Below are positions 1 through 64,000 of a stretch of DNA of 64,000 nt, piece by piece. Both the position numbers and the translations under genes were made by a program. The notes under the pieces are model-generated. The model ran no database searches, had not been told where the DNA came from, and saw nothing but the letters and a program-made list of their open reading frames with translations. The stretch is taken from positions 124,001 through 188,000 of the forward strand of contig NW_026251408.1 of assembly GCF_025118155.1 (NCBI RefSeq), read 5' to 3'. This DNA comes from Cokeromyces recurvatus. Lineage: Eukaryota > Mucoromycota > Mucoromycetes > Mucorales > Mucoraceae. Position 1 is the stretch's first letter. Each line of letters starts with the position of its first letter.

Positions 1-1472
1 ATTGCAAAAATGTCGCTAAATCAATACGTATCTTCGTTACACCCACTTCACAAGAACACATATTAACGATCGCAAAGTCACCAGACTCCATTCAAATCAC
101 GACACTTAAACTACTTGCAGCCTACTTGCAATGCCAACATTTACAGCAATTAGCGATTCACGTCAATACCTTTCAACAGTTTCTTGGTCGTCCTCAAGAA
201 TCATCCGCTGTCATGGCACTTTGTGCTGCTATCTGTACCATGAGATGTCAGCATATCAATGCCGTCTTATCCTCTGCTACACTTGTTGAATATGGACAAT
301 TTTATTTTGAAAGAGCTCGTCAGCTAGTCAGTGAAGAGTTTGATACATTCGATTTAGAGACATTAACAGCCTACACATTCATGACAGTCTATGCCCTGGC
401 TGTTTCACGACATCAAGAGGCTATACTTTACTCCGATTTAGCAGAACGTATCGCAATCGATTTACCTGACAGTAGTACACATGCTCGACGTTTACGAAAC
501 CATTTACATCGTGTCTTGACCTATGAACGCATCTCTCGACCCATGACTACAAACGATAGCGATTTACCTTATTGTACCTTGGTTCATTTAGATGAAGGTA
601 AATGGGAGACGGCACCTAATGATAGTCCACTGGAGAAACGATTTGCCATGATGCATAATTATATTTTAAAGTTACAGAGATCAGGACATGAGGCAAGTCG
701 GGCAGCACAATCATGTGATTTACAGCATCTAGTAGGGTTAATAGGACATCAAGTAGAGATGGCGATTCGGCATTGGTACCAGCAATTACCGCCCCACTTT
801 CGATTATCAATACCCCTCTTTGATGCGAACCTCCCTTGCAAATCATTCTTTGAGATAGTGCAAAGAGAATGTCAGGTAGATGCGATACCTGTATTGATGA
901 CACTAGCGCTCTATGAGGAATGGCTTGTGCTAGGTCAAAGCTATCTACCAAGAGATATACCAGAAGATAATGGCTGTACGCCCAGTCATTCTACTAAGAA
1001 AAGATGGGAGGTTCGTGCTGAAAGACTGATAGAACTTCGTAATCAAATTGATTTTGAAGGGTCTGATGAAGATTATTTAGTAGCTGTGAATCAACTCATG
1101 GCGCCCATTGAAACTCGAGTCAATACAGATATCGTTCTCAAGTCCTTACATGCTGCCTTTAACACGGTAAGACTCGTAAATTATCTAAGAGGTAGAAGAC
1201 AGGATTGTTATTTTGATATGAGAGTGTTGGTGAACGTATGGCAACTGTTGGTGAGGGTTTCAAGATTAGAGAGGGTACTACTAGATACAAAGATAACTGA
1301 GTTGATGCCTCGTATACGACGTACGATGGCTCAATGTATGCGTATCGCTCGAGAGGAATTAAAGATGCAACCATGTCAAGGAACAATAGGGAATTATGTA
1401 GCTGAGATGGAGAGAGAATTAGAAGAAGGTGTACAAGATGATTGCAATTGTGTTGCTTGTCCAAATGCTTAG
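1..1472 (+). CDS. Fungal-specific transcription factor, C-terminal part (5' truncated by window)
   Basis: The frame is open from base 3 to the TAG stop at 1470-1472 with no plausible start, so the gene begins left of the window; about 489 residues are present and no intron is visible. The residues resemble the fungal-specific transcription factor middle homology region (Fungal_trans type) that follows a Zn2Cys6 DNA-binding domain: a helical block with 'LLAAYLQCQHLQQLAIHV', then 'GRPQESSAVMALCAAICTMR', a 'YGQFYFERAR' helix and further amphipathic helices. The zinc cluster itself would lie upstream and is not seen. By family knowledge it would be a nuclear activator or repressor; its target is unknown. 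It is followed by an AT-rich 3' region with a 37-base T tract. Family call fairly sure, subfamily not. Confidence 0.72.
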   Translation, partial: CKNVAKSIRIFVTPTSQEHILTIAKSPDSIQITTLKLLAAYLQCQHLQQLAIHVNTFQQFLGRPQESSAVMALCAAICTMRCQHINAVLSSATLVEYGQFYFERARQLVSEEFDTFDLETLTAYTFMTVYALAVSRHQEAILYSDLAERIAIDLPDSSTHARRLRNHLHRVLTYERISRPMTTNDSDLPYCTLVHLDEGKWETAPNDSPLEKRFAMMHNYILKLQRSGHEASRAAQSCDLQHLVGLIGHQVEMAIRHWYQQLPPHFRLSIPLFDANLPCKSFFEIVQRECQVDAIPVLMTLALYEEWLVLGQSYLPRDIPEDNGCTPSHSTKKRWEVRAERLIELRNQIDFEGSDEDYLVAVNQLMAPIETRVNTDIVLKSLHAAFNTVRLVNYLRGRRQDCYFDMRVLVNVWQLLVRVSRLERVLLDTKITELMPRIRRTMAQCMRIAREELKMQPCQGTIGNYVAEMERELEEGVQDDCNCVACPNA

Positions 1473-1585
1473 ATACTATTTATTTTTTATTTTTTTTGTA
1501 TTATATAAATATGTGTATATTATTTAATAAAATTTCAATTGTTGTTGTTGTACAATTTAATTTATTTGCTTATAAATATGAATAA

Positions 1586-1588
<3 letters not shown>

Positions 1589-1625
<37 letters not shown>
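1589..1625. repeat. Poly(T) tract, 37 nt
   Basis: Uninterrupted run of T between the convergent transcription factor and RCH1-like genes. One of many long A/T tracts in the window. Confidence 0.9.
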
Positions 1626-1626
<1 letters not shown>

Positions 1627-1727
1627 TACAGTGTTAAATAGATAATAAATAATAATAAAAAAAAACGTGATATATAAATAAATAAATAAATAAATATATC
1701 AAAATAAATATAAGAGGGAATTCTAAG

Positions 1728-3510
1728 TTATTTCTCAAGATGGGACTGTGATAAAGGTGAAGGTGAAAAGGAACTTGAATGCATGTTTAATTGAGCACGT
1801 GTGACTTCACTGTCATTTATAATCACATTTTCTTCATCACTTGCGAGTCGCTCTTCTTCTTCTTCTTCTTTTTCTTGATCCTTTTGACCTGCCTTCACCC
1901 ATTTCTTTAATAGTTCCACTTCAATATTACCAAATATTAATTGTTCAACATGGTATAAAAGTAATGGTGTAGACAAGACACCTACAGTACCAGGATCACC
2001 ATTTTGATAAAGGACATTAATTAAAGGGACTCCCATAGCCACTGTTTTTGTAGCACCACAAAACTATTTGAGAGAAAGAAAGAATACATTTATTTATATA
2101 TTTATACATCTGTAAGTGACTCTTCTCTATTCTAACTTTTATTCTCTCTCTCTCTCTCTCTCTCCTCCCTTTCTTCTTCCTTTTCTCTACTCTATTATTT
2201 ATTTACCATGACAGCTACAGTATCTTCACGTGAATACCTCCACTTTTTCACAATCGTAGGTACCGAGAACCAAGCTGGTAAGGGTAATCGAGCCAAGAAT
2301 AAGGATAATAAAGAAAAAATGATATAAAGACCAGCATTGATGATGGCTACGGCAATAATATCTTTAGGCGTGACAGCAGAGAAGGAACCGGAATAGACTG
2401 CATCACTAAAGACAGACCAGACCATGGTTAATAACATCAAGCTACTCACGTCTGAGAGACGACATTTCACCTTGAATTTAGCGACTGCATCTGTCCAAAA
2501 CCATTGAATCATTTGCCCTACAATAAGTGGAGCAAGTACAGTTAAACCTAATTGTTTCAAGACTTGAACAAAATCAACCTGACCACCTACTTGTGCTGCA
2601 CTTTCATCTTCAGGTGTAGCTTGTAAGAGAGGGCCTTGAAAGACAGACACCAATGCAGGTGATACAAAAATACCAAGTACATTACCAAGAGCCGCATTCA
2701 TTAATGCTATAAAAAAAAAAGTAAATAAATAAATAAATATATGTGTATATGTATAATGAATATTATTTAACTTACCGGATGCTTCATTTCCACACGCATT
2801 TTTAGTCATGACAACATTGGACGAGACAGTTGTAGGTGTACTTGCTGCGATCACGATGCCTACAAGCAATAAAGAACTAATGTTCATATGTAATTTAAAG
2901 AAGAGTAAAACGAGGCCAAAGACAGTAAATGGAATGATAATTAAATTAATTATTTGAATCAATAAATGAAGTCGAATACGTAAAATTGTTTCTGCTAATA
3001 TTTTTGTACGTAATGATAAACCAGAGATTAAAAAGATAACGATAACAGCACCTATATATAAAATAGACATGGATATAAATATATTTATTTATAAATTTTT
3101 TACTTGTTTAATGACCAAAAAAAAAAAAAAAAAAAAGGCTCTATCCTTATTTTACCCCATTTGATTGTCCACTCTGCTCGAATATAGCCACCTTTTCTAG
3201 CAACATTTGGGAAAAAGACAGCTAATAGAATTGCAATCATTAGACCTAATAAAAACCAGTATTTGACAAATAAAGACCAAGCTGACATTTTAATTTTGAT
3301 GAGCCACTTTCGCTTAGGCCTCTCTGCAATAGTATCTGTATAAACTGAAGTTGAATCCTCTTTCCGTGTTGCATTGGGTACTGTATTCATGCTAGTAGAT
3401 GATGTATTTGTCTTTAGTCTGGATTCATTCATAACCAATTTAAATAATCCAAAAAAAAGTGAAAAAGAAGTAGAATGAAATTTTTTTGAAAACCAAGATT
3501 TTATAGTCAT
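1728..3510 (-). CDS. RCH1: Rch1-like SBF-family transporter (SLC10A7 type)
   Basis: Four exons on the minus strand, 3510-3156, 3051-2776, 2706-2207 and 2063-1728, join to 489 codons including stop. The protein has the SBF-like CPA fold of fungal Rch1/SLC10A7, about ten membrane segments. Recognisable stretches are 'FPNVARKGG' followed by 'EWTIKWGAV', 'IFLISGLSLRTK', 'ASTPTTVSSNVVMTKNACGN' and 'CGATKTVAMGVPLINVLY'. The exon 1/2 junction restores the conserved Gly-Ala. Rch1 proteins sit in the plasma membrane and restrain calcium entry in yeasts; that role is from the family, not the sequence. The cytosolic C-terminus is rich in Glu (poly-Glu, 'EKEEEEEERLASDEE'). It shares a 1 kb divergent intergenic region with COA6. 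Introns end in TAG and begin GTAAAA, GTAAGT and GTAAAT. Confidence 0.88.
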
Positions 3511-4504
3511 TGTTTTAAAGCAAAAAAAAAAAAAAAAAAAAAAAAGGATATAGTTCTGCTGTTGTTATTATTTTTAATAAGATGATGCACGCTATCTTAT
3601 TTCTTTTTGGGGGGAAAGAGGGGGAGGTAGTAGGGGAAAAAAAAAGTGTAAAGATAAAGGAAGGGAGAGAGAGAGAGTGAGAGAGAGTGAGTGAGAGAGA
3701 GTGAGAGAGTAAAAGAGATTTACAAAGAAAGTTTTAAGGGGAAGAAGAATAAAATAGAAAAAAAAAAGTTAAAGAAATTATTTATAAAGCTACAACAATA
3801 CAATATCTATTTTTATATGATAATGGAATCAACTATTTAATAAAATATAATTAAAGATGTCATTAATTTTACACTAAAGTTGTCTCAAGATAGTATCACA
3901 TTTAGCCACATGATTTATTGCAGAAAGTTTCAAATAAATTTTTCTTTCTTTCTTTCTTTTTCTCCTTTTCGAGCCCTTATTTAATGTAACTTCTTCCTTC
4001 GTTCCCCCCTTTCTTCGATTGATTCTATAAATTTGTAGATCATATCAATGCAGAATATGACAACGCAATGTTCTATCATCAGAGAATACATAATTATACT
4101 ACAGAAACAATAATAATGTCACATACAATAAGAAACAAGATGAAGTAAAAAAAAGAAAAAGCTGGAAAAAGGAGGCGATTATATTTACACCATATTTTCG
4201 AATAATATATAAATGAACAACAAAAAAAAAAGAAAAAAAAAAGAAAAGGAAACATAAAGCCTCTAGTAGAAAAGAGCTTCCTTTTTATACGTAAATACAA
4301 GTTCGTATATTATGAGGAGAAAATCATGCTAATCAAAGGAGAAGAAATCAATTATAAGGGGGAAGAGTGTTTGAAATTCTTAGTTTATATAACTGTTCTT
4401 CTCATTGGTCCCTTTTTTTTTCCTTCTCCACCCACGCTTAATAATAATAATAAAAAAGAGAAAGCCGAACTTTCAATGTTTATATTCTATTTTGTATTCA
4501 TATT
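3511..4504. other. Divergent intergenic region RCH1 / COA6
   Basis: About 1 kb between two divergently transcribed genes. It holds a poly(A) run near 3522-3545, a purine (GA)n-like stretch near 3664-3715, and poly(A)-rich low-complexity sequence. Short open frames here have no recognisable protein content. No clear regulatory motif was seen. Confidence 0.6.
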
Positions 4505-4841
4505 ATGACAGACCATAAGCCACCTACTCGTGCAGAAAGAAAACATTGTTGGTTTTTGCGTGACCAATACTTTAAATGTCTTGATCAACTGAACATTATG
4601 GATCCTAGTATAGTGGATAAAGAACCTTCAAAGGCAAGCTCGTGCCTAGAATTAAAAAAGAATTATGAAGAAGGTTGCATGGCAAGTTGGGTAAGTTAAC
4701 TAATTAAAAACTTTACTTGTATATACTCATTTTTACTGTATATATTTTTTGTAGGTCGAGTATTTTAATAAACGTCGTGTGCTGGATTTACGGCAGAAAC
4801 AGTATTTAGCCATGTCAGAACAACAATCTCCTCAAAAATAA
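4505..4841 (+). CDS. COA6: Cytochrome c oxidase assembly factor 6
   Basis: Two exons, 4505-4690 and 4755-4841, encode 90 residues. The twin cysteine CX9C-CX10C arrangement of Coa6 is visible: Cys-Trp-Phe-Leu-Arg-Asp-Gln-Tyr-Phe-Lys-Cys, then 'SSCLELKKNYEEGCMASW', followed across the intron by 'VEYFNKRRVLDLRQKQY'. Coa6 acts in the mitochondrial intermembrane space, in copper delivery to Cox2 and the CuA site. The length matches the family. The intron (4691-4754) has a GTAAGT donor and a TTTTGTAG acceptor, and splicing restores the conserved Trp-Val/Tyr-Phe block. The start is the first ATG in frame and gives the short polar N-terminus expected for this import class. Confidence 0.93.
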
Positions 4842-5438
4842 TTCTTATGTGTACAAGTAACATTGTGTTAACATTAGGTTCATTACTGTATTATTTTCGA
4901 ATAAATGAAACGTCTTTATTTTAATTACTATGATAACCATACAATATAACTTGAAAAACTACATGTCCACATAAATAAACTAAACTAAACTAAACCATAA
5001 AAAAAAATAACAATCGAGGACTAAAGAAAGATAAAGGATAGAGCATAATATACAAACTAGGTTGTGTAAAACTATAAACAGCCTATTTTCATACTAATAC
5101 ATGCTGACCTTATTTATTTATTTATTTTTTGTAAACCATACTACTCTTATTGTATTCATTAGCATCATCATCCAAGCTTAATAATCATAAATGAATTTAA
5201 GGCCAGTTTTAGTGGTCATAAAGAGAAGAAATCCTTCGAGGCTACTTATCCAAAACTCATAGTTGCTAATCCAACTTTTGATATGAATACCAGTTACATT
5301 ATCTGTGTTTTGCCTGACTACGATAGACCTATTATAACAAAAATAAATCTATCATTACTGCCAAGAAGTATGCTAACTATATCTACCACAGCTTTTTAAC
5401 TGGGGGAAAAGAAAAAAAAACCTTCCCGAGCAGATTAA

Positions 5439-5446
5439 GAACGTTC
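5439..5446. promoter_or_regulatory. GAACGTTC dyad, HSE-like
   Basis: The dyad GAACGTTC sits in the context AAGAACGTTCCTCTT. The inverted GAA/TTC pair matches a minimal heat-shock-factor half-site pair; only two 5-bp units are present. A second copy with the same CCTCT flank lies at 5628-5635. The functional call is inference. Confidence 0.3.
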
Positions 5447-5627
5447 CTCTTTTAGTCCCTTTACTTATTATTGAAACTGCTTACTTACAGGATTACACAA
5501 CTAAGCCAAATATATTCAAAGAAAAAAAAGGGATCTTATATTTATTTTCTTATTAAAAAATAGTTTATTCAAATTTACTGAGAAATTTAATTACCTCCGC
5601 TTCCGGTAGCAAAAAGTAGCTCAAGAA

Positions 5628-5635
5628 GAACGTTC
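5628..5635. promoter_or_regulatory. GAACGTTC dyad, second copy
   Basis: Same 13-base core (AGAACGTTCCTCT) as at 5439, 189 bases further and about 205 bases upstream of the OTUD6-like start. Possible heat-shock-type element; inference only. Confidence 0.3.
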
Positions 5636-5840
5636 CTCTCCCGTCTCAAAAAAAAAAAAAAAAAAAAAAACTCTTCTTGTTTATATTGTGACCGTTAGGC
5701 CATATTACATATTTTATAGGAAAATCAAAAATTGGGGGAGGGGGGGGAGGGAAGAGGAGAGAGCTGAGAGAAAGAGAAGGCGGACGTATATGTCTTTCTT
5801 TTTCTTTTCTTTTTCTTTTCTTTTTTTCTTATATTAAGCT

Positions 5841-7040
5841 ATGATAGAGAATACTCCCTCACAGGAAACTTTTGATGAATTACTTGAAAGACATCAACTT
5901 GAAAAAAGAAACTAACAGAAAAAATCATCGCGTTAAGAAAAAGTGTGCCCAAATCAGATAAACGAAAGAAGCGAGAAGTAGCTTCTCGTATTGCTGATCT
6001 AGAATATGAACTAAATAAAAAACATGAAGAAGAGGTGAAAGTGTTTAAAGCTAAGGAAGCTGGTCTAGATCCCACTGAAATACAACAATCAGATGAAGTA
6101 AGATAATAATATACAACATTGGAGATCAGAATATTAATGTGTGTGTTTTTTTTAATAGTTGGATGATGGGATTTCATTAGATCGACTTGATGAGTTATCA
6201 TTACAAGAAAAAAAGGAATCAATACCGGTAGTATCAGCGCAGCCAACCCAGAAGGTGAAAAAGGTGAATAAGGCTAGATTGAGAATTGAAAAGCGTAATG
6301 CAGAAATGGAACGTTTACGACTAGAGGCAGAGGCAGAAGCTATGAATCAAGTAGATATGGCTACTGTTGAAACAAAGGCTATTCAAGAACGTATTCTTCC
6401 TTTAAATTTATCTATAAAACCCATTTCTGCAGATGGTCATTGGTAACTAACTCGTTAAAAATTGAAGTTTTAAAGATATTTATATCATTATGCTTTAGTC
6501 TTTATAATGCTTTTGCAGATCAATTGAAAATGAGATATAATCAAAATGTAGATTATAAGGAACTAAGACGATCAGCAGCAGAATATATGCGACATCATCA
6601 AGATGATTTTGTACCCTTTTTATATCTTGAAGATGGAACAGATTTTAATAAATATTGTGATGATATTGAAAATACAGCTTGCTGGGGAGGTCAATTAGAG
6701 GTGATAAATACAACTTAAAGAAACTCTTTTTTCCTTCTCCCTTTTCCCCTTTCTTAATTAACATTGATTACATAGATTCTGGCATTAGCCAAATCAAAAT
6801 CGGTACCTGTTGATATTATACAATATGATGGACCTATTATTAAAATATGCGAAGATGAATACCCTGAGAAACCACCTATCAAATTAGCGTAAGTATTTAA
6901 TTTAAATTAAAAAAAATAAAATAAAATAAAAGTAAAATTCATTATCTTTTTTTTTTTTTAGTTATCATAAACACCTTTATTCATTGGGTGCACATTATAA
7001 TTCCCTTGCTGACAAATCAACAATAACTGCTCAAGATTAA
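5841..7040 (+). CDS. OTU-domain cysteine protease (OTUD6-like deubiquitinase), apparent 1-base deficit in exon 1
   Basis: Five exons: 5841-6097, 6159-6442, 6499-6700, 6776-6888, 6962-7040. They make about 311 residues if one base is restored near 5902-5907. As written, the ATG frame reaches TAA at 5913, while family-like residues ('IIALRKSVPKSDKRKKREVA') continue in the other frame directly after six A bases. OTUD6 proteins cleave ubiquitin chains and associate with ribosome and translation control. The N-terminal coiled coil is followed by the OTU domain. The catalytic triad is visible: Asp in 'ADGHCLYNAF', Cys in the same motif (codon split by intron 2, restored as TGC/TGT), and His in 'YHKHLYSLGAHYNSL'. 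'WGGQLEILALA' is also conserved. Most likely a functional gene with a sequence error; slippage on AAA is an alternative. Confidence 0.85.
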
Positions 7041-7210
7041 GATTATAAATAAATAATTTTAATCCAATGAATTTTGCGTAATTTATTAACCAGCAGCAAT
7101 CATGATGATCATATTCACCTTTTTTTTTTTTCCTTTTTAAAGAAGGCAATCTTCTTCTCCTTTACTACCTTTTTTTTTATTTTTCATTTTTTTTTTTTTC
7201 ATTAATAAAG

Positions 7211-7901
7211 ATGACAACAAAGACTGAAATTGCTACGTTTGCTGCAGGATGCTTTTGGGGAGTTGAACATATTTATAATGAACATTTTAAAGATATTATT
7301 ACGCGGGTAGGATATATGGGTGGAAATATTGAGAATCCTAGTTACAAACAAATCAAGACAGGTACGACCGACCATGCTGAAGTGTGCCAAATTAGCTTTG
7401 ATCCTAGCAAAGTTTCTTTTGAAACATTAACAGAATTCTTTTATAAAATGCATGGTAGAGTTAGTGTAGATCATATAACCTTCCCCCCTATAATAATAGA
7501 TTTTTTTTTAAATGTGTATATATAAAATAGATCCTACTACCATAAATGCACAAGGCCCTGATATGGGTACTCAATATCGTTCAGTTATCTTTTATCATTC
7601 ACCTGAACAAAAAGTAATTGCAGAAAAGGTAACAAAAGAAGTTCAAGAAAAGCATTATCCTGACGCCAAGATTGTAACTGAAATTGAGCCTGCTACTCGA
7701 TTTTACGATGCTGAAGAATATCATCAACTTTATTTGGAAAAGAATCCTGAAGGATATGCTGTAAGTATCATTCTTTAATTCCTTCCTCTTCCTCTTCCTT
7801 TTTTTTTTCCACTACTACTGCTATTATTACTTGGACTGTGACGATTAATTACAATCCTTTTTAAATAATAATAGTGTCCAACCCATTATCTTCGCTGGTA
7901 A
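7211..7901 (+). CDS. MXR1: Peptide methionine-S-sulfoxide reductase MsrA
   Basis: Three exons, 7211-7454, 7531-7760 and 7875-7901, encode 166 residues. MsrA reduces methionine-S-sulfoxide in proteins, using thioredoxin, as part of oxidative damage repair. The catalytic signature 'AAGCFWGVEH' puts the nucleophile at Cys14. 'VGYMGGN', 'TGTTDHAEVCQI', 'FYKMHDPTT' (completed across intron 1), 'GTQYRSVIFYHS' and 'EPATRFYDAEEYHQLY' are all typical. The tiny third exon supplies 'CPTHYLRW', including a late Cys that could act as resolving cysteine. Length is normal for a fungal MsrA. It lies 170 bases downstream of the OTUD6-like gene on the same strand and is convergent with the TFIIIC gene, only about 145 bases away. 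Confidence 0.95.
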
Positions 7902-8045
7902 AATTGAAAAAAAAAAGTATTTAATATTATTATTATTATTATAATAGACTCAGACAAGAATATATTATTCCGTCATTCTCCTAATTTTATCCTTGTATTC
8001 CTATATATTCTACGTCTACATGCAACATGTATAAAAATGTCTTTA

Positions 8046-11000
8046 TTACACAATCACAAAGGCACATCCACAATAAATACATTTATCACAACTTTTAAAA
8101 TCTTATTTGTTAGTGATTTAGTCTTTGTAGGCTCTAAACTTCTTGAACCACATGATATACATTTACGTGCTTTACGTGTATAGAGAACTCTTTTTGTAAT
8201 TGCACAAAGTTCTAGAATGAATAGAAAATTAACATATATACTATCTTGTTTATCTATGTAAATCCCATCAACTTACGCCAAAAATGACCTGCATGACACA
8301 ATCCCATTAAGCTGTCATTCATCACTTGAATATATTCATCACATACTGGACACATCTCTCGTTTTTGTTTCTTGATGACTTCAATATCATCTTCTTCTGA
8401 ATAATGACTTGCAAAATCGATAATCTCTTGTAATCTCAAATCAGGGAAATTGGCTTGTAATCTTTGATAGGTGTTTAAACTTTGTTGCACAAGTCCCATT
8501 TTGTTCTTTATTGTAAATGAAGAATCTGATAAGATTAATAATACTGTAATATCTTGTTCTATAATAACACACAAATTAAAGTTATAGTATTACATGTGTG
8601 ACGTTTTTTTTCGTACCTGTAAATTGACTGAATTCTTCATCAGAAAGTTGTAAAACATAGTTCAAAATATTTGCGATAAAAGTGGCTTGAACTAAATTCT
8701 TTGATTCTTCAACAAGTGGACTTAGGGTTGACTTGAAATTTTGAGGAATAAAATTCTAAAAGAAAGAAAGGAAAAAAAAATAATCGTAAATACAGCTTAT
8801 AGTAAAAGTATGTATGTATGTATGTATAAACCTTTAATTCTAATTCTGTAGTAATTAGCATTCTAGCAGCTATGTTACTAGGTTCACTATATATAGCTCT
8901 TGGAATACAGGTAGAGCTTTTTATATATAGATATATGAATACATATATACAAGCAAATATATATATATATGTATTTGTATATCACTTACTCTAATTTGGG
9001 CTGAATGTTCAAATAGGTTGCTAAATGATGAATCCAAGTAATCAAGTTATCAATATTATCGTCATCGATCAAGTATTCTAGTGTCTCTCTTATAATTCCT
9101 CTAGCAGATCTTACAAAGACTTTCAAATATAGTGTTAATAATAATAATAATAATAAAAAGAGTCTAATATATATATATATTCATATATACTTTAAAATGT
9201 CCTTACAAAAGCTAGGATCATTTACATAACGATCAAGTTCTTGTAAATAAAAGTCCATATTCTCGCCTCTTTTTTTTTGTACTATAATTGATAAATTACA
9301 TTCTTCTGATGATTCAGGTCTATAATGAATATCTACTGTAGGCCTCATACTAATATATAAAACGAATGAGTTTTTCTTTTTGCTCCTTAAATACACTTTT
9401 CTTTCTTACGCAAAATAAAATGCAGTCCAAACATGATTAAGACCATCAGCAGCACCAAAGACATAAGGAATTGCATCAGAGGAAGCAATCAGATTATCGT
9501 CTTCAGCATCCATCTGTTCATCCATCCATTGCTGTCCATACATAGTTTCTAATAAATCATTTATAACATTACTCTCATCTTCATCATACTTGATCTCTCC
9601 TTCTTCATCCAACTCGATTTGAAGACCTTCGCCCTCAGTTGTATAACATCGAAAGACATGATCATTTAGCCAATCTCCTCCTGTTAAACCTAATGCAGAA
9701 TTTTCCATTTGATAGGATGTCCAGTCATGTTTAACCGACAATGTACCATCTCTGCAAGTCAGCCAAAGAAACTTGATAGAGATACCTTTAGAGACGGCTA
9801 TCTTAATATCAGATCCTCCTGCTTCCAAATTATCATGAATCTTGAGTAAAGTAGTAACAGATGTTGTATCTTCAAACCAGACAATCTCAGTATTCACTTT
9901 GATATCATCTGATAAAATCGTTTCTCGACTCTCTTGATCTACAGTAGCTTGCACGCAAACAGACGAAAGAGCAATTGTGCCGTCTGTACAAGCTGAAATA
10001 ATATAGGATGTATCTATACAAACAAACAAACAATCAGTTAAATAGATAATTATATGGAGTATACTATTACATATTTCATAGTCATTATCTGTCATATCAT
10101 CATTCCTTATCTTTGTCCATCCTGTCCAAGATAATAAATTAACAAATGATGTGTGAGGTGTGATTGTTGTAACATATTTGAGTTGTTTAGTATAGGACCA
10201 GATAAGTAGATCACCTGCTTTATTAGATAAAGCTAAAAAGACAGGTTTTGTAACAATAGGATCAGTTATTAATCGTGTAGACCAATTTGCATCTAAATAA
10301 ATAAACAAATAAATAAGGAATGATAGTATAGTAGGCAATAGATTGTAATATTTACATATTGTGTGGTAAGGTTCTTTACGAGTAGGATGATCATGATGAA
10401 TAGAAAGCTTCTTGACACTCTCTGTCAAATCCATATACTATGTAATAATAATAAGCATGCAATATTTTATTTTATTTTATGAGTGTATGTTTGTGTACAT
10501 ACCAATTCCCAATTTCCTGTTGAAGGATTTTCTTTCGAGTTTTGATAGATTAATACTCTATGTTTTGTCGTTACTACAACTAAGAAGCAACTACCACACA
10601 CACACACAAACAAACAAACAAAAAAAAGGTGTTATTTGTAAATCATCCCAAAGTATATATGCATTCTTGTTACCTTTGAGATTCTGATATACCAATAGGT
10701 GACCAATTAGCACAACGAAAGCCTTCAGCACTTAAATATGAAGTTTGAAGATCATTAACATCCACTGTGAAGAAATAAAAAAAAAAAAAAAAGTTAAGTC
10801 TGTATAATATATGTTGAATGTGTTATAATTCATACTTCGATTAAATACCTATAAGGTCAAAGCATGTTTCTTTCTCTAGTGGAGTTAATTTAAAACCTGT
10901 ATGAAGGTAATGTTCTTTTGTTGCAAACATGCCAGTTATTAAAGGAGTCTAAATCAATAATGATTAGAGATCTTGTAGAATTTTACTCGTTAGATTGATC

Positions 11001-11120
11001 AATTACAATAATATGAACTTGATTCTCTAAACAAATAACCATTTGTCCTTCTTCGTTCCATTGAACACAATTAGTAAAATAAGGTCGATATTTTAATTTG
11101 ATACTTGGTTGATACTCCAT
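8046..11120 (-). CDS. TFIIIC 90 kDa-type subunit (GTF3C4/Sfc9-like), apparent 1-base deficit in last exon
   Basis: Thirteen exons: 11120-11007, 10948-10849, 10764-10674, 10590-10503, 10437-10356, 10292-10071, 10013-9410, 9349-9207, 9119-8990, 8916-8832, 8755-8617, 8558-8277, 8211-8046; about 748 residues. The N-terminal part matches the TFIIIC delta N-terminal beta-propeller ('NCVQWNEEGQMVICLENQVH', 'SAEGFRCANWSPIG'). The C-terminus carries the TFIIIC zinc finger: 'CPVCDEY', 'GLCHAGHFW', 'CISCGSRSLE', then CDKCIYCGC. TFIIIC binds the A and B boxes of tRNA genes and recruits TFIIIB for RNA polymerase III. The last Cys block is one base out of frame: the literal frame ends at TGA 8054-8056, while the zinc residues continue from a 4-A run (plus-strand TTTT 8093-8096) to TAA at 8046. 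Intron 8 keeps the donor GTAAGG (9206) rather than a nearer GTATAT. Confidence 0.83.
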
Positions 11121-11159
11121 TTTAATAAGGATATGTCTTGATAATAATAATAAAGAGAA

Positions 11160-11161
<2 letters not shown>

Positions 11162-11202
<41 letters not shown>
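11162..11202. repeat. Poly(T) tract, 41 nt
   Basis: Uninterrupted T run starting about 40 bases upstream of the TFIIIC subunit start codon. Confidence 0.9.
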
Positions 11203-11261
11203 CTAAATCAATTAATTTTATTTATTTACGCGACGTTCACTGTTTTAAAATAAGTTTATAT

Positions 11262-11263
<2 letters not shown>

Positions 11264-11300
<37 letters not shown>
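11264..11300. repeat. Poly(A) tract, 37 nt
   Basis: Uninterrupted A run facing the T41 tract, 61 bases away. Confidence 0.9.
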
Positions 11301-11302
<2 letters not shown>

Positions 11303-11738
11303 AAAGTAAAATGATTTACACGTCAAAGGTCTTTGCTAATAACACAAAAGAGCAAGAACGACTCATTGGTACAACATGTCCAAGTCAAATATATCTTTTT
11401 TTTTTATTATTCAATATCTTTATCAATAAATAGATTTATATCTTTTTTATTCGATACTTTTGAAAATAGTAGAGTATATTCAGTCTAATCTAAGCTTGTA
11501 TTATCAATTCATCTACATTTACTAATTATATACATTTCTGGTTGAGCTATAAAATATACTTTTTTTTTTGACAGGATTTTTTATGCAGCTGTTCTCCTTG
11601 TCTGTAAAGCACAGGGTCTTTTTTTTTATTATTACTATAGAAGGGAGAGTAAAAAACATGTATATACATTATTAGGAGAGAAAGAGAGAGAGAGAGAGAA
11701 AAGGCGCTTAAATACAAAAATCTCTCCTCTCCTGTATC

Positions 11739-12122
11739 CTAAGTATATTGTATAATAAACTTTTCGTCATAATGTAATGCTGTATCAGTTGATGAGCTCC
11801 AAGAGGGATAAAAACTTTCCTTTTTAGTATTAGGAGCAACATGAGCATATAAAGGAACAGTAACAAAATCGTTAAATTTGGTACTAGTAGAGAATGTATC
11901 ATCATAACGATCGTCAAATTCAACCACCATATGATAGATAGGTTTCCTTAATAATAAAGAGACAATTTTAACTTGTTTGGTTATATCGTTCAAATCAGAC
12001 CCGTTTTTACTAAATCGATAGTTGATGCCTCTCATGTTTTCTGTAGCATTGATACGGTTACAAAGAGTAATGATAGTGGATTCAAACTTGAATCGAAATA
12101 GAGATGGATAAGGAAAATGACT

Positions 12123-12156
<34 letters not shown>

Positions 12157-12421
12157 TTATATTTATATACCTATTTACCTTTTGTCGACGTATACGATAT
12201 ATCCAAGCAGTCAATAATGTACTTGTCATGATGAAGAATGGCAATAGATATAAACTATATGTACATTTTGTGTAAATCCATATTAAATAATGACCGATTA
12301 CTTCTATTGTCCATAAAATCCAAAGGGCAATACACCAAAACAATGTATTGCCTGGTGGGGGTGTCTGACGAACTGTTTGATTAAGTAAATTAAATGTAGA
12401 ACAAAAATCATAAACTGACAT
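11739..12421 (-). CDS. Unrecognised small membrane protein
   Basis: Two exons, 12421-12179 and 12086-11739, make 196 residues. Exon 1 is phase 0 up to a GTAAAT donor. The intron carries a 'ATAACTAA' branch-like sequence and an A-run. The acceptor CAAG at 12088-12087 keeps the frame; the nearer CCAG would run into a stop. The N-terminal half has two hydrophobic segments ('FWCIALWILWTIEVIGHYLI' and 'YLLPFFIMTSTLLTAWIY') followed by Arg-Arg-Gln-Lys, so it looks like a two-span membrane protein with a soluble C-terminal domain ('KIVSLLLRKPIYHMVVEFDD'). I do not recognise the family. Neighbours (TFIIIC subunit, lectin-like gene, same strand) say nothing about its role. Start is the first ATG of the frame. 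Confidence 0.6.
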
Positions 12422-13057
12422 CTATTATAACATGATATTAGAATTTATATACTTGTACTTTATTCTATTCTACTACTTTACATAGCCTTGAAGTTCAAAT
12501 GTGTATTGGTCATCAAATTTTTTATTGATTAAAGCAAAGCGAACTGATTTCATTAAAAGGAATGTAATGGGATTATAAGTGTGAATATAACAAGCAAGCA
12601 ATCAAACAAGCAAACAAGCAAACAAACAAACAAACAAAAAAACATGTTGATAAATATTATATCTGGCTCATTAAAAAAAAAGGAGAGAAATTACTATTCT
12701 CTCAATTGTATATATATAATATTAATATAAAAAGGAGAGTTAATAAAAGAAGTTCTTTTTTTTTATATGTTCAAGCTATTTAATAGTAATAATACTATTA
12801 TAGGTTTTATATGTTGGTTCATTTAATTATGAGTAAAAGGATTCCTAAATTATACCAAGTTACATTATTAGCCACATATTAGGATATCATAAAACTTAAG
12901 GGAGCTCATTTTATAAATGACAATAACACATTCCAAGTATTCAAATTATATATGTACGCATATATTTACGTCTACTAAGTATATTTAAAGGATTAATATA
13001 CCTTTTTTTTTATTTTATAATTAATACACAAAATACTATATAACATTTATTTAAATA
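12422..13057. other. Intergenic, low complexity
   Basis: AT-rich 636 bases with a CAAGCAAACAAAC repeat (12592-12640) and short A/T runs. No gene or clear signal seen. Confidence 0.55.
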
Positions 13058-14339
13058 TTACTGAGGATAGGAAGGATAACCATATGTATTGTTATTTGTG
13101 TTATTAGGCCTGTTAGGTGGCAAAGGAGGTGGAAAGCCATGACTATTATCTTGTTGATAATACTCATTTTGATGAGGTTCGGGGAAACTAGCAGCAGCGG
13201 AAGGATAGCCAGGCATATTAGATGTATTAGGTGGGTAAGCAGTAGTAGTATTCATATAATTGGAAGGTGAAGGAGGAGGATAGCCAGCTACTGGTGAAGG
13301 AGGATAGCCAGCTACAGATGAAGGTGGATAACCACTAGGTGGAGGATAACTATTACTTACAGAAGAACTCAAGGGAGGAAGTGGTGGTGGTGGTGGAGGG
13401 CCTTGATGCTGCTGATAATTGGAAGACGAGGGTGGAGGATAAGCCGTATTATTACCACTTGGAGGAGGATAGCCAAGATGATGATGATCATTATTATTAT
13501 TTTGGGAGGGTGGATAAGTTGATGTCGTATTGATAGGTGAAGTGGGTTGATGAGAGGGAGGAGGATAAAGATCGGCGACATTTTTGGGTGGTAAAGAGGG
13601 TGCTTGCTGTCCTGGCTGGGGTTTTGGGGGTGCAGTAGGAGTTCCACCATAAAATGATCCATATTGTGATAATACAGGATCTACTCGAGAATTACCTGAA
13701 TTTACAGAAGTAGATGTTGGGTTATTTCCAACACCAGCAATCTTGTTATTTTCTGGAACTTGGGTTAATTCAGGAGGAACACCAGGCTCAGCACCATAGC
13801 CAGGTCTTGGTTGACCAAATCCTTCCTTTTTATGCAATGGCATACTTGTAGCAGCCATATTTAAAGCATTTTCAAATTGATGATAAGGTTCAAATTGCCA
13901 GAGTTGATTTAAATTATCTGTTGCTTTACGTCTGTACAATAATACTTGAGCACCACCTTTAGCACTGTCTCCCTACGTATATACATATACATATATAAAT
14001 ATTGAGTTACTAAATTCTTAGATCTGAAGCTAAACTCACTCTAATATCAAGTACAAGACTTGGAAATTCCTTTGAGCAAATAAATCCTTGATCATAAATC
14101 CACTACAAATAAAGAATAATTATTATTTATCATATTTAACAGATAAATAGATATTTACCTCTTGAGACTGTTTATTAGCTTTGATCTTTTTCTGTACAAT
14201 CGTTTTATCCTTCTTGAACGCACCTAAAAATTAACGTTTATAACTGTAAGCTATTATTTTACTATCCCCTTTATATATAAACTTACTTGAGCTAATATCC
14301 AAAGCTAGTATTCAAAATAAAAAATAAATTAGTATACAT

Positions 14340-14379
<40 letters not shown>

Positions 14380-14708
14380 TTAAAAAAAAAGCCTTCTTAC
14401 CAAGGCCCGACTTTTTATTAATTAAACGTCCTTTTTCATAACTCCATAACCTTAAAGGGAATAAAACAGTTTAGACTAATATCATTATTATTATTATTTA
14501 AAAAAAAATCGAATGGTCTTACTGATTATCACTATCTTGAAATTTCTGCGGCCAAACAATTATATTTGCATCGTCCTATTAAATGTAATAATGTTAACAT
14601 TCTTGAGAGTATGATTTAACAGTTGTGTACCTTTGTTTGTCCATCATAAACATCAAGTGCAAATCCATGCTTACGAGATAAAATATAAAATAAACCTTCA
14701 GGAAACAT
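13058..14708 (-). CDS. Ricin-B-type beta-trefoil protein with Tyr-Pro-Pro-Pro repeat tail
   Basis: Seven exons: 14708-14631, 14575-14523, 14450-14401, 14304-14287 (18 bases), 14223-14159, 14102-14040, 13972-13058; 413 residues. Residues 1-140 form a beta-trefoil with the three Gln-x-Trp signatures of R-type lectin domains: 'NQLWSYE' (about 44-46), 'SQEWIY' (87-89) and 'NQLWQFE' (132-134), with internal repeats 'GFALDVYDG', 'GLALDISSS' and 'SLVLDIRGD'. The rest is disordered and rich in Pro/Tyr/Gly/Ser, with many 'YPPPS' and 'GYPPS' repeats. There is no signal peptide, so it is probably cytosolic. Such domains usually bind glycans, and Tyr-Pro-Pro repeats often bind WW/SH3 domains or phase-separate; both are inference. 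It is a carbohydrate-binding type domain without a toxin chain. Confidence 0.82.
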
Positions 14709-14717
14709 TTATTAGAA

Positions 14718-14748
<31 letters not shown>

Positions 14749-15528
14749 AAGAAAACGATAATACACTGATAAATATGCCGAGTGATTTCAACTAGTTTTT
14801 TCTCTTTTTTCTTAGATCTTATCCGGAGTTTTAATTAGAATGTATAGTAGCTCATTATGTAATTGCGATAGCTAAGAACGTGTACATTTGCCGTTGCTGC
14901 TGATATATTACATAAGGACATGTGAATTAATATTTAAAAAGAAACGTTTTAGTAAGCGCACCACAAATAGATAAAAAAAAAGTTGTGGTAATGTATACAA
15001 CAGTATCTTGCCACTAATTATGGAAATAACAACGTCCTTAAAAAAGAAAAAAGGAAAAAAAAAAAAAAAACTCAAAATCTCCTTCATAAAATAATAATGT
15101 ACAATATACGCAGATAATAAATAAGAAGCATTATATACCGTCTATCGTAGTTACTTTTTCTACGCGTTAATTCTTATTTTAAATAATTAATAAAATAACT
15201 AGTTAGTTTATATAATACAATATTTGATATTCCCTTTTCAAAAGAAAAGAAAAAAAGTGATGCATATTCATTTTGACATATATACATCGTGTTAATGATA
15301 TTGACTTACTGGTTGTAAATGTTTAACATGAACAATTTTACTTCTTTAACATGTTTATTTAAAAGAGTTTTTTTTCTAATTCTTCAATCGCTATATATGA
15401 CTTTAACATTAAGTATTAAAAGTAAAATACTAATCAAAAAGGCTCTTGCATAAATTTGTTTACTCTAAAATTTCAATAAAAAGTCTATTGAATATTCTTT
15501 ACTACAAATAGATTTAGATATCGCTTCC
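14709..15528. other. Intergenic, AT-rich
   Basis: 820 bases between the lectin-like gene and the inverted-repeat element. A/T homopolymers only; no gene or motif recognised. Confidence 0.55.
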
Positions 15529-16140
15529 TTGAAGGTATGGATAGCTCCCCCTCCTCCTCCTCCGCAGACGCCGGAATAGATAGAGCTAGCTCTGTTTACC
15601 TAAGTTAAGTTTGTAACCAAGTTAATAGAAATAAATCATAGAATAAAACCAGCCTTTTGTAATTCTATTTATTTACACATTTATATAGATATTCATAATA
15701 TTGCTATTGTCCACTATGTTATATATTAAAGTTATATTTACAGCTTATTAGAGGGGAAATTTGATATTGTATGAATGAATACTAACATACTTTTTTATAA
15801 TAACAGTCTTTATCAATTATATTACCTGTCTTGTAAACATATAATAAACATTAGTTCTCTTCATTTTTGTCATATTGTTGTACACCGTTTGTATTATCAT
15901 TCACTATATAAAGCTATCACAAACTTATCTTATGTTTTTATATTCTGTTTCTTTATCTTTTTGTTAGTTTTGTTTGAATACTCTTTTTATTATATAATAA
16001 TAAATGATGATTTATTTCTATTAACTTGGTTACAAACTTAACTTAGGTAAACAGAGCTAGCTCTATCTATTCCGGCGTCTTAGCTATATAGATAATGATC
16101 TGCGGAGGAGGAGGGGAGGGGGAGCTATCCATACCTTCAA
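15529..16140. mobile_element. 612 bp element with about 111 bp terminal inverted repeats (MITE-like)
   Basis: The left arm 15529-15639 is repeated inverted at 16007-16140. The match begins TTGAAGGTATGGATAGCTCC and ends at ATGATTTATTTCTATTAACT (right-arm orientation), and it is near perfect except for a 20-base insertion at 16081-16100 and small differences in a GGAGG-rich stretch. The inner 370 bases are AT-rich with no credible protein. Long arms without a transposase are typical of a non-autonomous DNA transposon (MITE or foldback type). I could not see a clear target-site duplication, so the exact ends and superfamily are open. Confidence 0.82.
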
Positions 16141-16469
16141 AATAATTGTATTTATTCAGTTGTGTTAGGTCGACAATAGTACTAACTAACATAATAACTT
16201 CAGAAGAGCAGCTAAGAAACTTTATCATTTTTTTTTCCTGGAGTTTTTTCTTAATATTTCGAATGTTTGAAGCTAGAATCCTTTGTGGCGATTAAAAGGT
16301 TAAAAGAATGGCACATAGAAAATATAACGAAAAAAGTAAGAAAATAAAAACAACGACAACAATATAATCTTATCTCTTATAAACGTTTTTAAATAAATAT
16401 TTTCAATAAATTAAAAGGAGTGTAGTAGAAGAATAGTTGAAAAAAAAATAGAATGAAGAAATGCTAATA
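16141..16469. other. Intergenic between inverted-repeat element and PD-(D/E)XK-like gene
   Basis: 329 bases, AT-rich, presumably the 3' region of the gene on the minus strand. Nothing else seen. Confidence 0.5.
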
Positions 16470-17975
16470 TCAATGACAGTAGTGCTGGCAATAATTGGTC
16501 CTTTTTCTATCTACTGTCGTCGTAGTGATCTTAGTTAAAACAGGTGATCTTAAAGTTTGTTTTAGGCCATCAATAACGACTTCACGTTGTTCAGCACAAT
16601 GTTCTTTGAACACAGCCATCAAATTAAGAATTCGATCGAGGAATCCAACCAACAATTCAAGCTCATTGATACTTGTAGGAAACCTTAGGTGATCCAGTTC
16701 TACCATAATATACAAACCTCCTACAAAGTGTTGCATTAGGTAGAATGTTAGATTGGTACCAATAGCTTGAATTGTCATGACATTTCTTAACTTATGCTTG
16801 TCCATCGCATTCTTGCTGAATACACTCAAGCGAATAAGATCCATGTTCATTTTATAATGGTTGTTTGCTTCTTTTAAAGGTTTTACCTCTATGAAACCTA
16901 AGCTTACCTGTCCTGAAGATCGTTCTTGTACAATTAGCCCATCAGGTCGACTTCGGGTCAGGCTAATATCATTTAGACATTCCATATTTAAGTTGTCTTT
17001 GAAGTGGAAAAGGATTTTCTCTTCTGAAAAACGATAGTCAAAGAAGCTTTGTAGAACTGGTACAAGATATCGAGAGCAAAGATCTTGTTCCTTAATACTT
17101 GTATAATCATGTTTAAGTGGTAGGGTTTGCAACAGTCGTATCATCAAAGTTATACATCTTTTCACTAACTCCTCCTCTCCTTTCATTAATTGATATAATT
17201 GAGATATACCTTCAGAGCATTCATATTTTTTCAGATTTATATCATTTATGATATCAATCATTTTGATTAATAGCAATCGTGGAAACTTTTTGGAGTGTAA
17301 TCCTAATCTAATATGCATATCATCAAGTACTGTAGTTGCAGCATTATCAAAGTAACTGTTCATACTAATATCAATTGTGCTGCAAAGTAGTAATGTTGAT
17401 GAAGTAGATAGGATATGTGGTACATGACTTTCAATTGTTAATAATTGTTTGCTGATAATCAAGTCTTTTATATGTAGTTGGAAACGATGAAAGCATTCGT
17501 GAACATTAAGTTGTCCAACAAGGTAGTGTCCAGCATCTACAAGAAAAATATTACGTGTTAAGAAGTCTTTGATTTGATCAAAGATATCAAACGAACGAAC
17601 AGATGTTGATGTAACCGAATTGTCTACCACGGTACCTGAGTCAGCAGTTATAATGCTATCATTACTGTTCGTGTTTAGGGCTATTTCAATATCCCTATGA
17701 ATCCAGTAATTCATTCCTTCATTATTTGCGTTCCAAACGTGGAAGTTATTCAGAATCTGTGTTTCTGCAAACTCATCAACAATAAAATAATCAACTGCTA
17801 TCTTGAATCGACGAATAGCTGTTCTTTTCTTATAATTTTTAAAATGATTGAAGAAAGTTATATGATTGAAATTACTAGTATTTGAAAGTATCCAGTTAAG
17901 CTCTTTAATTGGGCGTCTCTTCTTTTCTTTAGAGATGTGAGTAGGATTATTAACAGAACTATTGATAGTACTCAT
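16470..17975 (-). CDS. PD-(D/E)XK-nuclease-like protein of unknown role
   Basis: A single uninterrupted frame of 501 residues, unlike the intron-rich genes around it. The C-terminal third has a PD-(D/E)XK type signature: 'SRPDGLIVQ' with Asp345, then 'LGFIEVKPLKEANNHYK' with Glu363 and Lys365, spaced as in that fold, followed by a helix 'MDLIRLSVFSKNAMDK'. An upstream helix with Glu ('IKEQDLCSRYLVPVLQSFFD') could complete the active site. The N-terminal half is helical and unrecognised. From memory, similar 'RPD...EVK' proteins occur in many copies in Mucoromycotina; this needs a search. It sits between the inverted-repeat element and a GC-rich direct repeat in gene-poor DNA, which fits an accessory gene. 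Cutting activity is inference; it could be a binding-only relative. Confidence 0.6.
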   Translation of the reverse strand: MSTINSSVNNPTHISKEKKRRPIKELNWILSNTSNFNHITFFNHFKNYKKRTAIRRFKIAVDYFIVDEFAETQILNNFHVWNANNEGMNYWIHRDIEIALNTNSNDSIITADSGTVVDNSVTSTSVRSFDIFDQIKDFLTRNIFLVDAGHYLVGQLNVHECFHRFQLHIKDLIISKQLLTIESHVPHILSTSSTLLLCSTIDISMNSYFDNAATTVLDDMHIRLGLHSKKFPRLLLIKMIDIINDINLKKYECSEGISQLYQLMKGEEELVKRCITLMIRLLQTLPLKHDYTSIKEQDLCSRYLVPVLQSFFDYRFSEEKILFHFKDNLNMECLNDISLTRSRPDGLIVQERSSGQVSLGFIEVKPLKEANNHYKMNMDLIRLSVFSKNAMDKHKLRNVMTIQAIGTNLTFYLMQHFVGGLYIMVELDHLRFPTSINELELLVGFLDRILNLMAVFKEHCAEQREVVIDGLKQTLRSPVLTKITTTTVDRKRTNYCQHYCH

Positions 17976-18460
17976 TAGGCTTGATAAAAAGTGTTAAAGC
18001 TAAGAAAGATACTTGGTATTAAAAAAAAATTTCAACTAGATAAAAAACCAGTTGAGAAGCAAGCTTCAATATTATAATTTATAAACTTCCACCCTCATTA
18101 GGATACATCATTTGATCTTGTTATTCATAAATAAAAATGAAAATCGCCTCCTTATTTTTTTTTGTCATAGAACCAATATAATAATTTGTAATTAAGAACT
18201 TTATGAATGAGATCTGCAGCACCTCCTGAAAATTTAAGTTTTTTCTCATTAGAAAATTCCAAAAAAAAAAACGATTAGCTCAAAATTAGATAAATTAATA
18301 AATTTACACTTGGTTAAAAAAAATTTATTTATTTAATTCTCTAAATAATATACATATATCTTCAGTAGCATTAGGAAACATAGCCTTGAATAGCATCAGA
18401 AACACTAAAAGAATCTTTTTTAAAAAAATTAGTAAACCGTATATTGCGGAGAGTATGGCT
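17976..18460. other. Upstream region of PD-(D/E)XK-like gene
   Basis: 485 bases of AT-rich DNA between the gene start and the direct repeat. No motif recognised. Confidence 0.5.
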
Positions 18461-18771
18461 GTTATGTTGCTTCGGGCGTTGGGCAGACTCAAAGGACTAC
18501 GGGTCCCTTTCACGAACATAACCATGTAGAATGTTTCAGCTACTAGGCGATGGGCAAACTCAAAGGCTTACGGGTCCGTTTGCTTAATAAATCCTACATG
18601 TGCCATCTATCTACGCTGTTGATACAAAGGAGGTTATGCTGCTTCGGGCGTTGGGCAGACTCAAAGGACTACGGGTCCCTTTCACAAACATAACCATGCA
18701 GAACGTTTCAGCTACTAGGCGATGGGCAAACTCAAAGGCTTACGGGTCCGTTTGCTTAATAGATCCTACAT
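18461..18771. repeat. Two direct copies of a 139 bp GC-rich compound repeat
   Basis: Copies at 18461-18599 and 18633-18771 (offset 172) differ at about five positions, all transitions. Each copy holds two related sub-units: one with GGGCAGACTCAAAGGACTAC and one with GGGCAAACTCAAAGGCTTAC, both followed by GGGTCC. The sub-units are bounded by short inverted repeats (GTTATG/CATAAC; ATGTAG/CTACAT in the first copy). The GC content is clearly above the surroundings. No tRNA structure fits. Nature unknown: it could be a mobile-element fragment or a structured RNA. Confidence 0.85.
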
Positions 18772-20899
18772 TTTTCCTCCAACAACCGTTTTACTAAGTA
18801 AACTTTAGAAGCTTACCTAACATTATTCTAGTCTATGAAAGTTGAAGAAATAAAAGTGATTAGAAAAAAGAGAAGAAAGAAGAAAGAAAAAAGAAGAAAG
18901 GGAGAAAATATTTGGAGTTTTATAAGTTAGCTTTAGCAACGTCATGCGTTGCGACTGCTGTTTTAAAAATGTGAATGATTTTAATGAGTTGTACAAACGT
19001 TAAAAAAAAAGAACAGACTGAACATGCCTAGAACAATCTGTCAGCCATATTGTTTAGATTGCTATATAGAAATTTATTAATAAACTACCTATATTGCGTT
19101 TCATCATTCGACATGCAATAATTATCGTTACCTAAAAGAGTTCAATTGCGGTTTGATAAAGAAGTAAATCGTTTACAAATCCGCACTAGATTTACACTTA
19201 TTTTTTTTTTTTTTTTTTTTTTTTTTTTAGGAATTTCAATGGTCCTTATCGTACTTAGCTTTATTCCTTTATTTTATTGAATTACATGATAAATATTATT
19301 AAAATATACAAACTATAATAGACTTTTGAATCTTCCGGTTATCCTTCCTGAGACTTATTTCCACGTAGTCTTGATAGATAGAGAACTCACTATCTGACAA
19401 TGTAATCATAACTCATTAAGATATGTTGGGGAGTTTTACAAACTTTCTTGTTCTTCATTGTCGAGGCTAAATAAACTCTATTGCAATAGCTTATATACAT
19501 ATACATATACATGTATTTTCTTTTTACTTTTAATATATCTTACTCTCCTTATGGCTATATAATTCAACTATTTAATATAGCCTCTTTTTGTCATTTAACT
19601 CTTTCTGCTTTGTTTATTTTTTTTCTCTTACTACTATATAGGCACAAGTTGATAGATATGACTGAAAACTGCTCAAGCAGATTGCTTAGCTTATCTCTAA
19701 GCAACCTTCTTCAGCATATTTTTTAGCCTATTTCTCCAGTATACAATTCCATGCAGACCTATTAAGCAGATTATTTAGTATATCACTACTGGAGCACATT
19801 TTAAAGTACAATTTTTTTTTATTAGAAAAATGTAAACTGTGTCAACGTAAAAGTCTTTTAATTTAATATATATCATGCCATACCTATTATAAAGTGTATC
19901 AAAAGAGTGAATCAAAATGCATGCATTTTAGAATAACATTTGGCAAAGTAAAAATGAGAAAAACAAGTTATATTCAGGAAATAACTGATTGTTATAATAT
20001 TACGCTTTTACCATGATACATTCAGAATAGAATAAAAAAAAAAGGAAACTCTATGATTGTGTACTAGTACTTGAAAGGTGCATTTTTTTTAGCTTATATT
20101 AATATATACTATTTCCAGAAAATAGTGGAACACATTCAAGACCGAATAAGACAAAAATATTGATAGGCTTGAAGTATATTCGGTAAATAAGTGTTTGTAC
20201 CAAATATATGAAATATAAAGAAATTATTTGTATCTATTTTCCCTGAGTAAATTTAGTATTGAAATTTAAAAGAACAAAAAAAGATACATTGATGAAAAGG
20301 GAAGACATTCTATATTGATGATAATGTAAGGCATAAGAAGCAGATTGTTTTTTTTATTTGTTCTTTAAAATAGCTTACTGATTCAAAGCACTAATATTAA
20401 AGAGTAAACCATTAAAGCAGACACATGCATTTTTCCTCCTCGTTCCCCTAATCACGTTCAATTTAAGTAATACTGCATATTTGTTCATCTTATTTGCCTG
20501 TCTGCAATTTATGTCAGCTTTTGTCTTTTTTTATTTTTGACAAAAAGTGTCACAGGCACAGATATATATTTTTCACACATTAAAGTCGTTGGATAGGATA
20601 TAAGACCGAACATACATATTTGCTAATAAGAAGCATCTACAATACTATTCAAGAATCATCATAGTATCTATACACATATAATATTCAATTTTATCATTGC
20701 GCCACACACACACACACATACACTACATACATGAACGACTATTTCATTTTCTTTATTCTAAACAACTCAAATTGGCAAAATTAAATAAATTAAAATAGCG
20801 CGTTGTCATCGTTTCATGACTCACATTTGCATATATAAACATTAAAATTAGGTTTTTTTTTTATTATTCTTATTATTTTTATCTTTTAATTTTATTAAT
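18772..20899. other. Gene-poor region, 2.1 kb
   Basis: AT-rich, with T28 (19201-19228), a 16-base palindrome AAAATGCATGCATTTT at 19914-19929, a (CA)n run near 20702-20720 and a TATA-like ATATATAAAC near 20831, about 70 bases before the aminotransferase start. No gene recognised on either strand. Confidence 0.5.
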
Positions 20900-22462
20900 A
20901 TGAGCTCAGATCGTGCTTGTTGGAATATCAAGGCTTCCAGAACTGCTCACCAAGCACATAACCCTATTCGTGCTATTGTCGATAAACTTAAACTCAATCC
21001 TAATGTCACAAAACCTTTAATTAGTTTATCCATTGGTAACAAATAATTGACATTAAATTATACGACATGTTTTTTAATCGTTTTCTTCAGGTGATCCTAC
21101 CATCTTTGGTAACTTTAATACGGATCCTAGTATCAATGAAGCTGTTTCTAAGCATTTGAATAGCTATAGTGCTAATGGATATCCTCCTGCCGATGGTAGA
21201 CATACAAATATATTTTTTATGCTGTCAAAAAAAAAAAGACTTAAACTTTCATTTTAGGTACTTTGGTAGCACGTACAGCAGTTGCAGAGGCCAATAATGA
21301 TCCTTCTGCTCCACTTGCACCCAACGATGTTATTTTAACTAATGGATGCTCTGGTGCCCTTGAAATGTGTATTAATGTTCTTTGTAATGAAGGACAAAAT
21401 ATCCTTTTACCTCGACCTGGCTTTTCACTTTATGCTTCTTTGGCAGCTACACGTTTTGTTGAACCTAGATATTATAACTTATTGGTAAAGTTAAAGTATA
21501 TAATTATAATTCAATTACTAAATTGACTGGTATAGCCCGAGAAAAACTGGGAAGCTGATTTAGAACAATTAGAGTCATTAATTGATGGAAAAACAAGTGC
21601 GATCTTAGTTAACAAGTAAAAACATTCAAATTTCAAAAAAAAACAATCTTTATATAGCTAACTTCCTTCTTTTTTTTTTTTAATTTAATTTAATTTATTT
21701 TGAATATAGTCCTTCAAATCCCTGTGGTTCAGTCTATTCTAAAGAGCATCTTCAAGCCATCTTGGCTATTGCTGAAAAACACCATGTTCCAATTATTGCA
21801 GACGAAATTTATCATGATCTTGTTTTTAAGGGCAGAAAGTCATATCGTATGGCTACATTAACAAAATCTGTACCTATTTTGTCAGTAGGTGGACTTGCCA
21901 AAAAATGGCTTGTGCCTGGTTGGCGTATGGGTTGGATCTTGATCCATGATCGTAATGGTGTTTTTGCTCAAGAGGTGCACCATGGTTTGCACCAATTAGC
22001 TCAACTTATTTTGGGTCCTAATTCAATTATTCAAGCTGCACTTCCAGAAATTCTTCAAAAGACACCCGCTTCTTTCTATCAAGAAACGATTAAGCAACTT
22101 GAGAAAAATGTGGATTTGAGTATCAGAGAATTATCTAAGATTGATGGCCTAAATCCAGTGAATCCTCAAGGTGCTATGTATATGATGGTTGGTATTGATA
22201 TCGAAAAGTTTAAGGATATTGAATCTGATGTTGATTTCAGTGCTAAACTTCTTAATGAGGAGAATGTTGTTTGCTTACCAGGCCAGGTAAAACTTTTTTT
22301 TTCGTTTATATATATGTCCTTTATAGTAGTATTTACTTAGTTTGTATATGTTAGTGCTTTCAATATCCCAACTTTATAAGACTGGTAATCACACCTACTT
22401 ATGATAGACTCGAGGAAGCATACAAGAGAATAAACGAGTTCTGTGCTAGACACCGTAAATAA
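20900..22462 (+). CDS. TAT: Tyrosine aminotransferase
   Basis: Six exons, 20900-21035, 21091-21195, 21258-21484, 21536-21615, 21710-22286 and 22355-22462, encode 410 residues, the size of class I TATs. It is a PLP enzyme transferring the amino group of tyrosine (and related amino acids) to 2-oxoglutarate, first step of tyrosine breakdown. Visible: 'SLSIGDPTIFGN' near the N-terminus, 'NGCSGALEMCINVL' for the PLP phosphate loop, 'NNPSNPCGSVYS', 'PIIADEIYHDLVF' with Asp214 contacting the pyridine ring, and 'SVGGLAKKWLVPGWRMGW' with the Schiff-base Lys at about 247. The long N-terminal extension of animal TAT is absent. Same strand as the chitin deacetylase 255 bases downstream, without functional link. 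Confidence 0.93.
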
Positions 22463-22716
22463 TTTTATTATTTTGATTTCTAGAATTTATGCATTGTATT
22501 TCTATAAATAAAAAGGAGATATAAGATGGGAGATATTGCATCTATTGTCAAGAAATAAACTGAGTCCTGCACTCTTCTCCTCCTTTCTCTTTTAAAGCTT
22601 AAGAATTTTATTTAGGAGGAGTAGGATATATATATATATATAATAATATGGTAGTAATCAGAATTTTGAATTTCTTTTCTTTTTTTCTTCTTCTTCTTCT
22701 TCTTCTCTTTTTTATA

Positions 22717-23019
22717 ATGAAATTTCTTCATATTACTTTTGCATTAGTTGCAACCTTTATAGGCTCATCCTTAGCTCAGTCAGAGGGAACGACAGTAAGA
22801 CCTAATACTGTAGCTTCGACTTCAGCTTATTCTTGTGATCCCAATGTCTGCAATCTATCCAATGGATGCTTATGTGCCTCTAAAAACCCACCTAATGGTA
22901 TGGATCCTAAAGATACACCTCAATTTGTTACAGTTACCTTTGATGATTCTATTCAACCTCAGCTTTATAAAACGGCTAAGCGAATGCTAAATGTCACGTA
23001 ATATCTTGTCTATATATAA

Positions 23020-23052
<33 letters not shown>

Positions 23053-24700
23053 GATATTCTCTTTGCTCTTTGCTCTTTTCTTTCCTAACATTGATCATCA
23101 TATTTATAGAAATCCTAATGGTTGTTCTGGACGTGGTACTTGGTAAGAGGATACGAATGTAATTTTAAAATTCTTTACTAACTTTTACAAAAAAAAAAAA
23201 AAAAAAATAGGTTCGTTTCAATGCAGTATACTGACTTTTCATTAGCACAACAATGGTATTCTACTGGCAATGAAATAGCAGAGTAAGTGTATTTATAGAG
23301 TCCATAATACTGTATGAAAAAAAAAAATAATTTATTATTTTCTCTCTATAGTCATACATTCTCTCATGTTGGAGTTCCCTCTGACAGTAAGTATTTTTTT
23401 TTTCTTTCTTTCTTTCTTCCTTTCTTTCTTTCTTATATATTATGCATTAGAGGAAATCCTGAGTTGTAAAGAAATGCTAAATGCATATGCGGGTATTCCT
23501 AATGGAAAAATTCAGGGCTTCCGTGCTCCTTTCCTCAACTATAGTAGAGAGACATTATCCCATCTTTCAAAGCTTGGGTTCACATATGATTCAAGTTCAA
23601 GTGCATTAGAGGGTGATGCCTATTGGCCATACACCTTAGACTATGGAATGGCAAATGATTGTTGGTCAGGTATCTGTAATGAACTCTCGAGAATCCCAGG
23701 ACTTTGGGAAATCCCCATGCATTCCGTCATGGATAATACAAGTACACCTCAATTAATGGATGTCTATATTGCTGGCACACCAGAAGATACAATGCAATGG
23801 AGTATGAATGCATTTAATAGACGTTATCAAGGTGGAAGACAGCCCTTTGGCATTTACGTACATCCTAGTAAATAATAATAATATATGTATACACATAAAG
23901 AAATAGTAATTGCTTACATTACATATATTTGTATATAGCTCACTTAACGGGTTATCCTGGCTTACCTGATCCTGCACCTAAACTCGATGCTTTAGTTTCT
24001 TTCATCAAATCCTTGTCTGAAAAACCGGATGTTTGGTTTGTCACAAACTCACAGTTATTACAATGGATGAGAAATCCTGTAAAGTCATCTGAATTAAGTA
24101 AACAAGACTATATGCGTTGTGAACAACCCGTGATAACCAATGAAATCTGTAATGGTCTTGATGATGATAATAACGGCAATCCTGACGATCATCTTTTGAA
24201 CAGGTATAAATTAGATATTAAATAGTAAACAACGAATGATTTTCTTATTTTTTTTTTTTTTTGTAATTACTAGTTGTAATTTCGGTACAACCACTTTTAA
24301 TACTTGTTTCAATTGTCCAAATACAACACCTACTCTTGATTCTCCTCGACCCGCTTCTGTTGCGCAAAATGGTACTACTGGCTTTAGATATCCTCTTCCC
24401 AATAATTGCGAGTAAGTTTTGACTAGTATTATTATTTCACAACTTATTTATCTATTTTTATAATATGTATATAGTACGAAATGGTGGGATCCTATTGGTA
24501 ATGCTTGTTTATGCACCTCTACTGAATGCCAATATAAAGATACAGCTGTTCCTGTTGTAAATCGAACGACAGGTGGAAATGCTGTTTCAAATAATGGATC
24601 AAGCTCTTCAAGTGATACTGTTAGTCAATTGAAATCATTCGATAGAAAAAAGTGTATTACTTTGCTTGCACTTACTATGTTATCAATGGTGCTTTTATGA
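22717..24700 (+). CDS. Chitin deacetylase, secreted and probably GPI-anchored
   Basis: Eight exons (22717-22997, 23110-23142, 23211-23282, 23352-23386, 23451-23867, 23939-24203, 24274-24411, 24475-24700) encode 488 residues. It would remove N-acetyl groups from nascent chitin to give chitosan, a main wall polymer of Mucoromycotina. The start at 22717 gives a clear signal peptide ('MKFLHITFALVATFIGSSLA'); an upstream in-frame ATG at 22648 would bury it. NodB motifs: 'VTVTFDD' (Asp76-Asp77), 'HTFSHVG' (His130, His134), 'GFRAPFLNYS' and 'YDSSSSALEGDAYWPYTLDY'. A Cys-rich segment and a Ser-rich stretch precede a hydrophobic C-terminus ending 'LLALTMLSMVLL', typical of GPI attachment. Family is sure, the exact substrate inferred. 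Confidence 0.92.
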
Positions 24701-24823
24701 AAAAAAAAAAAGAACTCCCGATATAATACTTTATTTACACTAATACAATATGATATTACATAATAAAAAAAAAAATTATTTTTGTTCTCTCTTCCTTTTA
24801 TTATATAATAATAATAAAATGCA

Positions 24824-26739
24824 TTAATTCTCACTTAAACCAACTAACTCTTTACCCATCTTCTTATCCAAACGACAAATAGGATAATCCTTAATCATTG
24901 CAATATTAACCTTGTGACCCAAAAGATCACGAATATTAGAAATACCATACTTGACCATGGTAGGACGTTCAAGACCCAAACCCCAAGCAATGACACGTAC
25001 ATCAGGAGGCAAACCCAAGGGCAATAACATTTCAGGACGGAACATACCTGAATTACCAATTTCTACCCAAGTCTTAAGTCCCTCATGATAACTGAAGATC
25101 TCCATTGAAGGTTCAGTATAAGGATTATAAGTAGGCTTGAAACGAATCTTATCCATACCCATCTTTTTGAAGAAAACATCCATGAAACCAATTAAATCAC
25201 CCAAAGTCAAGTTTTTATCGGCAATGACACCTTCAATTTGATGAAATTCAGCCAAGTGAGTGGCATCGACAGATTCATTACGGAAGACACGATCGATGGA
25301 AAAGTATTTAATAGGTTGGAAGAATCCTGTCTTCTTGGTTTGTTCGGCTAATTTATAAAGCATATAAGAACTGACAGCTGTTGTGTGAGTACGTAAAATA
25401 AGCTTTTGAGCTTCAGATTCTTTCCAATTATAGTTGTAACCGATTGAGCCTGTATCACCACCATTTTCATGCGTCTTTTTGATCTTTTCCATCAAGTCAG
25501 CAGGATAACGATCTGAAGTAGCAGGATCTGTATTAAATAGAAGCGTTAGTTTAGTATATATTCAAATGATGAGTTAGATATACAATACCTTTCAAGAAGA
25601 AGGTATCATGAGCGTCTCTGGCTGGATGTTGTTGAGGTTGGAAGAGTGCATCGAAATTCCAGAAGCTGGATTCAGCAAAACAGTTGGTAGGCATTTCTTG
25701 GAAGCCCATTTCAAAGAAAATTTCACGGAATTCTTGACGAACCTTCATCAAGGGATGAAGATGTCCACCAGCAGGAGGAACACCTGCTGCATCGAAATTA
25801 TACTTTTTGAAAGTAGCATTTTTCCATTCACCCCTTTTTTTAACAATAGTAATAAATAAATAACATACATATATACATGTGTAATAATTATACACTTACG
25901 ATTGAAGCATTTCAAGGGTAATATCAGTGGCTTCCTTCTTAACTTCCAAAGAGAAATCAGGTCCCTTAGAGATTTGATATGAAGTAAATTTCCTAAAGTG
26001 AAATAATAATTATAAAAAAAAAATTGTATAGGTATAAATTACATAATATTCTATATCTCGCTTTGAAATTATGAGTCATACTGTTTATCAATTAAAGTTC
26101 TTTTCTTCAATTCATTGAGCACTTTAGCATCCTTCAAGGTACCAGTTGATTCGATTTCCTTTAAATCTTTTTGTGTTTCATCAACGATGCTATCAACTAA
26201 ACGTACCAAGTTGTTTCCCTTTTTTGTAATCCATTTATTTTTAAAAGCTTTGCCTTGGCCAGCTTTAGCAGAAGGACCAAATTTAGCCTATTGTACAAAA
26301 AAAAAATATACATATATAAATACATATACATGAATTTCATAAAACTATTTAAATTGATTGTGTATCTATTTACTTGGAGTTCAGCAATAGGAAGACCTTC
26401 TTCACCAGCAGGAATGGCCTCAAAAACACGAGCTTCGTGACTACCATCCTTTGCCAACTGTTTACCTTCTTCAGTTAAAACCCAAAAAATACGTTCAATA
26501 GGTTTAAAGTCAATCATCTATGCATCAATAAAAAAAAAAGGAGGGGTAAGCTATTATATACATATATATGTTAATCGTGTAATCGGTACCTCTTTAGACT
26601 TTAAACTGTTGAGAGCACCAAGAAGTGCAAGTTGGTCAACAGGTTGTCCATTGAATGTCAACTCTTTGGAATCTTCAATGCTATTGGTCTTTTCAAGTGT
26701 TGTAAGTACGAAATTTTGCAATTCCTCGGTAGTTGCCAT
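24824..26739 (-). CDS. FRS2: Cytosolic phenylalanyl-tRNA synthetase alpha subunit
   Basis: Six exons, 26739-26590, 26517-26374, 26287-26082, 25992-25900, 25833-25589 and 25527-24824, encode 513 residues, normal for the eukaryotic catalytic subunit. With the beta subunit it charges tRNA-Phe as an alpha2-beta2 enzyme. The N-terminal winged-helix modules that contact tRNA are recognisable ('[20 protein letters not shown]'). The class II catalytic core contains '[20 protein letters not shown]' (motif 1), 'DTFFLKDPATS', '[20 protein letters not shown]' (motif 2, with the Arg of 'DRVFRNE') and '[18 protein letters not shown]' (motif 3, with Arg). Splicing across 25834-25899 restores '[16 protein letters not shown]'. 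The 3' end is convergent with the chitin deacetylase gene, about 120 bases away. Confidence 0.95.
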
Positions 26740-27538
26740 ATTTTTTGTTGCTTTACGAGAAAAACAAAAAAAAAAAGGTTAATTGATTGACAGAAAGGGA
26801 AAATCAGTAAAAAAAAAAACTTGGAAAAAAAAAAGCTCAGCCACCAAATTGAAAAAGAAGATATCATCAAAGTCGCTTGTTATCTTTTTTTTTTTTTTTT
26901 TTTTTTTTAATATTCTTATACAATAGAATGTGTATGATTCGACGCCTATACAGCTTTTCTCAAGCATGAATAGAAATAAATATAGATTCTAGCACACCAT
27001 TTTACGTCTAATAAACTTTTTTCTTAATTCGAAAATCCTCCAGGATCCCACAATCTGTAATGATCTCATCCCTCAAACAAAGTAAATCATGTCGTACTTT
27101 AGTATCTTTAGCTATTATTACAGTCTAGCTACATATTATTTCCTCTAAGTAGTATTACGAATATCTCTGTTGTACATAACAGATAATGTGAGGGTGGATA
27201 AGAGTGAGGCAATTCTTTTTTTTTTTTTTTTTTTTTTTTGAAACAATACGTTAACAAAAAGAGACTTTCTTTAAAGATTTCCTTTGCATGTAGATATATT
27301 TGGGCTAACAAAGTGAAATATACTATTAAGAACAGGTGTAGAATAAATAAAATTGACCAAAGATAGTTGATAATGCACATTCATATTATCAAATTTGTTT
27401 AGAAAGACTGTTCTACTACAAGTAGGCAGTAGCAGTAATGAGTTAACCCTACTCTTTGTAGCATAGTATTTAACAAATTTAAACTTTAAGTCTCTCATAT
27501 GAAATATGCTTATACGCCATATGCTACATCTATTTTAT
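26740..27538. other. Intergenic, Phe-tRNA synthetase promoter side
   Basis: 800 bases, AT-rich, with T tracts near 26887-26908 and 27217-27239. No coding potential recognised; two overlapping short frames near 27129-27498 look random. Confidence 0.5.
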
Positions 27539-28807
27539 TCATACTATAAAGAATTCTTTGTAAATGCTTGTGATTTCCTTTGCATAATCTTGAAAGAATA
27601 AAAAATAAGAATATATACAGTTATTGAATATACTTCTTTCTATATTACCTAATTTCTTATTCAGAATAGTAATTCTTGCGTCTATATCAAATCGATATGA
27701 CACTTTTCTTACACATTCTTTTTTTTTTTTTTTAATATGTATTATAAAAGAGGTGAAAGGTTAATGACTGTTATTATATTATTATAGTATAAAATACATA
27801 TACCTTCAAGTTCTTTCTTTTCCCAATGAAATTTACTAGTTGTGCCTAAAAAACCATCTTGACTATTTTGAATGACTCTGTGACGAACAAACAAATAATC
27901 CTTTATGATAGATAAAGCAGTATAATTCTTGTCATCTATCCTTTTCTCGTTATTATCTGTTAATATCTTTTCATTCATTTTGCTTAAATAAGCATCTAAA
28001 TTAGCCTCAATGCTGGTTAATTTAGCTGCACGACCTAATCCATAAGAAAATGCAATTTTGGATAATTGAATTTGAGGAAGATCTGGATTTAGTAAGATTG
28101 TGCCATTTTTCATATCTGTTATCCTAAGAAGAAATACTTGTTTTTTTAGATTACTTTATATATATATATATATTTGCATGTATGTACTCGTCTTCATCAA
28201 TCGTATATTCAGCAACTTCAATTGATTCTTCAACTTGATTATTTGGTGTTAAACTTCTAATATAATTGTTTAAAAATATCTCTTGACGATCTTGCTCTAT
28301 ACCCCAACAAGTCAACGTGCCGTTATCAAATATATATATTTCACCGCCATATTGGTTATCAAGTATATGTAATAATAATGAGCTATTCGTAGGCTTTACT
28401 TTGAATCCATCATTTGTATTATTATTAAGACGAGAAGTGATAGTTGATAAATGAAAATGGTCTGAAAGGCAAAAGGCTTTACACTGCTTTATTACCTTTT
28501 ATATACACCAAAAAATAAAATAAAATATTAAAATGTCATCTTCATATAAAAAAAAATGAATATTTATTTATTTATTTATTTATTAGCATACATGAATAGG
28601 CTTACATTCAGCAGTTATCATTGTTTTACTATTTGTGATTCTGGATTCAATCTCCATGACACGATGAAGTAAATCATTCAACGCACCTGTTTCTTTTTCT
28701 GCTCCTAATAGACGGAAATTATCTATAGACTTTTGCTTATATATTATTGGTGTCTACGCTCATTATAGGACAGTATTTTAAAGTAATTATCTATATTTCA
28801 TTATTGC

Positions 28808-28857
<50 letters not shown>

Positions 28858-29067
28858 CTGAAGAATTAAAACGCTTGTGCAATTTTAACCAGCTCTTAGT
28901 CCACTATGATGGTTTTATAATTAAATTGACACTCTTACATGTATACAAACTGTTTATATACAAAAAAAAACTACTACTTGTAAATGCTTTACATCAGTTG
29001 GTATTACTTGCTTAAAAGTTATGATTCCAACATGTCGTCGAAATGAATTCATGATTAGATTTGACAT
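27539..29067 (-). CDS. DUF155 / Rmd1-RMND1-like protein with short C-terminus
   Basis: Six exons, 29067-28978, 28753-28606, 28461-28188, 28123-27804, 27717-27649 and 27588-27539, give 316 residues. DUF155 features: 'GGEIYIFDNGTLTCWGIEQD' in the middle, then 'LSKIAFSYGLGRAAKLTSIE' and 'RHRVIQ', 'SKFHWEKKELEECVRKVSYR' and 'FDIDARITILNKKL'. Related proteins (Rmd1, Rmd8, Sif2, human RMND1) are linked to mitochondrial translation or membrane anchoring. Here the predicted frame ends soon after the helix 'DYAKEITSIYKEFF', and I could not find the usual Leu-Glu-Trp motif and terminal membrane segment downstream; a missed exon or a real truncation is possible. Intron 1 holds a 42-base A run (T on the plus strand). 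Confidence 0.7.
28812..28853. repeat. Poly(T) tract, 42 nt, inside an intron of the DUF155 gene
   Basis: Uninterrupted T run (A on the transcribed strand's sense) within intron 1 (28977-28754). Confidence 0.9.
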
Positions 29068-30892
29068 GGTGGATAAATAATAATAATAATAATAAAAAAT
29101 GAATGATGGCATACATAAAGTTTAAATTTTTTGAAAATTGCTGCTGTATTTAAAAAAAAATTATCCAATAAACAACTATTAATTATTATTATCAATTCAT
29201 CAACAGAGTTCGAAAGTTAAAAATGATACAGCTGAAGAAAATAGGTTGGGCCAGCGATATTGAAAATGGGTCAGTGCTTTAAAAATGGGACAGCCTAGAA
29301 AATTTGGGACACTCATTTTGAAACAGGACAAGGATATTTGCAAGGGAACCTTTTTGTCTGGTGAGAACTTTGTCCAGTACAGTCGTTCCAACGTCAAAGG
29401 ATGCTTTTAATTTTTCCAAAAGGCGGTTTTGATTCATCCAAAGAACGGGTTCTATTTTTTTCAAAGGGCATTTTTTTTTTCACCACCACGGATTGTTTTA
29501 TTCCAAAGGTCCATTTTTTTTAAATCTCAGGCTATCTTGGTATCCTTCACAACAATAACCACTATTAGTAGAGAGCGTGCAGTATGCATATTCTACCATC
29601 AGAATCATTCAAAAGTTCTTGTGTATCATAGACATGACTGGCGTCACAGCTGGCAAATCTATCGATCATTAATTTCTTGATATTCGGATTGTTCCTATTA
29701 TTATGGACCGTGAGGAGCCATTTCAATTCTTTTTTTTTTAAAAAAGAAAAGGACTTGCTTTAAGAACACTTTCAAATCTTCACAATTTGTCGTTAGTCCC
29801 GCAAAATCAATTACCACAATACAGACTTTCTCCATTGAAGAAATATACATCAGCATGTCCAATGAATAAACTGAAATTTAGTTATAATCATGTTGACTGT
29901 GATATTTCTTTTTAAAATATCAAATAAAAAATATTAGAAAATAAAAAAATAATAGTAAGACAAAAAGAGTCAACGAGAGCGAACAATAGTTCTAAAGTCA
30001 ATAATTTTATTTATGAATTTAAATTGATGGGGGTATTTATAAGAATTGTTAAAGAGGTCTGAGGATAAGATGAGAATCAGAAAAGTGTTAGTTACGACCG
30101 AATAAGGTATGTTGTTGACAATAAAGTGTTAGTGATTTTAATATTATTAGATGGAGCGGATCAAGAGAGAGTTAGGATAGAATTTCTTAACTAAATTTAT
30201 GATCCGCATGTTTAATCATAAAACATGACATTATAAGTCAGCTCATGACATACCCCTTTTATATACGTTTGTTTATCAGTTCAAAAAGCGTTTGATTAAA
30301 GATAATAAACAAGTCAGTATATGTGTTAATATAAACAATAGTTATTATCTTACCTTTAACATATCATTGAAAAATGCTCTGTATAAAAAGTAGAAAAAGC
30401 TACTACCAACATAAACAAGACTCTTTTGCTAAGAAAGAAATAAAACTGGTCAGTATAAATTCGTTAATAAGGATATTCTAAATCTTTATACTACCTTGAA
30501 TATAATAAATATCTATAGAAAATAAAACAATTGTAAGTAAATAAGTATTAATCTAAAGTAAAAGAATAAAAAAGAAATAACAATGAATGTAATTTTCTTA
30601 ACTTTCTCTATGATCATATGATTTTCTATAGATCCATTTTTGGGAAAAAAAGTATTTTTTTTTTCAATTCAAATAGTGTGATTCTCTCCCTGTAAAAAAA
30701 CACAGCCAAAATAGCTGTAAATTTAAACATTAAAAAAATAATGAATATTAGCAGTAGACATATATATAAATATGTATTTGGATATATTTATTCTATGATA
30801 GTATATTAAACACAATATATTATTTTTATTTGGAAGCTTTATATTAAAAATTAGTAGAAATAAACAATTAAAAAAAATCGCAGCTTAAATTG
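29068..30892. other. Gene-poor region with possible decayed repeat
   Basis: About 1.8 kb. At 29241-29335 there are repeated phrases of the type TGGGACAC...ATTTTGAAA.AGGA, with a relative at 62440-62470. Frames across 29200-29680 are not recognisable. The rest is AT-rich with poly(A/T) runs. Confidence 0.45.
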
Positions 30893-30931
30893 TGGCGTAC
30901 GACGTATAAAAGAACTATACGTCGTACGCCA
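30893..30931. promoter_or_regulatory. Perfect 16 bp inverted repeat with 7-base spacer
   Basis: TGGCGTACGACGTATA (30893-30908), spacer AAAGAAC, then its exact reverse complement (30916-30931). It lies 80 bases before the C2-domain gene's start codon and is much more GC-rich than its surroundings. It could be a dyad operator for a dimeric factor or a hairpin in the leader; function is inference. Confidence 0.7.
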
Positions 30932-31010
30932 ACTTTTTGCAGTGAAAAGGGGGCGCGCACGAAAATATTATTTATTTTATCTTTTTTTTTTTTTTCTACT
31001 TATTTCATTC

Positions 31011-31759
31011 ATGTCCGAGATAACTATTCGAGTGGGTATCTTAAGGGCTAAAGACCTTGCAGCAGCGTAAAGTGTATACATGTATATGTGTATATATATA
31101 TATATATAAAAAAGAACGAATTTTTTATTTGTTCACTAATATGTATATAAATATTTGTATGTATGTATACAGTGACAAAACTGGGTTTTCGGATCCATAT
31201 GTCGTTATGAGAGTAAAGTAAGTTTTATGTAAATCATCACACCAATGTAAACATGAATGTTATTTCATTCCTAATCCTTTATATATATGTATAAAGTCAT
31301 AAAAAATATAAAACAAAATGCATTAAACAAACTCTCAATCCTGTTTGGGATGCACACTTTGACATTCGTGTGTCTCCGAAAAAGAAGCCAACTCATCTCA
31401 CATTTACCGTTTGGGATAAGGATACATTGGGTCGAGATTTCTTGGGAGAAGTTACGATACCTTTTATTAACATCTTTGATAGAAATAATCATGGTGTTTC
31501 AGATGGTGTACCTCGTAACTACAATGATCCTAATAACTTTGAAGCTTATTTTCAATTATCAAAACGAAAGGAATCAAATAATGTTTCGGGAGATCTTTGT
31601 TTGAAATTTGGATTTGTAGAAGAGCACATTGGTGATGTGAAACGGTAAGCGAAAAAAATAAAAAAATAAAATATTTGTAGTGAAGTATAGTAATATAAAA
31701 AAATTAAACTTTTGTATTTTTGTAGTTATCTTGATGCTTGGACGCTCCTGAATGCTTAA
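31011..31759 (+). CDS. Single C2-domain protein
   Basis: Four exons, 31011-31066, 31173-31217, 31297-31644 and 31726-31759, encode 160 residues, essentially one C2 domain. Typical strands: 'ITIRVGILRAKDLAA', 'DKTGFSDPYVVMRV' with the first calcium-loop Asp residues, 'KQTLNPVWDAHFDIRV', and 'LTFTVWDKDTLGRDFLGEV' with the second loop ('VWDKD'). These Asp residues suggest calcium-dependent phospholipid binding. The sequence is reminiscent of the C2 part of fungal phosphatidylserine decarboxylase 2 or of small membrane-targeting C2 proteins, but no catalytic domain follows in this gene. All splice sites are GTAA-type donors and TAG/CAG/AAG acceptors. Convergent with the LAS17-like gene, with 130 bases between stops. 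Confidence 0.85.
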
Positions 31760-31889
31760 ATTTTATGCATATATGAATATGCTTTATTTTTTAGAAAATT
31801 ATTATTAGACTTATTGTATACTACAAATAAATTAATAAAACAAAAAAAAAAAAAAAGGTTAATTCCAATAAAATAAAATCCCTCCTTTC

Positions 31890-34295
31890 TTAATCATCCC
31901 ATTCACTTCCATCATCACTATCCGAATCTTCATCTGATTGAATAGCTTTCTTACGATCATTAAGTGCAGCTAATAAACTCATTGTCAAATCTCCACCCGC
32001 ACTAGCTGTAGCTGTAGTTGCACCCGTATTTGATGCCGTTAGAGGACTACTACGATCTCGTCGTACATTGGATGGTGTTGATCGTAAAGACGAGATACCA
32101 CCAGCTCCTCGAATGGCATCCATTAATGCACTACGTGAATCATTATTGACTACTGCAGGCAATGATGTACTGTTTATAGCAGGAGGTGCAGGAGGTGCAG
32201 GAGGTGCAGATGAAGACATTGGAGGAGGTGGAGGTGGAGGTGGAGGTGGGGGCGCTCCAGACATTGGAGGTGGCGGTGGTGGAGGTGGTGGTGGCGGTGC
32301 ACTTGTCATTGGTGGTAATGAATGATTAGGTCTTTGGGTTGGAGGTGGAGGTGGAGGAGGACCTCCTTTTCTACCAGGAAGTGGAGGGAGTGGAGGTGCT
32401 GGAGGATGACTTGTGGGTAAAGGTGGTAAAGGTGGTAAAGGTGGTGCAGCTGCACGAGTGGATGGTAATGGGGGTGGTGGGGGTGCTTCTGGAGCATCAT
32501 AAAACTCATCATCATCTATTATACTATTAACGTCTTCTTGTATCTGATTTGTATAATGAGTTGGCTCATTTTGATGATAAATAGTTGGTTCACTTTGATG
32601 ATAAGTAGTTGGCTGTGTTGTAGCTGGTAGTGTTGAAGGAGGAGGAGGAGGAGGAGGTGGTGGTGGTGGTGGTGGTGGTGGTGGTGCGGATGATGATACT
32701 GTTGTTAAAGCATTATCGATTTGTTCGGTTTCCGTTGCTGGTAAAGAAGCAATTGAAGATGTAGGGAATACTGGAGGAATAGGTGGTGAAGGTAACTGAA
32801 TTTGAGGTGGAGGTGGTGAGGGATAGGTTGGTTGTTGTTGAGTTACTATTTTATAAGGATTATTTGACTTTGATGCTGCAATAGGAGTAGGAATAGATTG
32901 AGTAGAATCACTGCCTATATATTGAGGTCGTATAGGAGGAGGAGGAGGAGGAGGAGGAGGAGAATCTGCAGGTGAAATATGACGTGGGATAGAAGAAGTT
33001 GAAAACGATGAGATAGGAGGCATTGACTGTTGTCCCTGTGCTTCTTTGTAATAAGTAGGCTGTTGACGAACTGGAGGTGGAGGGGGTGGCGGAGGATGTG
33101 CTGAAATAGAAGAACGTATAGGTGGTGGAGGTGGAGGTGGAACTTGTCGACGAGAAGGTGGAGGTGGAGGTGGTCGACGACCTATAAAATTTTGAGCTTT
33201 AATATTTTTATACTAAATTGACGCAAAAAAAAAAAAAAAAAAAAAAAAGTCTTACCACCAATAGGAGGAGGAGGAGCAGGTCTGCGTGAAGGTGGTGGTG
33301 GTGGTGGTGGAATTCGAGTTTTACTATTCATTGAGGGCCGTGGAGGGGGTGCAGGAGGAGGACCTCCTCTTTCATTTACGAATTCCTTTATAAAATCTTC
33401 ATTTTCATGTATTTCTTGTGGTGAAATACCAAGGTCTTTTAACTGATCAAATAAACCATTCCATTCAGGTCCTGTATTTTGTACCCTAAATCCTTTATCA
33501 GGTGTATAACCAATATGTCCTAAATGTCTAATAACACAGAGAATTTTAATATATAAACTTTTGAGCTACAAATTTTGATATTTTACCGAAATTCAGATGG
33601 TAGACCAATCTGAGATTTATCTACTTTTCCTTTGGGTTTTTTACCGCTCGTTTCTGTAAAACCGCGTGTATGAGTGTCAATTATATCATATCTCGTGTTT
33701 TGATGTTACCTTTTCTTTTTTTAGTGCTAGCCATAGTCTCCCTTGTTGTTATTTTTGTATAAAATACATTTGCATCATCTACATCTGTGAAGGACAAACC
33801 TGCCATGTATTCCTAATTGAATGTAAATAAACAAAATGCGTAAAACTTAAACTTAATAACTTACATCAGTTGCAAATGAAAAAAAGAAAGGTGTATGTTT
33901 CGTAATCTCAAAACCATCGTAAAGTTCTTGTTCCCAGATAACGCCTTTATGATTCTATATATTACAAATAGTTAATATTATATAATATAGCATGGATAGA
34001 CACAATTATATTTACAATTAAATCAATAATTCGAATGTAATAAGAGTGCTTCTTTTTATCTTTTAGAAATGTAACAGCACCCCAAATATTAGAATAAGCC
34101 CATTTATTAGGATTTGGATATGCAACATATAATCGAGCCACAGTTGCCGCATAAATTTTCTATTATCATAAAATGAACTTTTTTTCGTTCTTCAACTATT
34201 TATTAAAAAAAAAATAAGAAGAAACTTACGGCAGTCGGTAAGGCTCTCCTAACTTTATTCTTATCTTCTGCTGTTGAAAGAGCAAGAGAAGGCAT
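31890..34295 (-). CDS. LAS17: Wiskott-Aldrich syndrome protein homologue (Las17/WASP)
   Basis: Seven exons, 34295-34230, 34159-34016, 33954-33865, 33812-33710, 33653-33587, 33527-33256 and 33181-31890, encode 677 residues. It activates Arp2/3 for actin branching at endocytic sites. Domains in order: WH1 at about 13-125 ('ATVARLYVAYPNPNKWAYSN', 'GVIWEQELYDGF', 'FFFSFATDEYMAGLSF'); a CRIB-like segment ('SQIGLPSEFRHLGHIGY', about 150-170), which yeast Las17 lacks but animal WASP has; a long proline-rich region with multiple poly-Pro runs for SH3 proteins and profilin; a WH2 segment ('ALMDAIRGAGGISSLR'); and an acidic tail ending 'SDSDDGSEWDD' with the conserved penultimate Trp for Arp2/3. A LINE relic ends about 160 bases upstream of its start. 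Confidence 0.93.
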
Positions 34296-34459
34296 AAAAG
34301 TTGGTTATTGGTTTTTTCTTAAAAAAAAAAAAGAAAAAAAAAAAGAAATAATTTGTAAGTAGAAAAAAAAATAGATTATAGTGAGTATTGATTTTAAAAC
34401 AAAATTAAAATTCAGCTGACTATGATGCTGCTACGATTAAATTCTGAGTTTAATTATTA
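34296..34459. other. Short gap between LAS17 start and LINE 3' end
   Basis: About 160 bases of AT-rich DNA with A runs; all that separates the LAS17-like start codon from the retroelement tail. Confidence 0.5.
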
Positions 34460-36410
34460 TTATTTTTATTTTTTTTTTTTTAAATTTTTTTGGCAATGAG
34501 CATGTAGCGACGAAATAAATGCGCAATATTGCCCGAGCCAGTTATAGAGGGGAAATAAGAATAAAAACCTTCCTAAAGGACAAGAAGGGAAAAAGGAAAA
34601 CGAGAAGGAAAAAGAAAAGAGCAGTATTTTGGAATTAAGAGAAAATATAAGGAGGATAAAGCGAAAAAAAGTGAGAAGAAACAGTTTAAATACAAATCAG
34701 ACCAAAGTGACCAGGAAGACACACACTATTACTTGGACAACCAACTCAACAGCTTGAGACCAGGATTGACAGGATTAGGGGGAAATTCATCATGGAAGTA
34801 GTAATCAAGTTCATGTAGAATTGTACAAAGAATAGGCCATAAAGTATACCAGCCCGTACAATCAGAAGGACGACGAGGTTTATGTAGTGGAAGCAAGTTG
34901 AGAAGGAACGAGATGGGATCTTCGACTGAAGTAGACATGTAGAGACGATTACGTACATGTAAGCACTCAATAGCATATTGCCGGCTCCAATTATGAGACG
35001 GATGAAAGATACATTCTTTAGGTTTACCACCCGGTAGCCAGCCAAGTCGCCATCGAAGCACTCGGCTACGTTCTAAGGTAGTCATTGGTAAGTAAAGGAT
35101 GGGATCCAATTCAAGAGTGGGGCGTGAGGAAGACAATAGGAGGGAGTTAGTATCTTGACGAAGGTTTTGAAATTGATCATCTAGAAACTTAGCACAAAGA
35201 GTGTAGAATTGTTTTCGGTCGAGCGTTGAGATGTTTGGTGAGCATAGGTGTTTCCACAATGTAGTTTGAGCCAATTTATACCAGCGGGAATGACTATTTG
35301 AAAGCTGAACGTGAGGCAAAAGATGGGCAAGAAGAGTATCTGCTGGTAATTGGGAAGTTCGAAAGAGGTATTGCGCTTGGAGGACTGCAATACGGGTCTT
35401 CATGGATGGTAGGTTGACAAGATGAAGCATGACTTTCGTCGAGGACCGTGAGTGACCACCAAAGATACGTCAAATGCATGAATTTTGAAAGGTATCCAGT
35501 TCTTTGGTAAGTTTAGCAGAGAGAGGACTGATTGCAAGACCATAATCTAACTGAAAACGAACCATTTGACTATAAAAACGACATGCAAGCAGAGGTGGAA
35601 AACCTTTGGAGTTGAGACCAATAGCAACAAGTTGATTCATAGTGAGAGAGGCTTTATTGATATTATGTTGGATTAAAGCAGCATAGTCAATTAGACCACC
35701 AGGTTTTATAGGAACACCAAGATAAGAAAAGGAGGATTCTTTGGGAATAGCAGTACCATATAATTGATATGGTTGAGGATCATTGGTAGGATCGATTATG
35801 ACACATATTAATGGGTTCCACTGATAACCTAAGGAGTAACTATGAACTTCGCATTGGTGCAGTAAAGAAGCGAGTTTCTCAGGGGAGGCAATAAGGACGA
35901 CATCATCAGCATAGAGTAGACAATTAAGGGACGGTACAAATGTAGTAACTACATCAGTAGTGGAGGAGTCATTGAGTTGGTGTGGCAACCTCAAACGAGC
36001 TGGAAGTTGGTTGATATAGATTGAATATAGAAACGGAGAGAAAATAGACCCTTGTAAGACGCCAGTGACAGGAGAAAAACGATACGATATATAATTATCA
36101 AGAAGAACTTCAATTTGAACCTGATCAAAGAGATTTTTGAGAACTCCAAGAAAAGCCGGGCAGAGATGAGGTTGAAGCACTTCCCAAATATAGGAACGAT
36201 CAACAGTATCATACGCTGATTTGATATCTAAAAAAGCAAGGATAGGAAAATAATTGTGGTTACGCCGAAGAATAGAGCAGATTTCGACAAGACAATGAAC
36301 TTGATCAAGGGAGCTATGAGATTCACGAAATCCGCCTTGAGCAATGTCAAGAGTAGGGGATTGTTCTAGTAGGCTAGTGTTGTGTATATAATGATGTATT
36401 ACATAATAGC
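34460..36410 (-). mobile_element. 5'-truncated non-LTR retrotransposon (LINE) relic
   Basis: The minus strand carries the C-terminal half of a LINE ORF2 (see the pseudogene entry), followed by about 230 bases of 3' region and an A-rich tail (T-rich on plus, about 34452-34497) ending in AATAATAATAATT-like repeats. Coding similarity fades at about 36410 into ordinary AT-rich DNA, the usual sign of 5' truncation on insertion. Target-site duplications were not identified, so both ends are approximate. Confidence 0.8.
34729..36410 (-). pseudogene. LINE ORF2 reverse transcriptase, truncated and interrupted
   Basis: In one minus-strand frame the RT palm motifs follow in order: 'AQGGFRESHSSLDQVH' (block 2a type), 'LAFLDIKSAYDTVDR' (motif A), 'GVLQGSIFSPFLYSIY' (motif B), 'LLYADDVVLIA' (motif C, YADD at 35902-35913) and 'SFSYLGVPI' (thumb). 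An in-frame TGA at 35470-35472 splits the frame inside 'FQNSCI', after which the same frame runs on 247 codons to 34729 and ends with a Cys-His-rich segment ('CIFHPSHNWSRQYAIEC'). The endonuclease and N-terminal RT are missing. Nonsense plus truncation make this copy non-autonomous. Confidence 0.9.
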
Positions 36411-37239
36411 TTATAATATACAGATCAGAGTCATGAAGGACCGAATGATATTATAGTTATTAGTTGTACACTTTATGCATACAATATTATTTGATTTCAG
36501 TTTATAAGACATTCTTGTGATGAGAAAAATAATGTTATAATAAATACTAACTCTACGAAATAATGATAAGAAAAACATAGTGTAAGGAGTTATTAATGAT
36601 AAAGATATATGAATTATAGATTATACCTATTAGTTATATATATATTATTATTATTGTAATATTGTCTAAAATACTAATTTATAAATATAATCATATACTA
36701 TCTATGAGAACTCTATTTTAATTGAATACACTATATAATATAATGAAATTCATTTAAGTAGTACATTAAGGAATGAATATAATACAAAGAAGCTGGTTAG
36801 AATATAAATTTATATGTCAAAAGTATCTTTCCTATATCATTCACAAGTATGAACAAACGAGATTTCATTATTTGGTTTCAAGAAAAATAACCGGCTAGAT
36901 CAAGCACCAATAATTTAATATTTATTAGAGTTAACTGAGATTAATTCTCAGTCAGGGCAAAGACTAGAGTTTTAACACAATAACTTTAATCATTCTATGG
37001 GAAAATATTCTTCTTTCAAGATATCTTCATTCTGTTCCAGTCGCGAAGTAACCCGTTCTCCACAAGATATAAATAAGGATCCATTTTGCATCCATTTTCT
37101 AGACATTCACTTTTATTTTTATTCAATTGATAATAAAAGTCTTATACAAAGTTTTCACAGGTTTATTCTGTCTTATTCTTTTGTTATCTTTATCTTATCA
37201 ACACCGCCTTTTTTTTTGATACAATTTGTAACAAATTCA
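36411..37239. other. AT-rich region between LINE and transposase remnant
   Basis: About 830 bases, very AT-rich, with a small hairpin ACTGAGA-TTAAT-TCTCAGT near 36930-36950. No coding signal recognised. Confidence 0.5.
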
Positions 37240-37430
37240 AAATAATGAATCCTACAATTGTCCATAACAATGTAGGCTCCATGTTTTCCTTGCCTATCTA
37301 AAATATCCATATTTTGTTCGATAAATTTTAATACATGGTAGGCGAGAGAATGATCATGGAAAATTGAAGTATAGAATACGAGATAGAACAGTACTTTTGT
37401 ATGTGCTCTACTACTTTCAAACCATTTCAC
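37240..37430 (-). pseudogene. Fragment of a DDE transposase (Tc1/mariner-like, DDE_3 type)
   Basis: A short minus-strand frame contains 'FIEQNMDILDRQGKHGAY' followed by 'IVMDNCRIHYFEFV'. This matches the second catalytic Asp region (Met-Asp-Asn, Asp codon at 37260-37262) of IS630/Tc1-like transposases found in Mucoromycotina, where the pattern is Ile-Val-Met-Asp-Asn-x-x-Ile-His. Upstream and downstream catalytic parts were not found, so it is a decayed remnant. It lies about 270 bases from, and divergent to, the Fanzor copy and may be the remains of its carrier transposon; that link is inference. Confidence 0.6.
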
Positions 37431-37697
37431 ATATTTAGCGACCTTATAATTCGATTATTGCTTCCAAACTGATGGGTGATATATCTTCAGATATTGTTTC
37501 GTGTCCAGTGCTGTTATCCTCGCCAATTTATCACATTTTATAATTACATATCATGATGAAGTCACACATGATCGTGGAAATTTATAAACTTTCAACGAAA
37601 ATGTTGTTATTCACTTCTTTACTCTTTTTTATATTTTGCCTTTTTCTTCCTAAATGATCTTTATTTTTTATATTGGCCTTAAATGAATCACTTAAAA
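37431..37697. other. Spacer between transposase fragment and Fanzor
   Basis: About 270 bases, AT-rich. May contain the eroded 5' end of the Fanzor gene; no ATG in a matching frame could be assigned. Confidence 0.45.
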
Positions 37698-39760
37698 GTA
37701 ATAACTTTAAAGACATCTGTTTCCGGTATACAGTGAAGACACGAACTTATACCAAGGCTAAAAGATCTTGTATCAACCGTTAACATACTTGTTACCCATA
37801 CTTTTGCATTGACAAAATTTATATTCATCAATGAGTTGGAAAGAAGCAAATTTTTTGATCTGGAAAAACACGCTGAAAAGGACTTTTACGATGAAGTGTT
37901 CCTAGAGCTCACCAAACAAAATCGTAAACCTTCTAAATCAACGAAAACTAAAGACTATAGAGATTTAATACGAAAGTATAAAAACGAGTATTGTATCTTA
38001 ACCAAGTATGATCCCATCGAGTTGAAATACGCGCAACAAATAGCAGCATATGAGTGTGCGAAGATCGACACAGCGTACAAAAATTCAGTCATATTACAAT
38101 TTGGAAATCGTTTCCGGATGTTCATTAACCACCTTACACAACAAAAGGCCAAGATAACCAAGAGGAAACAAGAATTAAAGAAAGCCAAGAAAAGCGAGAA
38201 TGATATCAAGAAAATCATTTCTGACGAAAACACAAAGCCGTTAACCCAATTGAAGCTTTCTCTTGCCTCCGGTAATACACAAATATGCCAGTAACCCTTT
38301 TGGACAACAAGGACGTCAAACTTATTAAAGAATTTTTTGGTACTTATGGGCCGCGTTGCGAATTTATGAAAGCAAGTATATATTATGACTGTAAGGTACA
38401 GCCTTTGAAGCACCTTAAAGCATATTACAAGATGGCAAAGTACTGTGAAGAATTAGGCTACAAATCATTCATGTGTTTTCCGCTCCGTCGAACGTATGTG
38501 CCATGCTATATGACGATTGATACATTGATCGTGAACAATCATATTCTGCGTAATACAAATAGATCTAATTTAGACAAAGGCTTCATTTGGAGCCAAATAG
38601 TCAACCTCTCATCGAAGGGCATGAAGGATCAAGGTGCTTCAAAATCTTTGAAATTTCGCGGAATGATTCAGTCTGATGGTGTAGGTGTGTCGGTGTTGAA
38701 GCAAAATAAAGAGAGTGCAAAGGGTGGTACGCGTGGTACCAGACTAGAAGAAGACGACAACTTTCGATACATACACCAGTTGTCCAAAACTGAACTTGAG
38801 GAAATTACCGGAAGATGTGTCCTTATTGATTCTGGACGGAGAGATATGCTCCATTGCATGCAGGAGAATAGTGAATCTAGAAAAGACAAACACACCTACA
38901 GATACACCAGCAACCAGTGTGCGGTTGAGACGAAAAAAAGAAAATTTAGGAAACTGCGCGATATAAAAAAACCTATGTCAGTAAAGGAGCATGAAAACTA
39001 TCTATCGAAATTTCCAGCATCAGCAATCAAAGTAGACAAGTTCTCTGACTATCTCAAAGCACGTTCTATAATCGAAGATCCACTTCGAGAGTACTACTCA
39101 AACGAAAACATACCCCACAAAAATGCCGATCTGCTTCCCTTTCGCAAGTTGAAATTATCATCTATCATAAATAAACAACAATCCGATCATCGCTTAGCAC
39201 AGACTTTGAAGCAACAATTTGGAGACGATGCTATTCTCATTCTTGGGGACTAGAATGCCGGAAATACAAAGTACCAAGAGCCAATTCGTGGGAAAGGCGT
39301 AAGAAGGATGCTCAAGAAGCATGGTTTCTCTGTTTTACTTATAGATGAACATAAAACGTCTTCACTGTGCCCTACTTGTACGGTCGGTAAACTGGAAACT
39401 TTCAAAAAAGTTCAAAACTCACGACCTTTTCGTCGCTCGAAATATCACAAGGTGGAATGCCACGGACTCTTACGGTAAGCTTCATTTCTTTCTTTTTTTT
39501 TTTAAAAAAAAAATACGTATTAATGAGGTCTTTATAGATGCCTCAATCATCAATGTTTGGAGTCCCTCCGCCTCTGGAACCGAGATCTTTCTGCGGTCTT
39601 AAACTTTCGGGATATTTTGAAGTCTCACCGAGAAGGGCTTGGCCACCCGACTCGATTCAAGAGACAATCTTTGAAACGCCCCTTACCCAACAATCAACAA
39701 GCTTCTTACAGAAAACTTTTCCGCCATATGCTATCCAATGAAGGCCGCGAATCTGCCTGA
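37698..39760 (+). pseudogene. Fanzor-type (eukaryotic TnpB) RNA-guided nuclease, disrupted copy
   Basis: Homologous stretches run in order across about 2.06 kb. N-terminal: 'YTVKTRTYTKAKRSCINR', then after a 1-base frame change (about 37780) 'NILVTHTFALTKFIFINEL'. Middle: a second frame change at about 38290, then 'CFPLRRTYVPCYMTIDT'. RuvC-I: 'CVLIDSGRRDMLHC' (Asp codon 38828-38830; usually Asp-Pro-Gly). Then 'ILGD', an in-frame TAG at 39251-39253 where relatives have Trp, 'NAGNTKYQEPIRGKG', 'LLIDEHKTSSLCPTC' (Glu codon 39347-39349 and first zinc Cys pair). After a 63-base intron (39475-39537): 'RCLNHQC' (second pair) and RuvC-III 'RL-WNRDLSAVLNF' (Asp 39584-39586). Fanzors are transposon-borne nucleases guided by an RNA from the gene's 3' side. 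No start codon was found. Family call strong; the copy cannot make full-length protein as written. Confidence 0.85.
39475..39537 (+). other. Spliceosomal intron within the Fanzor copy
   Basis: Donor CG|GTAAGC and acceptor TTTATAG|A. Removal joins 'CHGLLR' to 'CLNHQC' in frame and so completes the zinc ribbon. It shows that the element was adapted to eukaryotic expression. Confidence 0.8.
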
Positions 39761-41192
39761 GGGGTGGATATTGATATGGTAAACCTTGATACAGGTGAGT
39801 TCTTTTTTTTTTTTTCTATTCTTCTGAATACTAATTTTCTTTTGTCTGATTTCCATTCTTATTTTGTCTAAAAATTAATTTTGATTCGTCCAGAAAAAAA
39901 CTAACATCGTCTGAATTTAAAGTAGAAATACTATATAAGAAACAACGCCTTCTATATGTACAATTCTGCTTGAGATGGACTATCTAGCTCACTCCCAAAT
40001 CCCTGAACCCTCTGACCATCATCTTCTTTCAATACAAAAAGGAATTTCTGATAGTTAATTATCATCATTTATACATACACTTTAACATTTTCCCTTTTAT
40101 TCCAAAAGGGTTTTTCTTTCCTTTCCTTTTTTCCATAGCGATCTGACCAGGGCAAAACAGCATATATAAATGCTATATGCTCATTGGTCATTTTTTAATT
40201 CTTCTTTTTAAAATAAAATTCTTCTTAATCGTAGCAGAGTAACCAATCTTCTTATAAAAAATCTACCATTTCACCATGCATTTTAAAAGGAAGTTAATAG
40301 CAGAAATATTCAGCTGTTTCTTTTTCTCTCCTTTTCAGAGAAGTTATTTACTCTTCTATTAATCATAAAGTGAAGAAGAAAGTAGTTTTGCTTATTAGAA
40401 TGAATAAAGAATTTGACTTATTTGCTTATAAAATATTATTTTTTTTCACGTATAAAAATAATAGTTATGGTATTTAGTACTGATGACTAATGATGAACAA
40501 AGTAATTTCACTCAAAATATGTAAACATTATTATTTGACTTACTTTGTCCCTTGAAGTAAATAATTTGCTAATAGTAAGTCTTTATATATTCTTCATTTC
40601 TAAATAATATTTAGCTCTGCGTGGTTCTATAGAGCAAAATATATCAAGAATAAAGCAAAAATGAACTTAAAACTTCTTGTTATACACCATTAAAAAATAT
40701 GAAGAACCCAATTATTTTAGTAAATACTTTTTGCTATAATAGCCTTTGTCTTAAGAATTCTCATTGATATATATATATAATAGCTTTTAATGAATAGCAA
40801 TACAAGTATCTCACAAAAGAAGTAGGGGCCTACTTAAAAGAGTGTTTAAACGTGCTATTCCTATTAATAGTTATATATTATAGCCGAATACGTTATAGAG
40901 CATTGCCATATAAAAGTATATAATAAAATATAGTATGTGGCAGTAAGTTAAAAAAGAGTCAGTGAGAGAATACTGTTTATTCTATTAATATAAATTTATA
41001 AATTCAAATACTGAAGAGTCTCAAAGTAACTTTTAGTGATAATAAAAATTCGACTATTAAAGCACTACTAATCCTTATAAGAATAATAGCAGTATATGCT
41101 TTTTATATGCCCGATAATTTGATCAAGCCACCCCGGCTCATCAGCTATTTTTTCCCCTTGTCGCCCCACTTTTTAAAGGTTTCAATTTTTAA

Positions 41193-41227
<35 letters not shown>

Positions 41228-41237
41228 AAAGGTAGAC
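39761..41237. other. Gene-poor region downstream of Fanzor
   Basis: About 1.5 kb, AT-rich. It would include any guide-RNA (omega-RNA) region and right end of the element just after 39760, but I could not identify a right end. A T tract (about 41191-41220) precedes the next gene. Confidence 0.5.
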
Positions 41238-42247
41238 ATGATGTTGGCAGCTTTTTCAAAATCACGAGTGCTTTCGACCAGAGTTATATCTACTATTAAA
41301 ACAGGTAAAGAAGAATATAAATTAAACTGTTTAATACTGACTTCTCTTTTAGTACCTAGATTAACTACAGCATTTCTTCATACACAATCCACACCTCAAG
41401 AAACCACCATCGATCCATCTATACATTCACTTGGAGCACGACTTGGCCTTCAAACACTTGATCCAATCATTCTAAAACAAGCTCTCACCCATAAATCTGT
41501 AGATGAACAAGTAAATAACAATGCGAGTCTAGAATTTATCGGCAAACGAGTGGTAGGCCTGTTTGCCACGGAATACATTCATTGCAAGTACCCTAATCTC
41601 TATCCAGAAGCCTTTGTCATCGTCCTTTCATCACTCATTAATAATACCTCTTTTAGTAAAATCGCAACTGAAGTTGGCCTACAGCATTGTATCGCTTGGA
41701 AACCACCTACTGTCCCAACAAAAAACCTTGGTCAAAATAGTGTCTTGGCAACCTGCATGAATGCTATTGTGGGCGCTATCTTCCAGGAACAAGGCATAGA
41801 AGCAGCAAAAAAATTTGTACATGATTTCATTTTATCGCGCGATTTTGATATTAGTCCTGCATTAAAAACGCAAATAAAAGAACCCAAACGCTATTTATCA
41901 GCCTTGTTAAGACAAATGGGTATGAAGCCTGCTGAATCAAGACTTCTTTCAGAGACTGGTAGATTATCATGTTCCCCTGTATTTATAGTAGGTACCTTTT
42001 CAGGAAAAGAAAAGTTAGGTGAAGGATTTGGTAGCTCAATCAAAATGGCTGAATTTCGTGTAAGTAGGAAGAAATAAAGAAAGAGTCCGATAGTTAACGT
42101 TTATATGTATATATTTAATAGGCTTGCCAAGATGCTTTATTACACCATTTTGGAAAAGAATATAAAGATTTCGTTCTACCTTCAGATGCTGATAAAGTAG
42201 AGAAATATGTGCCAGCTCCTTTAGGAAAGATATTACCAATCATTTAG
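41238..42247 (+). CDS. MRPL3: Mitochondrial large-subunit ribosomal protein mL44 (RNase III-like)
   Basis: Three exons, 41238-41304, 41353-42059 and 42122-42247, encode 299 residues. The 48-base first intron is in frame, so a longer unspliced reading exists; donor GTAAAG, TACTGAC branch and TTTTAG acceptor favour splicing. An N-terminal presequence-like stretch is followed by an RNase III fold ('SLGARLGLQTLDPIILKQAL', 'THKS', 'ASLEFIGKRVVGLFATEYI') and a dsRNA-binding domain ('SPVFIVGTFSGKEKLGEGFG' and 'SSIKMAEFRACQDALLHHF'). In active RNase III the signature is Glu-x-Leu-Gly-Asp; here it reads Glu-Phe-Ile-Gly-Lys, so catalysis is lost, as known for mL44, which is structural near the exit side of the mitoribosome. 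Confidence 0.9.
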
Positions 42248-43743
42248 AACTTATAAATATTTATCACAAACATTGTATATTACGTAATATAATTGCTCTT
42301 TAAAAAAAATAAAATAAAAAACCAAAGGAAAATAGATAAAATGGAGAGTATGCGTTTATTCACAATCCAGCTTCAATTTTCTAATTACTAAGAAGGTTTA
42401 AAATAATGAAGAGCAGATTTTAAAATAATAATTGGTTACATGATTAACTTACGAGTTTAAGGGTCATCATTATACGCTTCACTCATTATGAAAGCATATC
42501 TAGTTGAGTGGTAACTTTCACCAGAATCAGAAAGGTTGATCTATAAACTAACAACAGACATTATCGACTTCAAAAGATGCCTCATATTTATTAGGAAGCT
42601 CAGTAATGCAAAATATGATTTATATTATATCTAGAGAAACTTTCGTCTTTTGAAATCAGTCTACCCACATCTGGTATTGCAATATAAGTTTCTCTCAATA
42701 AGCTTAATAATAGTATATCTATTTCCATATTATTTAGTATATTATAGATTTGCTTCTTAAATTATTTGCAGGAGACTATTATTCAAAATAAATAAATAGG
42801 TACAATGGGGCGTTTCTTCTTCTTCTTTAATTATAGCTTTTAAGATAGAGCATTTATAAAGACAGTATTTATTTATTCAAGCATATGATTATTATTACTA
42901 TTAGACCAAAATAAGTCTCCTTTTGCTAGTACAATAATAAGAGAAAACCTTTTGCATTTTTGTGCAGCCCAATAAATAAAAGTAAAGGTAGATAGCATGG
43001 AAAATTTTCTTGCATTTGGCTTGATTTTTGGATAGCAGTTGAAACCATTATAAATGTATAGTAGGACTACCATATAAGAAGTAGAGATCCCTTTAACAAC
43101 GGGTGAACATGACAATATATTCCGTATCGATTTAGGGCTCCACAAAAACCCCCTTATTCATAATTATACATTATACTCAAAGAAACAGTAATGATGCATG
43201 CATATCCCAATCAGCTCTACATTATTACTGTCTTTACTGTCCTATAGCAAACTAGAAAAAAAAAAGACACATCAAATATATATAATAAAGATGCTTGTGG
43301 TTTATTTTCAGCGCAGTACAATATGACGACCAGTAATGCTGTCTAGAACATACAGTTTTTTGAAGTTTGTAGTACTAACAAGTGCATATCTAGTGTCCAC
43401 TATATTTTATCTAACTATTTACTACCTCCTCCAATTCTTTTCTCTTTGATAAATAATAAAGAATTCTTTTTCTTTTTAGTTTTTTTGAATAGTCATAGCA
43501 CTCTCTTTAAAGACCAATCTTTGTCCTTCTTGTGAAGCAATCCTATTCTTAAATGTCTCGTATCCTGCTCTTGTGTGTATAAACACTTGAACAGTGATGC
43601 AACTCCGTAAAATTTTCTAATTACTGTATAAAATTATAATAATAATACTATCCAATCAGAATTAACCAACTACTACTAATTAACTTTTTTTTTTTGGTTT
43701 CGCTAGTACATTATTTCGTTCCTTTGTTCAGCTCATCACTAGA
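42248..43743. other. Intergenic, 1.5 kb
   Basis: AT-rich, with no recognisable gene on either strand and no clear repeat. A short T run lies about 60 bases before the SDF2-like start. Confidence 0.5.
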
Positions 43744-44655
43744 ATGAAACTTTCATTACTAACATTAAGTGCTGCAATCTTTCCTTTTTTACTTGTCTCG
43801 GCCTCCAATATTCCTGAAATTGATGATGGTAGATGATATTAAATATAATCAAGTTTATCTTTAACGAAAAGATTACTTATATTCTTAAAGGTTATGAATA
43901 TGTGACATGTGGAAGCATTATCAAACTTACGAATAAAGCTAGCGAATATAAATTACATTCACATGGAGTTAGCTATGGTATATTTAAATATATATATATA
44001 TATTGTATATTAGTGATTTAACTCAATGTTTATTTACTATTAGGAAGTGGATCAGGGCAACAATCAGTTACAGGATTCCCTGAAGCTGATGACAGTAATA
44101 GTTTTTGGATTGTAGAAGCCGCTTATGGAAAAGTATGTAAACGGGGGTAAGTATACACAAGAAGAGTAAGAAATCAACTATTATTTTATTTTATTTTTTA
44201 ATAAATTCTATTTATATAGTGAAGCTGTACCTTGTGGATCTTCAATTCGTTTAAAGCATGTTAATACGCAAGGATATCTTCATAGTCACCGTCACCAATC
44301 ACCACTTTCTCGTGAACAAGAAGTCAGTTGTTATGATGGTAAGGATAAAGGTGATAACTGGCAATTAAAATGTAAAAATGAATTTTGGATACGTGAGGAA
44401 CCTGTTCAATTTGTACATGAAGATACACATTTGTTTTTGAGCAGTTCACCTAATCACAAGTTTGGACAACCTATTCCTGGACAACTTGAAGTATCTGCAT
44501 CAACAAAGGGTTCATCAAAGAGTACACAATGGACAGCACAGGTAATTTAAAAAAAATGAATAGCATCTTTAACGTTTATAAAGCGAGTTAGTTTTATTCA
44601 CTATATACAAAAAATATAGGAAGGAATTTATTTTGCTGCCAATAGATCAAAATAA
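43744..44655 (+). CDS. SDF2: SDF2-like MIR-domain protein of the ER
   Basis: Five exons, 43744-43828, 43891-43977, 44044-44146, 44220-44541 and 44620-44655, encode 210 residues. A signal peptide ('MKLSLLTLSAAIFPFLLVSA') precedes three MIR repeats as in SDF2/SDF2L1 and the MIR part of protein O-mannosyltransferases: 'YVTCGSIIKLTNKASEYKLH' with 'SHGVSYGSGSGQQSVTG', then 'GSSIRLKHVNTQGYLHSHRH' and 'VQFVHEDTHLFLSSS'. SDF2 works in ER protein quality control, with Hsp40/Hsp70 partners in animals and plants. There is no transmembrane segment and no obvious HDEL at the end (it ends 'AANRSK'), so ER retention would need a partner. All codons split by introns are restored in conserved positions. Confidence 0.92.
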
Positions 44656-45136
44656 TAAATAATAAGATTATTTCATATTTAAATAAGTCCTATATCTATT
44701 GTATTCTTACCTATCAGCAGTTTAATGTGCTCAAGAAGGCTAAGCAGTATTCATAATGGCATAATAAGTTTATTTCTCTTTATTATTTTCTTTTCTTTTT
44801 TTTTTTTTTTTTTTTTTTTTTGGTACTAAGGAATACCTTACTACTACTAATAACATTAACTGTATATAAAAGTCACAATAATTGTCAGGATCAAGTATGT
44901 TCAATACAAAGTATAGAATATTATCTTATTAAGTTTAGGCTACTATTTATTCTAGAAATAAATGAAGATTAGGATGAACATAGCTTAAGACATCATTTAT
45001 AAATGAACGTATTATTAAATTGTTACAACTTGTATATTTATAGCTTTTTTTTTTTAATACAGTGTATTGATATTATTGTTTATTATATATATATTATACA
45101 AACTAACATTTTATATAAAGGTGGTCTAATGAATAA
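44656..45136. other. Intergenic between convergent SDF2 and NOP9
   Basis: 480 bases, AT-rich, with a T tract near 44797-44821. Presumably the two 3' untranslated regions; nothing else seen. Confidence 0.5.
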
Positions 45137-47322
45137 TTATGCTAATTTACGCTTCTTTTCGACAAGTGTTTCACCAAGAATATCTTTGAACATTTCACGC
45201 TTACGCTCAGCACCCTTCTCTCGTTCTACCCAATCATTATGTCTTCTCTTATATTGATCAATCTTACAAGTCCAAAGTATACCTCTACCAATATGATGAC
45301 TAGCTAACTCATGTTCATGCTTCACTAACTCTGCAGCAATCTTTTCCTTTGAGTCAATATCTGCCACAAGCCAGCATTTATCTAAAATATGACTGCCAAA
45401 TTTATCTTTAGCAAGTGCTGTATATTTTCCTGATAGATCACGCATAATCTTCTTTTTGATCTTTTGATTTACATGAGGTGACGCCACAATGGATTCAAAA
45501 GCTCTAGAGCCTGCAGGAGAGAAACACCATCGGTGGATTGTATCAAGTCTTTGTGATAAGAAACTATTTGTCACAATCTCTGTAACACCGGGTTCAGACA
45601 TTTTCATAATACCTTGAACGATCAACGAACCTTGTAAATGAAATTTATATAAATCGGATTTTTCGCCATCACTGGCTTCATTCCATTGTTCAATTGTCCA
45701 CATACGCATAACACAATTTACAAATTCCTTATTACGGTCTGGAGATCCTTCTGGCAAATGCAAACCAACTGCAATTGCTTCTACAACCTGCTTCTGTGAA
45801 CTTTCCATCTTTACAGACGCATCAACTAAACTTCGAATAACACCATATTTGCCAAGTTTAACAAGTTTTTCAAATGAGTTTTTCAATTCATCTATCATTT
45901 GATTTAATTGTTTTGGCTTTCTAACGTTGGTAATGAGATTTTGCATAACAAAGTTGGCAATAGGATGCATACAGAATTTTTCAAGTTTACCCTTAATATA
46001 AGTCTTGTAAATCTTTCTATAGACAGCATCAGGGGCTACTTGAAAGATAACTTCTAATAAATGAGAACCAACAGAGTCACGAACCAGAGTTTCAAACCAA
46101 GAATCTCTATCTTTATTTTCTTCTTTCGAGTCAATATCAGTTACAATACCCCATAAAATACGATCAATAAGGATGTTTCTGGCTTTAATTCCTTCTTTAT
46201 CATTCTCTTGCATCTCTAATAAAAGCTATTAAAAATTTTGTAAATAGAATGTTGATAATATAAATCTCTTTTATTAGATTCAAGTTACCTGAAGTACTGG
46301 ATTTGCAACTCTGTGAACAGATAATGAACGAACTTCAGTTTCAGACATATTAATAGCTAATTCTGTAGTAAGTGTTCTAAACATAGCCTTAAAAGAGTCG
46401 GGCACTTTTCTGGTTGGACTTAAACTAGTTGTAGACTATTAAAAAAATAAATAAATACGATAAATACGATAAATATATTGAATTATTATTATTACTCTAG
46501 TTAAAGTATCGTTATTTTCTTTCTTATATTGAATCGATTTTTTGCTTCTTAATTTGCCTTTAATATCACCTTCTTCATCGATACGTTTACCAGCTAAAAC
46601 AAAGAGCAAGACACGAATGACGTGTGAAGCAAATTGTTGAGAAATTAAACCACCAATATGAGGCTTGATATCCTCACATAATTCTAATACTAATTTCTCC
46701 ATCGATAAAAGTTCACCCACTTCTTCTTTATTTTCTGTTTGCTCTTCAGCGCCTTCTATCTGTTCACGTTCAACTACATCAGCAGCCAAAGTCAAAAGCG
46801 TCTGACAGACATGGGATGCAAAGCGATGTACGAATAGTTCAACTGTCTTGCCAGTTAATTTATCCATAAATACACGTAATTGAAATGAATCAGAAATCTT
46901 TAATAATTTTTCCAGAATTAAGGAGCAAGAATAGTTGGTGGCAAGGCGAAATTCATTGCCATCGACTTCACTATATACATTTTCAACAAATAATCTTTGA
47001 TCTATTTATAAAATGAATTGTTAATAAGAATGAAGTTATAAAAGCATTTTATTATACCTTCTCCAGTTTCAAACTGAGGATCTTCTAATGTTTGCTCCAC
47101 ATTTTTAAAATAACCAAGCAATTCTTCGTCGACTTCACCGAAATGAGCAGCTTGGAAGTGTTGATCGGTGGAGGTCATGGAAGACTCAGTAGTAGGTTGA
47201 TCAATAATGTCCATAGGTTCGGTGCCTTCTACTACATTTTGTTCATCAATGTTGGCATCTTTCTTTCCTCCTTTCTTTCCACGTTTCTTATTTACACGTC
47301 CTTTTCTTTGAACACGAGGCAT
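45137..47322 (-). CDS. NOP9: Nucleolar Pumilio-repeat protein Nop9
   Basis: Four exons, 47322-47058, 47001-46496, 46435-46289 and 46225-45137, encode 668 residues, the usual Nop9 size. It binds 20S pre-rRNA through an extended set of Pumilio-like repeats and is needed for small ribosomal subunit assembly. The basic N-terminus ('RKGRVNKKRGKKGGKKDANI') is a nucleolar signal. Repeats are seen as 'FVHRFASHVCQTLL', 'ISQQFASHVIRVLL', 'SVHRVANPVLQ', 'VRDSVGSHLLEVIFQVAPDA', 'HPIANFVMQNLI', 'FSPAGSRAFESIVASP' and 'AKDKFGSHILDKCW'. The C-terminus is basic ('EKGAERKREMF'). Introns have GTATAA, GTAATA and GTAACT donors. The next gene upstream (EI24-like) is on the same strand. Confidence 0.93.
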
Positions 47323-47729
47323 TGTGAATAACTTAATGAGCCAAAACTACAAAAAAAAAAAAAAAAGTTTTGATTTTTTTTTTTATGACTTTTTTGAGGA
47401 GTGATTCGTGACTTGGTTAGTAGGAGGAGAAACAGTCATTTATACTCAGCTTTCGTTTAAATTATTCAATCGAATGCCTTTAAGAATGAAATCATCATGT
47501 AATTATAATTGTCTACATTAGGGACTAATTTTGAAGTTTAAGGCATCATAGTATATATTTGTTGGTTGAATATACCCCCCAATTAATAAAAAAAACTGTA
47601 AAGTTTGTCTTCAAACAATGTTTATCAATGTGTTTTTATACAATTTATTGAGAAATGCAAGATTTATGACTAAGTAAAAAATAGACATCTTTATAATGAT
47701 ATAGACGAGAACTATATAAATTTTATTTT
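47323..47729. other. Intergenic, NOP9 promoter side
   Basis: 407 bases; poly(A) and poly(T) near 47349-47382, otherwise AT-rich without recognised motif. Confidence 0.5.
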
Positions 47730-48775
47730 TTACACTAGTTTTCCAAAATGCTCTTTTTTATTTTCAAAAATCTCTGTTCCCTTATGATTGCCTACAAGTA
47801 ATTTCTGAACAATAGAAATGATGCAATGATTCATAATTCGAACAAAAGAAAAAGCTGGTATTTTGACTGGTAAAGCAAATAAATCATTTGAAGTAATAGT
47901 GTTGGTATTATAGATAGGTTCTGGCGTAGCTACTGAGGCCATCATGATATACTAAATTATAAATGTTATAAATATTATTATCCAAGTAATTCATATATTT
48001 TTATACTTACACAAGGATAAATCAATGCAAATACACCGCCCGCTCTTAATGTTGACAAAAAGAAAATGATGGATGAAGCGGGCAATCCAAATCCAAAAAA
48101 ATAGGACCAATGCTCTTCTGTATAGTTCATGCGTTGCTCAATTGTCCAATCTTGTTCATTAATCCATTTATATTCAAAGCAATAATAGGACATCACAATA
48201 CAATAAATAAAAAATGAAAGAATAGACCCTATGATGGGTATTAAATGCTTTAAAAGCGTAATGCATAACGCAAAATTACTGTATAATATCACAGTATTTA
48301 TACTTGTTAGTATATCAACATGATCATCATAACCATTAACTCTTTGATGACTGGCAAATTTACTGTAAAATCTTGAATTTACTATAAGACATATAAGGTA
48401 TAAAGGGTAGCCTGTCAAATCCTATTAATGTGAAGTATTAACACCATTTATAATACATGTTTATAATTATTGTATTTTGCTTATTAACTGCATAAGAATA
48501 TCCAAACAAATGATGGTCAGGTGTATTATAAAATGTCTCTAAAATAATAAGAATACCCAAATAAGCGATTCCATTTAAAACCAAACTTTTTAATAAAGTT
48601 TTTTGAATAACTTTAGATCTAACAATATAGATGAGTCTCACATACTTATAACAACACGTTACAAAAATAATCCTTCTTACGATGAAATGAGATTAAATAC
48701 ATGTGTCCAATTAAACGCTTCTTTTAATCCTTTAAAAAAATAATTAACATGTAATAAAGGTGAGACCTTTTGCAT
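47730..48775 (-). CDS. EI24: EI24-family membrane protein
   Basis: Four exons, 48775-48681, 48636-48489, 48421-48011 and 47951-47730, encode 291 residues. EI24 (etoposide-induced 2.4, EPG-4 in worms) is an ER membrane protein needed in autophagy. Recognisable are the N-terminal amphipathic start ('GLKEAFNWTHVFNLIS'), 'SLVLNGIAYLGILIILETFY', 'LTGYPLYLICLIVNSRFYSK' and the diagnostic 'MNYTEEHWSYFFGFGLPAS' preceding a hydrophobic segment and 'IYPCYIMMASVATPEP'. About six membrane segments. The first intron uses acceptor GTGAG before 48636, because the nearer ATAAG gives a stop. The second intron donor GTTAAT is weak, so the end of exon 2 is less certain. Its start is 269 bases from that of the synaptojanin-like gene, so the two share a promoter region. 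Confidence 0.85.
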
Positions 48776-49044
48776 CGTAAGAATAAATCAACGAAACTCG
48801 TTCAAAAAAAAAAAAAAAAAAAAAAAAAAAAGTGCGATAATCATGTAATAATGCTATTCATAATAGGACTTTTAAAATAGCTTTTTTTTTTCTTGGTTTG
48901 TTTTTGTTTAAGTCTCTCTTTCTCTTCTTTTTTTTTAACAGTTATAGAAGCACATCGTCATAGCGATTCTTAATTTATTTTTTTGTTCAATCAGCTTGTC
49001 ATTTACAAAGTCATTTAATTGAAAGAAGAAATAATACTAAATAG
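48776..49044. other. Bidirectional promoter region EI24 / synaptojanin-like
   Basis: 269 bases between divergent starts; contains A28 (48804-48831) and a TTTCTCTCTTTC-like pyrimidine stretch before 48940. No specific motif recognised. Confidence 0.5.
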
Positions 49045-51826
49045 ATGCAAAATCATTTATTATTAAGAGAACATCCAAGAGCTCTTGCTTTACGGCCCAC
49101 AGTTTTAGAAGAAGCACCTTCTGGCGTGCTTGTTTTTAAGGAATATCAAGGCTCAGAAACTAACAGAGCTATAGCCGAACTTTATAGCCCTTCTGAATTT
49201 GAGGATTCCAAATGGAGGATACTTAATTCACGTCCAGTTTTTGGTTGTCTAGGACTAATTACAGTACAATCAGGTAAGTTAAACTTTTTTTTTTTAATAA
49301 TATATGTTTCATTATTTATTTTATCCTTTTTATTATTACTATTATTAGAATGCTTTCTAGCCATTGTAACAGACTGTGTATCAGTTGGAAGAGTAAGAGC
49401 TGGGGAAGAAGTTTATAAAATTCAATCAGTATCATTTTATTCATTATCGTCTTCTCGTTATGATGATTTTATTGACCCGACACCTAACTGGGAGGATGAT
49501 TGGGATCAACCTAGCAATAGTGGCAGCAGTGGTAATGTCTTACATCCATGTGCTCAGTTACAAAAATTATTTTCAATCGGTAGCTTCTACTTTACACCTG
49601 ACTTTGATTTGACAAGAACAGTACAAGCACGGTAAAAAAAAAGGAAGAAAATAAAAGTAACTTAAAATATTTGTGTATGCTTATGTTTTTTTATGATTTT
49701 ATAGCACTTCAGTAGCGTCAATGGGTGTACATTCATTTGATGGACATTTTTTATGGAATCAATTCTTAATATCGGGTTTGTTGGACTTTAGGGCTAAATT
49801 AGATAGAAAGAAGCAGATAGATCTAGACCGTGGTGGATTTTTAGTATTTGCTATACGTGGTTATGTAGGTGTAGAAGAGGTCGATATTGATAATGAAAGG
49901 TATGAGTTATCTGTGATTTCAAAATTAAGTTGTAAACGTGCTGGTACTCGATTTAATTCAAGAGGAATTGATGATAATGGACATGTAGCAAATTTTGTAG
50001 AGGTAAATATACTAAATGAGAGAGAGAGGCAAAGAGAATAGGAATTAATATACTTTATATAGACCGAAACTATACTTTATTCAGATAGAATTTGTTATTC
50101 TTATACTCAAATTAGAGGAAGTGTTCCAGGTAAAGATAAAAAGCAAAGCTTCTATTCATCCTTATGTATCTTTAATACTCATCTCTTTTTTCTCCTTCTC
50201 TCTCTTTTTTTTTCTTCACTAACTAGTATTTTGGGAACAACAAGGTATGCAGCTTGTTCAACATAAAATACAAATTTCTCGTGGTCCGGGCGCAACGCAG
50301 CCCGCCGTTAAACGTCATTTTGATGAGCTTATTAGCCGCTATAACTCAGTCTCCAATGTCAATCTTTTATCACAACGAGAAACAAGCACAGCTGGTGAAA
50401 CTTTACTTAGCAATACTTATAATACAGCTGTTGAGCGACTTGGTTACAGTCCCTCTATTGTTCGTATGGTCAATTTTGATCTACACGCTGAATGCCGTGG
50501 AGGTAATTACGATAATGTTTCAATTCTTCTAAAGGATATTCGACATATTATGGATGATTATGGATTTTTCTTAATGGATACAGACGAGATTATTAATACC
50601 CAGAAAGGTATTTTTCGAACTAACTGTATGGATTGTCTTGATCGTACCAACCTTGTTCAAAATGAGATTTCACGAAGAGTTCTGCTGAATTTCTTGAAAC
50701 AAACAAATCGTGTTCATGGTATTGATTATTTGATAATACGTCATTCACATTTGTGGGCAGAAAATGGAGATGGATTATCTAAAATTTATGCAGGTACGGG
50801 AGCCCTAAAATCAGGTTTTACGAGAACAGGAAAAGTGACATTCATGAATGTTTTGAGTGACGCTACAAGATCTGTAAACCGCTTCTATATCAACAATTTC
50901 CAAGACAAAGCAAGGCAGGAAGTGATTGATCAATTATTAGGCAAATTGGCTAATCAAACGATGATTGCGATTCATGATCCTATAAGTGATCGCGTAACGC
51001 GACAATTAACAAAACGTATTAAAGAATATTCTCATAATCGAAGAGTAACCATTTTTGCGGGAAGTTATAATTTAAACGGAAAGAGCTTTAAAGGAGAACT
51101 TTTGAATCCTTGGCTGCTTCAACATTTCAGATGTAAAATTTCTTGAATGAATACATGTGAGTGTGTACTGATATAACTTCTTTTTTTATATACATATATG
51201 TATATATTATTATATATATTTTTTATAGGGAGTGAAGAGGAGCCTGATATTTATGTAATAGGATTTCAGGAAATAGTAGAATTATCACCACAACAAGTTA
51301 TGGCGACAGATGCAGAAAAAAGAAAGATCTGGGAACAGCAAATCGAAAAGACTTTAAATACAAGAGCAGGAGCTAAATCAAGATATACACTTTTACGTTC
51401 AAATCAACTAGTGGGTGCAGCGCTCATTATTTTTGTTAAGACAGATATTGTGGATGAAATACGAAATGTAGAAAGCTCAATTAAGAAGGTAACACTGGAG
51501 AAATATACTATAGATAAAAAAAAAAAAGAGAGAGAGACTGATTTGTAAGCTTATATACAGACTGGAATTATGGGTATTGCGGGCAATAAAGGTGCAGTAG
51601 CTATTAGAATGGATTATGGAGATACAAGTTTTTGTTTTGTTGCTGCACATCTTGCTTCAGGTAATATACATTATTATAATAAGTTTTATCTTAATTTAAT
51701 CGTATTATACAGGCCATTCAAATGTGGATGATCGCAATTCAGATTTCCATATCATTAATGAGGGTTTACGCTTTTTAAGAGGAAAAATGATTGACAGCCA
51801 TGAGTAAGTTTTATTTTATTTTTTTC

Positions 51827-51883
<57 letters not shown>

Positions 51884-53248
51884 TATATTATTATAGTAAT
51901 ATTATTTGGGTGAGTGATTTGAACTATCGTATTTCTCTATCGAATGAGGAGGTAAAGTAAATTAGTTTGACTATAAAATAAAGAAATTGATTTATCTATT
52001 ATCCTTATAGGTCAGAATGTATGTAGAAGAGGGTAATATTGAAATGCTATTTCAAAATGATCAGGTATACAAAATAAGAAATTAATACAATACTTGATTT
52101 CTAATTGATTTTTTTTAACTAAGCTTTCAAGAGAGATGAGACAAGGTCGAGTATTTAATGGTTATCAAGAAGGAGACATTACTTTTCTACCAACATACAA
52201 ATATGATAACGGAACAAATACATATGATACTAGGTATCTATAAAAAAAAAAAAAAAGAAAGAGGGAAATAAATTTGAGTTGGATCATAAACTAATTCACT
52301 TGAATATAGTGAAAAACAGAGAATTCCAGGTTGGACAGATCGTATTTTATTTAAAGGAACCCAATTAAAGCAATTACAATATTCAAGAGCAGAATTGTAT
52401 ACTTCTGATCATAGACCAGGTAACAAAAAAAAATAGTATATAACAGACTACTTGACAATTTTTAATAACTTTTTATTTAGTCTTTGCGTTATTTGAGGCT
52501 GATGTAAGATAAAAAAAAACTAATAATAATTTTATTATTTACCTTTTTTTTATCATTATTTCGTAGATATTAACATTAGATCATGAAGCTAAAATTAAAT
52601 TACAAAAAGAATTATACCAAAGTCTAAGTTCAATAGAAGTTCGTACTTCACCGCCTGAATTACCAAAACGTAAAAATACTATACGTAGTAACAGCTTTTC
52701 ATCATCAAAACTATCAGATTCTTATATAGATACACTTATAGATATATCAGTAGATGGTGAATGTAAAGTTTCATCGTTACTAATATATTCAATTATGCGA
52801 TATGCTTAATTAATCTTATTCTAGATCCTCCTCCTAGCACAGATAGTAAAAAATGGTGGGAAGATGGTCAAGGTAAGAAGAAGTGACACATATATTTATG
52901 TTCGATATTAATAGGAAATAATATGACTAGAAATTCCAAAGGCTGATAAGAGTCGAGCATCAAATCATAATCCATTTGAAGATGATGGATTTGTCTGTAA
53001 GTATTATAATTTTTTTTTCCTGTTTCTTCTTACACATATACATATGTATTATTGAACAATACACTATAGTTGCTGGCAGTGGAAACAGTATAAGTAAACT
53101 ACCTAGCTCTTTACAATCAGATAGTGAATGGATGCCTCTAAGTCCAGTCTCTTATCATGGAACTTCCTTCGAAAAGCAACCAGAAACAAAGACATCTCCA
53201 ATAAATAATGTATCTAGTTACATTGGATTTTGGAATAATCGACAATAA
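49045..53248 (+). CDS. Synaptojanin-like phosphoinositide phosphatase (SAC + 5-phosphatase)
   Basis: Seventeen exons: 49045-49273, 49349-49631, 49705-50002, 50063-50129, 50227-51132, 51229-51488, 51561-51660, 51713-51803, 51897-51951, 52011-52064, 52124-52233, 52310-52419, 52481-52503, 52567-52756, 52825-52872, 52931-52996, 53070-53248; 1022 residues. It hydrolyses PI(4,5)P2 and related lipids on endocytic membranes, like yeast Inp51/52/53. The SAC domain has '[12 protein letters not shown]' (Cys426, Arg432). The 5-phosphatase has 'GSYNLNGK', '[14 protein letters not shown]', '[13 protein letters not shown]', '[19 protein letters not shown]', 'WVSDLNYRI', 'PGWTDRILF' and 'SDHRPVFA'. The Ser/Pro-rich tail contains Asn-Pro-Phe ('HNPFEDDGF'), an EH-domain ligand that fits endocytic recruitment. 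The intron at 51804-51896 carries an A52 run. Confidence 0.93.
51830..51881. repeat. Poly(A) tract, 52 nt, in an intron
   Basis: The longest homopolymer in the window, inside the 93-base intron 8 of the synaptojanin-like gene, between the donor and TTATAG acceptor. Confidence 0.9.
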
Positions 53249-54212
53249 GCTTCTTATTTATATTATAGCATGTATTGTATAAAAAATAAAAAATAAAATA
53301 AAAATTGTATGTACATTTATGCGTATTATTTTCTATACAATATTAGAAGAAAAGAAATCAGCAAAAATAGATATACATTATTTTTTCAATTATGTTTACA
53401 TGTATTCTTCATTTGGCTATTATATTGATATAGGCATATTTTTATAAAAATCTATACACTAATATTATTTTATAAAGATTAGAAATATGAAGATGTATCA
53501 GTGCACTATTAAAACAAAATAAAAAAAAAAGTAAATGTTGTAGCTTTATGAGAGTAACATACCTGTTTATCTAATATTAATAATAAGGAATTGCTTATTC
53601 TGTTTGATATTTAAAATAGTATCTTAATTAATAATTGCTCTTCCATTTCTTCTCTTTTTTTTTTTTTTCCTACAAAATGATATGTAGCTACTACTACTGC
53701 CTCTCAATGAAATATATTCTTTATTCGACTCGACTATAATCTCTAAAAAAAAAAGTTTATCCTTTGTTATTCTTTCTTTAGTTTTTTGTCAAGGAAAGAA
53801 ATACAAGTGCTATAAACAAGATTGAATACAAATAGCTAGATTACTCATAACAAACTGAGTGTATGGATTGGTGAAATAATGCCTATAAATATATATATAT
53901 TGGATAAATCTCTTGGTTATGTTTGATAGGAAATGATAATGTAAAGTTATTTATTGGTCAAATGAAAAGATAATTAAAGACTTTAACTAAGACTACTGTT
54001 ATAGTATAATATTACTCTTACATATATGAAATATACACATTATCAAATAAACTATTTAGGTTCTCTTTCCTCCCCCCCCTCCATATACATATATTTCTTA
54101 AAAGTTTACAATTATTAGCATAATTTTATGTATTTAATATATTTTAATGTTCATCAAAAAATAAAATAAAATAAAAAAAAATAAAATAAAAATAAAACTA
54201 GCATACTTGTTT
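53249..54212. other. Intergenic between convergent genes, 1 kb
   Basis: AT-rich 3' regions, with AAAATAAAATAAAA repeats at both ends and a CCCCCCCTCC run near 54072. No gene recognised. Confidence 0.5.
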
Positions 54213-55797
54213 TTAATAAATCATAAAGTAGGCAGCTACTACAAGTGCTAATAAACAATTAATGGCTGAAAGCGATAATGAAAGGCTACTACCACTACTA
54301 GCAAGTGCATTCATAACTTCAACATTCAAATATCCAAATCCAGAAACCGACAAATTATTATTACTGTTATTTGCTGAATATCCAGGAATAGTTACCAAAA
54401 TTATCTTATTATTTCTATTGGAGGCAGGCACATCAGAACCCCAAACTAAATCATTGTTACTATATGCAGGAATGGATGCTAAAGCTTGAGCATCATATTG
54501 TCCTATTGTAACTATAGGTGTAATATTGACAGTAGGTTGATACTCTAATCGTCCCTGTGTAAAATTGCCTACAGATAATCCATACGTTACATTAGTCTTG
54601 ATCTGATTTGCAATATCAACTGGCGTAGTGGTATTAATATCAGTTTGAATTGTTTCATCTAAATGAGTTGAAAGAACTTGAAGGATAGCAAGACGAGCAT
54701 TTGGATGGGCATTAGAAATTAGTGTAGGGAATCCTTCAAGAGCAAAATCATATTCAAGCGAGTTGGGTTGCATAGGTATAGATGCTGTATTATTGATTTG
54801 TACATTGCTCATTCGATAGGTGATGTGAACTGTAAAGTTAGTGTTGGTATTGTTATAAGAGGCAATCGCTCTTGTTTCTGTCTGAAGGTAAGATTGCGTA
54901 GCATTAGTGGGGACAGTAATATTAGAGACTTGGAAAACGGACCAAGCCAAGTCTTGAAGTGAAGTAAACGACAAAATTGGTTCATTGGCATCATAAAATC
55001 CGTTTTGATTAGTATCGTTAAACTCAACAAGTTGAGAAAATTGTAATCTATATACAAAATCTGCTATTTCAGAATTTGGATCAGACGAAGAATAAAAAGC
55101 ATGATCTATCATGGGGAAACGATTATGGGTGCTAATATTAAATGTGTAATGGTAATTGTCATCTTTGCCTGAATTAGTAGTGCCATTGATAATGACATTA
55201 TTTGTATTACTGCCACTACTTGTGATTTGAGGGGCATAATAATATCCTGATTCTGAGTTGTAACGATGATACATTGAATGATAACCAAGGAATAAAAAGG
55301 GTGGAGCAATCCAAAAATAGGTTAATGCAGGATTATAAAACCCATAATAGCCGTAACGTGATGTGGCTGAATAACCGCCAGAATAGACTGGTGCATAATT
55401 CGTGTAAGTTGCTATACGGTAATAATAATATCAATAAATAAATAAATAAACGGTACATGAGTTAGCATTATAGTGTATATATATATATAACATTGAATAT
55501 ATTACATACATCTTGTATTCGAATATTGATAGGGTGGTGGTCCACCAAATCCTCCTCTTCCACCTTTTGATGAGACACTACCAGGTGTGCTTCCTGTACC
55601 TTTATATCCATCATTATTAATTTATGCTAGCAATACAAATATTACTTTATTCTTTCTCAATTACCTGCAATGCCTCTTCCTCCAGTATTAGATCCACTAT
55701 TACCAGTACCACCTCTATTACCACTAGAACCACCTCCTCCGCCTCTACTTCCACCACCCCCACCCCCTCCTCTTCCACCTCCTCCACCTTTGGCCAT
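54213..55797 (-). CDS. Gly-rich, membrane-anchored protein of unknown function
   Basis: Three exons, 55797-55665, 55599-55510 and 55411-54213, encode 473 residues. The first 75 residues are almost all Gly with Arg, Ser and Asn. A hydrophobic aromatic segment follows ('ALTYFWIAPPFLFLGYH'). Then comes a soluble domain rich in Asn, Thr and Ser ('FVYRLQFSQLVEFNDTNQNG' with an EF-like Asp/Asn run, 'VHITYRMSNVQ', 'EYDFALEGFPTLISNAH'). The end is Ser-rich with a final hydrophobic stretch ('LLALVVAAYFMIY'), like a GPI or tail anchor. Many N-glycosylation sequons (Asn-x-Ser/Thr) suggest an outside-facing domain, yet there is no N-terminal signal peptide; the inner hydrophobic segment would have to serve. 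It loosely resembles Gly-rich fungal surface proteins; family not identified. Confidence 0.7.
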
Positions 55798-56138
55798 CAC
55801 AGCTATACAAACATTTTAGTACATCAAATTCATTTAGAAGTCATATAAAGTTTACATAATATAGAATATATTAATATAAGTGATATTTTGAGAACGGATT
55901 TCATAATAATTTAATTCTGAAAAAAAAAAAAAAAAAAAAAAAATAGAAGAAAAAAAAAAAAGAAAAAAAAGGGCTTAACTCAATATATTTTATATTACCA
56001 ATAGAAAAAAAAAGAAAAAAGAAAAAGAACAAATTGTGTAACTTTTCATTGGTATTTTTTTTTTTAAAAAGCCAACATTTAGTATGTAATGCAAAATTGA
56101 AATACTGCTAAGCATATTTTTTATTTTTATTACTACAT
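55798..56138. other. Intergenic between Gly-rich gene and GDB1
   Basis: 341 bases with poly(A) runs near 55921-55970 and 56007-56025; nothing else seen. Confidence 0.5.
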
Positions 56139-59100
56139 TTAACAATGCTTATTACCCTCAATTAAGTCATAAAACAATTCCAATAAAGTTGCAGAAGACC
56201 ATGACTGGGTAGTACAAGAATCTTCACAAAATTCGCCATCCTTATTTGTTAATTCTGGCAAACCACACCAAACGCTCTGATCTATATATTTACGATGTTC
56301 ACGTAGAATAGAAGCAATTTCTTGATTTGAAAGAGCATCAAAGTAATGAGCTGCACGAAGATAATATCCAATGGGCCATAACCATTCAGGCCCTTGATGG
56401 TAATTACGTCCTTTAGCTGTCTTAAAATCATCTGAATCCTCTGAATTATGATAATAAGGTCGATATTGTTGGTCAGTAGGATCTAAGGTACGCATACCAA
56501 GGGGCCCTAATAAAATAGAACGACAAAGGGTAATACATTGTTTTGCGTGCTCTTTATCAAATAATTCAGGGGCTACTGTCATGGCAATAAAAATATTAGG
56601 TCGAAGCTCATATTCTGTATAAGCTTCAGTAGCTCGATAGACATCCTTATAAACACCGCGACGATTTACAATCTTTGAGATCACATCATATTGTTTATCT
56701 TGAGAGGGGTCCGAAGGAATATAATAAACTCTTTCAAAATTTTCTTGTAAAAGATCATTCCAAAATTTGTAAGTAACTGTTTGAGTTGTTTCGTTGTTGA
56801 TCTTGACGTTATCAATACCAGTCCAGGAATATTGACCACGTTCAATAAGCTGATTAATCCAACGTAGAGAACTCTTTAAGAGACCAGTAATTTCGATAGG
56901 TGCGCCATCACGAGGGGTACCAGGGTATCCCTTATTACCTGCCTTGACACTTTCACCCATCTTATCCATCCAAGTGCCACAGTTCCAGATATTACCACCG
57001 ACAAGTACACCGGATGACCAATCTACATCGATATCAATATTGAATCCCTTATCCGACATTTGTTCATCGATTTTAGATCCAGCATTATACTCTCTAAAAT
57101 GAATTCCATGTGCATGGCGTTCAAAAATCTCTTGAATGATTTCCGCAATTGTGGTTGAGTATTGGTAACCTTCTTCGACCTCAACAAATCGATCCTCTTT
57201 AGGGAAACGGCGAGGCACAGGTGTGTTGAGAATGGAATGGCCATCAGGTGCCAAATGATAATAGTCTTGAATAGATTGCATAAAGAACCAAACAGAGTCT
57301 CGTGAGTTATAACGAGGGTAACGGACTGAGTCAAGAAGATTAGGAATAAGCCCATGACGGAGGGAGCCAGCAAAGGCCAAGATATGTTCTTTAGCTTCCT
57401 TAAAGCGTCCAGTGACCATCAAAAGGCCGCGAAGGGAGATACAGACATCACGGCCCCAAACTCGCATATGGCGGATAGTAAAATGAGGTAATCCAGCTGC
57501 TAAAGAAGGAGTTGATTTAGTAGGACAGAGGCCTGCAGAGGGTACTTGTCCAAGCATTTGAACACTTGTCATGGCCAATTGTTTAATAAACGTGTCACCA
57601 TTTTGAACAAGAGGTGACATAAGTGTTAAAGCCTGTGCATAGACTTTATCATAAGCGGTTTTGATGATCAGAGCAAAACATTTGGGCACCAAAAAATCAG
57701 GTACCTGTCGAATCAACTCAGCACGTTCCTTAAACCAGTCAATTAAGCGCTCAAGTGAAGGATAATCTTGCTTGTATTTCTCAAGACGATGTATAGAGTA
57801 ATCTAGGGCCCATTGACCTGCCCGCAGATTATCGCATAGAGGATGTCCCAGGTCGTTATTTTCTATAATTAGATTCAGGACAGACATGAAACCTTGAAGA
57901 CCTGCATAAACAAGATTGCCATAGTTGGGCACATTATAGACACCATCACCGCCCGTAGAATCATACTCTTCACTACTACAACGATACAGTACAACATTTA
58001 TTGCCAAAAGATCCAAATCTTTGACTACTTCATCATCTATTATGCTAATCAGCTTGCGAACTTCTTTATATTTATCGCCAATGGATGTCTTAAGGACACA
58101 GATAGAACCTGGAGTAAAATTATCAGACAAAATAATTTCAACATACTCTCCCTTTTCGTCATGTCCATGTTCAAAACGAGGAGGATTTAAAGGCTCAAGA
58201 TGAGTTGGTAGACCGTTTAGATATTCAGCTTCTTTCACTAAATGGTTATCAATTTTAAGAGAGTAGGCAAATTCAAAGGATGCTTGGGATTTGCGAAGGC
58301 GGATAGGGGAGTGACCCGTACCTTGACCAGGGAAGGCAGTTCGAGAAATAAGTAAATAGCCAGATTGGGAGCTAGGATGCTGACGATGTACTAGCAGATA
58401 GTCATTTTCTTGATGAACATAGACTTCACGATAACCTTCAAAACACATCTTTTGATGAAGGTTCAACAGCTTATGCTTGGCTTCAAGGATACCAATATCG
58501 AGTTTAGGATTAGGATCATATTTTCGTTTTTCATTTACAATATCCAATAAACGAGGATAAATCTCATCATAACCTTTAACACTACCAATAGCACAATCAG
58601 AAAATGCGACAATTGCAGCGTTGGGTAAAGCATCCTATAATAATAAGAATATGATTATTATTATTATTATTCAAAGTAACCATATCATATACATACCTCT
58701 GCAGTTCTTTTTTGGAAAGGTGTTTCATTATCATGTGTACAATCCATAAACAAAGCACGAGGCATACTGCCATGAGCAATAGGAATTAAGAGTACTTGAT
58801 CGTATTCATCACCCTCATAAGGTACTCTCTTCCAAATCATATCTTCATCCATACTACCAACAGGCTTACCACCATGACGATGTGTTAATCGAGATAATTC
58901 ATGGGTATCCCAAGCTTGCATAGCTTCACGAATCAAAGCGTGAATACCTAGACGGGATACAAACTCATTATCCCTTTCAGCTGAACCTGTAAATAGTTCA
59001 GCCAAAACATAGAGGTCAGGACGTACTTTACGAGCAGCATCCAAAAGGTATTCAGCCACATGTATAGGTGTTGAATGACAATTATCGATACGAATACCAT

Positions 59101-61112
59101 GGAACATACTTGCAATAAGTTCAGTGTAATCACGCATGTGTTTCCATAACCAAGGATTATCGTTAGGTGATTGACCGTAGCGAAGCTTGACACAGTCTCC
59201 CCAGACAATGACTTCACGACGTAAATAGGCATTCGAACCAGGACCAGCAAAATCATTAAGTGGATCTGCATTCCATATCCAACCATTATTAGCTAACATC
59301 ATGCTACCTTTTGGATGTTGATTTTCTTTATCTTCTAGACGAGTAAAATAAGTCTCGATAACAGGATTACTAGAAAGAGTGTGAGTTGAGTTTTTTTTTT
59401 TTTTTTTTTTTTTTTTGACAACATATACATATATAATACCTCTTTGAAATGGTGCCTAATTTAGGACCATTTTCAGCTAATCGAGTGAATAAAAGTCTTC
59501 CTTTAATATTATCGAGAGCTACTTTACAATCTTCATCATATTCCTCATAAAGAGGCAAATTGTAATCATTTAATAAATTTTGGAATGAATTCACTAAACC
59601 ATCCACACGATCCTCTGATACTTGTTCTAAACTTGAAATATGATTAAAGGCAAGTAAAAAGGCAACTGCCTGTGACATATCTACGGTTTTATGGAATCGA
59701 CTTCCTAAGTGACCGTTTTGAACTACCTGTTTGCCAAAGAGAATCACACGTTCTTTCACAGGTAGTTGGGCGACATTTTGGTAAAGACTAGGATCACATT
59801 GAATATTATGTGACTTGAGTGCTTCACGCATCTTCTCAAGTTGAGAAGCAACATCAATTACCTTGTATTCATAAAGTTTAATTTCCTTAAAAGTATTGTT
59901 TTTGATGTAATCAATGATGATATCAGCATCGGCGGGAGATTTGACGTCACGAGGTAATCCAACTTGTTCAAATTTTCCAGAAAGCTCAACCAAAGCTGTA
60001 TCCAATTCATATGCAGGTACAAGATGAGGCGAATTATGAAGATTATAACCTATTATAATGTATTTTCAATATCTACGATACTTTTTTTTTTTCTTTTCCT
60101 TTCTCCTCGAAATATATATATATAAATATATATGTGTGTATAAATATATTACCTGCTTCAGGATGTTTTAATAAAAATTCGGTGCTGTTACTTGTATGAT
60201 TCCAAACAACATCAGAAAGACTAAGGATACCATACTTTGAACTAAGTCTCTCAATTGCTTGCTGTACAATAGCCACTCTTTCTGAATTGGATTTTTGACG
60301 ATCGTGTTCTTCAAAGACGTCATCATCAAAAGCTAATTGGTCACTGATACTATAAGGTGAGTTCGAAATACCACGCTTTTGTAAAGGCACAAAATGAATC
60401 ATGTTATAGCCAGCATATTTTACTTGTTCAATTAATTTATCCCATTTTGTGATAGGACCCATCCATTTTGGAACCATAGACAAAATCATTAAAGCATCTA
60501 ATGGTAACAGATCATTTTGACGAGTAAGATGCGGTAATTGAATACGGGGTTCAGCAATAACGTAACCAATATTGGCCATTTGGGTTTGTTTATTACAGGT
60601 ATATTCAACTTTGTATTCATAAGCACCTGGAAAATCGAGAGTGATATCACAATAAGCATGAAGTAAATGAGGATCTTTAATAAATCTACGTCATGTTATG
60701 TTTTGTTAAGTTTATATCCACTTTTTTAAATATATGTAATATATATATACTTACTTGACGGGATGGAAATTATGCCTTTCAAATTCCTCTCTAAAATAAA
60801 ATAAGTAAATATCAACAAGTAATAAAATAGAAAGTAATAATTTACCCTGTAATAGGATAGTTGGTATATAAAGTAGGTCTTCCTCCAGCAGCTAAAGAAC
60901 CAGGCTTCAAAATAAACCGAATAATTACTTTTCCTTTAAAAGAGGAATACGGATATACTATGAATTATATTAATATACGCGTTATTTATTAAGTATATTG
61001 AATATGCATTTACTGCTTTATCATGTGTTGGCGAACCATCATCAGCTAAAGTTAAAGCATATAAGCGAGGTATATTCTGAACAGCATCTGATTCTTCTTC
61101 TATATGAACCAT
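56139..61112 (-). CDS. GDB1: Glycogen debranching enzyme, apparent 1-base deficit at exon 1/2
   Basis: Seven exons: 61112-61014, 60957-60846, 60790-60755, 60685-60153, 60049-59440, 59369-58697, 58634-56139; about 1519 residues, the family size. It has two activities: 4-alpha-glucanotransferase (GH13-like N-terminal half) and amylo-alpha-1,6-glucosidase (GH133 C-terminal half). Visible: 'LSDVVWNHTSNSTEF', 'GIRIDNCHSTPIHVAEYLL' with the nucleophile Asp, 'LYVLAELFTGSAERDNEFV' with the acid/base Glu, and in the C-half 'RVWGRDVCISLRGLLMVTGR', 'HGLIPNLLDSVRYPRYNSRD' and 'QGPEWLWPIGYYLRAAHYF'. The donor after exon 1 (GCA|GTAAAT, gt at 61013-61012) leaves the following exon out of phase by one base; one extra G there would fix it and keep 'AVYPYSSFKGK'. 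The remainder is fully consistent. Confidence 0.92.
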
Positions 61113-62804
61113 TTTTTTTGTTTTAGTTGGATAAAAGTTTTAAATGAAAAGAAAAAGAAGGAAAAAGACTTTTGTATTTTTTAATATTTTTTTCAGTTTT
61201 ATATGTGCATATCTATCCTACGGAAAAAAATTCATTTACATAAACTTTATTTTTTTTTTTTTTTATTTTTTATTTTATTTTATTTTTTTTTTTTTTTTTG
61301 TAAGGCAGGCACACAAAAGGTAATGATTTCTTATTATTACTTGATTTGTTTGAATTCAAAATTTTGGGGGGGAGGGTTGAAGAAGGGAAATACATAAGTG
61401 TATATTTACTACAATCATAATAATAAAAATAATAAATACTTTTTTCTACCTTCCATATATAGTATATTCTATTATTTTGATTTTTTTATTGCATAATAAT
61501 AGTTGTCATTATTTATAGGTGATGTAACTTATTTTCGCCAATTCATTTTCTCCTCTTTTTTTTTGGGGGGGAGAAGAGAGAAAATCTTACCAAAAATAGT
61601 ATATATCTCCGATAAAAATATCCAATCACAATTAAAATACGAAATAGCGCAAGTAGGGTTAACTTTTATGTTTGTAGTAAGAAGTAAAGATTATTATTTA
61701 TATTAAATTTTCATTATTATCAATATTAGTAATTCTATGCACTTGTGAAGATATCAATGAACTCTATAAATGATAATATAAAATATCTATATACACAACA
61801 CTTATATATACGTCATGATTATCAATAATCCTTTATTATTTGTCATTGATTATAAAGCGTATTATTATGTGTTCCTGAGATTGCAAAAAGTAATATCTAG
61901 TTTATTACAAGTACTTGTGATAACGATCGTTAAAAAAAGGTATTATTTGTAATAACTAGTTATCTTTTGTGTGCATGAATTTCATAGTGTTATATAATGT
62001 TTCTGATATTTACTTTTGTTACAAAGTATTAATTCAACCGAATGACGTTCTTATATAACTTTATATGGCTTCAAATACCGAAATTAAGAATCCAATCAGC
62101 GGATATTAAAACTTGTATTTTGTTTTTTTAACAGCATTCAAACAGTAGCAGACTTTATTCATCACGCTTCTTTTTTCAATACTATTTTGAATATTATGGT
62201 TAATAAAGACCCATAGAATTAGAATGGATGATTTGAATCCTTTTGAGAAAATTCAAACAACTGTTAAAAACAGCATTAAAACGAAGTAAAATTGGTAATA
62301 AGGATTCACCTACTGGAATTGTTGAGGCATAGAATAATAATATTAAAATGCATCTTGAGAAATTTAAAAAACAATATTCTGTCTAAGCAACTTGAGCGAA
62401 AATCTTTTTTTTTATTTTTTAATCAAGATAAGTTTGATAATAGGTTGGGACACCAATTTTGAAAATAGGATAATTAATATGTATAATTATGGTCACATCT
62501 TTTTACTTTGTTTTTTTGGCATTACATTAAAAGCTTTATTTTTTTTTTCTATAACATGAGTGATAACCTTAATATGGATGGCCAGGTAGTGCCTGTTATT
62601 GTCCAATCTTACATGGATTGGAAAAGACCTGCAGCAATAAACGCTGAACAAAAAAAAAAAGTCAAGCACTGTAGAAGGGTTTAAATTAGCAATAAACAGT
62701 GAGTGCATCAACATATAAACTATGAAAAGAAGTCATCGAATAGCAAGAAGCATCGTACATAATAAAAGATGGCAATAGTTCCTTATTAAACGTATGTTCA
62801 CATC
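61113..62804. other. Gene-poor region upstream of GDB1
   Basis: 1.7 kb, AT-rich, with T runs (61250-61300), G-rich runs (61365-61375, 61565-61573) and, at 62440-62470, a phrase related to 29241-29335. Short frames such as 62557-62686 ('VPVIVQSYMDWKRPAAINAE') look partly coding-like but are not recognised. Confidence 0.45.
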
Positions 62805-63172
62805 ATGTGCATCAACTTTAGTTGGTTTATAGAATTTCCTTTAATTAATCCAAATAATGAGACAAATTCACTGAAGGAGCAATTACCCTTTATATTCTTT
62901 ATGATGAAGTTAATGCTCATCCAAGAGCAATATATAACTGACAAGAACCTGAAAACAACGAAAACCTTCATTAATATCGCACTAAAAGACTGTATCTAAC
63001 AGTATCATTTTCCAAAAACGTATTGTTACGTTTTACAAGTGATGTCAAATGGCAACCTTTTTTGTTATCATGATAGACTTCAAAAATATGTTTCTTGTAT
63101 TAAGTGTCGTTATACCATCCGTAGATACAATTCTGAGGAGTAAAGGGATTGTCTTTGTGGAAAATTTGTAAT
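62805..63172 (+). pseudogene. Decayed coding remnant with Cys-rich motif
   Basis: One frame runs about 370 bases with only two stops (62997-62999 and 63141-63143). Its composition is protein-like: 'YVSCIKCRYTIRRYNSEE' followed after a stop by Arg-Asp-Cys-Leu-Cys-Gly-Lys-Phe, a CxxC...CxC pattern that looks like a zinc knuckle. Family not recognised. Likely a remnant of a mobile or expanded gene family; could be chance. Confidence 0.35.
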
Positions 63173-64000
63173 AAAAAAAAATAAGATTCCTTTGCAAAGA
63201 CTAAGATATTTCAACAACTTCTTTTCGATGAATTGGTGAAGCCTCCCTTCAGCCCTTATTACTCAATACCCTAAGAAAATTTTCCTTGTTGAAAAAAAAA
63301 TCACTAGTTCGAAAACCAAAGTTAGTTTGTTTCCAGATAGAATAATGAATATTTATGATGGCAGGGCTTGAAACAACTTCAAGTTATACCCTGAAGATGA
63401 ACAGTCTTTTGTACAGCAATCAGATTATGAATGCTCATTATGAATGTTGGCTAGTTTTAGTCTTATTCTGACAATGTACATTCTAGTGATGCTGGATTTA
63501 TTTAACCATATAGAATTTACCTCGAGAGGAAAGAAATCTTAGGGAAAATATACAATAATCTTTTTAATATTTATACACTGTGCTGTTAGAGTCTTTCACC
63601 ACTTTTGTTATAATAAAATATTATTAGAGAAGCAACTTTATTATGAAACACGATTTTATTAAATTGTTTTTTTTTTCATTTTTGTTAATATTATAAAAAA
63701 AGATGCTTTTCTTAGTTCTCAAATCTCTTTAGTAGAAGAGACTTGATACTAACAGGATTAACCACGAGAAGGTGAAAGCATATCTAATCCCAAAAATAAT
63801 ATTACAACCCATACACAAATTGATACGGGCTGTAATTTTTTCTTCTCCCTCTAAATTTCTACTTGAAAGATAAACGTCCAATTTCAACTAGTAGACACTT
63901 GGCAAAGTACCAACCTGACCCAAGCCTTGCTAGAAGAAAAAGATAGGATTCCTCACTTCCTACCCCAATAAAAAATACAGTTGGATGTAAGTTTCATTGG
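63173..64000. other. Right end of window, no gene seen
   Basis: AT-rich 828 bases without a recognisable frame or repeat. Confidence 0.5.

Follow-up and report, generated by a model that had tools for sequence, protein, structure and literature searches.

Evidence for a decayed Fanzor1 gene in the remnant of a Tc1/mariner-type transposon of Cokeromyces recurvatus

Two Fanzor1 proteins with solved structures are the closest described systems for the gene considered here, PpFz1 from Parasitella parasitica (PDB 9cf0-9cf3, PMC11423790) and SpuFz1 from Spizellomyces punctatus (PDB 8gkh). The catalytic residues of SpuFz1 are D383, E541 and D606 (PMC11423790), and its gene is flanked by 30-nt inverted repeats (PMC10432273). 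The RuvC-I Asp followed by Pro-Gly is near exclusive to Fanzors, where an alternative catalytic Glu is found in a rearranged position, six residues before the first zinc Cys (PMC10711439). Elements that carry a Fanzor only, or a transposase as well, with mariner-type ends and TA duplications, were described by Bao and Jurka in 2013 (PMC3627910). Mucor, Rhizopus and Phycomyces are among the hosts listed there; in the part of that survey covered here, the mariner-type Fanzor elements come from other hosts, those of Mucorales being MuDR-type or unclassified, and Cokeromyces is absent from the examined part of its species table. In the open-licence full-text literature, no match was found for Cokeromyces recurvatus with Fanzor, and PMC11423790 is the only one for Fanzor with Mucorales.

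The window analysed here is a stretch of 64,000 nucleotides within contig C15 of the 28 Mb genome of C. recurvatus (Mucorales). It contains a gene that is identified by homology as Fanzor1, with the following features:

37683 to 39760, + strand: Fanzor1 gene, from ATG (37683) to TGA (39760), placed by homology to solved Fanzor1.
37683..39474, + strand: Fanzor1 exon 1, with the N-terminal half, RuvC-I, RuvC-II with the alternative Glu and the first half of the zinc ribbon; interrupted.
38828..38830, + strand: codon of the RuvC-I catalytic Asp in a DSG context, from alignment to solved Fanzor1.
39347..39349, + strand: codon of the alternative RuvC-II Glu, six residues ahead of the first zinc Cys.
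39368..39379, + strand: first Cys-x2-Cys of the zinc ribbon, from alignment to PpFz1.
39475..39537, + strand: predicted spliceosomal intron of 63 nt, GTAAGC...TATAG, from homology to its kin.
39538..39760, + strand: Fanzor1 exon 2, with the second half of the zinc ribbon, the RuvC-III Asp and the C-terminus to the TGA; 9cf0 E 4.2e-6.
39539-39556, + strand: second cysteine pair of the zinc ribbon, read from the sequence.
39584-39586, + strand: codon of the RuvC-III Asp, from sequence and alignment.

The coding sequence is found on the + strand as four open pieces (37737-38294, 38276-39253, 39254-39478 and 39527-39760), all of which align to PpFz1 (9cf0), with E 1.2e-34, 7.4e-77, 1.5e-21 and 4.2e-6 in gene order. 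SpuFz1 (8gkh) is more distant: its matches to the second, third and fourth pieces have E 3.3e-28, 2.3e-8 and 0.035, the last being weak, and the first piece (37737-38294) has no match to it. The strongest match to each structure bears out the family named in the original prediction, and the order of motifs on which that prediction relied was also recovered, every quoted motif being found at its position. Of the span proposed at that time, 37698..39760, the end stands, while the start of the gene moves to 37683 and the remnant of the surrounding element runs from 37203 to ~39935. The zinc-ribbon profile PF07282, suggested as a check, does hit the gene, but at 21.1 bits it remains below its cut-off of 26.3; the proof of family is drawn from homology to the solved Fanzor structures, Pfam by itself being insufficient. 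A TnpB or Cas12-like gene recently acquired from bacteria would have the RuvC and zinc-ribbon architecture of PF07282 in common with the window gene, but its significant solved relatives are only eukaryotic Fanzor1 proteins, the protein relatives that bear an organism name are all fungal, and it carries the alternative Glu and is interrupted by a spliceosomal intron, leaving a bacterial origin with a very small probability.

The active site expected of a Fanzor1 is preserved at residue level. The Asp in LIDSGRRD aligns to SpuFz1 D383, the Glu in LLIDEHKTS to E541 and the WNRD Asp to D606, the spacing of the aligned SpuFz1 residues, 158 and 65, being that of the published triad; PpFz1 has the same triad. 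Thus the Glu that had been put forward as the alternative catalytic residue does sit on E541, and its spacing from the zinc ribbon is E-HKTSSL-C (39347-39370). The window gene has a zinc ribbon, as does SpuFz1; its four cysteines are all present, and in L010, a sister copy in the same genome, they line up with those of PpFz1 once the intron is removed. The residues that follow the RuvC-I Asp are more variable: the window has DSG instead of the DPG of PpFz1, DPG is kept in the sister copies L010, L011 and L012, and L013 has DTG. Of the inspected loci, 18 can be read at this point, 10 with DPG and 8 with other residues. The Pro was apparently lost in the decayed window copy, which is still placed in the family by homology. 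The claim of intact RuvC-I, zinc-ribbon and RuvC-III signatures is therefore accurate for the catalytic and zinc residues, but not for RuvC-I, where DSG replaces the usual DPG.

The putative intron interrupts the zinc ribbon, as had been proposed. Its position is kept in L010, L011 and L013, and in L012 the intron start is lost; reading across it leads, gap-free, to the HGLLRC of PpFz1, a comparison made through the public model of L010 (HRLLRC). The zinc-ribbon intron is thus supported both by its position in the sister copies and by the reading frame of PpFz1.

Compared with PpFz1, the window copy is broken, and three lesions were located in its frame:

37734..37736, + strand: in-frame TGA near the N-terminus, from comparison with L010.
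38276..38291, + strand: frame break with overlapping frames, one base fewer than in L010, placed after 38281.
39251..39253, + strand: in-frame TAG, from comparison with L010.

The original prediction described an intact copy, which does not agree with a frame broken at least three times, by two stops and one frame break. The codon at 39251..39253 is a stop also in L011 (TAG) and L013 (TAA) and a Trp in L010; over the 15 loci compared, it is Trp in 11 and a stop in 4. Sites exclusive to the window and L011 number 2, against 4 and 7 for the other two pairings, and the shared stop may be inherited or recurrent. The sister copies bear lesions of their own: two other stops in L010, one stop and one frame break in L011, four stops and two frame breaks in L013, many indels and a 372-base loss in L012. 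Indeed, an unbroken Fanzor frame was found in none of the 20 loci inspected, the window's included, out of at least 31 window-type loci, a count that rests on tblastn pieces and allows only the known intron; the intact paralogues sought in the same genome are accordingly missing from this set. The nearest to unbroken is L020, with one stop and zero frame changes before the intron.

If the lesions were errors of sequencing or assembly, the copy could be a working Fanzor, and the frame break is indeed of only one base, a common type of error; but each of the two stops is due to a substitution, L011 and L013 also have a stop at the TAG codon, RuvC-I is without its usual Pro, and a stop or frame change was found in 20/20 inspected loci (tblastn pieces), all of which makes such errors a very unlikely explanation. 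The stop at the same codon in three of the four family copies that still contain it (window, L011 and L013) would also be expected if a product truncated at the TAG, devoid of the Glu, the zinc ribbon and the last Asp, had been kept as a DNA-binding, nuclease-dead Fanzor. Against this, the window has an earlier TGA and the frame break, L011 and L013 have other frame breaks, the codon is elsewhere a Trp, one transition away from a stop, and L023, which belongs to another subfamily, also has a stop there; retention of a shortened product is judged extremely improbable. The window copy is, by its sequence, a Fanzor1 member by descent and not a working one: it is unremarkable within a known family, and one more dead Fanzor1.

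Traces of past selection are visible in the comparison of the copies. Each of the seven pairs with L012 or L013 as a member has a dN/dS of 0.36-0.47, and the four of them that were tested gave Fisher p between 1e-6 and 1e-4; for the window copy it is 0.36 and 0.45 against the older copies L013 and L012, 0.44 against L011 (p 0.006) and, with L010, 0.62, a value that does not differ from 1 (p 0.10). Inner-branch and private changes show no shift (p 0.57), so that relaxed selection on the young branches is not significant. These values fit a gene that would once have been under purifying selection and is now drifting.

The Fanzor1 gene lies within a remnant that is assigned, from its transposase and ends, to a degraded DNA transposon of Tc1/mariner type. 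The element and its neighbours in the window are:

34472-36450, - strand: non-LTR retrotransposon whose reverse transcriptase domain matches RVT_1 (E 1.3e-18).
37203 to ~39935, Fanzor1 on the + strand: element remnant, from the transposase remnant to the right terminal repeat.
37203..37454, - strand: remainder of a DDE_3 transposase of Tc1/mariner/IS630 type, C-terminal part; its PF13358 match, E 0.0057, does not reach the cut-off.
39846..39935, + strand: right terminal repeat with a degenerate terminus, common to the sister copies and other elements of the genome.
39947..40234, + strand: 3' end of a non-LTR retrotransposon adjoining the right end (108 candidates genome-wide, of which 40 were scored as copies).
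41223-42077, + strand: host gene for a mitochondrial ribosomal protein mL44-like product (RNase III-like domain E 4.3e-25), adjoining the element.

The block from 37203/37209 to ~39922 is common to four other loci, with 90.8-96.5% identity over the main aligned piece. The DDE_3 remnant of the window ends at ~37203 and runs on leftwards in L010, L011 and L013; the homologous piece of L013 scores 38.6 bits, above the cut-off of 28.6. One TAG in this remnant is common to L010, L011, L012 and L013 and absent in the window; since divergence places the window copy, which has no such stop, with L010 and L011, the shared stop is probably older than the spread of the family. The elements would therefore have multiplied without their own transposase, and the Fanzor probably spread on an element whose transposase was dead.

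At the right end, the sister copies have GTAAAAACTGTA, with GTAAAAACTATA in L013; the exact motif or its ATAAAAACTGTA form occurs there in 7 of the 20 inspected loci, and at 39922-39935 the window retains it in degenerate form. In other elements bearing these ends, the termini are CAGTTTTTAC beside TA. The terminal repeats stand in inverted orientation within L010 (54 bp, 91%), and the right end of L010 matches, inverted, the left end of L013 (126 bp, 85%), where the left terminus is degenerate. TA is found at both sides of L037 and L040 and at one side each of L038 and L039; the window is without a left end. The guide RNA, if any, would be expected at the right end, 39846..39935, which is partly conserved; single-sequence folds of 70 nt from nine copies disagree with each other. 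For the adjoining repeat at 39947-40234, a role as terminal repeat of this element was considered and rejected, since it is the 3' end of a non-LTR retrotransposon with at least 40 genomic copies.

The window family differs from PpFz1 also by the absence of the FRI insertion, a cyclophilin-binding stretch of ~100 residues in RuvC, with a gap at PpFz1 chain 986-1069. The insertion is present in 7 of the 20 inspected loci (L017, L020, L021, L023, L024, L025 and L028), that of L017 matching PpFz1 with E 3.1e-16; putative FRI-bearing and FRI-free subfamilies thus coexist in one genome. Among 75 protein relatives compared, 24 match the FRI, including those of Mucor mucedo and Gilbertella persicaria; in the part of PMC11423790 covered here, its authors report it only from Parasitella and Rhizopus. 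The alignment of L017 has a five-residue gap in the proline-bearing loop of the insertion, which may correspond to the loop that binds cyclophilin. A second Fanzor subfamily comprises L014, L016, L018, L019, L026 and L027; in these six loci the left boundary falls at the antisense 3' end of a non-LTR retrotransposon (3583-3936 in L014 and 3238-3661 in L016, oriented with the gene). L016 has an inverted copy of this retrotransposon end on its other side (97% over 430 bp). As to the idea of retrotransposition, target-site duplications in the six loci are none longer than in shuffled controls.

The one unusual point of the locus is the sharing of its ends across nuclease lineages. With the 134-base right end of L010 as query, the best 40 of 95 candidate places in the genome were scored, and the 23-base terminus, allowing up to 3 mismatches, occurs at 71 genomic places, with 0 for the reversed control. 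After overlapping or adjoining rows were dropped, the merged sites come to at least 87 ends, at least 31 window-type loci and at least 119 loci of a second lineage, the best candidates having been scored. Among the 87 listed ends, the nearest Fanzor is of the window type for 10 and of the second lineage for 38, and neither lies within 3 kb for 39. Thus 48/87 listed ends stand within 3 kb of a Fanzor match, with ~3 expected by chance, and 31 of these 48 are 3' of the gene, on its strand. The class with neither does not mean empty elements, because 4 of its 39 ends are those of L039 and L040, where a third type is present; nuclease-free elements comparable to the 'ghost' elements of S. punctatus (PMC10432273) could be among the others.

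Two queries for the second lineage, carried by L037 and L038, gave 142 and 140 match rows, several rows falling in one locus. L037 scores 41.8 bits with PF07282 and has a weak match to SpuFz1 (E 2.4e-5), and its translation shows DPG and the alternative Glu. Profiles of 12 public relatives of the window type and 14 of the second lineage align with 16% identity (probability 96.4), and public relatives of both occur in other Mucorales. The ends are far more alike: those of L037 match L010 at 89.0% over 100 bases and 84.5% over 103, those of L038 at 85.6% over 90 bases and 83.0% over 88. L039 and L040 match the second lineage at 27-28%, and the zinc-ribbon score of L040, 20.4 bits, is below cut-off; their assignment to a third Fanzor/TnpB-like type is the least certain. 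In eight of the longer open frames of L037, L038, L039 and L040, no transposase was recognised with Pfam. The same terminal repeat therefore flanks, as far as homology can tell, at least two further, very divergent Fanzor/TnpB-like types. Ends that are ~83-89% alike and nucleases that are ~16% alike cannot have drifted freely together; either a common transposase, acting in trans, would have kept the ends alike, or exchange would have taken place between ends and nucleases. Chimeric elements of Fanzors that share one end and differ in the rest have already been described in other organisms (PMC3627910), so that the shared ends extend a known pattern and are not of a new kind.

Taken together, the locus is very probably a decayed Fanzor1 inside the remnant of a Tc1/mariner-type transposon of C. 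recurvatus, a conclusion founded on the family, the catalytic and zinc residues, the intron as read by homology, the lesions, the transposase remnant and the shared ends. For the live lineage we infer RNA guidance, cutting and movement in trans: the protein would bind an RNA made from the right end of the element that carries it and would cut matching DNA beside a short motif, which may help the element to persist or spread, and the element would be moved by a mariner-type transposase from elsewhere, acting on CAGTTTTTAC ends at TA. The window copy is no longer able to act or move, because of its three frame lesions, the missing left end and the degenerate right terminus.

Finally, one set of ends might serve as a chassis for the exchange of at least three Fanzor-type lineages that barely recognise each other in sequence, with a guide RNA encoded in the ends, perhaps in nuclease-free ends too, that may serve more than one of them, a proposal that is tentative and rather doubtful. 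The genome of C. recurvatus holds dozens of Fanzor loci, together with one family of ends common to several nuclease lineages, and thus makes both the use of guide RNA across lineages and the identity of the moving transposase testable.
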